The notes under the pieces are model-generated. The model did not search any database, was not told the DNA's origin, and saw only the letters and a list, made by a program, of their open reading frames with translations. A program made the translations under genes and the position numbers. A stretch of DNA of 64,000 nucleotides from a virus, in the IMG/VR virus record IMGVR_UViG_3300032214_000528, positions 1 through 64,000 of that record, one strand, 5' to 3'. Shown here one piece after another: positions 1 through 64,000 of this stretch (the stretch's first letter is position 1; every line of letters starts with the position of its first letter).

Positions 1-519
1 AGAAACACCGCTTGCAGTGAACCAGTTTATTTCTTGTACCCTACTACTTCCATTTGAATCTTGAAACTCTGGGTGATCTGCTTGAATTCCGCTATCAATA
101 ATAACTACATCTACACCAGTACCGTCTAATACATAGTCATATGTCCCACCTGGATCGGTTGTGCTTGTCCCAAAAACATTGGTTTCTGATATATGACGAA
201 GAAGGCCCCAGTTTTGTTTTTCTCCCGTTTGTGTAGTTGTTTTATTAAAATTACCACTTTGAAATGCAAATTTTCTAGGTATAAATTTATTTAAATCCAC
301 TATATCTTGAACACGGGGATCATTTTTTAACTTCTCTGCTTCTTCATTGGTCAATAGATAAGTTGTATTTCTAGCATTTAAGGATCGCTCGTCCGAGACT
401 TCTACAGATCTAGTAGGTATAGTTTCAGATGTAGATCCTGAAGCCACTAAGTCATCCCAGAGAGAATCAGTTGTGGCCAAATTCTCTGTAGTTATTGTGT
501 AGGGGACTAACTCGTCCAC
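1..519 (-). CDS. Subtilisin-like serine protease, N-terminal part (runs off the window)
   Basis: Reading leftwards from a GTG at 519-517, the frame is open to the window edge. About residue 141 it carries VDVVIIDSGI followed by ADHPEF, which is the catalytic-Asp region of subtilase family S8; the His and Ser regions would lie beyond position 1. The roughly 130 residues before it contain no signal peptide and may be a propeptide or virion-attachment segment. The GTG overlaps the TAG stop of the upstream fibre gene by one base (TAGTG), so translation is probably coupled. A subtilase directly after tail-fibre genes suggests a virion maturation or host-surface protease; that role is inferred. The family call rests on the single Asp motif seen. 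Confidence 0.8.
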   Translation of the reverse strand, partial: MDELVPYTITTENLATTDSLWDDLVASGSTSETIPTRSVEVSDERSLNARNTTYLLTNEEAEKLKNDPRVQDIVDLNKFIPRKFAFQSGNFNKTTTQTGEKQNWGLLRHISETNVFGTSTTDPGGTYDYVLDGTGVDVVIIDSGIQADHPEFQDSNGSSRVQEINWFTASGVS

Positions 520-2203
520 TAAGAAATTACCGCTCTATCTGTAACTCTACGCCAATTAGTTCCATCAAAAAAGACAGGGACAGCTCCACCTGACTCGTTA
601 GTACAAAATGCAATAGAACCAACACTAGATACTGTAGATCCCAGTTGTAATACTGTTTTATTGACAAGCTGCATAGGTGTTGTATTAATGATTTCATCAA
701 CTGGGCTTAATGTAACTGTAGTCGGAGAAGAGATTGTATACGTTCCAACTAAATCACTAGGTGCAGAAATAGTGTCTGCCTCAACCTGAGTAACTTTTAA
801 AACCTCTGTAGTAGCGTTATATGTAATACCGCTACTTGTTTTTCCACCAATAGTTCCAGTTGCATCTTCGTACAGACCAACGAAGGTAGTTGTGTCTGTT
901 GTAGCAGCTACGGTAATAAATCCTGATCCTGTAGCACCCGTTGCACCTGTAGCACCCGTTGGTCCAGTCACTGAAGGACCTGTAGGTCCTAATAAACCTG
1001 GCAATCCTTCTGGCCCTTGTGCACCTGTTGCACCAGTTGGTCCAACTGGGCCTTGCGGACCAGTGGGTCCAACTTCAGTACTTGCTGCACCCGTTGCACC
1101 AGTAGCACCTGTAGCACCTGTAGGGGCTTGAACAAGCCCTACATTGGTCCAAGCAGAACCAGTCCAAACATACAGAACACTAATAGAGGTAACAAAACGT
1201 CCATCATTTAATGTATTGCCTGATGCAGGTAAATTTTCTACAGCAACTACACTTGCCTTAATATTAATAGATGTTCCTTGCGGTCCTGTGGGTCCTGTAG
1301 GTCCTGTAGGTCCTGTAGGTCCTGTTACAGTCGAGTCTGCACCAGTAGGTCCAGTCACTGAAGGACCTGTAGGTCCTGTACTTCCTGTCGGACCTATCAA
1401 ACCTTGCGGACCAGTAGGTCCCGTTGGACCTTGTGATGGACCCGTTGGGCCTACTTCGCCTGTTGCACCTGTAGGTCCAGTGGCTCCAAGAACTCCAGGT
1501 AACCCTGTTGGCCCTGTTGGTCCTAGAATTGGTCCAGCTAAAGCCCACTCTAAATTTAAATCACTCCACACATACAGATTAGGTCCAATTAAATAACCGT
1601 CTCCAATGTTTCCAATAGGAGTGTCTGCCTCTAAAAGCTCTAGAGATGCATAAGTACCAAGAATTGATACTCCATACCCAAAAGGACCAGTTGGACCAGA
1701 TGGGCCAGTTGGACCAGATGGGCCCGCTGGACCTGTAGGTCCCTGTTCTGCAGCGGTTGCAATAGTGTTAAAACCAGAACCGTTATAAAAATTTACATCT
1801 TCATTTGTACTATCGATCCAAATATCTCCTACTGAAGCAAAGCCTGGAGGCGCTGGTTGATATGTGATATTTGAAAGACCAGCTTGTTCATACATTCCTG
1901 ATGCTGAAAACGAGGCATTAGCTGTGGATGCAGATACAAATATTTTATCCCCTACTTCAAGTGCAAATCTAAAGGTTTCAAAAGACTGACCTACAGTTAC
2001 AATAAGATCACTTACAATATAAGCTCTTGCTTCTTCGGCTCCAGGAGAATCTACAGGCTCAACAAAAATAGTTGCGGTCATATCTACGTTTCCTTTATTG
2101 GAAACAATAACTGATGCGACACAGTTAATATCAGCCTCGGCTAGCTCTGTATAAGTAGATACAAATGCAGTAGGAGATACAACTCCGAGTCTTTTTACTG
2201 GCA

Positions 2204-2204
<1 letters not shown>
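519..2204 (-). CDS. Collagen-like tail fibre protein (561 aa)
   Basis: The N-terminal 110 residues form a beta-rich domain (begins [14 protein letters not shown], contains [15 protein letters not shown]) that is clearly paralogous to the N-terminus of the fibre at 2455-4053, so it probably fixes both fibres to the same virion site. Residues about 150-430 are interrupted Gly-Pro-Thr and Gly-Ala-Thr collagen-like triplets, expected to form a trimeric shaft. Short [10 protein letters not shown] and GSAWTNVG segments between triplets resemble head domains of other fibres here. The last 110 residues are a non-collagen C-terminal domain ending [17 protein letters not shown], likely the trimerisation or receptor-binding tip. 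Opposite-frame ORFs over the tract are codon-repeat artefacts. Confidence 0.85.
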
Positions 2205-9856
<7,652 letters not shown>

Positions 9857-9898
9857 TTATGCTCTCCTTGTTTGCTAGTTTCTCTTTAGTAGACATTT

Positions 9899-12676
9899 TT
9901 ATAGCTGCGTAATAACTACGTAGCCATCTCCATCACGAGACACCGTGTTAGTTTGGTTAGATCCATTGTTATATGATCCACCGCCTCCACCAGCACCCCA
10001 TGTACACCATTCTCCAGCTGGACCACCTGTGTAGCCTCCAGCTCCGCCACCGCAAAGGCCAGCACCGCCGCCTCCACCAAATCCACCAGAAATTCCATAA
10101 TCGCCCCACTGGGTCCACATATAACCGCCGCGAGCACCGTTTGTGAAAGAAAGTGGTCCAAAGTTGGAACCATTTCCGCCGTTTCCATAGAAACCAGCTC
10201 CACCACCAGCGTTGTAATCTCCGCCAGCATACCCAAGGCTGTTATTGTTACCGCCGCCATTACCGCCGCCATAACCATTACCTAAACCAGCTTGACCAGA
10301 GTTAGCGTTAACGCCATAACGAGCAGGACCGCCACCGCAAGGAGGGTAAGCACCTGGACCGCCACCGCCACCAGCGATTACAAGAATATCTGATAAAGCG
10401 TTTCCAGAGTTTTTAACAACGAAAGATCCACCATTACCGCCACCAACTGCGTGAGATCCCTGAGAAGCAGAACGTCCGTAGCCTTTATGACCGACAACAA
10501 TACGAAGTACTTCCCCCTGTGTAAGAGAGAATGTTCCTTCGATCTGTGCACCATATCCGCCGTAGTATCCAAAGTACTGATCGTAGTTACGACCAGCTCC
10601 AAATGCGGCTACTCTATATGTACCAGTTTTAGGTACTGTCCACAACATCACACCGTTTGTTGTCATGTTCAAATATGAATTTGCCCAAGCTGGGTTACCT
10701 ACACCAGATCTTGCCTGAGAAATATTTGGTCCGTTATATGCATTAGAGTTGTATTGAGCCGCACCGCCTGGAGTAAATGTTGCAGAGGTGAATGCATATA
10801 GGAACGGTTGAAGATTGAACTGATATGTGTGAGTTTGAGATGCAGTACTTCCAGCAGCATCTGTTGCAGTAATAACAACTTGTCTTGTTGGTGTTCCAGC
10901 TGAGTCCGAAGGTGTTCCAGAAACTACACCAGTAGAAGTGTTTAAAGTAAGACCTGCAGGAAGTGTTCCGCTTGTTACAGCATAAGTAATTGGTAGCTGA
11001 GCACCAATTGCTGTTACTGTTGTAGGAACAATAGCTGTTCCAGCCTCTGTTCCAGTTCGTGTCTGAGTAAGAGGAGACAACTCAAGGAGAACTTGATTAA
11101 GTGCGAAGTTGTGCTGGTCATATCTTATAGATACAAAATAAAAATTCTTTTCTTGGTCTAGAGAAACTACCCCGAAACGTCCTCCCTCTGGGTAGTCATA
11201 CCTAAGCATGTCATATAAAACATAACCGTGATCCTTGATATGAAAAATATCTTTATCAAGAGATACACCAATTTTTGTAAAAGTCTGCGTACCAGTTCCA
11301 CCTGAAATTGTAGTAATAACGGTACCAGTGGGGGTTGCTTTTAAGCTGAATAGATAGTTACCGCCACCGACCGAGAAGAAGTCTCCAAGCCAATATGTAG
11401 TGTTGTTAACTAACCCGCTCGCTGCTACTCCAGTAGTAGAGTAAAAAACCATTGTTCCTGAGTACCATGCTGTCGAGATATCTGATCCACTTGTAGCTGT
11501 TACGTTTTGACCGTTATAGCTAGTTACTGTAGCTACCTGACCAGTGTTATTTGCAGCATCAATTGTTTTAGGTGCATCATTGACTATAGATAATGTTGTT
11601 TGTGTTGCAGGGTTTACGTTATTTCCAGCAAAAGTACGAGCTTGGTTTGCAAGCTGAAATGTTCCAGCCATGGAAGCTTGTATGTCAATTGTTTCCCCGT
11701 CTGGAGTTGCACTAACTGTAAATGTTGATGTAGAAGTCCCCAAGGTGCCGTTTGTTTTTAAGAAAACAACTCCTCTAGGATTGGTATTAAAATACCCTGA
11801 AGAAGTTATTACGTTATAGTAAAGAGGAGTTCCTACAGCTCTTCCATTAAAATTTTCTGTTCCATGCGACACTGTAATTGTGTCCTCAGATGTGTTAGTG
11901 CTGCTAATGTTGCTTGTAACTCCAGCAACAGTTGCACTGTTAGACCAATCAATATTAATGGATGATAAAGTATTAGATCCATCGAATGTCTGAGCAGTCG
12001 CTGAGTTAGATGAGTCAAATGATTTTGCTTCAGTGTTTGAAGCAGCAAACTCCTGAGAAATTGTAGAGTTAAGATTGAGGAAATAAAACGGAGTATCTAT
12101 ACCAAAACCATGTACTGAGTCAGTAGAAACTGTTAGTGTAGAAAGAGATGCTGCATCTGTAATAATACCAGCAGCATCAGCAATTCTTAGCTGAGATCCT
12201 TGAAAGAACTCTCCAGTAATAATAGAAGAATAGAGATCCTCAATAGAGTTATCTCCTGTCTGAATATCTTTACATAAATATGTAAAAGTAAAAGTATTAG
12301 GGATAGAGTTGATAATATAAGCACCATCTGCTGTAATAGATTTTGTTCCAGTTACGTTGATAGGAATACCTACTGCTAGCCCGTGCTCTAGGGATGTAAT
12401 TACTGTGATTTCACGAGTTCCGTCATTTGTAATAATAGATGTAATATTAGGGATTGTTGTATCACCGCTCTTAGAAAAGAACGATGGAGTGTTGTTAATA
12501 AGCTCAACTGTTTCCCACTTAGTAGGCTGTAGACCATACTCAAAGTCTGTATCGATCAGGTTCTGAGGCTGCGATACACGGAGTTTCGTTACTGGATCGA
12601 TAAACTCTTTTGGAAACGATACTTCTCCGCCTGTGCCTGAGCTGCTACCGCTGCTACCGCCTAAATACCCTGGCAT
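9899..12676 (-). CDS. Tail fibre/adhesin with Ig-like domain and Gly-rich tip (925 aa)
   Basis: The N-terminus (MPGYLGGSSGSSSGTGGEVS) is a flexible Gly/Ser leader followed by FPKEFIDPVTKLRVSQPQNL, probably the virion-docking part. The middle is beta-rich with several HGF-type segments related to those of the 1930-residue neighbour. Around residues 555-625, LPITYAVTSGTLPAGLTL with GVVSGTPSDSAG is a classic putative-Ig (He_PIG, cadherin-like) domain. The last 165 residues are extremely Gly-rich with aromatic residues between the glycines, resembling receptor-recognising polyglycine adhesin tips such as T4-type gp38. The equivalent Gly-rich region in the 4064-9856 protein suggests exchange between the two genes. 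Confidence 0.82.
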   Translation of the reverse strand: MPGYLGGSSGSSSGTGGEVSFPKEFIDPVTKLRVSQPQNLIDTDFEYGLQPTKWETVELINNTPSFFSKSGDTTIPNITSIITNDGTREITVITSLEHGLAVGIPINVTGTKSITADGAYIINSIPNTFTFTYLCKDIQTGDNSIEDLYSSIITGEFFQGSQLRIADAAGIITDAASLSTLTVSTDSVHGFGIDTPFYFLNLNSTISQEFAASNTEAKSFDSSNSATAQTFDGSNTLSSINIDWSNSATVAGVTSNISSTNTSEDTITVSHGTENFNGRAVGTPLYYNVITSSGYFNTNPRGVVFLKTNGTLGTSTSTFTVSATPDGETIDIQASMAGTFQLANQARTFAGNNVNPATQTTLSIVNDAPKTIDAANNTGQVATVTSYNGQNVTATSGSDISTAWYSGTMVFYSTTGVAASGLVNNTTYWLGDFFSVGGGNYLFSLKATPTGTVITTISGGTGTQTFTKIGVSLDKDIFHIKDHGYVLYDMLRYDYPEGGRFGVVSLDQEKNFYFVSIRYDQHNFALNQVLLELSPLTQTRTGTEAGTAIVPTTVTAIGAQLPITYAVTSGTLPAGLTLNTSTGVVSGTPSDSAGTPTRQVVITATDAAGSTASQTHTYQFNLQPFLYAFTSATFTPGGAAQYNSNAYNGPNISQARSGVGNPAWANSYLNMTTNGVMLWTVPKTGTYRVAAFGAGRNYDQYFGYYGGYGAQIEGTFSLTQGEVLRIVVGHKGYGRSASQGSHAVGGGNGGSFVVKNSGNALSDILVIAGGGGGPGAYPPCGGGPARYGVNANSGQAGLGNGYGGGNGGGNNNSLGYAGGDYNAGGGAGFYGNGGNGSNFGPLSFTNGARGGYMWTQWGDYGISGGFGGGGGAGLCGGGAGGYTGGPAGEWCTWGAGGGGGSYNNGSNQTNTVSRDGDGYVVITQL

Positions 12677-12760
12677 TAGTTAGCACCTTTCCTAGTCAAA
12701 CAAGAATTTAATAGTAGAATAGCATTATTTAGCGTAAGTGATTCTTTGAGTTGGAACAAG

Positions 12761-13411
12761 TTATACACCTAACCACCATGAAGCTGTTGTGGAGTAAGAC
12801 CCTCTAGATCCTGTTGCACCTTGTGGGCCAGTAGTTCCACCCTGAGTTTGAATATATACACCATCAACAAATACATATGTAATGGCTGTATTAGTGTCAA
12901 ACCAAGCATCACCATTAACTGAGCTTTCAATTGACGGTTGAGTAGCAGAAGCTGTAAATTTTCCAACAGGTCCTGTTGGACCTGTTGGACCAGGTACTTC
13001 TGAGTCTGCACCAACTGGACCTGTAGGTCCTGTTTGTCCTCTTGGACCAGTTGGGCCTTGCGGACCAGTTACATATGAATCTGCACCTGTAGGTCCTGTA
13101 TACCCGCGAACACCTGTTGGACCAGTTACACCTTGCGGACCAGTTACACCTTGCGGACCAGTTGGTCCAGTTATACCTTGCGGGCCCGCTACATCAGATA
13201 CTGGACCTGTTGGACCAGCAATACCTTGCGGACCAGTTACACCTTGTGCACCAGTGGCACCTGTTGGCCCTTGAATACCTTGAGGACCAGTAGGACCTGT
13301 AGGGGTAACACGCAGTGCATTCCAAACTGCCCCGTCCCACACCCAAGACTGACCACTAACAGTAAATACTTCGCCAACAATAACTGGCGTTGGGAAATCA
13401 ATAGCTGTCAT
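12761..13411 (-). CDS. Short collagen-like tail fibre (216 aa)
   Basis: The first 35 residues ([16 protein letters not shown], then WVWDGAVWN) are an N-terminal module shared with the fibres at 14553-16427 and 16443-17144, so it is probably a common docking segment. Residues 36-150 are Gly-Pro-Thr/Gly-Pro-Gln triplets. After that a short [20 protein letters not shown] unit matches the [11 protein letters not shown] units in the larger fibres, followed by a few more triplets and a short tail ending ASWWLGV. The collagen tract is much shorter than in its paralogues, consistent with contraction by recombination. Confidence 0.8.
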
Positions 13412-13446
13412 CTTATTAGGTCCTTTCTATCTTTAAACACATTTTA

Positions 13447-13614
13447 CTACTCTACTACTGGCTCAGAGATACCAGAATTAAGCTTATTTACATAAGCAGA
13501 TGCCCAGTTTATAGCGGCTGTTAGAGACTCCCAAGGGCCGCTTTCATCGATGACATTGTCACCATATAAAACTTGTACCAGAAGAGATTCTTCAACAATT
13601 ACATATGAAAACAT
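13447..13614 (-). CDS. Small hypothetical protein (55 aa) between fibre genes
   Basis: A 55-residue frame starts at the ATG at 13614-13612 (MFSYVIVEESLLVQVLYGDN) and stops at 13447, with an AAAAGGA ribosome site seven bases upstream. It contains a WESLTAAINWASAYVNKL helix. It lies between a collagen-like fibre and the Asp-box propeller gene, all on the same strand with short gaps. No family is recognised; its position resembles the 84-residue ORF at 2204-2458, so a small fibre-associated factor is possible. Confidence 0.6.
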   Translation of the reverse strand: MFSYVIVEESLLVQVLYGDNVIDESGPWESLTAAINWASAYVNKLNSGISEPVVE

Positions 13615-13630
13615 TATATCGTCCTTTTCA

Positions 13631-14551
13631 CTATACCGAGTATGCTAGTTTTCCAGAAGAGCCAACAGCAATGGCAGTGTCGTTGTCATTATAGACACCA
13701 TTGATATTAGATGTATCAAAAGTGCTTGTTCTTTGAATCCACCCAGTTCCGTCAAAAGATGTAGCAAGCTTTCCAGTTGCTCCCCCAGCGAGATATGTTC
13801 CATCTTCAGAAACAGAAACAGAACGAACACTTATAGATCCAAAAGTACTTATAGGAAATACTTGAGTCCAAGTAGTTCCATTACTGGAGTTTGCTATTTT
13901 TCCAGACTCTCCTACAGCAACAAATCTACCTCCACCAATAGTAGAGGTAACTGCATTTATAATACTTGTACCGAAAGATGACGTTCTCTGAGTCCAAACA
14001 GTACCGTTAGTAGATGTAGCAAGTTTCCCGTCATAACCTACCGCTACAATAGAACTATTTGTTGACCATATAGAGTTAATAAAGGTTGTACCAAATGACG
14101 ATGTTCTCTGAGTCCATGTGATTGCGTCTACAGAAGTAGCAAGCTTACCTGACCCACCTACTGCAATCCATAGAGAAGCTGATGTTGAGTATGTAAGTCC
14201 GAGAATAGTGCTAGCTCCAAAGGAAGAAGGTCTTAGAGTCCAAGTAACTCCGTCTGTTGATGTAGCAAGTTTGCCAGAGCTTCCACCTATTACAAATAGA
14301 TTATTTCCGTATGCCACGGAGTAAATATTACTTTCACCAAATTGACTATTTCTTTGCACCCAGTTTTGGGTGTCCGAAGAAGTAGCAAGCTTGCCAGAAT
14401 TTCCAACTGTTATGTATTTATTTAAATCTGCTGAATATCTAATTGCATTTATGTTAGTCAGACCGAATGAGCTATCAGCAACTTGTTGCCATGTCACAGG
14501 GGTGAATGGATAAGCTAATGTTCCATGCATTGCATGAGTAGAAATTAACAT
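13631..14551 (-). CDS. Asp-box (BNR) beta-propeller virion protein (306 aa)
   Basis: The protein consists of six to seven repeats of about 45 residues, each with GKLATS then an Asp-box-like S.DG..W.QR segment (STDGVTWTLR, STNGTVWTQR, SFDGTGWIQR). This is the blade pattern of sialidase-type or photosynthesis-factor-like propellers. No catalytic sialidase residues (Arg triad, FRIP motif) are seen, so a carbohydrate-binding or structural role at the tail tip is more likely than hydrolysis. The N-terminal 25 residues are the only part outside the repeats. It sits one base from the next fibre gene and belongs to the same transcription unit. Confidence 0.8.
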   Translation of the reverse strand: MLISTHAMHGTLAYPFTPVTWQQVADSSFGLTNINAIRYSADLNKYITVGNSGKLATSSDTQNWVQRNSQFGESNIYSVAYGNNLFVIGGSSGKLATSTDGVTWTLRPSSFGASTILGLTYSTSASLWIAVGGSGKLATSVDAITWTQRTSSFGTTFINSIWSTNSSIVAVGYDGKLATSTNGTVWTQRTSSFGTSIINAVTSTIGGGRFVAVGESGKIANSSNGTTWTQVFPISTFGSISVRSVSVSEDGTYLAGGATGKLATSFDGTGWIQRTSTFDTSNINGVYNDNDTAIAVGSSGKLAYSV

Positions 14552-14552
14552 A

Positions 14553-16427
14553 TTAGACTGTCAAATTTCCACTAAGAAGCCAGCTATTAGCTCCAAGCTT
14601 AATTAAAGAAGCAACCGCGTATCTTGCTTTTGTAGTAGAACGTGATCCTTCTGTCAAAACTGATACGCCTATGGATCCATTAATTGAAACTTGTCCTACA
14701 CCAATTTGTGTAACTACAATTTGTGTTCCAGTAGGGAACGTATATCCGCTTGCTCCATCTAATGGAACTGTAACTGTTGTTGGTGTTGAAGAGTTCATTT
14801 TAACAATTGTTCCTGCATCAACTTCTGTTAATACTCTAGAAGATAAATACTGCGAACCAATCAATTCTGCGTTTGCAGGTCCAGTAGCACCAGTAGGTCC
14901 AGTCACTGAAGGACCTGTAGGTCCAAGATCACCTTGCGGACCTGTAGGGCCTTCAACAGTTGAAGCAGGACCAGTAGGGCCTGTTACTCCAGGACCAGTT
15001 GCACCCGTTGCACCTGTAGGACCAACAATTTGACCTACATTTGCCCAGTTAAGGCCGTTCCATACATAAAGATTTCCATTAGAAGTTACAACGTAAGCAT
15101 CATTGACGGTGTTTCCAGTTGATGGGAGATTTGATACCTGCGGAACACTTCCTTTAATATTAATAGATGTTCCTTGCGGACCAGTCGCACCAGTTGGACC
15201 TACCTCACCTGCACCTAAAACTAGGTTCCAAGAAGCATATGTATTTCCGTCTCCATTAATTTTATCTACATCAAGAGTGACAGATAAACCAGTAATGAAA
15301 GAAATAACACCTTCAACATAATTTGTAGGGAAAGACACGCTTGCTAAACGAGCTCTAGTTCCAATAGTAAATGCATCGATCTTATTTACAGTAAAGTTTT
15401 TAGACGCTAATTCAATAGTTAAATTACTTGTTGAAGTAACTCCAGTATAACTAGCTCCAGTAGGACCTGTAGGCCCTGTTATAGATGCACCTGCTGGGCC
15501 AGCAGGTCCCGGTACGGTTGAAGGTTCTGTAGATACAGGGCCTGTAGCACCAGTAGGACCTGTAGGTCCTGCAATAGTTGATGCTGATCCTGTTGCACCA
15601 GTTGCACCTGTTGCACCGCGAAGACCTGTTTCTCCTTGTGCACCAGTTGCACCAGTAGCACCAGTAGCACCCGTTGGTCCTGTAGGCCCTTGTGATGGAC
15701 CAGTTGGACCTACTGCACCTGTTGGACCAGTAAGACTTGCTCCTGTAGGACCAGTTGCACCAGCTGGGCCAGTAAATCCTACGAAACCTCTAGGGCCAGT
15801 AGCACCTGTTGGTCCTGCTACACCTTGTGCACCTGTAGGTCCAAGATCACCTTGCGGACCAGTTGGACCTGTAGCTCCAACTGCACCTGTTGCACCTACT
15901 GGACCTCTTTCTCCTTCTGGACCTATAACTCCTTGTGGACCAGTTGGTCCTACTGCACCTGTCGGACCTGTTACATCTAGACCTTGAGCTCCAGTTGGTC
16001 CAGTGTTTCCTTGCGGTCCTGTAGCACCTGTTGGTCCAGTGTTTCCTTGCGGTCCTGTTACGGTACTTGCTGCACCTGTTGCACCTGTTGGACCAGTAGG
16101 TCCTTCGGCACCGACTTGGCTAGAAGCAGACTCAACCCAATAGCTATCGTAATAAACATAGATTTTTCCATTTGAAGCGTTAAACCACGAGTCTCCAACA
16201 TCTGCAGATCCTGGCGGGGTATCAGCTACTACTGCAAAAACCCCTGTTGGACCCGTTGGACCTGTGACATTTGATGCAGAACCTGTTGGTCCTACTGGGC
16301 CTGTTGCTCCAACTACTGAAGATATTACTAAGTTCCAAACTAAACCATCCCACTCCCAAGTTTGAAGACCTGAAGTGAACTGTTGTCCTGGACCTGTTGG
16401 TGAATTAGGAAAATCAATGGCTGCCAT
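14553..16427 (-). CDS. Collagen-like tail fibre (624 aa)
   Basis: It begins with the shared docking module ([26 protein letters not shown]). The rest alternates collagen-like triplets with three small globular inserts: [19 protein letters not shown] near 85; a 75-residue domain near 320-400 ([29 protein letters not shown]); and [17 protein letters not shown] near 445, which also occurs in the 561-residue fibre. The C-terminal 105 residues ([17 protein letters not shown] to LLSGNLTV) form a beta-rich head domain. The inserts being shared among fibres points to modular shuffling. Confidence 0.83.
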
Positions 16428-16442
16428 TTTTAGTCACTACTC

Positions 16443-17144
16443 CTAAACTATCGCTTCGTATGTAAATTGGATAAGGATTTTATCATTAGCGCTAAATAGG
16501 AATGGCGTACTTTCAGTAACAGCTGCTCCTTCTGCATACTGTGATACTTGAGTATGAACATAAAGTTCAATTTTATTAGTTACATTGTTGTTAAATACTG
16601 CTGTACCAAAATATGTAATACCAGGGCCTTCGTCACGAATAACTACTTGACCAACTGGCTGATAGTTTTCTACAATTCCATTAGCTGGTAGAGATACAGA
16701 ATATGTTCCAGATCCTCTAGAAAACCCAGACGTGCCAGCAATAATTCTAATTTCTCCAAAAATAGTAGCTCCAACAGTCATATATCTACCTGTAATACTT
16801 CCATTACCGATGACAGGATTAGTTGTGCTTCCAAAAAGTGTTGGTGTATATGTGGTCCAAGCATTAATTGCAAAACTTCCTGTTGGACCTGTAGCACCAG
16901 TTGGGCCTATCTGAGTACTTGGTAGGCCAATTGGACCCGCTGGTCCTGTAGGTCCAATCTCACCTTGCGGACCAGTTGCACCGATTGCAGTTGAATCCAA
17001 ACCTGCTGGTCCTGTGGGTCCTGTAGGGCCTACAGCACTTGTACGAACTAAACGCCAAGAGGATCCGTTCCAACGATATGTTTGTGTACCGCTTACATAC
17101 ACGTCATTAAGATTTGGGTTTGATGGAAAATCTAATGCTGGCAC
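16443..17144 (-). CDS. Collagen-like tail fibre with C-terminal head domain (233 aa)
   Basis: Residues 1-35 ([28 protein letters not shown]) are the docking module shared with two neighbouring fibres. A short Gly-Pro-Thr tract follows to about residue 95. The last 135 residues start [17 protein letters not shown] and form a beta-sandwich type of head domain that I recognise from minor tail proteins of actinobacterial phages. The stop of this gene is about 16 bases from the start of the downstream fibre gene, so they are co-transcribed. Confidence 0.8.
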
Positions 17145-17177
17145 GTTAGTTACCTCCTTTTTCTTTTATAGTTTTCA

Positions 17178-22199
<5,022 letters not shown>

Positions 22200-22310
22200 A
22201 TTGGCGCTCCATCACGAAAAAATTGAGTAAAAAGATGCACTGGTAACATCTCTTTGGACCAAGTCTTATTTTACGGTACTTTTTAAACATTGACCTTTAG
22301 AATGTTAAAT

Positions 22311-23549
22311 TTAGACTCGATATGTACGGATAATACTAAGGTCTTTTCTTGGATCGTAGTTTTCCCCAATTACCATCGTAAGCAATCCTGGGTGTGAATC
22401 TAAACCTTTTTTGTCCCTAAACCAGTTAGATCCTCCGTCTAGAGTCGGAGCTTGGACCCAAAAACGTTGTCCAATATCCATAGCACGATAGTGATGGAAG
22501 TGACCAGAAACCCATACATCGCACTGGCCTAAATCAGTCATACCTAAAGACTGACCTTCTAAATACTTAATTGGATTAACTCCGCCCATCTGGTGTCCAT
22601 GGAATAAGCCGAGCATTACGCCATTGATATTAATAGATAAGTTTTGATTTCCCTTAGCAGGGTATCTAAATTTAACATGAGAAAGGCTTTCTACCTCTGC
22701 ACAGATGTCTTGAACTGCGCTAGCAATCTCCGTATTCCATCCATCTGCTGGATCGGCTGCTACCTGACGAGTCGACTCGTCATGGTTTCCATTAACCACT
22801 GGAACAATTAGTTCCTCGCAAAGTGGGGCAAAAGCCTTAATTTGAGCAAGAAGAACTCTTCGTGCAACTCGCACCTGTTCTGTGATTCCTAGGTCAGAAG
22901 CTGCTTGACCTTGCAATCTTCCGTTCTGAGATACGTTTCCTTCAACGTGATCGCCGGGCAAGGCAAGGACAATAGTTCCTATCTGTCTTCCAATTTTGCG
23001 TAAATCTTTAAGTCTTTGAACTGCTTCTGATGTTGTATCTAAGATTCTCTGGATAATGTCGTCTGTTCCAGAATCCCCTACTTTTTTACCAATCTGCTGA
23101 TCGCTAACTACAACTAGGTAAGCAAGGGGGCCAGTAATTGACTCCATAGGCTTTTGTGGCTTCCATTTAGAGATCTCTTTACAGATAGCTTCTACATCTG
23201 CTTTATCCTCTGCCAGAGTAGCAAGAGGCACAAGCTTAAGTCGCTTTGACTCTAAAAGCTCTCCATCATATCTTTGCCACCGAGACATACCTAGATTGGT
23301 CACATGCCACTCATCGGGGTTAAGACCAAACTCGATTAGGAGGTCTCTAGCCTCTGGCATATTGTTTACTGGCTTTGCATTGGAAGTTAAGATTCCTCCA
23401 TCTGGAGTCATCTCTAGATTAGGGGTCCAATTCTCTGGAGTCTTAGTTGTCTTTCGGTCTGAGCCCGTTGCGCCGGGGCTGACAAGGTCGACTAGCTTTT
23501 GTGTGAGAGAGGCTTTTGGATCTTCTACTGGTTGTTTTTTCTGTGTCAT
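22311..23549 (-). CDS. Calcineurin-like metallophosphoesterase (412 aa)
   Basis: The metallophosphoesterase motifs are present in order: SDQQIG near 150 (Gln where the usual DxH has His), GDHVEG near 198, GNHDE near 253, HGHQMG near 315 and GHFHH near 348. The first 130 residues are a separate region (TSNAKPVNNMPEARDLLIEF) of unknown role. Such proteins hydrolyse phosphodiester or phosphomonoester bonds with a two-metal centre; in phages they are often compared with Mre11/SbcD nucleases, but no capping domain is obvious. The DxQ variant also occurs in some family members. The start overlaps the stop of 23546-23836 by four bases, so the two are coupled. Confidence 0.82.
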   Translation of the reverse strand: MTQKKQPVEDPKASLTQKLVDLVSPGATGSDRKTTKTPENWTPNLEMTPDGGILTSNAKPVNNMPEARDLLIEFGLNPDEWHVTNLGMSRWQRYDGELLESKRLKLVPLATLAEDKADVEAICKEISKWKPQKPMESITGPLAYLVVVSDQQIGKKVGDSGTDDIIQRILDTTSEAVQRLKDLRKIGRQIGTIVLALPGDHVEGNVSQNGRLQGQAASDLGITEQVRVARRVLLAQIKAFAPLCEELIVPVVNGNHDESTRQVAADPADGWNTEIASAVQDICAEVESLSHVKFRYPAKGNQNLSININGVMLGLFHGHQMGGVNPIKYLEGQSLGMTDLGQCDVWVSGHFHHYRAMDIGQRFWVQAPTLDGGSNWFRDKKGLDSHPGLLTMVIGENYDPRKDLSIIRTYRV

Positions 23550-23836
23550 TTCTTGGCCTTAGCTTCAGCCGCTTGGCGAGCTTCTTGACCTATATAACAA
23601 CGACATCTCTGCCCTCTGTGAAGTCTTATTGAGGCAAAGGCAATGTCATGTCCTTCACCTAAAAGAAGCTCGTGGAGCTGGACATTGGAGATAGTCCCTT
23701 TAACTGACTTAGTGGAAAATACAATTTCTAAAGCCTCTCTGTCTTCTTCATTTACAGAAGCCATAAGCTTTGCTATACCGCAAGGGAGTCCCGGTGAGGA
23801 CCTAGTTGCTTCTTTTAACTTCTCCGCTAGACTCAC
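23546..23836 (-). CDS. Small putative HTH DNA-binding protein (96 aa)
   Basis: The pattern in this 96-residue protein (EEDREALEIVFSTKSVKGTI, VQLHELLLGEGHDIAFASIR, then LHRGQRCRCY) looks like the short actinophage proteins in which a helix-turn-helix with a GH....S.R.HR core precedes a CxC tail. It may bind DNA as a regulator or a terminase accessory factor. It is translationally coupled (ATGA) to the metallophosphoesterase gene. The assignment is by resemblance only, with no catalytic residues to test. Confidence 0.6.
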   Translation of the reverse strand: MSLAEKLKEATRSSPGLPCGIAKLMASVNEEDREALEIVFSTKSVKGTISNVQLHELLLGEGHDIAFASIRLHRGQRCRCYIGQEARQAAEAKAKK

Positions 23837-23957
23837 TATTTATCTCCTATAAAGTAGAGTTTGTACTAACCCTAAAGTAAAAGATAACTCGACAGGTTAG
23901 ATAGCAGATAACATTACCACTACTTTTAAGGTTTGACTATGAGAGATATGGCGTGTC

Positions 23958-23976
23958 GCACTTAAAATAAAAGTGC
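23958..23976. other. Short inverted repeat in 158-base gap
   Basis: GCACTT and AAGTGC pair around a seven-base AT loop, with a TTTAAAAAAG tract to the right on the plus strand. It lies between the end of the membrane-protein gene at 23995 and the start of the 96-residue gene at 23836. It could be a weak transcription stop for the minus-strand gene, although the T-run on that side is poor. Confidence 0.35.
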
Positions 23977-23994
23977 TTTAAAAAAGTATTATTT

Positions 23995-24330
23995 TTACTC
24001 TACGATATTTAAATTTGCTTTACGAGCCTTTTTTGGCTTAGGCTCAACCATTGCTAAAAGCAATCCCTCAATAACACCCATCTTTGCATTCATCTCTGTC
24101 TGGCACTTCTGTACGTCATTTACCTGATCTTTTAGTGAGCCCCCGCCATTTTCCCAAAGCTGGTGTTCTACTCTTGACATGCGCTCTGATAGAGTTTTTC
24201 CTTGAGCGTCTACGCCTATAGCCTGATCTACCCTTCTAGCAATTTTATAGATACTAAACATAAAAGCACCTACTGCTGTAATAGTTCCTATAACCAGCAT
24301 AGTGGTAGTCAATATAGACATATCAGTCAC
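23995..24330 (-). CDS. Membrane-anchored coiled-coil protein (111 aa)
   Basis: A single hydrophobic segment (LTTTMLVIGTITAVGAFMF) near the N-terminus is followed by a helical region (MSRVEHQLWENGGGSLKDQV, AKMGVIEGLLLAM) and a Lys-rich tail (KPKKARKANL). The architecture, one TM then coiled coil then basic tail, is common for phage holin-like or inner-membrane spanin-like proteins, but nothing more specific can be recognised and it is not next to the endolysin gene. The listed start is a GTG; an ATG three codons later is equally possible. Confidence 0.6.
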   Translation of the reverse strand: MTDMSILTTTMLVIGTITAVGAFMFSIYKIARRVDQAIGVDAQGKTLSERMSRVEHQLWENGGGSLKDQVNDVQKCQTEMNAKMGVIEGLLLAMVEPKPKKARKANLNIVE

Positions 24331-24522
24331 TAGGAGGGTCTCCGAATCATAGTAAGGTTTACTGTATAGTGTATAAATTATAACTGCTTCTGGGTATATT
24401 TAGATTTTTAAAGGTCTGTGCTGTATACTTGTATTTACGTCAGAAAACACTAAACCTCGGGTCCTTTACCTATTGCGGTTCTATTGATAAGGTGACGCCA
24501 TAGACAAAGGGAGGATCAATTA
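24331..24522. promoter_or_regulatory. Divergent AT-rich regulatory region
   Basis: This 192-base gap separates the minus-strand membrane gene from the plus-strand PriPol-helicase gene. It contains TACTGTATAGTGTATAAATT at 24360-24379, closely similar to the TATAGTGTATAGT palindrome arms at 57.5-57.8 kb, plus other TATA-rich steps. A GGGAGG ribosome site precedes the GTG start at 24523. It probably carries the early promoter(s) for the replication gene. Confidence 0.5.
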
Positions 24523-27180
24523 GTGACAACAAACGCCGATAGATTTAAGAAAGCTACTAGCTGGTATGCAGCAAATAGTTGGGAAATTCTCCCTTGCCAC
24601 GGCATCGTTGATGGTAGATGCACATGCGGTCAGTCTCATATGGAATCAAAAGATATTGGAAAACATCCAGCAATTAATGCTTGGAATATTGAGTCAAGTT
24701 CTGACATCGCAAAAGTACATACTTGGTGGGAAACGAATGCCGAATACAACATTGGCGTCAACTGTAAAGCTTCTGGTTTTCTTGTAATTGATATTGATCC
24801 ACGTTCTGGTGGCGATCTTGCGTATGACAAGTTTGAAGCTTATGTAGAAGGAGCGCTTCCTCCAACGGTTGAAGCTACTACTGGGCAATATGAAGTCAAT
24901 GGAAAAATTATTCGCGGTCGTCACTTGTTCTATAAGTGCAGTGAAAATGAAGATTTAATTGGAAACCTATCAAAGCTTGGTTTTAAAGGAATTGACGTAA
25001 AGCACAACGGGTACGTTCTTATAGCTCCGTCTCGTCACTTTTCTGGAATTACATATGAATGGGTAGAAGGCAAGGAGCCTTGGAGTATTCCAATGGCAGA
25101 AGCTCCAGAAGAATTACTTATCCCTTTAAGAAAAAATAAAAGATCTTTTGGTAGTAACAGATATCAAGGAGCAGACTGGGACTCACTTCTAGAAGACTCT
25201 GTTAGTCAAGGTGTAGATGTTGATGGAATTCTTAATGACGGTATTGAAGAAGGGGAAAGAGCTGTAAAGCTGTTTCAACTTGCTTGCTCTCTTGCTAATA
25301 AGTTTCCAATTAAAGAAGCAGTCGGTCGTGAAGCTCTTATCTCGTTTATGATTAGATTTAATGGAGAAAAAGTTAATCCTCCAATGCCGTTAGAAGGTCC
25401 GAACTCTGTAATCATGCATACAGAACGTGCTATTGATTTTGTTTTAAAAAACCCTATAAGTGAGAAGATTTGGCCAGGCGCTACAGAAATTGCAAACCGA
25501 ATGGTTGAAAATACCAAGCGGGAGCAGAATACAGAAGACATAAATAAACTAACTGCCTTAACTGGTGTTGTATATCCAGGAATTGATCAGAATGCAAATA
25601 TCTATTCCTCTACAGAAGATGACTACAGTTTGCCAGGAACTATCGGCGGTAATGTTTACGAATCTATTAAGCAAGGTATGTCTTTAGAAGAGGCTTCATC
25701 TAATTCCAATATGCAATCCGTAGTTGATCAGGATGCTATAGCTGTTGAAGATAGAGGCAAAGATTGGAAGGGAAGGTCCCTCACCGATACAGGCAATGGT
25801 CGTCGTTTAATTGATTCTTTTGGTAGAGCGATTCGCTACACTCCCGGACTTGGTTGGTTTGTGTGGAGTAATGGTTATTGGAAACCAGATGCGGAAAACC
25901 TACACATGCAAGAGATAGCTAAAAAACTTGGTTCTTTAATTGTTACTGAGACTCATGCTTACGAGGAGCCAGCTGATCAGCAAAAAATAATTGCGTGGGG
26001 TGCTCAAGCAAAATCTGAAGGAAGATTAGCTGCTGCTGTAAAGAATGCAAATTCAGATCCAAGAGTTAGAGTTGATGTTGACCAATGGGATTCCGATCCA
26101 AATTTAATAGGAACTCTTAACGGTGTTGTTGATCTTCGTACTGGAGAATTGCTTAAAGGTCGTCCAGATTTATATATTACAAAACGTGCCCCTGTTGCGT
26201 ATACCCGTGGGTTAACTAATATGCGTTGGCAACAGTTCCTAGATTTTGCTACAGACGGAGATAAAGAATTTCAAGACTGGCTACAACGTGCTGCTGGGTA
26301 TTCTATGACAGGTCATAATCAATATGACTTAATGTTTTTGGTATATGGACCAGCTGGTTCTGGTAAAAATACTTTAGTTGAATCTATTGTTAAATGTCTT
26401 GGAAGTAGCCAGTATGCATATGCTATGGACTCTGGGATCCTTGCAGCAGACGGATCTAACCACAACACCGATCTCTACCACTGGGCAGAAATGCGTGGAC
26501 GTAGACTTGCTTGGGCAGATGAGCTTCCAGATAACGAGCGTCTAAAAGAAAACTCGGTGAAGAAGTTAACTGGTTCTGAGGAAATTACTGCTCGTTCTCC
26601 TGGAGAAAAACCGTTTACTTTTAAGTCTCAGATTAAAGTTTGGATTACAACTAACCATAGACCAATCATTACTGATGATGCTATGTGGCGTCGTATCCGT
26701 CCTATCCCGATGCTAAAGACACCTGAGCACTCTGACCCTACTCTGAAAGAATTTCTCTTTGATCCTGAAGGAGGTCTTCCAGCAATCTTTTCTTGGGCAG
26801 TAGAAGGAGCTATAAAAGTTCTTGGATCTAGTCAAAGAGATGGTCTTGGTTGGTGCAAAGTTGTGTCTGAAGCTGCCGAAATGTATCGCAAGAACGAAGA
26901 TAGAATTGCTCTATTCTTAGATGAAGAGACTATTCAATCTGAAGGTACAAGTATCTTAGTTAAGGCTTTGTTCCTTCACTACCGTAATTGGAGCGAGGAT
27001 CGTGGAGAACGACCTCTCACTCAGATTGGGTTTGATCGTAAACTTCGTGAACGTAATTTTAAAGTAGAAGGTAGTGGTGCTAAAGCAACTGTCTACGGTA
27101 TGCATAGAGCTCCAGCCCCAGTGCCGACTGCGATTCATGGAGATGTCAACTGGATGGAAGCAACTAGGTTTCTCCACTAA
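24523..27180 (+). CDS. Primase-polymerase/SF3 (D5-type) helicase fusion (885 aa)
   Basis: The N-terminal 200 residues match the bifunctional primase/polymerase (PriPol, AEP) family: a start like FKKATSWYAANSWEILPCHG, a Cys/His cluster (CTCGQSH), the metal-binding FLVIDIDPRSGGD near 86-98, and RGRHLFYK. Residues about 420-560 are the D5-N/poxvirus-like linker. The helicase core follows: Walker A GPAGSGKNT near 609, Walker B RRLAWADE near 660, sensor-1-like IKVWITTNHRP near 703 and an MWRRIRPIP arginine-finger segment. The protein would prime and unwind at the phage origin. A GGGAGG site nine bases before the GTG supports the start. Confidence 0.92.
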   Translation: MTTNADRFKKATSWYAANSWEILPCHGIVDGRCTCGQSHMESKDIGKHPAINAWNIESSSDIAKVHTWWETNAEYNIGVNCKASGFLVIDIDPRSGGDLAYDKFEAYVEGALPPTVEATTGQYEVNGKIIRGRHLFYKCSENEDLIGNLSKLGFKGIDVKHNGYVLIAPSRHFSGITYEWVEGKEPWSIPMAEAPEELLIPLRKNKRSFGSNRYQGADWDSLLEDSVSQGVDVDGILNDGIEEGERAVKLFQLACSLANKFPIKEAVGREALISFMIRFNGEKVNPPMPLEGPNSVIMHTERAIDFVLKNPISEKIWPGATEIANRMVENTKREQNTEDINKLTALTGVVYPGIDQNANIYSSTEDDYSLPGTIGGNVYESIKQGMSLEEASSNSNMQSVVDQDAIAVEDRGKDWKGRSLTDTGNGRRLIDSFGRAIRYTPGLGWFVWSNGYWKPDAENLHMQEIAKKLGSLIVTETHAYEEPADQQKIIAWGAQAKSEGRLAAAVKNANSDPRVRVDVDQWDSDPNLIGTLNGVVDLRTGELLKGRPDLYITKRAPVAYTRGLTNMRWQQFLDFATDGDKEFQDWLQRAAGYSMTGHNQYDLMFLVYGPAGSGKNTLVESIVKCLGSSQYAYAMDSGILAADGSNHNTDLYHWAEMRGRRLAWADELPDNERLKENSVKKLTGSEEITARSPGEKPFTFKSQIKVWITTNHRPIITDDAMWRRIRPIPMLKTPEHSDPTLKEFLFDPEGGLPAIFSWAVEGAIKVLGSSQRDGLGWCKVVSEAAEMYRKNEDRIALFLDEETIQSEGTSILVKALFLHYRNWSEDRGERPLTQIGFDRKLRERNFKVEGSGAKATVYGMHRAPAPVPTAIHGDVNWMEATRFLH

Positions 27181-27200
27181 TCACCCCTTCCCGGCTGCTG

Positions 27201-27206
27201 TATCTT
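27201..27206 (+). promoter_or_regulatory. -10-like TATCTT six bases before ATG
   Basis: TATCTT is followed by exactly six bases (TATGGT) and then the ATG of the nuclease gene at 27213. No ribosome site fits between, so a leaderless transcript is possible. The -35 region is poor, and read-through from the helicase gene 33 bases upstream cannot be excluded. Confidence 0.35.
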
Positions 27207-27212
27207 TATGGT

Positions 27213-27617
27213 ATGTATGAATACCGTGTAAAGAAAGTAACTGGCGTTGTTGATGGGGATACTATCGACGTTGAGCTTGACTTAGGTTTTAACATTTCTT
27301 ACTCTCAAAGAGTACGTCTTGCTGGGATTGACACTCCAGAGTCAAGAACTACAGATAAGAAAGAAAAAGCTTTAGGTCTTGAATCTAAGCAGCGTCTTAA
27401 AGATGTTCTCTCAAAGGCTCAGACTATTGTTATCCGTACAGAGCTACCTGATAGCTCAGAAAAATATGGCCGTATTCTCGGTTGGTTATTCTTAGATGGA
27501 GCGGAGCAGTCAGTTAATGAAGCTCTTGTTGCCGATGGCTATGCTTGGGGATATCTAGGAGATACAAAAGTTAAAAACTTTGAAGAGCTTGCTGCAAAAA
27601 GAAAAATATCTAACTAG
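27213..27617 (+). CDS. Staphylococcal-nuclease-like (thermonuclease) protein (134 aa)
   Basis: The SNase fold signature is clear: VTGVVDGDTIDVELDL (metal-binding Asp), QRVRLAGIDTPESRT (catalytic Arg and Asp), then EKYGRILGWLFLDG with the second Arg, and NEALVADGYAWGY. Length is normal for the domain alone, with no signal peptide, so it would act in the cytoplasm, perhaps on host DNA or in recombination. It lies 33 bases after the PriPol-helicase gene on the same strand, and its 3' end overlaps the convergent terminase gene by four bases. Confidence 0.9.
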   Translation: MYEYRVKKVTGVVDGDTIDVELDLGFNISYSQRVRLAGIDTPESRTTDKKEKALGLESKQRLKDVLSKAQTIVIRTELPDSSEKYGRILGWLFLDGAEQSVNEALVADGYAWGYLGDTKVKNFEELAAKRKISN

Positions 27618-29023
27618 CCTTTAGGACTAAATACCCTAGCTCCACCTCCACCACCTCTAAATGGTGGAAGTCTTCTTGCGGATGGAGACTTTGCGGTGAT
27701 GCGGCCACCAGTAAAACCTTCAGGTGGTTTAATCATCAATGCGGTAAGTGCGTGCACTAATGCATCCACACGGTCTGGAGATTTTGAATCTCCTGGAATC
27801 CACGCTGTCATTTGCGACTCAAGATCAGCTAAATATCCAATATGATGAACACGACCTTGCTCGTATGCAAGGACTGTTGGCTCGGCACGCAATGCCTTGC
27901 CATACTTTGAGTGGACTTCTAAAACTTTAACATTTGGATCAATAGCATTAATTGCTTGACGAACTAGAGCTCCACCTTGATTAATTTCGGCAACCACTGG
28001 GCAACCCCAACGTCTAGCCATTTCAACAACTTTGTTTGCCCACACTTCTGGTGAGCCGAGAACAGATGCATCTTCAAGCACCCAAGCATGGCGCTTATAT
28101 AAATCTCTATCTGCAGTTGCAGCACAAACAACAATTCCACACTCATCTCGTGGGTTTTCTGCAACAGATGGGTCAACACCAATTACACGAAGTGGTGCTT
28201 GCGGTGGAAGAACTCCATGCCGTGATGCTTCAATCATTTCAATTGTCCACAATGCACCTTCAACATCTGAAAGCATTTCACCATAAAGTTCTTGAGCAGC
28301 AAGTCTAGTTCCTGCATATACACCAGTGATTGTGTCAAGATAAGTTGAGCTAAGGTTTCCAGCATTGTCCATTGTGCTACCACGGCTAATCACAACCTTG
28401 CCAGTCTTTTCTGCTTCAGCCATAAGTGAGTAAAGAAGTGGAACACGCTTTGGTGTAGTAGTAACCATAATCTGTGGAGATGCTCCAAGACGAGTACCCA
28501 CACGCAAGTTATCAAAAGCAGTCATACCAGCAGCATCTGGAGTCTGTCTCCATGCTGCAATCTCATCTCCCCACGCATGTGTAAATTGTGGACCACGGAG
28601 TGAGTCTGGTTCATCTGCGGTAAAACATGTTGCTGTATTTCCATTAGGCCAAGTTAATCGGCGCTTCGATGGTTCGTAAAGTGGACGCTCACTTGGTGGC
28701 GTCACATTCATAATTCCTGATTCACCTTCAACAATAACGTCACGCACATCTGCTGCAGTACGAGCAACTAATGCAAAGCGACGCTGACCTGTTGTTGTGT
28801 ATTTAGCTTGTTCTCTTACCCATTCGGACGCAGAGCGGGTCTTGCCCGCTCCACGTCCTGCAAGATAAATCCAAATATTCCAATCGCCTTCAGGAGCAAT
28901 CTGCTCTGGTCGACCCCACATGTTCCAATTCCATTTAACATCTTCCATGTTTAAGTCAGCAAGAACCGCATCACGTTCCTCTTCGGGAAGTGAAGCAAGT
29001 ATCTCCATCATGCTCTTAGCCAT
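27614..29023 (-). CDS. terL: Terminase large subunit (469 aa)
   Basis: The N-terminal ATPase has Walker A AGRGAGKTRSASEW near 52-66 and Walker B FTHAWGDEIAAW near 160; a TTTPKR coupling motif follows near 205. The C-terminal nuclease starts at RVIGVDPSVAENPRDECG near 275, with the first metal-binding Asp, and further acidic residues (EINQGG, DRVDALVHAL) downstream. The protein pumps DNA into the prohead and cuts it. Length is normal for HK97-type phage terminases and shorter than T4 gp17. The upstream 152-residue gene is the likely small subunit. Confidence 0.93.
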   Translation of the reverse strand: MAKSMMEILASLPEEERDAVLADLNMEDVKWNWNMWGRPEQIAPEGDWNIWIYLAGRGAGKTRSASEWVREQAKYTTTGQRRFALVARTAADVRDVIVEGESGIMNVTPPSERPLYEPSKRRLTWPNGNTATCFTADEPDSLRGPQFTHAWGDEIAAWRQTPDAAGMTAFDNLRVGTRLGASPQIMVTTTPKRVPLLYSLMAEAEKTGKVVISRGSTMDNAGNLSSTYLDTITGVYAGTRLAAQELYGEMLSDVEGALWTIEMIEASRHGVLPPQAPLRVIGVDPSVAENPRDECGIVVCAATADRDLYKRHAWVLEDASVLGSPEVWANKVVEMARRWGCPVVAEINQGGALVRQAINAIDPNVKVLEVHSKYGKALRAEPTVLAYEQGRVHHIGYLADLESQMTAWIPGDSKSPDRVDALVHALTALMIKPPEGFTGGRITAKSPSARRLPPFRGGGGGARVFSPKG

Positions 29024-29029
29024 TTGTGC

Positions 29030-29488
29030 CTAACCTATGCGTTGAAGACTTCTTTGTACTCCATAGTATAGAGGGGCTGCTGAACTTAGACCCATTGCTT
29101 TTGCAAGATTTGAGAGGGAGATACCAGACTGATATTCCTTAGCTAGTTGATCGTGATAAGCATCTACGCTTTCGCCTTTTGCATTAACTACACGCTTGGC
29201 TGCTTCTTGGACTTGTTCTGGTGTCAAACGAATAGATGTCTTTTCTCTTGATACTGCTACATCATCCATAACAACACGACGACGCACACCTGCGTATGCA
29301 ACTTTAAGTTCTTTTGCTAACTTTGGAAGGCTGCCACCACGCTTGTGAAACTCAATTAACAGTCTCGTATATTCACGACTTGCATCGTGAGCAGGGGTTT
29401 TTTGCTCTCTTGAGCCAAAAGCTTTTTTGGCCAAAGGTAGAATTGGTTCAATTTTTGCTTTGTATTCTTGTACAAGCTCTGCGTTCAT
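29030..29488 (-). CDS. Putative terminase small subunit/HTH protein (152 aa)
   Basis: Two helix-turn-helix-like segments are visible: RGGSLPKLAKELKVAYAGVR near 50-70 and QSGISLSNLAKAMGLSSAAP near 119-138. It is encoded six bases upstream of the large terminase subunit on the same strand, the usual place for the DNA-recognising small subunit. The N-terminus (EYKAKIEPILPLAKKAFG) is helical. The assignment depends on context plus the HTH pattern; a transcription regulator is the alternative. Confidence 0.65.
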   Translation of the reverse strand: MNAELVQEYKAKIEPILPLAKKAFGSREQKTPAHDASREYTRLLIEFHKRGGSLPKLAKELKVAYAGVRRRVVMDDVAVSREKTSIRLTPEQVQEAAKRVVNAKGESVDAYHDQLAKEYQSGISLSNLAKAMGLSSAAPLYYGVQRSLQRIG

Positions 29489-29562
29489 TATGTCTCCAAT
29501 TATGTCTCTGGCGTGTGTCAGAGTCTATTCTAGACATAAGTAGTAGGATAAGTCAAATAGGG

Positions 29563-29739
29563 TTATTCGTCATCATCACGAGCGTTGCGGAGTGGGTATG
29601 TGGTCCACCAAACAACCATCGCAAAAATGATGGCATAGCCCACGATTGTCTTTGCAGATCCATCAAGGACTAGCCAAGCAATAAACATGCCTAGCAAGGT
29701 CCAGACCTGATCAATGACATCTCTTAGGAAGTCCTTCAT
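29563..29739 (-). CDS. Small two-TM protein, holin-like candidate (58 aa)
   Basis: The 58-residue frame has two hydrophobic stretches (VWTLLGMFIAWLVLDG and TIVGYAIIFAMVVWWTTYPL) joined by a short polar turn and ends with an acidic tail RDDDE. Its ATG overlaps the TGA of the 1217-residue surface-protein gene by four bases, so it is translationally coupled. Two TM helices with a charged tail is a class II holin layout, but the endolysin gene is 22 kb away; it could instead help export the surface protein. Confidence 0.65.
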   Translation of the reverse strand: MKDFLRDVIDQVWTLLGMFIAWLVLDGSAKTIVGYAIIFAMVVWWTTYPLRNARDDDE

Positions 29740-32700
29740 GGCTTTCTCCTTCTTGTTGCTGATCCTCCAGACGGAGCTCCTCCGCCTGACCCGCCGCCAC
29801 TGCCACCACCGCTAGATGATCCAGTACCGCCTGTCGCTGTTCCTGCTACCGCCACAGCTGCTGCCACTGCTTGTCCTACAACGACTGTAGCTAAAACCAT
29901 CTTCTCTGCTTCTTCACGTTCTTCTTCAGACATATCTGCACCAAGACTTGTCAACGCAAGTAGCGCCTGTGCAGGGTCATTAAATAGTGCATCTACTAAT
30001 GCTCCTGGATCAGCAACTAATTCTAGCGCTGCTGCTACCTCAGCGATAATAACAATCTCATTGCCATTCTCATCTTGACGTACCTCTACAGGAGTCTCTG
30101 GAGGTAGGTCTTCGTACTGAATTCCAGCATCTTGAATCTGTTCTTTAGTTAGATTTTCACCAGGAGCAACTGACTCAATAAGAGCATCTGCAACAAGATC
30201 TTTTTCAGCTTCTGTCAGCTTTCCATCGGCAGCTAGAGCATCAGAAAGATTGTTAACTTCATCTTTAGTAATTTCTCCATCTGCATTAAGAGCATCGAGA
30301 ATCTCTTCAGCATCAGCAGCACTCAACTTGCCATCACTAATAACATCTTCTACAGCAGCATCAATTTCTTCTTCTGTAGTTTCTGCAGGTGGCTCTTCTG
30401 CAGGTGGTTCCTCTGCTGGAGGTTCTTCTGCTGGAGGTTCCTCTGCTGGAGGTTCTTCAGCAGGTGGTTCCTCTGCTGGAGGTTCTTCTGCTGGAGGTTC
30501 TTCTGCTGGAGGTTCCTCTGCTGGAGGTTCTTCAGCAGGTGGTTCCTCTGCTGGAGGTTCCTCTGCTGGAGGTTCTTCTGCTGGAGGTTCGATTGGAGGC
30601 TCTGGTTCAACAGGAGGTTGTTCTGGTTCTGGTTCTGGTTCTACAGGAGGTGGTGGAGGAGGTGGAGGAGTCAAGTCATCAACAAAAACTTGAGTAGCAA
30701 CTATGTCTGAATATTTAGCAAGAGAATCGTTATCTGATCTAACAGATATTTGATAAGTATTATCTAACCCGCCTGTACTTTCAAACAAAGCTGCTGAAAG
30801 AACAATGCTTGTGTTTAAAGCATTAACATCTCCTGCATTACCAGTTGCTACTCCCCAACCGCTACCTCCGATAGACCAAGAGATTGCGTAACGTTCTGGT
30901 GCAATTACACCTGTTGGTGGATCCCAAGAAACTTGAATATCACCGTTACTTAGTTGAGTAACAACAATATTTGTAGGTGGAGCAATAGGACTCTGAAGAA
31001 TGACTTCTTGAGCTACAACTGTTTGTGCAGTTTGTACAGCTGCAATTGCCTCAACTGTCTCTGTAATTGCTGTCTGAGCTAGGGTTACTGCAGTTTCCAT
31101 AGCTTGGACTGCTTGTTCTGCTACTACTAAATTCTGCTGTGCACCTACTAAATTTTGCTGAGCAGTGTCTTCTTCTAAGTCTAAAACTTCTAGTTCGTCT
31201 TGCTCTGCTTCAACTGTGGCTTCAGCAGTTGCTAGTGTTTGTAATTGCTGAGTGGTAGCTGACGACTGAGTAAATTCAGAACCAGGAGCTATAACATAGC
31301 CAGTTGCATCGCTGTAACGATAGAACCAGACACCAGCTCCTCCGCCGTTCTCGTAATACCACAACTCGAATTCCGTACTATCTCCAGCAGCTATTGCTTG
31401 CTCTACAACACTTCCTCCGCCACCTTTGTCGTACCAATCATTAATCACTAGCTGACCATCAAGATACAGCTTTACCCCGTCATCTGCTGGAGCATAAACA
31501 TGAGTTACTTCAACTGAAGGTGTCCAAGTTCCTGTGTACTTAACAATTACATCTTCGTGAAGATTTGATCCAGCAACGTAACCGCCACCCCATTGTTCGC
31601 TAATTCCATTAGTGTCAGTAGTTGTAAGAACTGGAGCTGCGTTTGTAGGTAATACTGGAGCGTTATTCTGACCCTGTACGTTGTAGACCTCAACTTTTAG
31701 ACCTTGAGCTGTGTTGGCATCTACAACTGCTTGAGCTGCTGCTTCTACTGTAACTGCAGCAGCAACGACGACTTCCTGAGCATCTACTGCTGCTTGCGCT
31801 TGAGCTAGAACTTCTGTCTTGTCTGCAACTACTGCTGTTGCTGCTTCAACTGTAGGAGCTGTCTCCGCTAAAGTTACTGCAGTTTCCATAGCAGTTTGCG
31901 CTGCTTCAACTGCTTCTTGGGCTTCAACTACTGCATCAACAGCAGCATCTACTACTGCAACTATTTCTGGTTTTTGTAGTGGCAAAGCATCTGATGATGC
32001 AACAACTGTCTGCAATGTGTTGGATACAGTTTCGACTGCTGCTGCAGACACAACGATCTGAGTCTCGGCAACGGCAACTACTGCTTCTGCTACAGCAGTA
32101 ACTGCTGGTTCTACTGATGCAACTGCAGTTGTAGTAGCAGTTGTAGCAACTGTTTCAGCTGTTGTTGCAGCTGTCTGAGCTGTAGATTGTTCTGTTTGAG
32201 CAGCAGTAAGAGTGGTTTGAGCTGTAGACAAAGCTGTAGTAGCAGTGGTTTCTGCTGTTTGTAAAGTTGTAAGAGTTGTTTGTTCTGTAGCTAAAGTAGT
32301 AGCTGCTTCCTGAGCTGCAGCCACAAGAGCTGGGTCAGAAGTAGTTTTTGTTACAGCAATATTGTCAATAATATAGTAGTCAGCATCTTTTGTAATTGTT
32401 AGTGTCTCAATAGATGAACCTGTTACTGTTTCAGTTGAGGTGTACCCGACCGCCTGTGTTTCAGCAGAAACGTTATTATCAATAATTGTTGTCGTGGTTG
32501 AGCCATCTGTATTTGTTGCTGTCATAGTTGTATCGCCATTTTTAGCGTATACGCCCATGGTCACAGAAGTGACAGTTCCAGTGTTGCTTGGGTTTACATC
32601 AATAACAACATCATTTGCTGGGTATTGAATTACAAGACCCGATCCTGATGTTTGAGCAGTATCCCAATTACCACCAATAGTTACACCAGATCCAGTAGTA

Positions 32701-33389
32701 ACTGTGACTACACTTGTGGTGTTATTAGCAAAAGTTTCTGTAACTGTTGTAGATGTGTTTGCTGCAGCTGCCTCTGCTTGAGCTGCTGTTGCAGTTGTTG
32801 CAGCTTGAGTAACCACTGCTTCTTGTATATCAACTGCAGTTGATGCTTGAGTTAAAGTTGTCTGTGCTGTCTCTACGACTGCTGTTTGGGTCGTAACTGT
32901 GGAGGTTGCTTGGGCCAAAGTTTGATTGGCAGCTTCCGATGTTGCAACTGCTGTCTCCGCCGCTGAGATTGTTGAACTTGCTGTTTGCGTAGCATTGTCA
33001 GCTTCTGTTACTGAGCTAGTTGCATTTTGAATAGATTCTGTGACGACTGGAGAAGGTTCGGATATTGATGCTGCTACCTCCGCAATTTGAGTGACTTTTG
33101 TTTCTAGTGTTGTTACAGTAGATTCTGCTGTTGCTACAGCAGTTGACGCTTCAGCTAGTGGACCTTGCGTTGGTTCCACTGAAGTGTCTGTTGGGATCAC
33201 CTCCGACGACGCACTGGATACTGCATTAGTTGTTCCAGTACCTCCTTGATCTTGAGGAGTTGCGTCCTCAGCGATAGCGGCTGATGGGTTAAGTATCCCA
33301 TAGATGACAGAAGTTATTGGGACAGCAAGAATGTAAGAGATGGCTTTAGCGCCAATCCTTACTTTAACTTTGCGTAAACGAGGACGCAC
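29736..33389 (-). CDS. Secreted multidomain surface protein with PA14 and Fn3 domains (1217 aa)
   Basis: A basic N-terminus and hydrophobic stretch (ISYILAVPITSVIYGI, then PSAAIAEDA) form a signal peptide or anchor. Residues about 60-590 are Ala/Thr/Val-rich with helical heptads, interrupted by a beta domain near 215-340. A PA14-like domain (HVYAPADDGVKLYLDG, FELWYYENGGGAGVWFYRY) lies near 610-710, an Fn3 domain (APTNIVVTQ, IQVSWDPPTG) near 800-900, about a dozen PAEEP-type repeats near 930-1000, Asp-rich EF-hand-like helices near 1020-1090, and a Gly/Ser-rich end. Start is a GTG preceded by GGGGG. It resembles host cell-wall proteins more than virion parts. Confidence 0.8.
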   Translation of the reverse strand: MRPRLRKVKVRIGAKAISYILAVPITSVIYGILNPSAAIAEDATPQDQGGTGTTNAVSSASSEVIPTDTSVEPTQGPLAEASTAVATAESTVTTLETKVTQIAEVAASISEPSPVVTESIQNATSSVTEADNATQTASSTISAAETAVATSEAANQTLAQATSTVTTQTAVVETAQTTLTQASTAVDIQEAVVTQAATTATAAQAEAAAANTSTTVTETFANNTTSVVTVTTGSGVTIGGNWDTAQTSGSGLVIQYPANDVVIDVNPSNTGTVTSVTMGVYAKNGDTTMTATNTDGSTTTTIIDNNVSAETQAVGYTSTETVTGSSIETLTITKDADYYIIDNIAVTKTTSDPALVAAAQEAATTLATEQTTLTTLQTAETTATTALSTAQTTLTAAQTEQSTAQTAATTAETVATTATTTAVASVEPAVTAVAEAVVAVAETQIVVSAAAVETVSNTLQTVVASSDALPLQKPEIVAVVDAAVDAVVEAQEAVEAAQTAMETAVTLAETAPTVEAATAVVADKTEVLAQAQAAVDAQEVVVAAAVTVEAAAQAVVDANTAQGLKVEVYNVQGQNNAPVLPTNAAPVLTTTDTNGISEQWGGGYVAGSNLHEDVIVKYTGTWTPSVEVTHVYAPADDGVKLYLDGQLVINDWYDKGGGGSVVEQAIAAGDSTEFELWYYENGGGAGVWFYRYSDATGYVIAPGSEFTQSSATTQQLQTLATAEATVEAEQDELEVLDLEEDTAQQNLVGAQQNLVVAEQAVQAMETAVTLAQTAITETVEAIAAVQTAQTVVAQEVILQSPIAPPTNIVVTQLSNGDIQVSWDPPTGVIAPERYAISWSIGGSGWGVATGNAGDVNALNTSIVLSAALFESTGGLDNTYQISVRSDNDSLAKYSDIVATQVFVDDLTPPPPPPPPVEPEPEPEQPPVEPEPPIEPPAEEPPAEEPPAEEPPAEEPPAEEPPAEEPPAEEPPAEEPPAEEPPAEEPPAEEPPAEEPPAEEPPAETTEEEIDAAVEDVISDGKLSAADAEEILDALNADGEITKDEVNNLSDALAADGKLTEAEKDLVADALIESVAPGENLTKEQIQDAGIQYEDLPPETPVEVRQDENGNEIVIIAEVAAALELVADPGALVDALFNDPAQALLALTSLGADMSEEEREEAEKMVLATVVVGQAVAAAVAVAGTATGGTGSSSGGGSGGGSGGGAPSGGSATRRRKP

Positions 33390-33461
33390 TTAGTAAACCC
33401 CCAGCGTAGGGCTAATAGTTCTGACAAGTTAGTGTCCGTAACCTGCAGAATTAATTATAAA

Positions 33462-34121
33462 CTAAGCGTTTTGCTTCCTTAAATAAACATGTCGTACAGT
33501 AGAGGCGTACCACTTAGCTCCACCTTGTACTGTTGGAATTGCTTCATTATTTAGGTTGTCAGCGATTGTTTTATAAGAAAGACCTGCATCTCTTTCTAAA
33601 AGTATTCTTTCTCTAATAGTTTCTTCTACTTGTGGAAGTGGTCCTAAATCAACTCCCCAAACCTTTTTATTGTCTCTTCTATCCTTATGAACATCCTTTT
33701 GACGCATGGAAATCATTCCACGTTCCATCTCTGCCATAGCAGACATAATTGTTACAACAAATCTTCCCTGATAAGTTCCTGTATCTAAACCTAGATCTAG
33801 TAATGCTAAACGCCACCCATACTTATGTGAGCGATCAACAATACTTAAAAAGTCACGAGTAGAACGAGCAAGTCGATCAAGACGAGTTACAAAAAGTGCT
33901 TTAGCTTTTCCTGTATCTAGGTCTTCTAAAGCTTGTCTTAAAACAGGACGACCAGTAATACTTTTACCAGAACGACCTTCTTCTCTAAGAATCACAGCTT
34001 CATACCCTGCTAGCTCTGCTGCAGCAATAAGTTGCTTTTCTTGAGCACCAAGACTCATGCCATCTTCTGCTTGCATCTGAGTCGAAACTCTTGCATAGCA
34101 GTAAGCAATGCCTTCACTCAT
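33462..34121 (-). CDS. Serine recombinase of resolvase/invertase type (219 aa)
   Basis: The catalytic N-domain has YCYARVSTQMQ with the nucleophile Ser13, the LFVTRLDRLARSTRDF segment with active-site Arg residues near 80-90, and the long helix SAMAEMERGMISMRQKDVHK. A C-terminal HTH (GLSYKTIADNLNNEAIPTVQ, WYASTVRHVY) binds DNA. At 219 residues it is resolvase-sized, too short for a large serine integrase, so it more likely resolves dimers or inverts a segment than integrates the phage. Its start overlaps the stop of the YkvA-like gene (ATGA). No recombination site is evident nearby. Confidence 0.9.
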   Translation of the reverse strand: MSEGIAYCYARVSTQMQAEDGMSLGAQEKQLIAAAELAGYEAVILREEGRSGKSITGRPVLRQALEDLDTGKAKALFVTRLDRLARSTRDFLSIVDRSHKYGWRLALLDLGLDTGTYQGRFVVTIMSAMAEMERGMISMRQKDVHKDRRDNKKVWGVDLGPLPQVEETIRERILLERDAGLSYKTIADNLNNEAIPTVQGGAKWYASTVRHVYLRKQNA

Positions 34122-34333
34122 ACAATCTTCCTAACGTCAAAGTCAGTGTGTCGTTTAATGTATCTAACAGCAAGACTCAAGATGACAATGTCATCAAGGT
34201 GTCCTATTACAGGGATAAAGTCTGGGATTAAATCGATAGGGTTGAGTAGATAAAGACCAGTTAAAACAATAACTATCTTCACCCTCATCGGGGTATCTAT
34301 CGATCTAACCTTCGACCACATCTGTCTAATCAA
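34118..34333 (-). CDS. YkvA/DUF1232-family membrane protein (71 aa)
   Basis: The signature YLLNPIDLIPDFIPVIGHLD followed by DIVILSLAVRYIKRH is that of the DUF1232 (YkvA) family, small membrane-associated proteins of unknown function. The TTG start overlaps the ThyX stop (TTGA), and the stop overlaps the recombinase start, so all three are co-translated. An ATG four codons in (MWSKVRSI) is an alternative start. Confidence 0.8.
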   Translation of the reverse strand: MIRQMWSKVRSIDTPMRVKIVIVLTGLYLLNPIDLIPDFIPVIGHLDDIVILSLAVRYIKRHTDFDVRKIV

Positions 34334-35040
34334 GGAGCTACTCTTCCATTCTTAACGAAGGAATCGTAGGTAAGAGGCATAATCTCTTTGAAGATCTGCT
34401 CATACTTTTCAGCAACCATCTCGATCTCTCTTTGAGGGTAGCTTGGGAAGTGTGATCCTTCAGCAGTCATTCTTAAAGATAAGAAGTCCATTAAAGCTCT
34501 GGCATTCATAGTCACATAGGCGGAAGAGTAGATATTGACTGGGAGAACTCCTCTAGCAACTTCCCTAGCAACACCTGCTGCTAGCATGTCCATGTAGTTG
34601 GCATAAGCCTCTTTACAGGTTCTTCTATATGAAACCAAGGTAATAGCCATTTGTTCTGCACTGCCATCTTCAAATGTATAAGCTCCAGTCTTACCAACTT
34701 GGACCAGTTTGCGATCTGGACTCGGAACATAGAACTCTGGTTCCAAGACTCGATAGCGACCTGACTCTTCGTTGTAAGAAGCCATTCGATGGCGCATATG
34801 TTCACGCCAAACAAAGATGGGAGCTTTGACATAGAAGGTAAAGACAGAGTGCTCAAAGGGAGAGCCATGACGCTCTCTGGCTAAGAAGTTAATCAAGCCA
34901 GCAAGTTTCTCGTTCCCCTCAGTTGAGTTAAACGATCTTTCCCCTTGGGTAGATACCTTTGCAGCAAAAGCAACATCGTTATCTGAGGCACTGTGTTTTA
35001 CCAATTCGACAACTACATCTGATCGAAAGGTGAGGTCCAA
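34330..35040 (-). CDS. thyX: FAD-dependent thymidylate synthase (236 aa)
   Basis: The ThyX signature RHRMASYNEESGRY is present near residue 88 as part of RHGSPFEHSVFTFYV then WREHMRHRMASYNEE. These bind FAD and dUMP. The enzyme methylates dUMP to dTMP using methylene-tetrahydrofolate and NADPH. The C-terminal half (ALMDFLSLRMTAEGSHFPSY) has the family's substrate-binding segment, and length is normal. The start is a TTG right after the stop of the small membrane gene, with GGGGAG as ribosome site. It works with the dCMP deaminase and ribonucleotide reductase encoded further right. Confidence 0.93.
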   Translation of the reverse strand: MDLTFRSDVVVELVKHSASDNDVAFAAKVSTQGERSFNSTEGNEKLAGLINFLARERHGSPFEHSVFTFYVKAPIFVWREHMRHRMASYNEESGRYRVLEPEFYVPSPDRKLVQVGKTGAYTFEDGSAEQMAITLVSYRRTCKEAYANYMDMLAAGVAREVARGVLPVNIYSSAYVTMNARALMDFLSLRMTAEGSHFPSYPQREIEMVAEKYEQIFKEIMPLTYDSFVKNGRVAP

Positions 35041-35253
35041 TTACTCCCCAGTCTTAACAGAACGAAGCTTTGCCTTTGCCTTGGCTTTTGCTGCTGCCTC
35101 ATCGCTTTTCTTGAAGAAGGTCATTGAAGCCTTAACAATAGCCAAAAAAGCAGCAAAAGTGATGATGCAGATGATTGCTACCAAAATCCAGCCAACTGCC
35201 CATAGTGAGATCTGAAATGCCAATTCGAATGGCAGTTTCCAATTGATGTCCAT
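35041..35253 (-). CDS. Small membrane protein (70 aa)
   Basis: A long hydrophobic stretch (ISLWAVGWILVAIICIITFA, continuing AFLAIVKASM) is followed by a basic, Ala/Lys-rich cytoplasmic tail (KKSDEAAAKAKAKAKLR). No family is recognised. It is the first of the ThyX, YkvA and recombinase series, with a GAGG ribosome site upstream. Confidence 0.65.
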   Translation of the reverse strand: MDINWKLPFELAFQISLWAVGWILVAIICIITFAAFLAIVKASMTFFKKSDEAAAKAKAKAKLRSVKTGE

Positions 35254-35365
35254 ATTTCCTCGTTTCTGGGGTAATTCCCCGTGTAAATAAGCCTACCATA
35301 TGTACAGACTTAGACTTAACTATGTACAGTTTTTAGGGCTGTTTTATAAGCTTCACATGCCTTTT
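35254..35365 (-). promoter_or_regulatory. Intergenic region with repeated CTGTACATA
   Basis: Read on the minus strand, the gap has CTGTACATAGTTAAGTCTAA followed by a second CTGTACATA 21 bases after the first, then a short palindrome GGGGAATTACCCC just before the membrane-protein gene. It also starts with an imperfect GGCTG/CAGCC hairpin after the zinc-ribbon gene. The direct repeats look like an operator or promoter for the ThyX operon; no regulator is identified. Confidence 0.4.
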
Positions 35366-35512
35366 TCAGCCTATAGATCGTACAATCATTACCTTTTCCC
35401 AAGCGGCGCCACAGGCGTAGCACCAGTCGTCCTTATCTAGGAACATTTTGTTGTTTACAACGCCTCTAGCACTTGAAGGGCATTCAGAGCAGAAATAAGA
35501 AAACTGGATCAC
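35366..35512 (-). CDS. Zinc-ribbon mini-protein (48 aa)
   Basis: A GTG start overlaps the TGA of the preceding ORF (GTGA). The 48 residues contain two Cys pairs, FCSECPSS at the N-terminus and WCYACGAAW near residue 30, the layout of a small zinc ribbon. It closes a string of overlapping mini-genes transcribed leftwards from about 38.6 kb. Function is unknown. Confidence 0.65.
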   Translation of the reverse strand: MIQFSYFCSECPSSARGVVNNKMFLDKDDWCYACGAAWEKVMIVRSIG

Positions 35513-35754
35513 TCTAACTCCTTCTCGATAGCCTGAATAGTTGGGCAGGGATACATTTGGCTAAATCCATTACTAGAACACTCTTTACATTGTTCTTCCC
35601 ATAATTCATTTTCTTCACCATCATACCCACCAGTAAACCCTAGAACTGGCTTATGCAATTCCACTACTGCACGAAGGGCAGGGTAAAACTTCCAATTGAC
35701 TGTATCATCGCCGCTTAACTCAATGATTCGTAAAGTTAACTCACTTTGGGTCAT
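35509..35754 (-). CDS. Hypothetical protein (81 aa)
   Basis: The frame is open further upstream, but the likely start is the ATG at 35754-35752 (MTQSELTLRIIELSGDDTVN), which has AGGACA just upstream and overlaps the end of the 39-residue ORF by 14 bases. A CKECSSNGFSQMYPC segment near the C-terminus could bind a metal. No family recognised. Confidence 0.6.
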   Translation of the reverse strand: MTQSELTLRIIELSGDDTVNWKFYPALRAVVELHKPVLGFTGGYDGEENELWEEQCKECSSNGFSQMYPCPTIQAIEKELE

Positions 35755-35860
35755 GCATTGTCCTCCAGTTTCTACCAAAGGCGATATAACACCCGACTCG
35801 GTTAAACCAATCTTCTTGATCTGCAATAAACCAAAATGGCTTGGCTAGTAACTTTCTCAT
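35741..35860 (-). CDS. Mini-protein (39 aa)
   Basis: A 39-codon frame (MRKLLAKPFWFIADQEDWFN) begins with an ATG that overlaps the TGA of 35857-36126 by four bases and ends inside the start of the next gene. The four-base overlap at one end and the start-spanning overlap at the other match every other junction in this cluster, which is the main reason to call it a gene. It is aromatic-rich and basic; function unknown. Confidence 0.5.
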   Translation of the reverse strand: MRKLLAKPFWFIADQEDWFNRVGCYIAFGRNWRTMHDPK

Positions 35861-36126
35861 TCGTCATCTCCCAAAAGCTCTCTCATAGCAGCAAGTGTGG
35901 TCTTGTTTGGTTTATTAATTGGACCTGCTCCAAAGTCTGAAATTACATGATAAGCAGTTTCTACATAAGAAAGAGTGTTAGAGATTAGATCCTCTGGGTG
36001 AGAGAGTTCACTAGTCCAACTACCTTGAAGATGCGCCTTCAAGCCGGGGATAAGCCTGTCCACGAACTCGTCAGGGGTCATATAACCTCTAGCCTTAAGT
36101 TCTTTATCAGTTGGTTGCTTTTTCAT
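35857..36126 (-). CDS. Hypothetical protein (89 aa)
   Basis: An 89-residue, mostly helical protein (MKKQPTDKELKARGYMTPDE, EFVDRLIPGLKAHLQGSW). It overlaps the upstream gene by four bases and the downstream 39-codon ORF by four, so all are co-translated. No domain recognised. Confidence 0.65.
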   Translation of the reverse strand: MKKQPTDKELKARGYMTPDEFVDRLIPGLKAHLQGSWTSELSHPEDLISNTLSYVETAYHVISDFGAGPINKPNKTTLAAMRELLGDDE

Positions 36127-36611
36127 TCTTTATGACTCTTTTTTGCTTTATCTACAGATTCTATTTGCTTCTCCAGACAAGGTACGCAGACATTTCCATG
36201 GATAATCATGGCGCCAGCACTCACCATATACTCTGAAAATATAGAATGCCCGGAGGTAGCGCAAAAGTCACACATATCTGGTGTTTCCTTTTTTGCCTTT
36301 TTTGCTTGCTCTAGACTATCTACAGGACAGGCAAAAAGGTTTGGCATCAGCAGATGAGAATAAACTATTGATGGGGTAAATGGGTCTAGGTGTTTGCAAG
36401 CAACCACCGAGCTAATACCTTCTTCTGTGTGAGTGAACCTATACTTTTCCCCGAAATAAGTATCTAAGAAATTATATGAGTCATCTTCGCTACTATTTAT
36501 CCCTTTTCCTTTTATAGTCTCTCCAGCAGTTTCAAGAATACTCCTAGCGTGGGCAGCTGCACCTTCTATTTGATCTTTAAAAAATATATCTCTAATGCGA
36601 TCTTCACTCAT
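36123..36611 (-). CDS. Cys-rich hypothetical protein (162 aa)
   Basis: The start is placed at MSEDRIRDIFF (36611), whose ATG overlaps the upstream TGA, rather than five codons earlier. The first half is helical (AAHARSILETAGETIKGKG). The second half has paired Cys: MCDFCATSGH near 118 and VCVPCLEKQI near 146, probably one zinc site. I do not recognise the family. Confidence 0.65.
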   Translation of the reverse strand: MSEDRIRDIFFKDQIEGAAAHARSILETAGETIKGKGINSSEDDSYNFLDTYFGEKYRFTHTEEGISSVVACKHLDPFTPSIVYSHLLMPNLFACPVDSLEQAKKAKKETPDMCDFCATSGHSIFSEYMVSAGAMIIHGNVCVPCLEKQIESVDKAKKSHKE

Positions 36612-36772
36612 TCGTCGCACCCACAAGGTTCTGTGTAGTCAAATGTGCAAAAGTAGCATCCCATAAACTCCCCGTGGGCTTTGCAGACATAGCGAAACTG
36701 CTGGGCATCGCAGCATATATGAATATCATCCATGATGTCGTAATACTTAGTTTGATCGATAGGTCTACTCAC
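36608..36772 (-). CDS. Cys-rich mini-protein (54 aa)
   Basis: A GTG start at 36772 is preferred: it overlaps the upstream TAG (GTGAGTAG) and has GAGGAG eight bases before it, whereas the longer ATG frame has no such site. The 54 residues hold several Cys and His (IHICCDAQ, YVCKAHGEFMGCYFC, EPCGCDE), typical of a small zinc-binding fold of unknown role. Confidence 0.6.
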   Translation of the reverse strand: MSRPIDQTKYYDIMDDIHICCDAQQFRYVCKAHGEFMGCYFCTFDYTEPCGCDE

Positions 36773-36968
36773 TTGGGTGCTCCTCTCGTGTTTTGGCATC
36801 TAAAATCTCTTGCTTAGTCCAATACTCTGCATAGGCATACCAATGGATAAAGTTGATGGTAATTGCCCTTGAGTAGTGGCAATAGTCAAGACCGAAGCCC
36901 CAACTATCCCAAACGCCAGCTCCGACAAGGAACCTTCCAATCTTTTTATTTCTCGTCGAGTGCAACAT
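36765..36968 (-). CDS. Hypothetical protein (67 aa)
   Basis: A 67-residue protein rich in aromatic residues (GVWDSWGFGLDYCHYSRAIT, HWYAYAEYWTKQE). Both ends overlap neighbouring mini-genes. It is not recognised; the aromatic composition could reflect a compact beta fold. Confidence 0.6.
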   Translation of the reverse strand: MLHSTRNKKIGRFLVGAGVWDSWGFGLDYCHYSRAITINFIHWYAYAEYWTKQEILDAKTREEHPSE

Positions 36969-37089
36969 TCTTATGTCCCTTCATATGGTTGGAAAGAGTT
37001 AGGTGTGCAAACTGAGAGCGCACCTCTATCTCTGCTTTACAAACTGGACATATAACTACCTTGTTCTTCACCTTTACTCCGTTACTCAC
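36946..37089 (-). CDS. C2H2-like zinc-finger mini-protein (47 aa)
   Basis: The GTG start overlaps the stop of 37082-37279 (GTGAGTAA). The 47 residues contain VICPVCKAEIEV, then LTLSNHMKGHKN, giving a CxxC...HxxxH arrangement like a C2H2 zinc finger. The stop overlaps the next gene by 23 bases. It may bind DNA or a protein partner. Confidence 0.65.
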   Translation of the reverse strand: MSNGVKVKNKVVICPVCKAEIEVRSQFAHLTLSNHMKGHKNVALDEK

Positions 37090-37279
37090 CTGTATCTCCC
37101 TTACAGTCGTGTCCGTCATTGAAATAGGTATCTGTGCGACCTTTTGAGTTATACCTAAGAAAAGCTGGTCTATTCCTCTGTCTTAGGTAGCGTGGGGATC
37201 TAGTCCAATGGTTTGCTCTGCGAAGCCCTACTTCTTGCGAGCATAGTGGGCAGGTTATATTTCTTATAGTAGTTGTCAT
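37082..37279 (-). CDS. Zinc-binding hypothetical protein (65 aa)
   Basis: ITCPLCSQEVGLRR near the N-terminus has a CxxC pair and the C-terminus has GHDCKGD, so a zinc site is plausible. The protein is very basic (HWTRSPRYLRQRNRPAFLRY), suggesting nucleic-acid contact. ATGA overlap with the upstream gene. Confidence 0.6.
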   Translation of the reverse strand: MTTTIRNITCPLCSQEVGLRRANHWTRSPRYLRQRNRPAFLRYNSKGRTDTYFNDGHDCKGDTGE

Positions 37280-37467
37280 TCTTTTTCTAACCTTACTCTA
37301 GCGTTAGACAGTAACTCTTCTAAACTTCTAGAGTCTTGATCAAAGTTTGACCAATCTTGTGCGAGAGGTGTTCCAGTAGGGATTTCTTTTTCTGGTTCTA
37401 CTACTACTGTGATGCCTTTACTCTTTCCCAAGAGATAGGCAACTGCTAAACCTAAAACCATCGTCAC
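37276..37467 (-). CDS. Small membrane-anchored protein (63 aa)
   Basis: A GTG start overlapping the HNH stop (GTGA) opens a 63-residue frame with an N-terminal hydrophobic helix (MTMVLGLAVAYLLGKSKG), then an acidic soluble segment (SNFDQDSRSLEELLSNARVR). Function unknown. Confidence 0.6.
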   Translation of the reverse strand: MTMVLGLAVAYLLGKSKGITVVVEPEKEIPTGTPLAQDWSNFDQDSRSLEELLSNARVRLEKE

Positions 37468-38171
37468 TCCTTCGGGGAGGCTGTCTTACCTCCTTTTCTT
37501 ATTGTAGAGGCTGCCTTCTGCTTTTGTCTAGTGTCAAAACGTGATTTTCCGGGCGCCCGCTCCGTTAAAGGCGGGACGAGAGTGAGGGGGGAGAGGGTTG
37601 TGGGTGTGGGTGTGTTTGCCTTGCGTCTGGCTCTATATGCCCTCTGGTAGGCAGCTTTTACCTCTTTGGGGATACGAGCAACATGTTCACGATGCTGTTG
37701 CAGGTGGCAGGTCTTGCAGAGAGGGTAAGTTCTCTTTACGCCATTTCTGTCTGGGTAGGATCGGTAAGTTGTATTTTCCGGGCTTCTTGTGTGGCCGTTT
37801 TTGCAAAGTTTCTTTTCACTTGGCTTACCAACAATCTCTCCAATGGATCTGGCAATGCCTCGCTTGATGGCATCATTCTGATTTTGCTTAGGAGTTCCAA
37901 GCTCAAGGTGTTTGGGGTTAACGCAACGCTTAACATCGCAGGTATGCATAATGTGCATAGATGGGTCTGACATCTTATTTTTGTTCTTTGCCATAGCCCA
38001 AGACATCTTGTGTGCGCTTTGGATACTATTCTTTTCATAAGCAAAGCATCCATATCCTCTGCTGTTTGCTGAAGCAAGCCACAGCCAGCACTCGTCTTCG
38101 CCTCTAATATCAACCTTGTCCCAGAAGCGCTTGAGGCGGTTCTCGTCCATCTTGAGCTTGGTGACTTTCAT
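37464..38171 (-). CDS. HNH homing-endonuclease-like protein with repeat-derived tail (235 aa)
   Basis: Residues about 15-110 match the HNH-3 type: FWDKVDIRGEDECWLWLAS, then HIMHTCDVKRCVNPKHLELG and NQNDAIKRG. A Cys pair with CKTCHLQQHREHVAR follows near 150. The last 55 residues (ANTPTPTTLSPLTL, ERAPGKSRFD) are encoded by the dispersed element at 37542-37617 and look like an added low-complexity tail, not part of the enzyme. Such enzymes cut DNA and spread by gene conversion. ATGA overlap with the second HNH gene upstream. Confidence 0.82.
   Translation of the reverse strand: MKVTKLKMDENRLKRFWDKVDIRGEDECWLWLASANSRGYGCFAYEKNSIQSAHKMSWAMAKNKNKMSDPSMHIMHTCDVKRCVNPKHLELGTPKQNQNDAIKRGIARSIGEIVGKPSEKKLCKNGHTRSPENTTYRSYPDRNGVKRTYPLCKTCHLQQHREHVARIPKEVKAAYQRAYRARRKANTPTPTTLSPLTLVPPLTERAPGKSRFDTRQKQKAASTIRKGGKTASPKE
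37542..37617 (-). repeat. Dispersed element, copy 1 (inside HNH gene)
   Basis: On the plus strand the copy starts GATTTTCCGGGCG, then four bases, then CTCCGTTAA, a purine-rich stretch, and ends GGGTTGTGGGTGTGGGTGTG. Copies 2 and 3 at 39249-39328 and 41785-41862 share both ends with a variable middle. Here it lies in the coding sequence of the HNH protein's C-terminal tail. A second, partial hit (GTATTTTCCGGGC) occurs at 37771-37783 in the same gene. Confidence 0.75.
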
Positions 38172-38662
38172 TCTTCTATTACCTTGTCAAACTTTGATCT
38201 ATTGCATTTAGCATGCATAGGACGAATATTCTCAAGGGTGTCTGTTCCACCTTTAGACATGGGTATCCAATGGTCTGTTGTAAAACTATTAGCCCACTCG
38301 GGTTGTCCGGGTCTTCTATCCGCAGAAAGATCTATTGGAGAACTACATAAGTAGCAGTCGGAGCCATAAAGATTAATGACGTCTTCCTCTTTATAAAACT
38401 CATACTTAAGTCCAAGAGATCGAGCTCTAGCTCTATGGTTTTCTCTACGTTTTCTTTCTGTAGTTTTCTTTCTTTGTGTGGGATCTAAGTAATTCTTTTG
38501 ACGCCTCTCTTTTTCTTTTTCTGGATGTTTAGCTGCTTGATTACGCCTTTGCTCAGCGCTAGCTGCTTTACAGGGAGCACATCTCTCTTCTTTATTAGCG
38601 TAATGCTTTCTATAGCCAGCCATAGTTCCGCATATGTCACGAGTTATGATAGTAGTCTCCAT
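38168..38662 (-). CDS. HNH endonuclease (164 aa)
   Basis: The C-terminal half is a canonical HNH: DCYLCSSPIDLSADRRPG, FTTDHWIPMSKGG, NIRPMHAKCNRSK, with two zinc-binding Cys pairs and the catalytic DH. The N-terminal half (GTMAGYRKHYANKEERCAPC) is a Cys-containing segment also seen before HNH domains in phages, then a basic helix. It is first in the leftward mini-gene series. A TATATT box exactly six bases before the ATG suggests a leaderless mRNA. Confidence 0.88.
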   Translation of the reverse strand: METTIITRDICGTMAGYRKHYANKEERCAPCKAASAEQRRNQAAKHPEKEKERRQKNYLDPTQRKKTTERKRRENHRARARSLGLKYEFYKEEDVINLYGSDCYLCSSPIDLSADRRPGQPEWANSFTTDHWIPMSKGGTDTLENIRPMHAKCNRSKFDKVIEE

Positions 38663-38719
38663 AGAAAAAATATACCTTAACAGTCGTGAAAAAGAAAGAT
38701 CTGGTGCTAGGATTTGGGT
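38663..38719. promoter_or_regulatory. Divergent promoter with two -10 boxes six bases from the ATGs
   Basis: Leftwards, TATATT (38674-38669) lies six bases before the HNH ATG. Rightwards, TAGGAT (38708-38713) lies six bases before the proteasome-like ATG at 38720; the bases TAGGATTTGGGTATG closely match TAGTATCTGGGTATG at 41870-41884. The -35 regions are weak. No ribosome site is visible for either start. Confidence 0.5.
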
Positions 38720-39250
38720 ATGACAACAATTATCGGGATCCAGAAAGAGGATGGGTGCATGATTGTTGCTGACTCAAGGACTAGCGACGCTAAGGGCAGA
38801 CCTTACTCGCATCCTGATATGAAGAAGATCTCGCAGGTTGGGGAGTATCTTGTTGCTGGGTCTGGGGATGCTGATGCCTGTGACTTGATTCAATACACTT
38901 GGGAAGCCCCTGAAGTTCCAGAGGGTGTTGATCTATATCGGTTTATGATTACTGAGGTTGCTCCAAGTATTAGAAAGTGTCTTAAGGAAGCTGGGTATGA
39001 GATTCCAAAAGACGACCCTGATGCTGGGTTCTTTTTCTTGATTGCTATCCGTGGGACATTGTTTGAGGTAGATGAGAGTTATACAGTCATGCTTCGAGAT
39101 GATGGCTTCTATGGAATTGGTAGTGGATCACGCTTTGCACTCGGTGCAATGATGGCTGGTGCAGATTGGAAGGTTGCGATGGACTTGGCAGTAAAGAATG
39201 ACATCTACAGTCATCCGCCATATATTGTGATGGAGCAACTAAAAGTCTGA
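38720..39250 (+). CDS. Proteasome beta/HslV-like Ntn-hydrolase (176 aa)
   Basis: The start is set at the ATG giving MTTIIGIQKEDGCMIVADSR: removal of Met would expose Thr1, as in 20S proteasome beta and HslV. The following GCMIVADSRTS supplies the Asp17 region, MKKIS the Lys33 region (Lys about residue 34), and YGIGSGSRFALGAMMAG near 134-150 the conserved Ser/Gly segment. The product would be a threonine peptidase forming rings, or a decoy of the host proteasome. The upstream TTG frame start would bury Thr1 and is rejected. No alpha-like partner or ATPase is adjacent. Confidence 0.8.
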   Translation: MTTIIGIQKEDGCMIVADSRTSDAKGRPYSHPDMKKISQVGEYLVAGSGDADACDLIQYTWEAPEVPEGVDLYRFMITEVAPSIRKCLKEAGYEIPKDDPDAGFFFLIAIRGTLFEVDESYTVMLRDDGFYGIGSGSRFALGAMMAGADWKVAMDLAVKNDIYSHPPYIVMEQLKV

Positions 39251-39328
39251 TTTTCCGGGCGTCCACTCCGTTAAGAGAGGGAGGGGAGGCAGATTATCCG
39301 GGGAGGGTTGTGTGTGTGTTTTGTGTTT
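39249..39328 (-). repeat. Dispersed element, copy 2 (intergenic)
   Basis: The copy begins at the stop codon of the proteasome-like gene (GATTTTCCGGGCG ... CTCCGTTAA) and ends GGGTTGTGTGTGTG. Between the ends lies a purine-rich stretch with ATTATCCGGGG, also present as AATCCGGGG in copy 3. The 3' end of the 52-residue ORF on the minus strand is encoded within it. Confidence 0.8.
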
Positions 39329-39452
39329 GGTCTTCTGGCACGAGCTTGTCTAGCTCTTCCCAAAGGGTTTTGATATCTAGTTGATCTAGGTGGTTTTTAT
39401 AGTCTTGTGCTTCTTGTATGGTTTTATGGTCCAGTTGTTTATCTTTGCTCAT
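39294..39452 (-). CDS. Hypothetical helical mini-protein (52 aa)
   Basis: A 52-residue frame starts eight bases after the stop of the virion protein at 39461. It is helical and charged (MSKDKQLDHKTIQEAQDYKN, LWEELDKLVPED). Its last dozen residues (TQNTHTTLPG) are encoded by the repeat element, as are parts of the HNH tail, so the element may have supplied the stop codon. Ribosome site is weak. Confidence 0.5.
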   Translation of the reverse strand: MSKDKQLDHKTIQEAQDYKNHLDQLDIKTLWEELDKLVPEDQTQNTHTTLPG

Positions 39453-39460
39453 CTGCTTGA

Positions 39461-40699
39461 CTAAAGTAGATCGTGCCAGCCAAGTAAGGCTCTTATGCTC
39501 ATGGTGCCAGTCATTGTTCTAAAAGATAAAACGTATACATCTGAAACTGGATTATCTGAATTAGTACGACCTAGCTGAAGATCCCAAGTGCCTAAGTTAT
39601 CTGACTCTTGTATTGCAGCAGATTGATTAGTTGCATATAAGAATTGACGACGTGTTGGTGTGCCATCTTGACTCATTGCAGTTGCAGTAACGTTGTATTC
39701 TAGATTTCCAGTGTATGGGTCTGTAACCCAAGTTCCACCTGTAACTGAGCTTGGATTCTTAACTAATGCCCAGCCGCCTTCTCCAGCATTAGATGATGCA
39801 ACATCTACATATGTAGGAAGAATTACAGAATCTGTTCTTCCAGCTTTTAAACGAATAGCGATAAGTGGGTATCTATCAGTTCCAACTGATGCTGCCTGAT
39901 CACGCCATGCAGTGTGAATAACAGCTTCTTCGTGACTATATCCTCCATTAGAAATAATGCTTACACAGATCTGCTTTAGACTACTTGAAGAAGCAGTTGC
40001 TCCCGTGTTTTCTATTTCATATCTAACTGGAAGAGATGCTGTAGTTATATAGACAGATGTAGTGGTGTTTGCGTGGTTAAAAATATGAACTGGAACAAAA
40101 TAACCATCAATTGCAAAGCCTAGTCGTACAGAACCTACACCAAGCCATTCATATTCAGACCAGAAGATTTGAGCTTTAGATAGATCAAGGACTAAATCAC
40201 TTGGGCCATCTCCATTAAGTTGATCGATATTCCACTGGGATTGTGGTACTCGTGTCTCAACTACAGCTCCAGTAATATAACTACGCTTAACAAGATAAAC
40301 ATTTAAACCATCTACTTCTAGGTAGAAACCGTTTTGGCGGGAAAAATAACCTGCTCTTTGTCTGAGGTTTGCTTTAGGTGCTGCAAAGACAAATGTCTGC
40401 ATAACTTGTAAAGACTTGCCTGGCTGGTAAGGAAATACTCTGTAGCTTTCTAAAGTAACCTTATCCCCAGAAGCAGTGTTGACGTTAAGTGAAAGACTGC
40501 TTTCATTTACTAAATATGTTACTGAACCTGCACCAGCAACTTCCTCACTAAAATCATCGTTTCTTTTATAGCGATGAGATGAGTCAAAGAGTGTGTATGG
40601 CTCAGAAGTCTTTATGCGTCCAAAAAGATCTGTGCGAAAGCTTGAGAAGCCATGCTGGGAAACGTTAGGTACATTGCCCTGTCCATTGGTATTGGCCAT
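39461..40699 (-). CDS. Virion structural protein (412 aa), paralogue of a domain of the 1930-aa fibre
   Basis: The start MANTNGQGNVPNVSQHGFSS is followed by RTDLFGRIKTSEPYTLFD, a segment I know from structural proteins of large phages. Residues about 170-260 (SQWNIDQLNGDG, LDLSKAQIFWSEYEWLGVGS, LPVRYEIENTG) align with the corresponding region of the 4064-9856 protein (DWSIDPCDGTG, LDLSRIQMAYIDYSWYGAGK, LPGRYEVVTYE). It is therefore a tail or capsid decoration protein built on the same beta-rich fold, encoded outside the main fibre cluster. The gene ends close to the 52-residue ORF. Confidence 0.78.
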   Translation of the reverse strand: MANTNGQGNVPNVSQHGFSSFRTDLFGRIKTSEPYTLFDSSHRYKRNDDFSEEVAGAGSVTYLVNESSLSLNVNTASGDKVTLESYRVFPYQPGKSLQVMQTFVFAAPKANLRQRAGYFSRQNGFYLEVDGLNVYLVKRSYITGAVVETRVPQSQWNIDQLNGDGPSDLVLDLSKAQIFWSEYEWLGVGSVRLGFAIDGYFVPVHIFNHANTTTSVYITTASLPVRYEIENTGATASSSSLKQICVSIISNGGYSHEEAVIHTAWRDQAASVGTDRYPLIAIRLKAGRTDSVILPTYVDVASSNAGEGGWALVKNPSSVTGGTWVTDPYTGNLEYNVTATAMSQDGTPTRRQFLYATNQSAAIQESDNLGTWDLQLGRTNSDNPVSDVYVLSFRTMTGTMSIRALLGWHDLL

Positions 40700-40700
40700 A

Positions 40701-41012
40701 TTAGATTAAGCCAAATTCATCCATGAGGATTCCTCTTGGCTTTGCTCCTGTAATTCTCTTAGTTTCTTTTCCATCTTCAAAAACGATAATGGTTGGGATA
40801 CTGCTGATCTTAAGCTCTGCAGTCAAGCCTGAGTTCTCGTCTGCATTTACCTTATAGATAGTAATTTGTTCTGGAAAATCTTCTGCAATAGCTTCTAGTA
40901 TAGGGGCAACCATCTTGCATGGTCCACACCAGTCTGCCCAAAAGTCAACGGCGACCTTACCCTTTGAGGTTAGGACATCTGTTGCAAAATCTTTAGATGA
41001 GGTCTCTTTCAT
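40701..41012 (-). CDS. Thioredoxin (103 aa)
   Basis: The active site VDFWADWCGPCKMVAPILE is near residues 21-39, with the cis-Pro segment ISSIPTIIVFEDGKE near 72-86; length is standard. It reduces disulfides, and its obvious partner here is the class II ribonucleotide reductase at 53964-56009, whose C-terminal Cys pair needs a reductant. Its start overlaps the membrane-protein stop by one base. Confidence 0.93.
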   Translation of the reverse strand: MKETSSKDFATDVLTSKGKVAVDFWADWCGPCKMVAPILEAIAEDFPEQITIYKVNADENSGLTAELKISSIPTIIVFEDGKETKRITGAKPRGILMDEFGLI

Positions 41013-41287
41013 TACTCTTCATCTTTCTTAACTCCAGCTGCAGATGTTCCATTGAGCATGAAGCCTGAGATAACACCAACGAGAAACGAAACTGTGGTTG
41101 AAAGAAGGGTAAAGAAAGCCTTATCGTTTTCAGACTGGACTTCTCCTAGTGGCTGAGTTACAAAGGTAACGGCATAAATAATTGCCATTGTTGAGCCAAA
41201 GACAGTCAGAGCAAGCATGAGGCCAACATAGAAGCGCAAGCGAGCATTGATTTCATCTGTTGTGTAGCGTGGTCGTCTACTTGGCAT
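41012..41287 (-). CDS. Two-TM membrane protein (91 aa)
   Basis: The start MPSRRPRYTTDEINARLRFY at 41287 overlaps the end of the lipoprotein gene by 11 bases; an ATG two codons earlier is possible. Two hydrophobic helices follow (FYVGLMLALTVFGSTMAIIY and FFTLLSTTVSFLVGVISGFM) with a short charged tail. Beside a lipoprotein gene, it could be a holin or part of a spanin-like lysis set, but the endolysin is 11 kb away. Confidence 0.65.
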   Translation of the reverse strand: MPSRRPRYTTDEINARLRFYVGLMLALTVFGSTMAIIYAVTFVTQPLGEVQSENDKAFFTLLSTTVSFLVGVISGFMLNGTSAAGVKKDEE

Positions 41288-41525
41288 TTGCATTTTCTGC
41301 AGCCTCTCTTTCAGAATCTTCATCATAAAGCGGGGTTCCCCTCATTACATCTTTAGTGCAAACTCCATATGCTTCGCAGTTAGGAGGTAGACACTCTGGG
41401 CTTTCCCAGTTGGCTGGATCCTGACATGGATAGCGATAAATGTCCTCAAAGTTGTATTTGCCACAAGAGGTAAGCGCAAGGCATAGCCCTAGTACAGCAA
41501 CAAGTTTAGCGAGTGTCCAATTCAC
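41277..41525 (-). CDS. Phage lipoprotein (82 aa)
   Basis: A signal peptide (MNWTLAKLVAVLGLCLALTS) ends in the lipobox LTSC. The mature part starts with CGKYNFEDIYRYPCQDPANW and contains further Cys (SPECLPPNCEAYGVC). The YRYPCQDPxNW signature with following Cys is one I recall from small lipoproteins of T4-like marine phages. An outer-spanin-type role is excluded for a monoderm host; an envelope-modifying or superinfection role is possible. Confidence 0.75.
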   Translation of the reverse strand: MNWTLAKLVAVLGLCLALTSCGKYNFEDIYRYPCQDPANWESPECLPPNCEAYGVCTKDVMRGTPLYDEDSEREAAENANAK

Positions 41526-41529
41526 CTAT

Positions 41530-41763
41530 TCATTTTACAGGAAAGTTTTCAGCGTCATCTGCAAGAAGATTGTCATAAATGTCAGAAGGAACCCTGTGAC
41601 CTGCCTCTTCGTGCTCCTTGAGGTGGTCAATCATTGCTTGAGTGTTGGTAGCGCCAAAACCAGACTGCTCCAAACGAGGGTCTAGCCAGCAAGCGCAACA
41701 GTATAAATAATCAGATGCCATGAAGACATAGACATCTGCTTCGATGAATCGTGAGTAAGCCAT
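41530..41763 (-). CDS. Cys/His-rich actinophage protein (77 aa)
   Basis: The start is taken at MAYSRFIEADVYVFMASDYL (41763) because TATAAT lies exactly six bases upstream; the longer open frame only translates the repeat element. YCCACWLDP near 21-29 and HLKEHEEAGHRVP near 47-59 give a C-x-C...H-x-x-x-H arrangement found in small actinophage proteins of unknown function that probably bind zinc. It is transcribed divergently from the gene at 41882. Confidence 0.75.
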   Translation of the reverse strand: MAYSRFIEADVYVFMASDYLYCCACWLDPRLEQSGFGATNTQAMIDHLKEHEEAGHRVPSDIYDNLLADDAENFPVK

Positions 41764-41784
41764 ATAGAGATTATAGCCGAAGTT

Positions 41785-41862
41785 GTATTTTCCGGGCGTC
41801 CACTCCGTTAACTGCAGAGGAGGGAGAAATCCGGGGAAGGGGGTTGTGTGTTTTTTGTCTTG
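41785..41862 (-). repeat. Dispersed element, copy 3 (divergent promoter region)
   Basis: The copy runs from GTATTTTCCGGGCG, four bases, CTCCGTTAA, through AATCCGGGG to GGGTTGTGTG. Its left end covers the -35 position of the leftward TATAAT promoter (41775-41770), and its right end lies just upstream of the rightward TAGTAT box (41870-41875). Thus this copy could be the regulatory DNA for both genes. Confidence 0.8.
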
Positions 41863-41863
41863 T

Positions 41864-41881
41864 TTCGTGTAGTATCTGGGT
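41864..41881 (+). promoter_or_regulatory. -10 box TAGTAT, six bases before ATG
   Basis: TAGTAT (41870-41875) plus CTGGGT precedes the ATG at 41882. The same arrangement and bases occur before the gene at 38720. No ribosome site is present, so a leaderless transcript is likely. The divergent TATAAT on the minus strand (41775-41770) also sits six bases before its ATG. Confidence 0.5.
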
Positions 41882-42595
41882 ATGAGTAACTTGGTTAAGT
41901 TTGTAGATAGATATGGCAATACCCCTAAGCACTTATACCCTGTACCAGCTAAGGATATTCTGCCAGACTGGTACAAGGCAACTACTAGCCACTATCAAAA
42001 CAAAAAGAAGATCTACGGAAAAGATATGACTTCTGGTTTAACATCAGGCACAGTTAAAAAATGTATTCCTGTTTTTGATGCTCTTACAGCAGGATACATC
42101 ATTGTGACAACTGTAGACATAAGTGTTACAAGCAATTATGGAGAGAGCGAGTTTACTTGGTCTTCTGAAGGAGCAGCACTAGGCACTCATCCTATAGGGC
42201 AAGCAGACCTACACCCCTATGTCAGTGGTGATAAGAGAATTATGAAATTTGCTAATCCGTGGGGGATTCAAACCCCTAAAGGATATTCCTGTCTTTTTAT
42301 CCCCCCTGTTCATAGAGAGTCTGTTTTTAAAATTCTTGAGGGGGTTGTTGATACTGATACCTATTTAAATCCTGTAGAGCTTCCTTTTGTTTTGACTGAT
42401 CGTAATTTTAACGGGATTATCCCTGCTGGAACCCCTATGGCACAAGTGATTCCTTTCAAACGGGAGTCATATAGGATGGAGATATCTTTTGCACAAGAGG
42501 ATATAGAAAAGCAAAAAGGCATCTTTAGAGATATTAGATCAACGTTTTTTAATAGCTATAAGGATAGATTTTGGTCTAAGAAGAACTACAGCTGA
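41882..42595 (+). CDS. Beta-rich hypothetical protein, halogenase neighbourhood (237 aa)
   Basis: Motifs in order: PDWYKATTSHYQNK near 28-41, KCIPVFDALTAGYII near 60, then MKFANPWGIQTPKGYSCLFI with PPVHRES near 120-148, and FNGIIPAGTPMAQVIPFKRE near 178-198. The W.I.TP.G...L..PP.H...PL..IIP pattern is shared with the protein at 48248-48991 and more weakly with the pair at 46615-48170. It resembles DUF6065-type proteins from memory; the beta-strand density suggests a double-stranded beta-helix. No enzyme activity can be assigned. Confidence 0.75.
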   Translation: MSNLVKFVDRYGNTPKHLYPVPAKDILPDWYKATTSHYQNKKKIYGKDMTSGLTSGTVKKCIPVFDALTAGYIIVTTVDISVTSNYGESEFTWSSEGAALGTHPIGQADLHPYVSGDKRIMKFANPWGIQTPKGYSCLFIPPVHRESVFKILEGVVDTDTYLNPVELPFVLTDRNFNGIIPAGTPMAQVIPFKRESYRMEISFAQEDIEKQKGIFRDIRSTFFNSYKDRFWSKKNYS

Positions 42596-42633
42596 GAAAG
42601 TAGGAGTTTCTTATTTAGGATAGAGTTTTACCT

Positions 42634-42879
42634 ATGAGTGAAGACGATATCCCAGAGGATAATTTGGATGACCTTGAGTTTGAGGGTATGACCCCTCTAG
42701 ACCAAGACGCTGCCAATATGCATGAAATGTTTGAGTCCTTGAAAAGAGCTGGGTTTACTGATCGTCAAGCTCTTCAATTAGTTGCTTTTCTTGTTGAAGA
42801 AAGTGGTAATGGAGGAGCCAATATTGAATTTGTCGCTGACCCAAATATGTTCCCAGACGACGAAGACGACGATCAATGA
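42634..42879 (+). CDS. Acidic hypothetical protein (81 aa)
   Basis: Both ends are strongly acidic (MSEDDIPEDNLDDLEFEG and PDDEDDDQ) around a helical middle (MHEMFESLKRAGFTDRQALQ, LVAFLVEES). Such small acidic proteins are sometimes DNA mimics or polymerase binders, but no family is recognised. Its stop overlaps the next start (ATGA). Confidence 0.65.
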   Translation: MSEDDIPEDNLDDLEFEGMTPLDQDAANMHEMFESLKRAGFTDRQALQLVAFLVEESGNGGANIEFVADPNMFPDDEDDDQ

Positions 42880-43148
42880 TTGAACCGACTCCCGAAGAAG
42901 AAGCTCTAGTTGAAATGCTTTTAGAGGCTGGGGCTCTTTATATTGGTGGGGTTGATGAGAATGGTAAAGAACTTTATTTTATGGACCCTCCTGTGATGAA
43001 GGAGGTCTGTCCACCCTTTTATGATTTGTGGATGCGTGATTTAGATGATGGTCTTATGGAGCTATTTAAGCTGGGACTTCTAGATGTTAACTATGATGAG
43101 AGTTTGAAGCCACGGTTTTCTGTTAGGACTATGCCCTTAGAAGATTAA
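42876..43148 (+). CDS. Acidic hypothetical protein (90 aa)
   Basis: A 90-residue protein (MIEPTPEEEALVEMLLEAGA, YFMDPPVMKEVCPPFYDLW) coupled to the preceding gene by ATGA and ending 16 bases before the halogenase ATG. No family recognised; the co-directional packing suggests it belongs with the halogenase operon. Confidence 0.65.
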   Translation: MIEPTPEEEALVEMLLEAGALYIGGVDENGKELYFMDPPVMKEVCPPFYDLWMRDLDDGLMELFKLGLLDVNYDESLKPRFSVRTMPLED

Positions 43149-43164
43149 ATGGTAGGGTTCAAGC

Positions 43165-44733
43165 ATGATACAGACAAGAAAACTTGAAAAAATTACCGTA
43201 GTAGGCGGTGGAACTGCAGGTTGGTTAACTGCACTATACGTCAAAACATGCTTACCTGATTCAGAAGTAACTCTTATTGAGTCAGAGGAAATTGGTATCT
43301 TAGGGGCTGGTGAAGGGTCTACTCCTCACCTAGTCTACTTATTAGATCTTGTTGGTATTCCTGTTTCTAGGGTTATCAAAGAAACTGGTGCGACTATAAA
43401 GACTGGTATTAAATTCACTAATTGGAATAATGATGGTGAATTTTATTATCACGGGTTTGCAATGAGAGAGGGTTTTGGATTTAACTCTGTACAGATAAAC
43501 CCCCTTGCTTTATCGACATTATCTACATATGTTAGCAATGCTGTAAAGAATGAAAAGCTTGGCTTAGTTGACATGTCAGAAAAACTAGGGGAAAGCAATA
43601 AAGTTCCGTTTACTGTTAATAGAGATGCTCCAGCAGATGTCTCTAACACTATATTTAAGTTTAATAACTACGGAGATTTTTCTCTGCACTTTGATGCAAA
43701 AAAGCTAGCAGAGCTATTGAGATCTATTGGAGAAGACCGTGGTATTAAAAGAATTGAAGGGATTGTAGCCTCGACAGAAGAAGACTCGTATGGTGATATA
43801 AAAACAATTACACTGGAGTCTGGTGAAAAGGGAGAGACTGATTTTGTTTTTGACTGCACTGGTTTTGCGAGATTCCTTATTGGAAAAAAGTTTAAGTCTG
43901 AGTGGGACAGCTACTCAGAATATCTGCCTGTAAATGCAGCAATTCCTTTTTTCTTACCTGCTAACGAAAACAACACTCCTCCATACACAGAAGCAATAGC
44001 TATGAAGTATGGTTGGATTTGGAAGATTCCTCTACAACACAGGTTTGGTTGTGGATATGTCTACGACTCTAGTTTAATAACTGAAAAACAAGCTATGGAA
44101 GAAATAGAAGACTATCTTGGTTTTGAACCAGAGTATCCTAGAAAAGACAAAGGTGGCTTTAAATTTAGCGCAGGGTCATATAAACAACCTTGGATTAAAA
44201 ATTGTATTGCTGTAGGACTATCTTCTGGATTTATTGAGCCACTAGAGGCAACTTCTATTTGGGTAAGTATTATGTCTCTTAGAGAAGCGCTCTCTAACGT
44301 AGAGCTTATGACACTTAAAGACGATAGAGTTTCAGATGAATATAACTCTTACATGCAAAAAATTAATGAAGAAGTTCGTAACTTTGTATACTTTCACTAC
44401 ATGTCTAATAGAAATGACACGGAGTTTTGGGAAAAGTTCTCTGACTATAATAAAGCTCCAGAAGGAGTTAAAACTATTGTGAATAAGTGGTCCTATAGAC
44501 CTCCTAGAGTAGAAGATAAGTACGGTATTTTCTGGACTATTGAAAGTTGGTACGCGGTAGGTTGTGGAATTAACTTAGTTGATAAAGAAGTTATAAAGCG
44601 ATCTTACACTCATGCAGATGTGAGTAAGTGGGCTTTTGGTCAATATGGAGATTTAAAAGCAAAACAAGATGATGCTGTTAAACATTTTATGGACCACTCG
44701 CAATTCATAGAAGAGCTTAAGCATGAAATTTAG
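43165..44733 (+). CDS. Flavin-dependent halogenase, phage VirX1-like (522 aa)
   Basis: The tryptophan-halogenase family marks are all visible: FAD-binding GGGTAG at residues 14-19, GEGSTP at 49-54, a Lys at position 79 in ATIKTGIKFTNW (the site of the catalytic Lys of PrnA-type enzymes), the WxWxIP motif in GWIWKIPLQHR near 285, and GLSSGFIEPLEATSIW near 352. The reaction expected is FADH2- and oxygen-dependent formation of a Lys-bound hypohalite that halogenates an aromatic substrate. Homologues are known in cyanophages, including the characterised VirX1 of phage Syn10. No flavin reductase is seen nearby. TAGGGT lies six bases before the ATG. Confidence 0.9.
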   Translation: MIQTRKLEKITVVGGGTAGWLTALYVKTCLPDSEVTLIESEEIGILGAGEGSTPHLVYLLDLVGIPVSRVIKETGATIKTGIKFTNWNNDGEFYYHGFAMREGFGFNSVQINPLALSTLSTYVSNAVKNEKLGLVDMSEKLGESNKVPFTVNRDAPADVSNTIFKFNNYGDFSLHFDAKKLAELLRSIGEDRGIKRIEGIVASTEEDSYGDIKTITLESGEKGETDFVFDCTGFARFLIGKKFKSEWDSYSEYLPVNAAIPFFLPANENNTPPYTEAIAMKYGWIWKIPLQHRFGCGYVYDSSLITEKQAMEEIEDYLGFEPEYPRKDKGGFKFSAGSYKQPWIKNCIAVGLSSGFIEPLEATSIWVSIMSLREALSNVELMTLKDDRVSDEYNSYMQKINEEVRNFVYFHYMSNRNDTEFWEKFSDYNKAPEGVKTIVNKWSYRPPRVEDKYGIFWTIESWYAVGCGINLVDKEVIKRSYTHADVSKWAFGQYGDLKAKQDDAVKHFMDHSQFIEELKHEI

Positions 44734-45007
44734 AACACAGTGGATAACCGCCTTAGGATCGATGAAGAAAAAAGAATATTGGAATTTACCTAATACAGTA
44801 GAATTTGCTGCTTTTATGACTAAAGCTGCAATTATTGTTCCCGGTCTTTTATTTGATACTCAACTGTGGTGGCTCTATATAGTTGCTCTTCTCACAAGCA
44901 TATCTTTAGTTTGGTCATCTACAGTCAAAACCTTGCCTACTATCATTTGGTTTAATATTTTATGGAGTGGTTTAGCTATTGCTGCTATCGCTAAGCATTT
45001 TATCTAA
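44723..45007 (+). CDS. Three-TM membrane protein (94 aa)
   Basis: It starts inside the last codons of the halogenase gene (11-base overlap), so it is translationally coupled. Three hydrophobic helices are seen (FMTKAAIIVPGLLF, WWLYIVALLTSISLVW, IIWFNILWSGLAIAAIAKHF). The N-terminus contains EYWNLPNTVEF. Function unknown; coupling suggests a membrane partner for the halogenase or its product. Confidence 0.65.
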   Translation: MKFRTQWITALGSMKKKEYWNLPNTVEFAAFMTKAAIIVPGLLFDTQLWWLYIVALLTSISLVWSSTVKTLPTIIWFNILWSGLAIAAIAKHFI

Positions 45008-45225
45008 GAGTCTCTAACTATTTTTGCAACATATTTTAAAACTTCGTCTGGTCTCCATGATGGATCTATCTTTGAATTTTCAATCTTATCTGCTAGGTCT
45101 TTTTTAAATTGAGCATGACCCCACCCAAACTTAGGCTCCAGCATATGAGTAACCTTGTCTCTAACTACCCCATTTACTCTTTCATACTCTTTTAACATTA
45201 CTGCAGCAAATCTAGGAGACAACAT
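45004..45225 (-). CDS. Hypothetical protein (73 aa)
   Basis: A 73-residue basic, helical protein (RFAAVMLKEYERVNGVVRDK, FGWGHAQFKKDLADKIE). A GAGGAG ribosome site precedes the ATG, which lies inside the end of the next upstream gene. It converges with the three-TM gene by a four-base overlap. No family recognised. Confidence 0.65.
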   Translation of the reverse strand: MLSPRFAAVMLKEYERVNGVVRDKVTHMLEPKFGWGHAQFKKDLADKIENSKIDPSWRPDEVLKYVAKIVRDS

Positions 45226-45625
45226 CTGACTCCTCCATCTTCATAGTCTCGTGCTCGACGTCGTTGTTAGCAGAGTAAAGTTTATAGGTAGTTCCACCAT
45301 TATTAGAAAATGCGTCACGATTGCGAATGCTCTGCCATAGGTCATCGCCAATCTGTACCCACTCCCTAGGCTCATTTGTAAGTGGAGCAAGGTTCTCGTA
45401 GCGCAGTAAACGATTGAGAGTTCCTATGCAATGATCTGTTGCTTCTGGACCTAACTGCATAATGTTGAATGCTTCAATGACAGAGACGTACCAAAGAATA
45501 ATCTTTGCATCCTCTTGAATAAGACTTAGCTCGCCAATTGCATGCTTAGACAGATCCGATAAATTCGTGGGAATAACTCCACCTTTCGTTGTTGAGCTCC
45601 CAACGACTTTTCGTTGCTTTCCCAT
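45212..45625 (-). CDS. Conserved-looking phage protein (137 aa)
   Basis: It overlaps the ABC/GNAT gene by 79 bases, yet AGGAGGA four bases before the ATG makes the start convincing. The protein is helical (KHAIGELSLIQEDAKIILWY) with EPREWVQIGDDLWQSIRNRD and AFSNNGGTTYKLYS in the second half. I do not recognise a family; the overlap shows it is co-expressed with the ATPase. Confidence 0.65.
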   Translation of the reverse strand: MGKQRKVVGSSTTKGGVIPTNLSDLSKHAIGELSLIQEDAKIILWYVSVIEAFNIMQLGPEATDHCIGTLNRLLRYENLAPLTNEPREWVQIGDDLWQSIRNRDAFSNNGGTTYKLYSANNDVEHETMKMEESDVVS

Positions 45626-46622
45626 CTGTCCTCCTCATATGGTTCTTTGATGTTGGTTTCCACACTGATGATTGGTCTCGATACTCACCTAGTCGTGGAT
45701 GCGATGTCTTTGAAAAGAATCGCTTTCCATTCTCTGTGTAATGTCGAGCTACTGCTTCGGAGATGCGTGGTCCAAAACCGAAACCCTGATAGTCAGGATG
45801 TACGACAAGTCTATGCTCTCTGAAAGCATTTTGCACAGTACCAGAGGGATAGGCCATGACGGATGCAAAACCTACTAACTGTCCTTCCCAGAGAGCCATG
45901 TAGTTGTGTGAGGCTTTGTTGAGCGACTCGGAGAGATAGTGATGCTTAGCGAAGTAGCTCCAAAGTAAGTTTGAGCAAGGGAATATTTCGAGTACCAGTT
46001 CAGGTCGTTGAAGATACCTCCCCGAGGTCCACTCGCCACGATCAGTATCAATTACCCAATCTGGTTCCAGAAACTCAAGGATGTCACGATGCACTGTTGC
46101 AAGAACTATCCCCTTAATCTTATTCTTACGAACATAGCGAGCCATAGAAGTTGATGCTGCCTTTGCAACATTGCGATCAATTACTGATGTGTATTCATCA
46201 ATAACTGCTCCACTACGAAGTGAACGAGCAAGTCCTGCTCTAAACTGCTGGCCATTAGATAAAGCATGAAATGGTTTGATCCACTCTGGAACGCTCATAA
46301 GTCCTGCAGCAGAAAGTCTTTCATTTGCTTTTTCTGGTGTTCCAAAGTGAGATGCAATAGATTTCTTTGAGTCCCAGATAAGGGTTGATGGTGAACCAAA
46401 AGACTTAAGAAGTGTTGACTTACCTGTACCAGATGCTCCAACAATAACGCCAATACCGAAGTCTTTAGGTAAATCGTCTGGGATTAAATATGGATAGAAA
46501 ACCTCTGTACCAGTTGATACATAATCAAAAGGACGAATAAGATCTTGAGTAAGCTCATCCATTTCTACGCTTGATGTGAGAGGAGAATCTGATCTATTTA
46601 ATTTAAACCATTCCTCACTCAT
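45546..46622 (-). CDS. ABC-type ATPase fused to GNAT acetyltransferase (358 aa)
   Basis: Residues 50-205 form a soluble ABC ATPase: Walker A GASGTGKST at 62-70, the signature helix LSNGQQFRAGLARSL near 122, Walker B GAVIDEYTS near 138 and the H-loop ATVHRD near 174. Residues 205-358 are GNAT-like: HYLSESLNKASHNYMALWEG, then the acetyl-CoA binding VVHPDYQGFGFGPRISEAVA. There are no membrane segments, so it is not a transporter. Proteins of this layout occur in actinophages; the substrate is unknown. It may use ATP hydrolysis to control acetylation of a host or phage target. Confidence 0.82.
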   Translation of the reverse strand: MSEEWFKLNRSDSPLTSSVEMDELTQDLIRPFDYVSTGTEVFYPYLIPDDLPKDFGIGVIVGASGTGKSTLLKSFGSPSTLIWDSKKSIASHFGTPEKANERLSAAGLMSVPEWIKPFHALSNGQQFRAGLARSLRSGAVIDEYTSVIDRNVAKAASTSMARYVRKNKIKGIVLATVHRDILEFLEPDWVIDTDRGEWTSGRYLQRPELVLEIFPCSNLLWSYFAKHHYLSESLNKASHNYMALWEGQLVGFASVMAYPSGTVQNAFREHRLVVHPDYQGFGFGPRISEAVARHYTENGKRFFSKTSHPRLGEYRDQSSVWKPTSKNHMRRTDGKATKSRWELNNERWSYSHEFIGSV

Positions 46623-47397
46623 CTGGCACTAGGTTTTCTTTAATGATCTTTGCAACAATCTTATGTGTCTTTGTTTCTTTAAATTGTTTGTACCTATCTA
46701 CAAGAGGAGCGAAAGGACCAAATGTGTATCTATATGATCTACAAGCTGCTGTTATAGATTGAAGTTCATCATTAACAATAAAACGCTTAAGGACAACATT
46801 TCTTGTTGTATTGAACTTTGCATAAAATAGAGGATCATCTTTGTCAATTTTAAGTTCGTTCACGTTCTCCCAGAGCTGGATATCAGTATTGATCTCTCTA
46901 AACCAACCGCCAATATTAAAAGCACCACCAACAAAAGCACCTTGCTGCATATATGTTGCTTTATGGAAATACGGGGAAGTAACCTCCATTTGAAGATCTT
47001 CTTCACAGAAAAACAAATATGACAAAGAGTAATTAACAATCAATGACTTATTTAAACTTGGAGGTCTTCTTACAGATGCACCAATAGCGTTCTCGATCCG
47101 AGACATTAACTGTCCTCTGTAAGGATCCCAAAACAAATCAGCATCTCTAGAGTTATGAAATAGGTAAGTGTTCCTATGAAAATCAGACACAGCTGGGCAG
47201 TATAGGTAGCTATCTTGCTTAATCTCTTTATTTCTACGACTTTTAAGTTCCTCTAAACTATTTATAGGATCTCTATAAGACATATTCCAATTTACGTTGT
47301 GTGCCCAGTAGTCTGGGTCAGTTATCTCTGGTTCTGCGACTGGGAGTTTAAATGATGGCGCCCAGTAAACTATAAGGTCTTTTTCTTTTTTAGACAC
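46615..47397 (-). CDS. Beta-rich hypothetical protein, paralogue A (260 aa)
   Basis: It is a clear paralogue of the next gene: IVYWAPSFKLP, YLYCPAVSDFHRNTYLFHNS, SYLFFCEEDLQMEVTSPYFH, FNIGGWFREINTDIQLWEN, then DPLFYAKFNTTRNVVLKRF. The order of blocks (C-P-A, hydrophobic strand, PP.H-like, strand, P-L-F-Y) also follows that of the plus-strand proteins at 41882 and 48248, so all four may share one fold. A function is not known. Confidence 0.7.
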   Translation of the reverse strand: MSKKEKDLIVYWAPSFKLPVAEPEITDPDYWAHNVNWNMSYRDPINSLEELKSRRNKEIKQDSYLYCPAVSDFHRNTYLFHNSRDADLFWDPYRGQLMSRIENAIGASVRRPPSLNKSLIVNYSLSYLFFCEEDLQMEVTSPYFHKATYMQQGAFVGGAFNIGGWFREINTDIQLWENVNELKIDKDDPLFYAKFNTTRNVVLKRFIVNDELQSITAACRSYRYTFGPFAPLVDRYKQFKETKTHKIVAKIIKENLVPDE

Positions 47398-48170
47398 TAT
47401 CCCTCCAATAAATTCTTTTTAATTTCCTTCAAAACAATCTCTCTACTGCTTGTCTTATTAAACAGCTCGTATCGTTTTTCAAGAGACGGTTCGTTATGAT
47501 GACTATTGATTAAGTTTCTCGTAATCACGGAAAGAGTGTCTGTATATACAAAACGTTTTAATATGATGTCTCTATCTGTGTTAAAGCTAATATAGAACAA
47601 AGGTTCGTTGTCTTCAAAGACTAAACGTCCTTTAGGCTCCCAGAGTTGAAGTTCAAAGTTAAAAGGTCTAAACCAACTTCCAATGTCATATTGTCCTGGA
47701 ACAGGGGTAGCGTAGTTTAAATACTTGGGTCTATGAAACATTGGTGGAGTTATCTCTGCATTAATTGACTCTTCTGAGAAGAAAAGCCACCTTAGCTGCA
47801 TATCAACTGTTGGCTTATCCATCAAAGCGGGAGCTCTTCTTACTGCAAAGTTTAAATGCCTTTCTTGCTCTGGCATAAAAGTAGAATCATTCCTATCCCT
47901 AAGATCATATGTGTATGAGCATGCAATAGCATTATAGAAAACAAAAGTCTTTTTAAAAGTATTTTTTGCTGCTGGACAAGATAAATATGTTGTTGGACCA
48001 CGCTGAGGATTTTTCTCAGCCATAAGGTCAGAATGAAGACTTTTTGGATCTGAATAAATTAAATGCCCGTGAGTGTTGTTCCAGTCTTCTGCTGAAGCAT
48101 CCTCTACAGCACCGGGAGTCCAATAGATAACTAATGGCTTTTTTTCGTCATCTGTCTTTTTAAAGTCCAT
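47397..48170 (-). CDS. Beta-rich hypothetical protein, paralogue B (257 aa)
   Basis: Key blocks are VIYWTPGAVED, YLSCPAAKNTFKKTFVFYNA, RWLFFSEESINAEITPPMFH, YDIGSWFRPFNFELQLWEP and EPLFYISFNTDRDIILKRFV. It adjoins paralogue A with a one-base overlap, indicating tandem duplication. A well-formed promoter precedes it on the minus strand (TTGTTT, 17 bases, TATGCT, six bases, ATG), so translation is probably leaderless. Confidence 0.7.
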   Translation of the reverse strand: MDFKKTDDEKKPLVIYWTPGAVEDASAEDWNNTHGHLIYSDPKSLHSDLMAEKNPQRGPTTYLSCPAAKNTFKKTFVFYNAIACSYTYDLRDRNDSTFMPEQERHLNFAVRRAPALMDKPTVDMQLRWLFFSEESINAEITPPMFHRPKYLNYATPVPGQYDIGSWFRPFNFELQLWEPKGRLVFEDNEPLFYISFNTDRDIILKRFVYTDTLSVITRNLINSHHNEPSLEKRYELFNKTSSREIVLKEIKKNLLEG

Positions 48171-48176
48171 ATCTAG

Positions 48177-48205
48177 AGCATACTGGACTAGAAAAAGAAA
48201 AACAA
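48177..48205 (-). promoter_or_regulatory. Sigma70-like promoter, leaderless start
   Basis: On the minus strand TTGTTT (48205-48200) is followed 17 bases later by TATGCT (48182-48177) and six bases later by the ATG at 48170. This is a near-consensus vegetative promoter with no room for a ribosome site. Confidence 0.6.
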
Positions 48206-48213
48206 GCGGTAGG

Positions 48214-48241
48214 TTGCATCTTTCTTAATTCTGTGTATGAT
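48214..48241 (+). promoter_or_regulatory. Sigma70-like promoter, leaderless start
   Basis: TTGCAT (48214-48219), a 16-base spacer and TATGAT (48236-48241) are followed by six bases and the ATG at 48248. It is back to back with the leftward promoter at 48177-48205, so the whole 77-base gap is a divergent control region. Confidence 0.6.
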
Positions 48242-48247
48242 AGAGAT

Positions 48248-48991
48248 ATGATTAATCAGGGAAACGACGTTCCAGAGAAGACAATTGCAGTCTTTATGAA
48301 GAAGCAAAACGGTCCTGTCAATGAAGAAAGAGTTCGTGGTATCTTACAAAAACCAGATAAGAAAAGGGATTGGTTTACCCCTAACTTTTATAGGTGTCTT
48401 CCACTTATTATAGGAAACACTTATGGGTATGTTTTAACTGCAGAATACGAGTTTAGCGTTGTGTGGGACGGTGGAGAAGGTCCCGAGTCTGTAAAAATTA
48501 CAACTCCTGATGAGGACTACCTTAAAAAGTTCCCTCTTGTTACTTCACACTTTGGATCTGGGATTGTCACTATAAGCGCTCCTTGGGTACTTAGAACCCC
48601 TCCGGGAGTAAACCTTATGACTATCAACCCACCTAACCATATTCTTCCAGCGATTACTGTTATGACTGGTGTAGTAGAGACAGATAACTCTCGTGTTGAT
48701 TTCACTTTTAATATGAAAATTCAGCTTCCAAATGTAGAAATAACATTCCCGGTTGGAGAACCATTAACGGGAATCATACCTATACCTAGATACTATGCTG
48801 ATGAGTTTGAGTTGAAGATGGCAGAAGATATTTTCTCTCAGGAACTGGTGCAGGAAGAAGCAGATGCTACTATTAGATCAGATATAAAAAGGTCTCAGCA
48901 TATACACAATGACCCTCCTATCTTTGACAAAGAGTATATGAGAGGTGTTGATACCTATGGAAATAAATTCCCCGACCATCAAAAGAAATAA
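48248..48991 (+). CDS. Beta-rich hypothetical protein, DUF6065-like (247 aa)
   Basis: The ATG at 48248 is chosen over an in-frame GTG at 48233 because the GTG overlaps the -10 box. Blocks: DWFTPNFYRCLPLIIGNTYG near 40-59, ISAPWVLRTPPGVNLMTINP with PNHILP near 110-135, then PVGEPLTGIIPIPRYY near 175-190. The W.L.TPPG...L..PPNH signature is that of DUF6065-like proteins as I remember them and matches the 41882-42595 protein. No catalytic residues can be named. It is 12 bases from the next gene. Confidence 0.75.
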   Translation: MINQGNDVPEKTIAVFMKKQNGPVNEERVRGILQKPDKKRDWFTPNFYRCLPLIIGNTYGYVLTAEYEFSVVWDGGEGPESVKITTPDEDYLKKFPLVTSHFGSGIVTISAPWVLRTPPGVNLMTINPPNHILPAITVMTGVVETDNSRVDFTFNMKIQLPNVEITFPVGEPLTGIIPIPRYYADEFELKMAEDIFSQELVQEEADATIRSDIKRSQHIHNDPPIFDKEYMRGVDTYGNKFPDHQKK

Positions 48992-49002
48992 AAGGTAGAA
49001 AA

Positions 49003-49305
49003 ATGAAATGCAGCTTTTGCTCTTATAATCATAAGCCAGATAATCCTCAGTTTCTAAAGGCTCACGCTGAACTTGATATTCTTGAAGGAAAGACAGGTGG
49101 AGTTGTTCCTGTAGTTGTTTGGAGAGATGGTGAGTTTTTATTGGTGTCAAAAGAAAATGATGGAGAAACTGTTTACTCTATTGGTTTAGTAGACCCTAGA
49201 CCTTTAGTGGAAGACGAAGAGACAATCAGAAAAAGAAGAGAATATGACGCTTCCGTCACTAAAGAAGAAGAAGAAGTGGTAGCAGATACTCCTAGCGAGT
49301 CTTAG
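49003..49305 (+). CDS. Zinc-finger-like hypothetical protein (100 aa)
   Basis: MKCSFCSYNHKPDNPQFLKA gives CxxC...H, a small zinc site at the N-terminus. The middle has VVPVVVWRDGEFLLVSKEND, a short beta hairpin region, and the end is very acidic (KEEEEVVADTPSES). AAAGG lies upstream of the ATG. It is likely co-transcribed with the preceding DUF6065-like gene; its 3' end overlaps the convergent neighbour by four bases. Confidence 0.65.
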   Translation: MKCSFCSYNHKPDNPQFLKAHAELDILEGKTGGVVPVVVWRDGEFLLVSKENDGETVYSIGLVDPRPLVEDEETIRKRREYDASVTKEEEEVVADTPSES

Positions 49306-49514
49306 TCTTCTATAAAATCTGACTCGTCAAAGATGTCAGTTGCTTTTTCCACAAGTGCATCTTCATACTTAACAAAGTGGTGGTTGCAAAAGAACAAGTC
49401 TCCATAAGGAAATTGAACTAAATAATAAGCTTTAGCTTGACAGCTATCGCAACGGTCTTGTGGTCCAATTGCTTTGATAGGTTCAAGCGTTGGAGTCGGG
49501 GTTAAAGGTTCCAT
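49302..49514 (-). CDS. DUF7455-like small Cys/His protein (70 aa)
   Basis: GPQDRCDSCQAKAYYLVQFP then GDLFFCNHHFVKYEDALVEK gives the CxxC...CxHH pattern of a small protein family common in Actinobacteria (DUF7455 type), presumably zinc-binding. AAGGAG four bases before the ATG supports the start, which overlaps the upstream gene by 32 bases. This is one of the markers of an actinobacterial host. Confidence 0.75.
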   Translation of the reverse strand: MEPLTPTPTLEPIKAIGPQDRCDSCQAKAYYLVQFPYGDLFFCNHHFVKYEDALVEKATDIFDESDFIED

Positions 49515-49722
49515 ACAACTCCTTACATGTAGGACAAATTGGAAACTTTTCTGGATCCCTAGACGGCACCCACTTCTTACCGCACAAAGCTATCACAGGT
49601 GTTCCTTCAACCATAGCTCTAACTGCTTCACCTTTTTCAACATAGTGAGCAAACCTCTCATGGTCACCATCTCCATAAGACAGTTGTGTATCGAGAATCG
49701 TGTCATAGAGAGGTTCGCTCAT
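49483..49722 (-). CDS. DUF3039-like protein (79 aa)
   Basis: The C-terminal half ALCGKKWVPSRDPEKFPICP then TCKELYG is the hallmark of DUF3039, an actinobacterial family with four Cys that likely hold a metal. The N-terminal half (GDHERFAHYVEKGEAVRAMV) also fits. Function is unknown. Its presence in a phage suggests capture from an actinobacterial host. Confidence 0.82.
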   Translation of the reverse strand: MSEPLYDTILDTQLSYGDGDHERFAHYVEKGEAVRAMVEGTPVIALCGKKWVPSRDPEKFPICPTCKELYGTFNPDSNA

Positions 49723-49731
49723 AGATATATT

Positions 49732-50667
49732 TTATCCCTTAATTGGTAGTAATGACTTTAATACTGTTTCCTGTGGCAGTATTGCTATATGAGATGAAAC
49801 ATCTTTACTTCCGTAACTAATAAGGAAATTATCTCCCTGTGTAGTTAAACCTGCTGCAAACTCTACGCCACGATTCTCGAATATAAAGCCTCGTGAAAGA
49901 GCGATTAGCTTGCCTTTTTCATCATACTTTGCAAAGTAATGAACATAAAATCTATGAGTATTATTTAATATAATTCTAGTAAATAATCTGTGAACAACTG
50001 CTAGATAACTTCCATCTTCTAACGGATAAAGATTACTATTACCTCTAAGGGATGCAATCTGTTGATTGTCAGTAAGATGTGTTGTCATCTTGTTTCCCTT
50101 AATAGTTGAATTTGGACCATAGATCCAATCAAAATATTCATTAGGTTCAGGAGATAACATCCAGTTTTTCTCTGGTTTGTTTGCGTCCATTCCTTCGAAC
50201 TTCTCGAGGGACTCTATTGATCTTAGGTTATTGCTAAGACGACAGATAGCCATACGAGCTTTTTCTGTATGACCCTTCTCCATAGTCACGCAGGTAAAGT
50301 GCCATGCACCATCACGATAGAAAAGCTTCGGGTCTTCTAAACCACGGCGTAACGGTCCTTGCTCTGAAAGAGCATCTACATCAAGAAGACGCAAGTCAGT
50401 AAGTTTGTAGGTTTTTGGGTCAATCTCGGATATGTAAATCTTGCTGCGAATAAAGTCACCAGAAACAACTTGATAAGCACCCAATGGGTTGATGACATAG
50501 TTGCCAGAGCGAAGCATTCCAACATATCCAGTGGACTCGTGATAGCCAATAGATAAGTTAGTAGCAGACCACTCTTTAATATTTGGGTCAGCTAATCGAC
50601 GAACATTCTTAATCTCTCCACCTAGCTGATGGATCGTGGGTGCACTCTTCTCATCTTCAATCTGCAT
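49732..50667 (-). CDS. GH130-like five-bladed propeller glycosidase/phosphorylase (311 aa)
   Basis: RRGLEDPKLFYRDGAWHFTC near 108-127 is the EDPR-type motif of GH130 and related five-bladed propellers, and later blades show NWMLSPEPNEYFDWIYGP, GNSNLYPLEDGSYLAVVHR and FENRGVEFAAGLTTQGDNFL. These enzymes act on mannosides or similar linkages, but some phage relatives may only bind sugars. It follows a methyltransferase gene with an 11-base overlap, and a glycosyltransferase is encoded at 56861, so surface- or DNA-glycan handling is plausible. Confidence 0.72.
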   Translation of the reverse strand: MQIEDEKSAPTIHQLGGEIKNVRRLADPNIKEWSATNLSIGYHESTGYVGMLRSGNYVINPLGAYQVVSGDFIRSKIYISEIDPKTYKLTDLRLLDVDALSEQGPLRRGLEDPKLFYRDGAWHFTCVTMEKGHTEKARMAICRLSNNLRSIESLEKFEGMDANKPEKNWMLSPEPNEYFDWIYGPNSTIKGNKMTTHLTDNQQIASLRGNSNLYPLEDGSYLAVVHRLFTRIILNNTHRFYVHYFAKYDEKGKLIALSRGFIFENRGVEFAAGLTTQGDNFLISYGSKDVSSHIAILPQETVLKSLLPIKG

Positions 50668-51445
50668 AGATCACCTTTGGATGTCTATCAACTACACCAC
50701 TTACTTTCTTAGCAACTGCAAAGATGTTATCACCAGTGTGTTGGACTTTGATCCCTATCATCTCGAGGCGGAGAGCAATGCCAACATGTGGTTCTTCAAA
50801 TGAGTCTTCAGTCCAAGTTGATCCATCAAAGCCAGCAGCTTTAAGAACTGCTGTAAGTGAATGAATGCTGTATTCGTAGTTGTGTCGATAGAGTGATCGA
50901 TCATGTCGATACTGCATGTAAAAATATGGCTCGATGCCATTAAGTATTTTATGAATTGCCCAAGTGCTAGCGCAGTTAGGTGTTGTAACTAAAAGGGTTC
51001 CTCCGACTTTAAGAACTCTATTAATCTCTGAAAGCATGTACATGGGGTCGACCTCCATGTGCTCAATAACTTCCGAGAGGAGTATGAAGTCGAAGGAATT
51101 ATCGTCGAAGGGAAGTGGCTCATCTTCAATGTTTACACGACCAACTTTAAGATTAATAGATTCATCTTGAAGTGTGAATATGTCTTCGCCAAGTTTTGGT
51201 TTATCTAAGTTGAAATCAGTAACGGTTAAATCTAGCTCTGGTGCAAGCTTGCTAAGAACAAGTGGGATGAGAGAGGTTGTCCCTATCTCTAAAAACTTAC
51301 CTTGAGGTTTTTGATCAAGGATTACTTGTAGGGTTCTTGCCATTCGACGAGCGTGACCGTAATGGTAGTTGTCTTCTTTTTTAATTAAAGGTTTCATAGC
51401 ATTGACAATTTCTGGTGAAATATCTTTGTAAGTCTCTGTAATCAT
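50657..51445 (-). CDS. SAM-dependent methyltransferase (262 aa)
   Basis: The ATG at 51445 overlaps the deaminase stop (ATGA) and gives MITETYKDISPEIVNAMKPL; a longer frame has no ribosome site. Class I motifs: GKFLEIGTTSLIPLVLSKL (motif I), LDLTVTDFNLDKP (II), FDFILLSEVIEHMEVDPMYM (IV) and LKVGGTLLVTTPN (V). The EVIEH segment is typical of small-molecule or sugar O- or C-methyltransferases. The neighbour is a sugar-active propeller, so a carbohydrate acceptor is the best guess. Confidence 0.85.
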   Translation of the reverse strand: MITETYKDISPEIVNAMKPLIKKEDNYHYGHARRMARTLQVILDQKPQGKFLEIGTTSLIPLVLSKLAPELDLTVTDFNLDKPKLGEDIFTLQDESINLKVGRVNIEDEPLPFDDNSFDFILLSEVIEHMEVDPMYMLSEINRVLKVGGTLLVTTPNCASTWAIHKILNGIEPYFYMQYRHDRSLYRHNYEYSIHSLTAVLKAAGFDGSTWTEDSFEEPHVGIALRLEMIGIKVQHTGDNIFAVAKKVSGVVDRHPKVIYAD

Positions 51446-51843
51446 TCTTCTTCTCCCAAATATACAAAGCGCTCGATACCTGCAGACTGCATTATCTTCA
51501 TACAACCTGGACAAGGATGACCCGTGATGTAGATAGTTGAGCCTTGAAGCTCTTCCCAAGATGCACGAATAATTGCGTTAGCCTCAGCGTGAGTTGCCCA
51601 GCAAAGGTCGTATTGTCCTTCTGAATGTTTTGAATTAGGGTCAAGTGCCCTAGGACATTGACCTGTAGCTCCACAAGAGTTTTCACTTCCGGGAGGTGAT
51701 CCGTTATATCCTGTAGAAACAATCTTATGATTTTTCACAATAACAGCGCCATGTTGCGCTCGCACACAATCACCACGCATAGAAACCGCAACGGCTATAT
51801 TGAGATAGTAGGTGTCCCAATCTGGGCGTTGTAATTCTGTCAT
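51442..51843 (-). CDS. Deoxycytidylate deaminase (133 aa)
   Basis: The zinc site is complete: THAEANAIIRA with the HAE motif near 87 and GHPCPGCMKIM with the PCxxC motif near 109. QHGAVIVKNHKIVSTGYNGS near 31-50 is the usual family segment. It converts dCMP to dUMP, the substrate of the phage ThyX. TAGGCT lies six bases before the ATG. It heads a three-gene run with the methyltransferase and propeller. Confidence 0.92.
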   Translation of the reverse strand: MTELQRPDWDTYYLNIAVAVSMRGDCVRAQHGAVIVKNHKIVSTGYNGSPPGSENSCGATGQCPRALDPNSKHSEGQYDLCWATHAEANAIIRASWEELQGSTIYITGHPCPGCMKIMQSAGIERFVYLGEEE

Positions 51844-51849
51844 TGAGTC

Positions 51850-51855
51850 AGCCTA
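51850..51855 (-). promoter_or_regulatory. -10-like TAGGCT six bases before ATG
   Basis: On the minus strand TAGGCT is followed by GACTCA and the deaminase ATG. The -35 position has no good match. Another case of the six-base rule seen at seven other starts. Confidence 0.4.
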
Positions 51856-51933
51856 TCAGAAAATAGTAAAGGAGCAGTTTGTCGACATGCTCAGGTCGCC
51901 ATCCTAGGTAGTAGCGTACCTAGAAATTTATTA

Positions 51934-52095
51934 TTACTTTACTTTACGCTCCCAACGGGTTCCTTCTTGGAGGATTCCGTCTTTGTCGCCATCTCTTGCA
52001 TTAGGGTTGTAGCCCTTTGCAATCTTGTCATCTTTAATTGCATAGTAAGAAATAAAGACAGCCATAGCTAAATAGACTGCTACTACTTCAATCAT
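51934..52095 (-). CDS. Small single-TM protein after endolysin, holin-like candidate (53 aa)
   Basis: MIEVVAVYLAMAVFISYYAI is a membrane helix at the N-terminus; the rest is charged (KDDKIAKGYNPNARDGDKDG). The ATG overlaps the endolysin stop by four bases, so the two are co-translated. Position makes it the best lysis-partner candidate, although a holin usually has more than one helix or none of the Asp-rich tail. Confidence 0.65.
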   Translation of the reverse strand: MIEVVAVYLAMAVFISYYAIKDDKIAKGYNPNARDGDKDGILQEGTRWERKVK

Positions 52096-52871
52096 TTGGT
52101 TAACGCTGCCCAAGTCTTAGGGCCAACTACGCCATTGGTTTCTTCAAGCTTGTTTGCCTTCTGGTACTCGATGACAGCCTTTTCAGTTGCTGGACCAAAA
52201 TCTCCATCAGCTTTTAACTTAAGAGCAATCTGCACCTTCTTGACATTAGAACCCTTAGATCCCTTTTTCAATGGAACAAATGCTGCTGGCTTCTTAGGTG
52301 CTGCAGGTTTTGATGTTGGAGCATCAGATGAACCAACCTTAGAAAGAAGTGGAAGGTTTTCTTCGCCAGCATAAACTGGACGACCCCAGCCAACGACTGC
52401 ATTCATAAGCTTTAGCTTGTTGTCCTTGACATATGCACGAGTCTTCTCGACACACATTCCGCCATTGCGCTGGTCTCCCTTTGCAGTTCCTGAAGTGTTG
52501 CCTTCGATAACTTGGATAGTTCCATTTCCGTTGTTCTTAATGCAAAGACCAACATGAGAAATACGATTGACACCATCATCTGGGAAATCAAAATAAATCC
52601 AGTCTCCTGCAGACGGGTCATCGTTACGAGCATCTGCCCAACGGTTTTCTTTCTTAAACTGATCTGATGCTGCAACTGTTGATGCTGACTTAGGGAACTT
52701 TGAAACCCCAGCTGTCATTGCACACCAAGAAACGAAAGACTGGCACCAAGGTTGGAAGTTTACCTTCATCCATGCGCCGTACTTTGTCTCGTTATCTTTT
52801 GGTCCTTCAATTGTTCCAAGTTCTTTTTTAGCAACCTCGATGATTGCCTCTACTGATCCTTTTACTGCCAT
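52092..52871 (-). CDS. Endolysin: CHAP amidase/peptidase plus peptidoglycan-binding domain (259 aa)
   Basis: Residues 1-160 are CHAP-like: VNFQPWCQSFVSWCAMTAGV with the catalytic Cys near 38, and GVNRISHVGLCIKNNGNGTI with the catalytic His near 107. After a Pro/Ala linker (SSDAPTSKPAAPKKPAAF), residues 195-259 form a PG_binding_1 domain (KKGSKGSNVKKVQIAL, DGDFGPATEKAVIEYQ, VVGPKTWAAL). It would cleave peptide bonds of the host wall. There is no signal peptide, so a holin is needed. A GGAG ribosome site lies before the ATG, which follows the zinc mini-protein stop by a few bases. Confidence 0.92.
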   Translation of the reverse strand: MAVKGSVEAIIEVAKKELGTIEGPKDNETKYGAWMKVNFQPWCQSFVSWCAMTAGVSKFPKSASTVAASDQFKKENRWADARNDDPSAGDWIYFDFPDDGVNRISHVGLCIKNNGNGTIQVIEGNTSGTAKGDQRNGGMCVEKTRAYVKDNKLKLMNAVVGWGRPVYAGEENLPLLSKVGSSDAPTSKPAAPKKPAAFVPLKKGSKGSNVKKVQIALKLKADGDFGPATEKAVIEYQKANKLEETNGVVGPKTWAALTK

Positions 52872-52981
52872 TATTCGTCATCTCCTTCTAGATGTCTGTC
52901 TTCACAGTCTCGTGCCAGACTAGACACGACATAAAGTTTCTTGCACCAATCGCAACGCCATTGAGCAAGGTTGTCCTTCAT
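52871..52981 (-). CDS. Zinc-binding mini-protein (36 aa)
   Basis: A 36-codon frame, MKDNLAQWRCDWCKKLYVVS, has CDWC and a later Cys and His (LARDCEDRH), fitting a tiny zinc finger. It ends at the endolysin start and begins just after the FmdB-like gene. Its ribosome site is weak, so it may depend on coupling. Confidence 0.5.
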   Translation of the reverse strand: MKDNLAQWRCDWCKKLYVVSSLARDCEDRHLEGDDE

Positions 52982-52991
52982 TAAGACAATT

Positions 52992-53171
52992 CTAGCGTTT
53001 CCCTGCCCAGCCTGTTCCTTTGAAGATTGTTGGGTTAGCGGTAAAAACTCTAATCAAACTGCCTTTACAGCCTTCCTGAGCGCATGTAGAAGTGCTTGGG
53101 GCAGTTCCTATAGGAAACTCTAAGTCAGTCTCTTTTAGACAATTTTGGCACTTATATCCATATATAGCCAT
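52992..53171 (-). CDS. FmdB-type zinc-ribbon protein (59 aa)
   Basis: MAIYGYKCQNCLKETDLEFP, then CAQEGCKGSLIRVFTANPTI and FKGTGWAGKR match the FmdB-like zinc ribbon (four Cys, Phe-Lys-Gly-x-Gly-Trp end), a family often found in actinophages. It is probably a nucleic-acid-binding regulator. The gene lies between another zinc protein and the endolysin in a co-directional run. Confidence 0.8.
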   Translation of the reverse strand: MAIYGYKCQNCLKETDLEFPIGTAPSTSTCAQEGCKGSLIRVFTANPTIFKGTGWAGKR

Positions 53172-53173
53172 AA

Positions 53174-53347
53174 CTACTTCTCTTCTTCTTCTTCTTCTTT
53201 AGATATACGATATGCAGTTCCTCCGCAAACGCCTCTACCCATTGTGCGGCGCTCACATGAGACGGTTTCAAAGCTTTTTAATGAATCGTCATAGTTATAA
53301 GAAACAATTTCATCGCAGAGAAAACATTTATATACGTACAACGTCAT
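53174..53347 (-). CDS. Zinc-ribbon protein (57 aa)
   Basis: MTLYVYKCFLCDEIVSYNYD has CxxC; FETVSCERRTMGRGVCGGTA supplies two more Cys; the tail is a run of Glu. The ATG lies within the last codons of the first WhiB gene (20-base overlap), indicating coupled translation. The family is not recognised beyond the ribbon. Confidence 0.65.
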   Translation of the reverse strand: MTLYVYKCFLCDEIVSYNYDDSLKSFETVSCERRTMGRGVCGGTAYRISKEEEEEEK

Positions 53348-53630
53348 AAGTAATTCCTAATCTTTTTGCAAGTTCGTGTCTTCTTTCTTCGTTCATACCT
53401 CCCCAAACGCCATAGACTTCTGGAACTTTAAGAGCGTGGTCGAGACATGCTTGCTTTACAGGACATGTATTGCAAATTGCAATAGCACTTTGTTCCCTAT
53501 TTCTTTTAGTTTTGCCACGCATGTTTTCTTCAAGAAAGAAGCTATCTGTATCAACTCCATTGCAAGCTCCCTGATACTGCCACTCCCATTGGTCGTGAAC
53601 AGGTTTTAGAGCTTTGCTAACTACTGTCAT
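53328..53630 (-). CDS. WhiB-family iron-sulfur regulator (100 aa)
   Basis: The four cluster-binding Cys are present: YQGACNG near 23, AICNTCPVKQACLDHAL near 51-67, followed by the turn YGVWGGMNEERRHEL. The basic C-terminal part is short. WhiB proteins carry a [4Fe-4S] cluster and regulate transcription with the principal sigma factor; they are restricted to Actinobacteria and their phages. A phage WhiB could redirect host transcription or block superinfection. Confidence 0.93.
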   Translation of the reverse strand: MTVVSKALKPVHDQWEWQYQGACNGVDTDSFFLEENMRGKTKRNREQSAIAICNTCPVKQACLDHALKVPEVYGVWGGMNEERRHELAKRLGITYDVVRI

Positions 53631-53928
53631 TGTGCTCTCTTTCTAAAACCTCTAGGTGGTCTCTAACTAAGCCAATCGGTACAACAGGTTTTCCAACTAT
53701 CCCATGTTTACGTCTGTAGGCATCTCTTTCATTGAAAGTAGTTCCAGCCCATACTCCGTAAACTAAGTTATCTCTTGCATGTTCAAAACATTCATCTAAT
53801 GCTGGACAACTACTACACATTCGCTTAATGTGATTTAGATTCGTGTAATTAGCATTACCTGAATCATCTTCAACAAAAAACAAATTTATATCTAGTCCTA
53901 GACAAGATGGTGTGTTTTTAAAATGCAT
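53617..53928 (-). CDS. WhiB-family iron-sulfur regulator, second copy (103 aa)
   Basis: Cys residues in NTPSCLG near 9, then MCSSCPALDECFEHAR near 37-52, and the turn YGVWAGTTFNERDAYRRKHG identify WhiB. It differs from the adjacent WhiB outside the motifs and has a longer C-terminal helix region (VPIGLVRDHLEVLERE). The genes overlap by 14 bases. GGAGC precedes the ATG. Confidence 0.92.
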   Translation of the reverse strand: MHFKNTPSCLGLDINLFFVEDDSGNANYTNLNHIKRMCSSCPALDECFEHARDNLVYGVWAGTTFNERDAYRRKHGIVGKPVVPIGLVRDHLEVLEREHNDSS

Positions 53929-53963
53929 AAGCTCCTATTAAGTTTTGGTTGAACAAATAACCT

Positions 53964-56009
53964 TTACTGGTTATTTGCGATTAGTTTAACCTCACAAGCG
54001 TCGGTTGTGCAATAAGCCTCGCCGATAGCATCGGCTGCCATTCCTGCATAAACTCCTGAGAAATCAATTGGGAAGAGTTTCATAACACCTTCTTCATTAT
54101 ATTCTTCCTGAGTTATTTGCGTGTAAGGCATTTGAGGATAAGTAAAGTTTCCTGAAGGTAGGAATGAAACAGTCTTTAGCTGACCATCATACATATGCAA
54201 TACAGTTCCAACATGTTCCTTCTCTGTTTCTGGATCAAATGAAATAGTTACAGATACAGAGTTATCTGACCAGTAGCGCTGTGCAGTTGCTGCAAGTGCC
54301 ATCTTCTCGAAGATAGTTACATCTTTCTCTGCACGCTCTGCCATTGACTCGATTGGAAAGAAAACAACTGAAGTTGTGTCAGGTGATTCTGATGCTGGTT
54401 CAACTCTGTAGTTTGCCATCTTGAAAAGTGGAAGCATTGGATCTGAATTAGCAAAACGAATTGCACGATTGAAATACTTTCCACCCGGAGTCCAGTGAAC
54501 TCCTGGAGACTCTCCAGCTAAGATTGAGACTGTGCCTGATGGCTTAACGGTTGTGGTCTTGATTGACTCACGAATACCAAGCCACTCTGAATAGGTCACG
54601 TCATAATTCTTAACTACGGTGTAGCCTTGGTCCATCCAGTCTTTAAGAACTGGCAATCCAATTCGATCTGCAAAGTTAGCAACTCCAGATATTGACGTGC
54701 CAATTCTGCGATTTCTTTGCATGATCGCATTGGTCTCTTCCCAGTGTGTTGGTAGAAGAGTGACAGTCTTAGCGTAGAGATATGCAAACTTAAGTGTGCG
54801 CTTGAAATCTTCCAAGTCATCGTGACGATTTAAATATGTTTCAACAAGAGTACACATTTCATATGACTCGAGTGATTGCTCAGCACAAGGGTTATAACCC
54901 ATGATGCGATGATCCTTATTGTTAATTGGATCTGCTAAGCGACCATACTTGCGTGATAGGTCAAGCCAAACAACTCCTGGTTCTCCGTTGAGTGCAATGC
55001 CTTCAACAATTCCTGATAAATCTTGTCCAACCTCAGCTGCGATGGAGTTGTTAGACATCCAAGCCCAGCCGGGATTCTCTGGGTCGTATGAGTTACGATC
55101 TGGAAATACTTCTGGATTTTTAAGGTTTAAGAATGTTTCGTCTCCTAGTCTTCCGATAAGGAGTTCAGCAGAGCGGCGCACATTGCCAGAAACAACGCAA
55201 ACGCCAATGAGATTACCAATATCGGCGATATCAGTACGAGTGACTTTTTCATTTTCACGATTGATAAATAGCTTTCTAATGTAGTTGTGAAGTTTAATAA
55301 GTGGGTCTGGACCTGCTGCAGTTCCACCAAAGATTTTAATTGGTGCACCAGCTGGACGAACTTCAGAGTAGTCATATTCAAATGTTGGCTGATCTGGCTT
55401 CAAGAATGAATTAATAAGTTGTGCAGTTGTGTTAACCCAACCTTCACGAGAGTCTTCTACAACTACTGTAACTACTTCATCCTTTGGCTTATAGATGGTG
55501 AAATCTTTATCAGCACCTAAGTCATCAAAGCCAACGCCAACACCAAGCATTGATGCTTCCATAAGGAATGCAAATGGCTTTGCTGGATCGTTCTTTGTCA
55601 TCTCTCGTGTTGAAACGAAAGCACAGTTTTGTAATGCTGCTGAGTTCTTTTGCTCGTTAACGAGCGGTGTACCCATTACCCAGAGTCCACGTCCCGGTGG
55701 AGTCCACTTCAAGTTGAAGAGACGGTCAAATGCTTCTTTTGCTGATGCTGCTGCACGAGTGTCAGACCAAGGAAGTCGTGAAGTTTTGCAGTGATCTTTT
55801 TGAATTGAATACATGCCATTGATTACTCGCTCGCAAACTTCAAGCCAAGTCTCTTTAGTTCCGTCTTCTTTCTTACGAGAATAAGTACGAAGAAAAGTAA
55901 TTTCACCTACTGAGTTGCCACCTGCATCTCTATATCCGAAAGGAGCCTTCTTATCCTTATAGGTTGCTAGAAAATCTTCGGATAACTTAAAAGAGAAAAC
56001 AAATGACAT
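53964..56009 (-). CDS. nrdJ: Adenosylcobalamin-dependent class II ribonucleotide reductase (681 aa)
   Basis: Features of the monomeric class II type: QNCAFVSTREM with the first redox Cys near 126, VCVVSGNVRRSAELLIG near 275, NPCAEQSLESYEMCTLVET with the radical-site Cys near 373, TTVKPSGTVSILAGESPGVH near 493, and a C-terminal CTTDAC pair that takes reducing power from thioredoxin. It makes deoxynucleotides with B12 and without oxygen. It has 681 residues, slightly shorter than the Lactobacillus enzyme. GGAGC precedes the ATG. The phage also encodes thioredoxin. Confidence 0.93.
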   Translation of the reverse strand: MSFVFSFKLSEDFLATYKDKKAPFGYRDAGGNSVGEITFLRTYSRKKEDGTKETWLEVCERVINGMYSIQKDHCKTSRLPWSDTRAAASAKEAFDRLFNLKWTPPGRGLWVMGTPLVNEQKNSAALQNCAFVSTREMTKNDPAKPFAFLMEASMLGVGVGFDDLGADKDFTIYKPKDEVVTVVVEDSREGWVNTTAQLINSFLKPDQPTFEYDYSEVRPAGAPIKIFGGTAAGPDPLIKLHNYIRKLFINRENEKVTRTDIADIGNLIGVCVVSGNVRRSAELLIGRLGDETFLNLKNPEVFPDRNSYDPENPGWAWMSNNSIAAEVGQDLSGIVEGIALNGEPGVVWLDLSRKYGRLADPINNKDHRIMGYNPCAEQSLESYEMCTLVETYLNRHDDLEDFKRTLKFAYLYAKTVTLLPTHWEETNAIMQRNRRIGTSISGVANFADRIGLPVLKDWMDQGYTVVKNYDVTYSEWLGIRESIKTTTVKPSGTVSILAGESPGVHWTPGGKYFNRAIRFANSDPMLPLFKMANYRVEPASESPDTTSVVFFPIESMAERAEKDVTIFEKMALAATAQRYWSDNSVSVTISFDPETEKEHVGTVLHMYDGQLKTVSFLPSGNFTYPQMPYTQITQEEYNEEGVMKLFPIDFSGVYAGMAADAIGEAYCTTDACEVKLIANNQ

Positions 56010-56094
56010 TAACGTGCTCCGTTTCGATAAAAGGGGTTACAAATAAAGGTAAATAAAAGTACTGGATTACCCTAGGGGATTAAGTCTATCTTGT

Positions 56095-56319
56095 CTAGAA
56101 AAGCTCGTCTTGAAGTCTTTTGTCCACTTTATGAGATGTGATATCTAAAGTAAGCGCCTGAGCGCATTGCAAACCTGCAATAAACTCTTCTGGAAGTGCT
56201 TTGGATTTGCTTTCTTCAATTACATCTTGTATAGCAATATAAATCTTATGACGGATAGTGGATTCAATTTCTGTTTTATGTTGCTCGTAGTTACTCCAAT
56301 AAACTGCAACTTCAGACAT
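56095..56319 (-). CDS. Hypothetical protein (74 aa)
   Basis: A 74-residue helical protein (YWSNYEQHKTEIESTIRHKI, YIAIQDVIEESKSKALPEEF) with GGAGA eight bases before the ATG. It lies between the reductase gene and three mini-genes on the same strand. No family recognised. Confidence 0.65.
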   Translation of the reverse strand: MSEVAVYWSNYEQHKTEIESTIRHKIYIAIQDVIEESKSKALPEEFIAGLQCAQALTLDITSHKVDKRLQDELF

Positions 56320-56327
56320 TGTCTCTC

Positions 56328-56513
56328 CTATATTAGATCAGTGGTCGGATGTAATCCATCTCCATCAAATAGTACGTCGAGTTCTTCAAGATGACAACTG
56401 TGAACTTCAACTAGAAGGTCATCTTCATCGCACTCGCCGCAAGCGATATATGAAACTGTGTAGCCAAGCTTTTCTAATGTATCGAAAGCTTCGTCTATAT
56501 CTTTAGCGGACAT
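56328..56513 (-). CDS. Hypothetical protein (61 aa)
   Basis: The likely start is MSAKDIDEAFDTLEKLGYTV at 56513, because the ATG lies in the last codons of the upstream zinc mini-gene; the longer frame covers that gene. The protein has an alpha/beta look with YIACGECDEDDLLVEVHSC. Unknown function. Confidence 0.6.
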   Translation of the reverse strand: MSAKDIDEAFDTLEKLGYTVSYIACGECDEDDLLVEVHSCHLEELDVLFDGDGLHPTTDLI

Positions 56514-56634
56514 GCTGACCGGGGCAACCCTGAGTCGGGCAACGTGGGTTTCCATTATTGCCTTGAGTCTCTGTTCGCTTTTGCTTACAGAATTTACATG
56601 TGTCTTGACTAGATAAAGGAAGCTTGTCAGCCAT
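56503..56634 (-). CDS. Zinc-ribbon mini-protein (43 aa)
   Basis: MADKLPLSSQDTCKFCKQKR and RCPTQGCPGQHVR give two Cys pairs in 43 residues. The ATG overlaps the stop of 56627-56824 by eight bases and the stop overlaps the next ATG by 11, the same tight packing as other mini-gene strings here. Confidence 0.6.
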   Translation of the reverse strand: MADKLPLSSQDTCKFCKQKRTETQGNNGNPRCPTQGCPGQHVR

Positions 56635-56824
56635 TGAGTTCTCCACTCACTAGGAAACTGGAAGGGAAACTTTGAGCATACCCTGCCAAACAATCTGTTG
56701 AATGAAAGTATCTCACCTTTTGAAGAGCCCTAGGCCAAGTAAGGACTATCGCATTGGATGGGTCAAAGCTTGTGTGAGAAGGGCAGTCGTCCCAACTACA
56801 TTCAACTAGTTGATTTCGGCCCAT
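56627..56824 (-). CDS. Cys/His-containing hypothetical protein (65 aa)
   Basis: Residues VECSWDDCPSHTSFDPSNAI and VRYFHSTDCLAGYAQSF give C-x4-C-x2-H and H-x3-C, a possible zinc site. It starts a leftward mini-gene run, back to back with the glycosyltransferase gene. Family not recognised. Confidence 0.6.
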   Translation of the reverse strand: MGRNQLVECSWDDCPSHTSFDPSNAIVLTWPRALQKVRYFHSTDCLAGYAQSFPSSFLVSGELNG

Positions 56825-56845
56825 GTGGTAATTTTATCTTCTTAC

Positions 56846-56851
56846 TATAAA
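56846..56851 (+). promoter_or_regulatory. -10-like TATAAA within ACTATAAAGTATGCACTATG
   Basis: TATAAA lies nine bases before the ATG at 56861, with no clear ribosome site. The surrounding ACTATAAAGTAT is nearly identical to ACTATAAAGTATA just before the gene at 57881, so the same regulator may act at both. Confidence 0.45.
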
Positions 56852-56860
56852 GTATGCACT

Positions 56861-57520
56861 ATGAGCGTACAACACTATGACGTGGCGATAGCCACCCCCG
56901 GACATTCCATGAAAGCTGAGTATGTCAGGGCTTTGGTGAAAACCTGTGCCAGATTGGATAGTGAGGGGATCTCCTATATCTGGCTAAATAAGTATTCATC
57001 CTTTGTTCCAAGTGCTCGAGAACTGACCGCTACAGACACCTACAGCCATAACTGGGAAACTCGGGTTATTGGTTCCGGGAACTTTACCTGCAGCAAGATC
57101 TTCTGGATTGATTCAGATATCGAGTGGGAGGTGGGTGATTTCCTGAAGCTGCTTGAGTCACCCCTAGATATTATTTCCGGGCTCTACCAGACGCATCCGA
57201 ATGGGACGGTTGCCGTAAATAAGCCTGACTTTCTGGGAAGACCCCTAAAGGTCAATAAAGATGAGTTTATGCTAGATGATGAGCCAGTTGAGGTAGGTGG
57301 GGTTGGGTTTGGGTTTGTGGCGATGAAGGCTGAGGTTCTGGAGAATATGAAGAGACCTTGGTTCCTGATTGATAGGGTTCGCTGGGACGATATGCCTTTT
57401 GACACTAATGTGGGTGAGGACTATTCTTTCTGCAACAATGCCAAGAAAGCTGGGTTCAAAATCTGGGTTGATCCTTTGGTGAGAGTGCTTCATCATAAGG
57501 AAACTGTCTACCAAGTTTGA
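56861..57520 (+). CDS. GT-A type glycosyltransferase (219 aa)
   Basis: The start MSVQHYDVAIATPGHSMKAE is preferred over an upstream frame. KIFWIDSDIEWEVGDFLKLL near 87-107 carries a DxD-like metal site, VGGVGFGFVAMKAEVLENMK near 146 the acceptor-side loop, and VGEDYSFCNNAKKAGFKIWV near 183 with the closing LHHKE. This fits a nucleotide-sugar transferase of the GT2-like superfamily. With the methyltransferase and GH130-like protein it may glycosylate virion or host structures. Two motif-like CCGGGAA hits in minus orientation (57064-57079, 57168-57182) fall in this gene. Confidence 0.82.
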   Translation: MSVQHYDVAIATPGHSMKAEYVRALVKTCARLDSEGISYIWLNKYSSFVPSARELTATDTYSHNWETRVIGSGNFTCSKIFWIDSDIEWEVGDFLKLLESPLDIISGLYQTHPNGTVAVNKPDFLGRPLKVNKDEFMLDDEPVEVGGVGFGFVAMKAEVLENMKRPWFLIDRVRWDDMPFDTNVGEDYSFCNNAKKAGFKIWVDPLVRVLHHKETVYQV

Positions 57521-57880
57521 CAGTATATAAATACATACTATACACTATAACGGTATAACAGACTATACTTTGAGTAAGGTCTTTTGATCTCTACTTTTCT
57601 ATGATACTATTGTTGCAGGAAGGTTGTAAAGTGAAAAGATACTATTGTGGAAAAAGTATTTTGGATTGGTTTTCTTCAATAGTGACACTATACAAGTATA
57701 CAGTATAGTATATATACTGTACTATAAATATTACTACATCATGTGTACACGCGTAGAGCTAAGGTGAAACATAGTCTTATATACCGTTATACTTTATAGT
57801 GTATAGTACAAGCTTAAATAAATAGATCTTGACTATAAAGTATAAGAGGGTATAGACTCTAGAATGAAAGCGAGGTTTCA
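57521..57880. repeat. Palindrome-rich AT intergenic region
   Basis: No gene is seen in these 360 bases. Arms ACTATACACTATAACGGTAT (from 57537) and TATACCGTTAT ... AGTGTATAGT (57780-57807) form an interrupted inverted repeat about 220 bases apart, the right arm carrying a six- to seven-base insertion. A perfect palindrome TACAGTATA/TATACTGTA with a five-base centre lies at 57699-57721. ACTATAAAGTATA occurs at 57832-57844. The region could be an origin or an operator cluster for the genes on both sides. Confidence 0.6.
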
Positions 57881-58072
57881 ATGACGAAAGACGAAGAGAT
57901 TGCTAAGCGACTGACTCGAGTTGAGTTAGAGATCAAGCGAATGCAAAAGGATGTAAAAGATTTAACGGCTGAAAGTAAGAAGCTACGAACAGATGTGTAT
58001 GAGTTTGTTGGGGTCTTCAAAACTTTCTTAGAGCTAGTAAAGGAGACAGAAGATGACATTAACACCAAGTGA
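57881..58072 (+). CDS. Coiled-coil protein (63 aa)
   Basis: MTKDEEIAKRLTRVELEIKR, then DVKDLTAESKKLRTDVYEFV form a continuous amphipathic helix. AGCGAGG lies before the ATG. The next gene starts 20 bases before its stop, encoding a membrane protein, so the two products may interact, as in small lysis or tape-type pairs. Confidence 0.7.
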   Translation: MTKDEEIAKRLTRVELEIKRMQKDVKDLTAESKKLRTDVYEFVGVFKTFLELVKETEDDINTK

Positions 58073-58274
58073 CTTGATTGTGCTGGGTTCTATTGTAGGA
58101 GCCACCACTTCACTAACCACTCTTGTAACTCTTATTTTCTTTAGAGCATTGGAACGCAGAAGGAAGATGAGATTGATGGAAGAGTTTCTTATGCACATGC
58201 ATGACAAGATGGAGACTGACGAGAAGTTCGTTTCTATTATAAATCAACTTAAGCAGGAAGGTGAAGACCTGTGA
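58053..58274 (+). CDS. Single-TM protein (73 aa)
   Basis: IVLGSIVGATTSLTTLVTLI continuing FFRALERRR is a membrane helix with a positive stop-transfer, followed by a helical charged tail (MHDKMETDEKFVSIINQLKQ). It overlaps the coiled-coil gene upstream and the zinc protein downstream. A holin-like role is possible but unproven. Confidence 0.65.
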   Translation: MTLTPSDLIVLGSIVGATTSLTTLVTLIFFRALERRRKMRLMEEFLMHMHDKMETDEKFVSIINQLKQEGEDL

Positions 58275-58798
58275 CAGATGCAAAAGAGTTCTTTAATAAA
58301 CTAGGTGTCTCTATTGAGGACGTCGACAGTAAGGAAGATAGACAGAGGCGTAGAGGTCCGACAGATAGAAGAATTTGTATCTGTGGTCACGGAACTAATA
58401 AACACAAAAACCCCGAGATAGCAGACGAGACACGAAATCGCTATGTTGATGGTGTTGTAGCCGAGCGTACATATGCATGCAACCCCAATGCCCGAGTTGA
58501 GTGTCCATGTAGGCTGCCTCAACCTGTAATTGTTGTAAGCGACTCCCGATGGTTCCTTAGGAAAACTCAAGGTGGCGGACACCTTCATGCACTCGTTCGA
58601 GGTATGAGAAGTCTTCTAGAAATTGAAGGAGCCACGATTGACTGGCTAATTGAACCAACCTGCGCTAAATGCAATGAGTCAGGTTCAGATAAGAACATTC
58701 TTCCAGTACCATTAACTAAAGCTGGAAGACTAACCCACGATGGTCTGTCAGAAGGATACGACCGCCTTCTCTGTGAAGAATGTAGAAAGGAAGTTTAA
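58271..58798 (+). CDS. Cys-rich zinc-binding phage protein (175 aa)
   Basis: RRICICGHGTNKHKN near 33-47 and ACNPNARVECPCRLP near 70-84 make one CxC...H/C...CxC cluster of a type common in actinophage hypothetical proteins; a second pair is TCAKCNESG and LLCEECRKEV at the C-terminus. The GTG start overlaps the upstream stop (GTGA). Function unknown, probably nucleic-acid or protein binding. Confidence 0.7.
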   Translation: MTDAKEFFNKLGVSIEDVDSKEDRQRRRGPTDRRICICGHGTNKHKNPEIADETRNRYVDGVVAERTYACNPNARVECPCRLPQPVIVVSDSRWFLRKTQGGGHLHALVRGMRSLLEIEGATIDWLIEPTCAKCNESGSDKNILPVPLTKAGRLTHDGLSEGYDRLLCEECRKEV

Positions 58799-59130
58799 TG
58801 AGCCTAGAAGACGATATTGCAAACCCAATGATAGAGACAATCAACTCTATGATTGCTAACGAGCAGATCAATGTCGATCATGCTTCTGTTTTAATGACAA
58901 TTCTTAAATACTCTATCGATGAAGCAAGGTTTAATCTTAGAGCGCAGATAGACGACAAGATCCATTTATGGGAGTCAATGTATGGTGAGAGAGATAAGAC
59001 GCTTTATGCTCTTGGTTTACGCCATGCTTTAGATATGATAAATGGTGAAGTAGCAACAGATAAGAACGGCTTTAATGATAAGCCTTATGAAGAAGGCCAA
59101 GAGTTTATTATAGATGCAGAGGAAGTGTAA
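58798..59130 (+). CDS. Hypothetical helical protein (110 aa)
   Basis: The ATG shares one base with the upstream stop (TAATG). The protein is helical (PMIETINSMIANEQINVDHA, RFNLRAQIDDKIHLWESMYG) and has YALGLRHALDMINGE. No family recognised. Confidence 0.65.
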   Translation: MSLEDDIANPMIETINSMIANEQINVDHASVLMTILKYSIDEARFNLRAQIDDKIHLWESMYGERDKTLYALGLRHALDMINGEVATDKNGFNDKPYEEGQEFIIDAEEV

Positions 59131-59367
59131 ATGGAGTATTGGTCTTATCTGCTGGCAATTATAGGAGTGTCAGGAATCTTTCTAGTTGGCAGAAAGACCA
59201 TCTGGGGTTGGCTAATCCTTTGCGTTAATGAATGTATTTGGATTGCCTATGCTTTGGCAACTAAGCAATATGGTTTTATCATAATGGCAGTTGCATACGC
59301 AAGTGTGTATGTGAAGTCTTATATTGGTTGGAGACGAGATGAAGTTCAGGTTCAGCAAAACAGCTGA
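59131..59367 (+). CDS. Small membrane protein, PnuC-like pattern (78 aa)
   Basis: Three membrane helices (YLLAIIGVSGIFLVG, WGWLILCVNECIWIAYALAT, FIIMAVAYASVYVKSYIGW) fill the protein. The TKQYGFIIMAVAYASVY segment resembles the core repeat of PnuC-type transporters but at about one-third of the length, and no substrate residues can be claimed. It starts immediately after the preceding stop. Confidence 0.65.
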   Translation: MEYWSYLLAIIGVSGIFLVGRKTIWGWLILCVNECIWIAYALATKQYGFIIMAVAYASVYVKSYIGWRRDEVQVQQNS

Positions 59368-59479
59368 GGAACTTAGACGACTAATGGATCTGAGAAGGTC
59401 TTCTGCAACCACCCCTACCAAAAATAAAAAGAAATACAATAGAAAAATTAAACACCCAAAAAGGGATATGCCTTCGTAA
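59339..59479 (+). CDS. Basic mini-protein overlapping tRNA (46 aa)
   Basis: A 46-codon frame (MKFRFSKTAEELRRLMDLRR, then a Lys/Arg-rich tail) starts inside the end of the membrane gene and ends ten bases inside the tRNA gene. Base composition and continuity suggest a real small gene, but the overlap with the tRNA and lack of a clear ribosome site make it uncertain. Confidence 0.4.
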   Translation: MKFRFSKTAEELRRLMDLRRSSATTPTKNKKKYNRKIKHPKRDMPS

Positions 59480-59541
59480 CTCAGAGGAAGAGTATTCGGT
59501 TTCTACCCGACTTGCCGCAGGTTCGAATCCTGCCGAGGGCA
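59470..59541 (+). tRNA. tRNA-Arg (anticodon UCU)
   Basis: The cloverleaf can be drawn: acceptor GCCTTCG with CGAGGGC (one T-G wobble), D-stem ACTC/GAGT around AGAGGAA, anticodon loop TTTCTAC with anticodon TCT and a stem with one end mismatch, variable loop TTGCC, and T-arm GCAGG-TTCGAAT-CCTGC. The discriminator base is A, and no CCA is encoded. It decodes AGA, a codon used throughout the AT-rich phage genes and probably scarcer in host tRNA supply. Confidence 0.92.
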
Positions 59542-59774
59542 CTTTCAAAAGCACTTTTATAGCATACTTTTATACTTCTTTCGTACAAAGACTTCTATAA
59601 TAAAACATCATTTAATGCCCTAATCCCTGCGTAGTTCTTTACGCTCAGAACATATGTTGTTTATGAAAGGGTAAAACAGCCTGTATCTCGTTGCACGGGC
59701 GCAAAAATCTTTTTACCCCTAACCGTGCTATTGTTCATGTGTCAAGTACCCTGCTTGACGATATGGAGTAATAG
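59542..59774. other. Intergenic region after tRNA
   Basis: No ORF of note. GTCAAG/CTTGAC form a short hairpin shortly before the ATG at 59775, and TATACTTTTATACTTC-like AT-rich sequence follows the tRNA. A GGAG ribosome site precedes the next gene. No firm promoter can be named. Confidence 0.35.
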
Positions 59775-60068
59775 ATGAATAAAGCAATGATCGACTCCTA
59801 CTTACGAAACTTACTTGGTCAAGTCATTGGTGCAATTACCATTGTCAGCCAGACAAGCGGAGTAGGCAGTCCAACTGACTTCGGTTCAAGCGAATGGCTT
59901 CTAGTAGCCAATGCTCTCTGGGCATCCCTAGTTCCAGTTGTAATTAGGTACGCAAAGAAAAGTGACCCAGCCTTCGGTCTGATCGCTGAAACAGCGACGG
60001 CGGAAGTAACAAAGAAGATTTCCACAGCTGCGGCCGCAAAGAAGAAAGCCCCAGCAAAAAAGAAGTAG
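59775..60068 (+). CDS. Membrane protein, holin-like (97 aa)
   Basis: Two hydrophobic stretches (LLGQVIGAITIVSQ and WLLVANALWASLVPVVIRY) are followed by DPAFGLIAETAT and a Lys/Ala-rich tail (AAAAKKKAPAKKK). NALWASLVPVVIRY is a segment I associate with small actinophage membrane proteins often called holins. GGAG lies upstream of the ATG. The neighbouring genes are not lysis genes, so confidence is limited. Confidence 0.65.
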   Translation: MNKAMIDSYLRNLLGQVIGAITIVSQTSGVGSPTDFGSSEWLLVANALWASLVPVVIRYAKKSDPAFGLIAETATAEVTKKISTAAAAKKKAPAKKK

Positions 60069-60080
60069 GGGTAAAAACGT

Positions 60081-60106
60081 CAGCCCCCTGGGGGTAAAAC
60101 CTCAGG
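60081..60106 (+). terminator. GC-rich hairpin after membrane-protein gene
   Basis: CCCCTG (60082-60087) and CAGGGG (60100-60105) pair around GGGGTAAAACCT. It lies just after the stop at 60068, but only a short TCTGT follows, so termination may be weak; it could also be an RNA-stabilising hairpin. Confidence 0.4.
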
Positions 60107-60142
60107 GGTCTGTAAACCACATCTATCATAGAAAGGCACAAA

Positions 60143-60373
60143 ATGGAAGAACTAAATATCCCAGACACCTGCATCACAAATGAGCAAAAGGTTTTCTGGT
60201 TGAAGGAATTGATTGCAAACAACAAGTATGCAAACGAAGAACAGCGTCAACAGATTCAAGTCCTCTTGGCAACTTACTCTGTGGGTGGACGTCTACTTGT
60301 AGACGGACAACTTCCAGAGCACCCAGATCAAATCATCCCTCAAGAAGACGCAACTCCTAGAACATCAGAGTAA
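60143..60373 (+). CDS. Hypothetical protein (76 aa)
   Basis: The protein is helical in its first half (TCITNEQKVFWLKELIANNK, EEQRQQIQVLLATYSV) with an acidic end. AGAAAGG precedes the ATG. It is six bases from the next gene. No family recognised. Confidence 0.65.
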   Translation: MEELNIPDTCITNEQKVFWLKELIANNKYANEEQRQQIQVLLATYSVGGRLLVDGQLPEHPDQIIPQEDATPRTSE

Positions 60374-60379
60374 CTATAG

Positions 60380-61318
60380 ATGACAGACATTTCCCCCTTC
60401 GAAGCTGAAGATGGCCCGGAAGATACAACACCAGTTGTAGACACCCCCATCGACTACCGCCCTGACCTTTCGGCTCTTGGCATGCTCGAAGTTGAAAAGG
60501 GAGTTGTCGAAGACACCTACGAAAACAGAGCTGCCCTTCGAAAGGCGATGCTGAACTGGGATTCTGTTTATGACCAGTCAGGCGCCCCGACAGGGTTGAT
60601 TGCTGCCCGCTCACAAGAAGCCATCAAAGAAAGACGGCTAATGAGCTTGGCAGAGAAGAAACCGCTGTTGTTAGATCCAGGAAATAATAACTCAGATTTC
60701 CTAACGGGCCTCGAGCTCCTCCTAGACGATGACGCCATAAAGATTTGTCCACCTTGGGTTATCGGCGCAACCCGCACATGGCAAGCCGAACAAGAGACTG
60801 GCCCGAAATCATCTAAGCGAGCGCCAGCGGCTATGCCTCATCGCTGTACCAAAATTAAATCAGACGGCATCCGCTGCATGCTGTGGGGGTCAGGTCGTGT
60901 CAAAGATGACGGTTTGTGTCGAGTCCACCTCAAAGGCATTAGACGGCCGGGCGCAGATGTCGAACGGGCAAGAATCAAGATTATGCAATCGGCAAGCTAT
61001 GCTGTGGATAAGCTTGAAGAGTTAATGGAGAACGCAGTCTCTGAACCAGTCCAACTTAAAGCGGCAACGGAACTACTTGACCGTGCTGGAGTCCGAGGCG
61101 GGACCGAGCTGGATATCGGAGTTGATATTTCCGGGGAGAGGCCAGCTCACGTCATCGTGGCTGAACGTCTGCAACGGCTAGCGGCAGGTGCTGCACACAC
61201 GGCAAGCAACCTAGCTAACGACGGGGTAAAAATAATTGACGCCGAAGTATCGGATGTCTATGACATAACAACCGCAGCCAAAGAGGAAGACGGGCCAGAT
61301 CCAGATGACCGCAAATAA
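60380..61318 (+). CDS. Zinc-containing phage protein, possible terminase-small-subunit-like (312 aa)
   Basis: Residues 1-140 are acidic then helical (ALRKAMLNWDSVYDQSGAPT). A Cys/His cluster follows near 153-186: MPHRCTKIKSDGIRCMLWGS and GLCRVHLKGIRR, probably one zinc. The C-terminal half (KLEELMENAVSEPVQLKAAT, ELLDRAGVRGGTELDIG) is the helical repeat seen in some terminase small subunits and HTH phage proteins. A CCAGGAAATAATAAC motif lies in the frame at about 60678, encoding DPGNNNS, and the 3' end resembles array units further right. Another terS candidate lies beside terL, so this role is tentative. Confidence 0.6.
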   Translation: MTDISPFEAEDGPEDTTPVVDTPIDYRPDLSALGMLEVEKGVVEDTYENRAALRKAMLNWDSVYDQSGAPTGLIAARSQEAIKERRLMSLAEKKPLLLDPGNNNSDFLTGLELLLDDDAIKICPPWVIGATRTWQAEQETGPKSSKRAPAAMPHRCTKIKSDGIRCMLWGSGRVKDDGLCRVHLKGIRRPGADVERARIKIMQSASYAVDKLEELMENAVSEPVQLKAATELLDRAGVRGGTELDIGVDISGERPAHVIVAERLQRLAAGAAHTASNLANDGVKIIDAEVSDVYDITTAAKEEDGPDPDDRK

Positions 61319-61505
61319 TAATTCGGTTTCACTAGCTCAAGAGCTAGCCGCTAACCTCCATGCCGACATCGGCTTGGCAAAGACTAGAGAAGAACATATC
61401 CGAGTAACGGCACGGGCTAATGCAGCTGCCGCTCTTTTAGCGGAACTAAATATTCCACTTTACGAATTCGATCAAGCAACTTTCACAAGCGGCAAGGACG
61501 AGTAG
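61305..61505 (+). CDS. Helical hypothetical protein (66 aa)
   Basis: MTANNNSVSLAQELAANLHA, then REEHIRVTARANAAAALLAE form helices. It overlaps the preceding gene by 14 bases and ends just before a 20-bp inverted repeat. GC-richer than the left of the window. No family recognised. Confidence 0.6.
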   Translation: MTANNNSVSLAQELAANLHADIGLAKTREEHIRVTARANAAAALLAELNIPLYEFDQATFTSGKDE

Positions 61506-61506
61506 G

Positions 61507-61551
61507 TTTATATAACCAATACGCTAACGGATAGCGTATTAGTTATATAAA
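61507..61551. other. 20-bp inverted repeat hairpin
   Basis: TTTATATAACCAATACGCTA and TAGCGTATTAGTTATATAAA pair with one mismatch around the five-base loop ACGGA. It begins two bases after the stop at 61505. It could end transcription (no T-run follows, so doubtful), or be a protein-binding palindrome at the border of the repeat array. Confidence 0.75.
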
Positions 61552-62760
61552 CAAATGTCAAGCAAGCGGCAAGGGAATCGCACATTGTTATTTACTCACG
61601 AGTAGTTGAAGTTTCAACTAGCGGCGTGGGATAGGGACGCTCGAATATATAACGGATCGTTGTCACACGAGCTCGAGGAGTGCTAACGGATGTTGTTACT
61701 TCCGGGGTCTACAGCTGCAGATCCACTGAACGGTGGACAGACTTAATTCTAACCCTGTACGCCTGAACCAAATAGATGACGGATAGTTAACAGTTTCGCT
61801 GTCAAAGCGGAAAGGGCCCCTTAGCCCGGAAAATATAATACAAGACGCAGCGAAGACGAGGCAGCTGCCGCCGGGAACAAACAACTGTGAGCAATAAAAT
61901 CACCGGGTCGGCACGAGCGTGATCGGATCTAGATCTCCAGGAAATAACAAATTCAGAACGTGACAGCAGCAGCTGCAGTGAACCCCGGAACTAAATACTT
62001 GACTTGAGCACAGCGGCGTGCCAGGATGGATCCAGATCTCCGGGAAAAAACAATCTTTTTTGCCAGGGCCGGGATGGAGCTCCTCCAGCCGGGAAATAAT
62101 AATTTGACTACAGCGGCTAGGGGACCAACGGGTCCAACAGGACCAATCGGTACAACGGTGGCGGTGGAGGCGGAGGCGGCGTGCTTGCATCAAGCCCGGA
62201 AAATATAATACCGAGGAAGACGGATCCGGGTCCCTGGAAAATAAAACATCGGCTTGGGTATACAGCTGCAGCTTGACAACGGCTTGGGATTCAAAGAGCG
62301 GCATGGGATAGAGCGCTCGCAATATATAACGGTGTGAGTTGTGGGACGCAGCTTGTAGCTCGATGCTGGGAACTAATAACTTAACGGTGCGTGTAGCTTG
62401 ACAAGCATTTGACAGGGTGGTTACACTTTGCGTGCAAGTGCTCGCAAAGCGGACATAACGGTCCCCGGAAATAAAAACTCGACAGCGCATCACAGCTGCA
62501 GCTCCAGACGCTGGTCATCAACTTTAAACATATGCATGGTTGTCTACGTTGACTTTCGAAGTGACGGGGACCAGATCTGAATCCTGGAAAATAGAATGTA
62601 ACGTTAGGGCCCGCAGCTCCAGTGCGTCAGCCGGGAAAATATAATATCGAGGAAGACCACCCGGATGGCCGCCTCCTCCCGGAACTAATAATTTGTTTGC
62701 CCATGACAGCTACAGGTCGACTCACGAAAACTTTCTTGCTGTTAGTGCTTGACACAAAAA
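61552..62760 (+). repeat. Array of CCGGGAAAATAATAAT-like motifs, non-coding
   Basis: No credible gene is found in about 1.2 kb. At least thirteen plus-strand copies of C-C-G-G-G-A-A then (A/C)(A/T)A(T/A)AA(T/C) occur, starting near 61825, 61871, 61937, 61983, 62039, 62088, 62194, 62232, 62365, 62463, 62582, 62630 and 62678. Between them lie short GC-rich pieces, repeated ACAGCTGCAG boxes (61711, 61969, 62261, 62492), a Gly-Pro-Thr collagen-like fragment at 62118-62159 and a duplicated AGCGGCRTGGGATAG block (61619, 62297). Role unknown: promoter array, replication or packaging site, and gene graveyard are all possible. Confidence 0.75.
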
Positions 62761-62824
62761 GAAACTGTGCTCTATGATAAATCCTGCAGCAGAAATTACT
62801 CTGCTAAATGACGAAGGGAACACC

Positions 62825-63268
62825 ATGGGTTACACGCACTACTACACAAAGACTGGCACATCAGTCGAAGACTCTCGCCTCTTTGAAATGTTTATGAATG
62901 GGGCTCGAACCATTATCGAGTACGCCACTACTGTGGACAAGATTCAACTCGCAGACGGAATGGGTGATCATCTCGGCCAGTGGGAATGCTCAAAAGAAAA
63001 TGTTTGGTTCAACGGCTACGGGCCAGATTCACACGAGACCTTTAACTGGTCCTTGGATTCCTCAGGCTTTGGATTTACAAAGACGGCACGCAAACCATAC
63101 GACGCCGTAGTAACGGCATGCCTCATACATCTCAAAGATGTATACGGAGACTTGGTCAGCATCGGCTCGGACGGCTCGTGGTCTGAGTGGCAAGACGGGG
63201 CAAGGCTTTACCGCAACGCAACGGGCTTGACGGCGAGCGCACCATTCGATTTGGAAGAAGCAATCTAA
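62825..63268 (+). CDS. MGYTHYY-family hypothetical protein (147 aa)
   Basis: The ATG at 62825, with GAAGGGA nine bases upstream, gives MGYTHYYTKTGTSVEDSRLF, the opening typical of an uncharacterised family found in phages and bacteria. Conserved-looking blocks are QLADGMGDHLGQWECSKENV and SSGFGFTKTARKPYDAVVTA, then SIGSDGSWSEW. A longer frame from 62774 is less likely. A strong terminator follows. Confidence 0.75.
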   Translation: MGYTHYYTKTGTSVEDSRLFEMFMNGARTIIEYATTVDKIQLADGMGDHLGQWECSKENVWFNGYGPDSHETFNWSLDSSGFGFTKTARKPYDAVVTACLIHLKDVYGDLVSIGSDGSWSEWQDGARLYRNATGLTASAPFDLEEAI

Positions 63269-63283
63269 AAAACAAATAGATAT

Positions 63284-63340
63284 TACGGCGTGCCCTTTAA
63301 GCCTGTGCAGTGACACGGCAAGGGTGCGCCGTATCTTTTT
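63284..63340 (+). terminator. Rho-independent terminator
   Basis: TACGGCG (63284-63290) and CGCCGTA (63327-63333) form the stem base; CCCTT and AAGGG continue it with a two-base mismatch, and GCC...GGC closes the top. TCTTTTT follows directly. It ends the MGYTHYY gene 16 bases after the stop. Confidence 0.85.
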
Positions 63341-63386
63341 AAACAACGGCATGGGATAGCCCCAGCCTCTACGAAAGGACACACGG

Positions 63387-63614
63387 ATGACACGCAAGAT
63401 AGTTACAACAATAGAAATCGAGTTCGACGAAGCTGTGATGCTCGAGGACCGGGAAAATATAATGACGGATGACGAACTTCAGATCTACGCAGCGGAGTTG
63501 TTCTGCGAGGATATCTACAACTTGGTGAAGTACAACGAACTTTATGATGTAGCGGTTGCACGCACAAGAATCGTTGATGCTGCAAATGACCAGTCCCCGG
63601 AACAAATAATTTGA
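63387..63614 (+). CDS. Hypothetical protein with embedded array motif (75 aa)
   Basis: MTRKIVTTIEIEFDEAVMLE begins an alpha/beta protein with EIYDLVKY-like helices (LFCEDIYNLVKYNELYDVAV). GAAAGGA lies before the ATG. The array motif GACCGGGAAAATATAATG is read in frame as DRENIM near residue 23, and a second copy, CCCCGGAACAAATAATT, supplies the last residues and stop (SPEQII). No family recognised. Confidence 0.65.
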   Translation: MTRKIVTTIEIEFDEAVMLEDRENIMTDDELQIYAAELFCEDIYNLVKYNELYDVAVARTRIVDAANDQSPEQII

Positions 63615-63673
63615 CGACAGCGAAGACCACCAGGCCCTGGACCGGGAAAAAATAATTCGCTGTCGAGGCCTGG
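63615..63673 (+). other. Possible H-type RNA pseudoknot around an array motif
   Basis: Two inverted repeats are interleaved: CGACAGCGAA (63615-63624) pairs with TTCGCTGTCG (63656-63665), and CCAGGCC (63630-63636) pairs with GGCCTGG (63667-63673). Arm order A-B-A'-B' is that of an H-type pseudoknot, and the motif GACCGGGAAAAAATAATT lies in the connecting loop. No gene covers it; another motif follows at 63686-63703. Alternative local hairpins exist. Confidence 0.45.
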
Positions 63674-63801
63674 AGGAAATCTATCGCCGGGAACTCACAA
63701 CTTCATTTACCAAGATGTCTAGTGTCTGAAAACCTTAGGCTCAATGATGTCCTAATCTAGAAAGGTATGATAAGGTTTTCCTAAATGACGAAAGGGAAAA
63801 A

Positions 63802-64000
63802 ATGCAATACACATTTAGATTCAATGAAATTGCAATGAACCAAGTTTGGTTTGAGGCAAAAGATGATGAAGAGGCGAAGTCTCTTATGAAGCAACTAATG
63901 GAAGATGAAATCAACATCAACGACCTTCCTGAAGTTGGGGAACGCAATAGAGGAATTGACTTGGACTTCAGCGTTTCAATCTTGGAAGATGAAAACTTCC
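63802..64000 (+). CDS. Hypothetical protein, N-terminal part (runs off the window)
   Basis: The ATG at 63802 opens a frame to the window end: MQYTFRFNEIAMNQVWFEAK, then DDEEAKSLMKQLMEDEININ. AAAGGG lies upstream. The leader CTAAATGACGAAAGGGAA matches that before the gene at 62825. A short overlapping frame from 63785 is probably not a gene. The family is not recognised; it resembles small alpha/beta phage proteins. Confidence 0.65.
   Translation, partial: MQYTFRFNEIAMNQVWFEAKDDEEAKSLMKQLMEDEININDLPEVGERNRGIDLDFSVSILEDENF

Follow-up and report, generated by a model that had tools for sequence, protein, structure and literature searches.

Results

The halogenase locus and its setting

The stretch of DNA analysed here (the window, 64,000 nucleotides) comprises bases 1-64000 of the 135,031-base IMG/VR record IMGVR_UViG_3300032214_000528, a phage of freshwater type whose host is probably an actinobacterium, as suggested by the WhiB-like genes at 53328 and 53617 that were recognised by eye. 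The record also carries ThyX and a class II RNR. All the open reading frames of an earlier, preliminary description of this DNA were recovered at the same positions (Table 1), and several overlap with operon-like spacing, by 4 nt (42634/42876), 11 nt (43165/44723) and 1 nt (46615/47397). A promoter scan of the region returned fewer matches than in shuffled sequence.

Table 1. Features of the halogenase locus and its surroundings, in window coordinates
Feature	Position	Strand	Basis or context
Tail-fibre array: large, collagen-like and repetitive proteins, one of 1930 and one of 1673 residues	1-22199	-	
Virion structural protein, 412 aa	39461-40699		phrog_1645; directly upstream of the region
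p1, DUF6065-superfamily, phrog_7084 type, predicted dUTPase-like fold	41882-42595	+	phrog_7084 4e-56; AF2 pLDDT 92.4
Two small acidic proteins, 81 and 90 aa	42634-43148	+	same apparent transcription unit as halogenase
Flavin-dependent halogenase, 522 aa	43165-44733	+	Pfam Trp_halogenase 1.6e-106; phrog_2928 2.4e-109
P5, 94-aa three-TM protein	44723-45007	+	11-nt overlap with halogenase ORF
Tad3, type I Thoeris defence inhibitor	45212-45625	-	Pfam 2.1e-18
ABC-type ATPase and GNAT acetyltransferase fusion (ABC-GNAT)	45546-46622	-	phrog_11143 3e-104
p7, DUF6065-superfamily, phrog_17480 type	46615-47397	-	phrog_17480 7e-23; profile link to p1/p9
p8, DUF6065-superfamily, phrog_17480 type, predicted dUTPase-like fold	47397-48170	-	phrog_17480 4e-19; AF2 pLDDT 83.8
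p9, DUF6065 (PF19541)	48248-48991	+	Pfam 3.6e-41
Uncharacterised 311-aa protein, probable cassette member	49732-50667	-	homologue in L028/L029 halogenase-P5-methyltransferase run
SAM methyltransferase, probable cassette member	50657-51559	-	Methyltransf_23 6e-12; L028/L029 order halogenase-P5-methyltransferase
Two adjoining WhiB-like proteins	53328-53928	-	by eye

The Pfam Trp_halogenase match spans the full length of the halogenase, which has every motif of the Trp-type flavin-dependent halogenases, GxGxxG(W), Lys, WxWxIP and Glu: the FAD motif GGGTAGW at residue 14, the lysine at exactly residue 79, GWIWKIP from residue 283 and the catalytic glutamate E358. Across 81 aligned phage halogenases K79, E358 and GWxWKIP are 98-100% conserved, and the range is 94-100% once GGGTAGW is included; the FAD motif, WxWxIP and Lys79 had been reported as kept, and all three are present and near-invariant across these relatives. 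As the catalytic motifs are near-invariant, we regard the enzyme as complete and probably active if FADH2 is supplied. The Flavin_Reduct domain (PF01613) was not found anywhere in the 135-kb record, in agreement with the previous remark that no flavin reductase is encoded.

The label "VirX1-like" that was first given to this protein is a loose one, since its similarity to bacterial Trp-type halogenases (E 1e-57 to 6e-66) exceeds that to VirX1 (2.8e-46), and in the tree the Syn10 halogenase pair occupies a long, deep branch separate from it; it thus falls outside a VirX1 subgroup defined by closest kinship to VirX1. The C-terminal region, in which the free-Trp-binding residues of RebH presumably lie, is poorly conserved by eye in the phage halogenase alignment, and NCBIfam gives a weak likeness, below the cut-off, to QhpG and LodB, flavoenzymes that modify proteins; together these observations offer a hint that free tryptophan may not be the substrate.

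Four paralogues with a predicted dUTPase-like fold

Of the four beta-rich proteins at the locus, p9 is a clear member of DUF6065 (PF19541), an uncharacterised bacterial family for which no publication was found in the literature searched, whereas p1, p7 and p8 have no PF19541 match by themselves and are remote relatives reached through iterative profiles. Iterative HMMs started from p1 and from p7 converged on the same 158 proteins and recovered all four, which a single iterated profile picks up at E 5e-83 to 6e-34 with similarity over most of each protein. When the two starting groups were compared cleanly with each other, the probability was 79% (E 1.6e-5). The four are paralogues of one superfamily, DUF6065 in the broad sense, consisting of DUF6065/phrog_7084 and phrog_17480. 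No further p1/p9-type copies were found by profile elsewhere in the 135-kb record, all those detected residing in this region, and tblastn found no relatives of p7 among isolate phages.

AlphaFold2 models were made of p1 and p8, one for each branch of the family, from alignments that share no sequence. The best 50 PDB matches of the p1 model in Foldseek are dUTPases without exception, the best matches of p8 are dUTPases and dCTP deaminase-dUTPases (probability up to 0.99), and a viral structure library agrees on the dUTPase-like fold, which is thus predicted to be common to the superfamily. Converging HMMs, the comparison of the two groups and both models bear out the kinship proposed in the preliminary description, and the unrelated folds that it had named as evidence to the contrary were not observed.

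By sequence, a search of solved structures with the DUF profile gave no significant match, and a profile alignment puts the family in register with genuine dUTPases, though at weak significance (E 0.06, phage; 0.0034, bacterial), GVVDTD aligning with GLIDSDY and GTPMAQ with GDRIAQ of dUTPases. What the window proteins have in common with the all-beta dUTPases (PF00692) is the predicted fold, whereas most of the catalytic motifs are lost: neither the catalytic Asp of motif 1 nor the PRSG of motif 2 is conserved, the acid of motif 3 is retained as D, E or N, the Gln of motif 4 persists only in the p1 type, having disappeared from the p7/p8 type and the bacterial proteins, and no motif 5 was seen in the C-termini. 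Conserved instead are a near-universal cysteine (C61, 98%) and a tryptophan (W30). Judged by motifs 1-5 the superfamily does not belong to the PF00692 enzymes, and with most of the catalytic motifs missing it would have the dUTPase fold but probably not dUTPase activity.

Members and bystanders of the cassette

The most constant partner of the halogenase is P5, with its conserved core WSSTVKTxPT.IWFNI: a halogenase is present in 71 of the 78 P5 loci, mostly overlapping, as in the window, and the coupling formerly noted for the three-TM protein stands. The methyltransferase, whose real start is likely about 51445, and the 311-aa protein are probably part of the set, as both come after halogenase and P5 in relatives. 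In locus L478, from the window-phage relative G419, a 330-aa ORF following P5 shares an N-terminal motif by eye with the 311-aa protein. The latter matches nothing in Pfam, PHROGs or NCBIfam, and its assignment as a GH130-type glycosidase was dropped.

The two acidic proteins are probably hitchhikers, as their homologues adjoin the ABC-GNAT gene instead in L113 and homologues of one of them, p3, are found away from a halogenase in many loci. The functional set as first drawn therefore keeps the DUF6065-type genes and P5 and loses the acidic proteins. Tad3 and the ABC-GNAT gene probably do not belong to it either. Tad3 homologues in relatives likewise have this ABC-GNAT gene nearby, and in L028 the fusion gene lies directly downstream of a p7-type gene.

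Coupling of DUF6065-type genes to halogenases

In Syn10, where the VirX1 frame is identical to PDB 6qgm over its whole length, a phrog_7084 gene (1.8e-71) lies directly downstream of VirX1 and overlaps it by 17 nt, with a second halogenase and two tail-fibre genes on the upstream side and 2OG and JmjC oxygenases on the downstream side. A p1-type gene in L478 overlaps the halogenase by 1 nt, followed by P5. Other loci have the orders DUF-DUF-P5-halogenase (L045, L051 and L468, with close p9 homologues in L045 and L051), DUF-DUF-halogenase-P5-halogenase (L471, L475) and halogenase-DUF (L151), and L078 has a tail-fibre gene, three 2OG oxygenases, halogenase, DUF, ORF and DUF, a p7-type member included. 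Thus, all three subtypes of the window occur in halogenase operons elsewhere, and several deep phage branches, that of VirX1 among them, show direct coupling of the superfamily to halogenases.

Before dereplication, DUF6065-type genes were found within 5 kb in 18 of 80 halogenase loci compared to 8 of 136 controls, but upon dereplication at 90% the numbers became 7/40 for halogenase and 6/48 for terminase/ThyX loci (p=0.56), and we discarded loose clustering as statistical proof. Direct adjacency, defined as lying within 300 nt on one strand, was detected in 14/81 versus 1/48 (p=0.009) in a partly biased set that includes loci found via P5 or DUF, and in 5/40 versus 1/48 (p=0.09) in the halogenase-anchored set alone. 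Within the window phage group, all four records with a window-type halogenase have at least three DUF genes, compared to none of the 12 records without it, which carry 0-2 copies (p about 0.001; hypergeometric 5.5e-4, or 0.002 without L028). Most p1-type DUF genes stand apart, a halogenase being nearby in 2/80 and an oxygenase in 6/80.

Oxygenases and tail fibres

Oxygenases of the P4H-like, 2OG_5, JmjC and Asp/Asn-hydroxylase types accompany phage halogenases, lying within 5 kb in 36 of 80 loci, and the association is pronounced (18/40 versus 1/48, p=6e-7). The P4H-like, Asp/Asn hydroxylase and JmjC classes are known to modify proteins. A halogenase travelling alone, which the preliminary description had considered damaging to its proposal, is contradicted by these oxygenases, by the DUF6065-type genes within 5 kb and by P5, which adjoins it in many loci. 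The window itself lacks a 2OG-Fe(II) oxygenase beside its halogenase, and a scan for PF13640 found none in the 135-kb record.

Of 18 bacterial DUF6065 loci, 9 have a 2OG oxygenase as the gene immediately upstream, one bacterial protein is a DUF6065-JmjC/Cupin_8 fusion (L214) and another is likely a P4H-DUF6065 fusion (L181, 2065-3483), in which the P4H-like N-terminus was recognised by eye and Pfam confirms the DUF6065 part. The superfamily is coupled to Fe(II)/2OG oxygenases in both phages and bacteria. DUF6065 was present in 42 of 385 genomes sampled from one bacterial class, about a tenth. In the bacterial loci L177 and L181 DUF6065 domains are fused to tetratricopeptide repeats and stand in tandem with more DUF6065 copies.

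As to tail fibres, 68 of 80 loci have the p1-type gene within a tail-fibre array, a partly circular count given that the HMMs were built from the same loci. In DSL-LC01 the halogenase lies just downstream of collagen/tail-fibre and baseplate-type genes. A general position of halogenases beside tail-fibre genes was rejected, since fibre HMMs detected it in 1/80, although it is seen by annotation in Syn10, DSL-LC01 and L078; the window halogenase is about 20 kb from its own fibre array. A second phage halogenase type of the same group (L480-L486) overlaps or abuts a family 2 glycosyltransferase that contains TPRs, a methyltransferase lies upstream, and a comparable halogenase-glycosyltransferase pair is present in DSL-LC01.

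Discussion

Like VirX1 (Syn10, PDB 6qgm), the window halogenase is a phage-encoded Trp-halogenase family member that has K79 and the conserved Glu, and the VirX1 gene too overlaps a DUF6065-superfamily gene. Unlike the window halogenase, VirX1 belongs to a deep separate branch, resides in a tail-fibre/2OG operon and has no P5-type protein that we could find beside it. A halogenase-2OG-cupin gene cluster was described in cyano-jumbo phages (Iyer et al. 2021, PMC7824862), in which a phage flavin-dependent halogenase is likewise combined with other modification enzymes; that cluster has a 2OG oxygenase, whereas PF13640 is missing from our record, and the passage describing it mentions neither DUF6065 nor a dUTPase-like fold. 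Clusters of halogenase and oxygenase in cyanophages are therefore already known, and the link to DUF6065 and the fold appear to be new.

Based on our data we tentatively favor, at a likelihood a little short of even, a phage modification cassette in which an FADH2-dependent halogenase acts on a protein or surface target with the DUF6065 proteins as substrate-handling partners. The host would supply FADH2, the halogenase would form HOX, and K79 would carry it to an electron-rich aromatic group, belonging not to free tryptophan but to a protein side chain or some other large substrate exposed at a surface, the likeliest target being an adhesin or tail-fibre protein of the phage or a component of the host envelope. 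The DUF6065 proteins could bind and present this substrate or be the substrate themselves, as might also be the case with the protein hydroxylases that accompany them elsewhere, P5 could keep halogenase or substrate at the membrane, and the benefit to the phage might be a change in, or protection of, its receptor binding. A protein or surface target is suggested by the partners held in common, namely protein-type hydroxylases, tail-fibre operons and a dUTPase-fold protein. Genuine dUTPases are trimers. VirX1 has been described as a trimer too, with an open active site that takes large substrates (PMC8407142), which makes a trimer-on-trimer complex a reasonable candidate. In the window's clade P5 suggests action at the membrane, and a membrane partner is easier to reconcile with a lipid-linked or envelope substrate than with a tail fibre, which counts against an adhesin target. 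The loose proximity (7/40 versus 6/48), the p1-type genes that mostly lack halogenase and oxygenase, the 20-kb distance to the fibre array and the 1/80 fibre count also weigh against such a cassette. A quorum signal or the cell wall, both suggested previously as targets, received no specific support.

The main rival, possible but on the unlikely side, is a small-molecule pathway, in which halogenase, oxygenases and methyl/glycosyltransferases would make a halogenated metabolite derived from amino acids or sugars, or decorate host capsular polysaccharide, and the DUF6065 proteins would be pathway-specific binding proteins. Proposed by Iyer et al. 2021 (PMC7824862) for the halogenase-2OG-cupin cluster, such a pathway would accommodate the methyltransferase and the uncharacterised enzyme-sized gene of the cassette, the coupling of the second halogenase type to a TPR glycosyltransferase and a methyltransferase, and P5 as a predicted membrane protein; yet the partner hydroxylases include the protein-modifying classes, no sugar-nucleotide or NRPS genes are recognisable in the cassette, and the VirX1, L078 and DSL-LC01 loci have a tail-fibre context.

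It is unlikely, in our view, that the DUF6065-type proteins merely belong to tail-fibre loci, as virion parts or assembly factors, and share variable regions with halogenases without a joint function. The ORFs that overlap halogenases in several deep lineages, VirX1 included, the co-presence with the window-type halogenase and the oxygenase fusions in bacteria, where no virion exists, all speak against such a coincidence, even though p1-type genes are common in fibre arrays, mostly with neither halogenase nor oxygenase, loose proximity is unenriched once dereplicated, and the single copy of haloarchaeal viruses lies close to tail adhesin genes, where the stretch that was read gave no match to a halogenase. 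The predicted fold could also be taken to mean that these proteins are divergent dUTPase/dCTP-deaminase-like nucleotide enzymes standing in for a missing dUTPase and unrelated to the halogenase, as PF00692 was not found in the record with its ThyX and class II RNR, and S-RIM4 and some haloviruses have the genes next to thymidylate synthase or RNR. We consider this very improbable given the unconserved motifs 1 and 2, the unseen motif 5, the loss of the motif 4 Gln in the p7/p8 type and bacterial members, as many as six copies per phage, the canonical dUTPase that DUF6065 bacteria (G004, G074 and G081) also have, and the DUF6065-oxygenase fusions.

Beyond the modification cassette that we favor lies a broader and quite doubtful generalization, that the DUF6065 superfamily has a role not recognised before, providing enzymes that functionalise C-H bonds with an adaptor, or a carrier substrate, of dUTPase fold. 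Phages would join it to flavin halogenases and hydroxylases and so modify adhesins or tail fibres post-translationally, while bacteria would pair or fuse the adaptor with P4H- and JmjC-type oxygenases. If true, the native job of VirX1 would be protein halogenation. The recurrent partner beside VirX1, sometimes overlapping in ORF, offers a concrete handle on the native substrate of phage halogenases, and DUF6065 gains a predicted fold and a functional context.

One phrog_7084-type gene, annotated as hypothetical, is carried by many haloarchaeal HF1/HF2-like tailed viruses (Hafunaviridae; loci L003 and L004), in which it lies between tail adhesin genes and thymidylate synthase or RNR.
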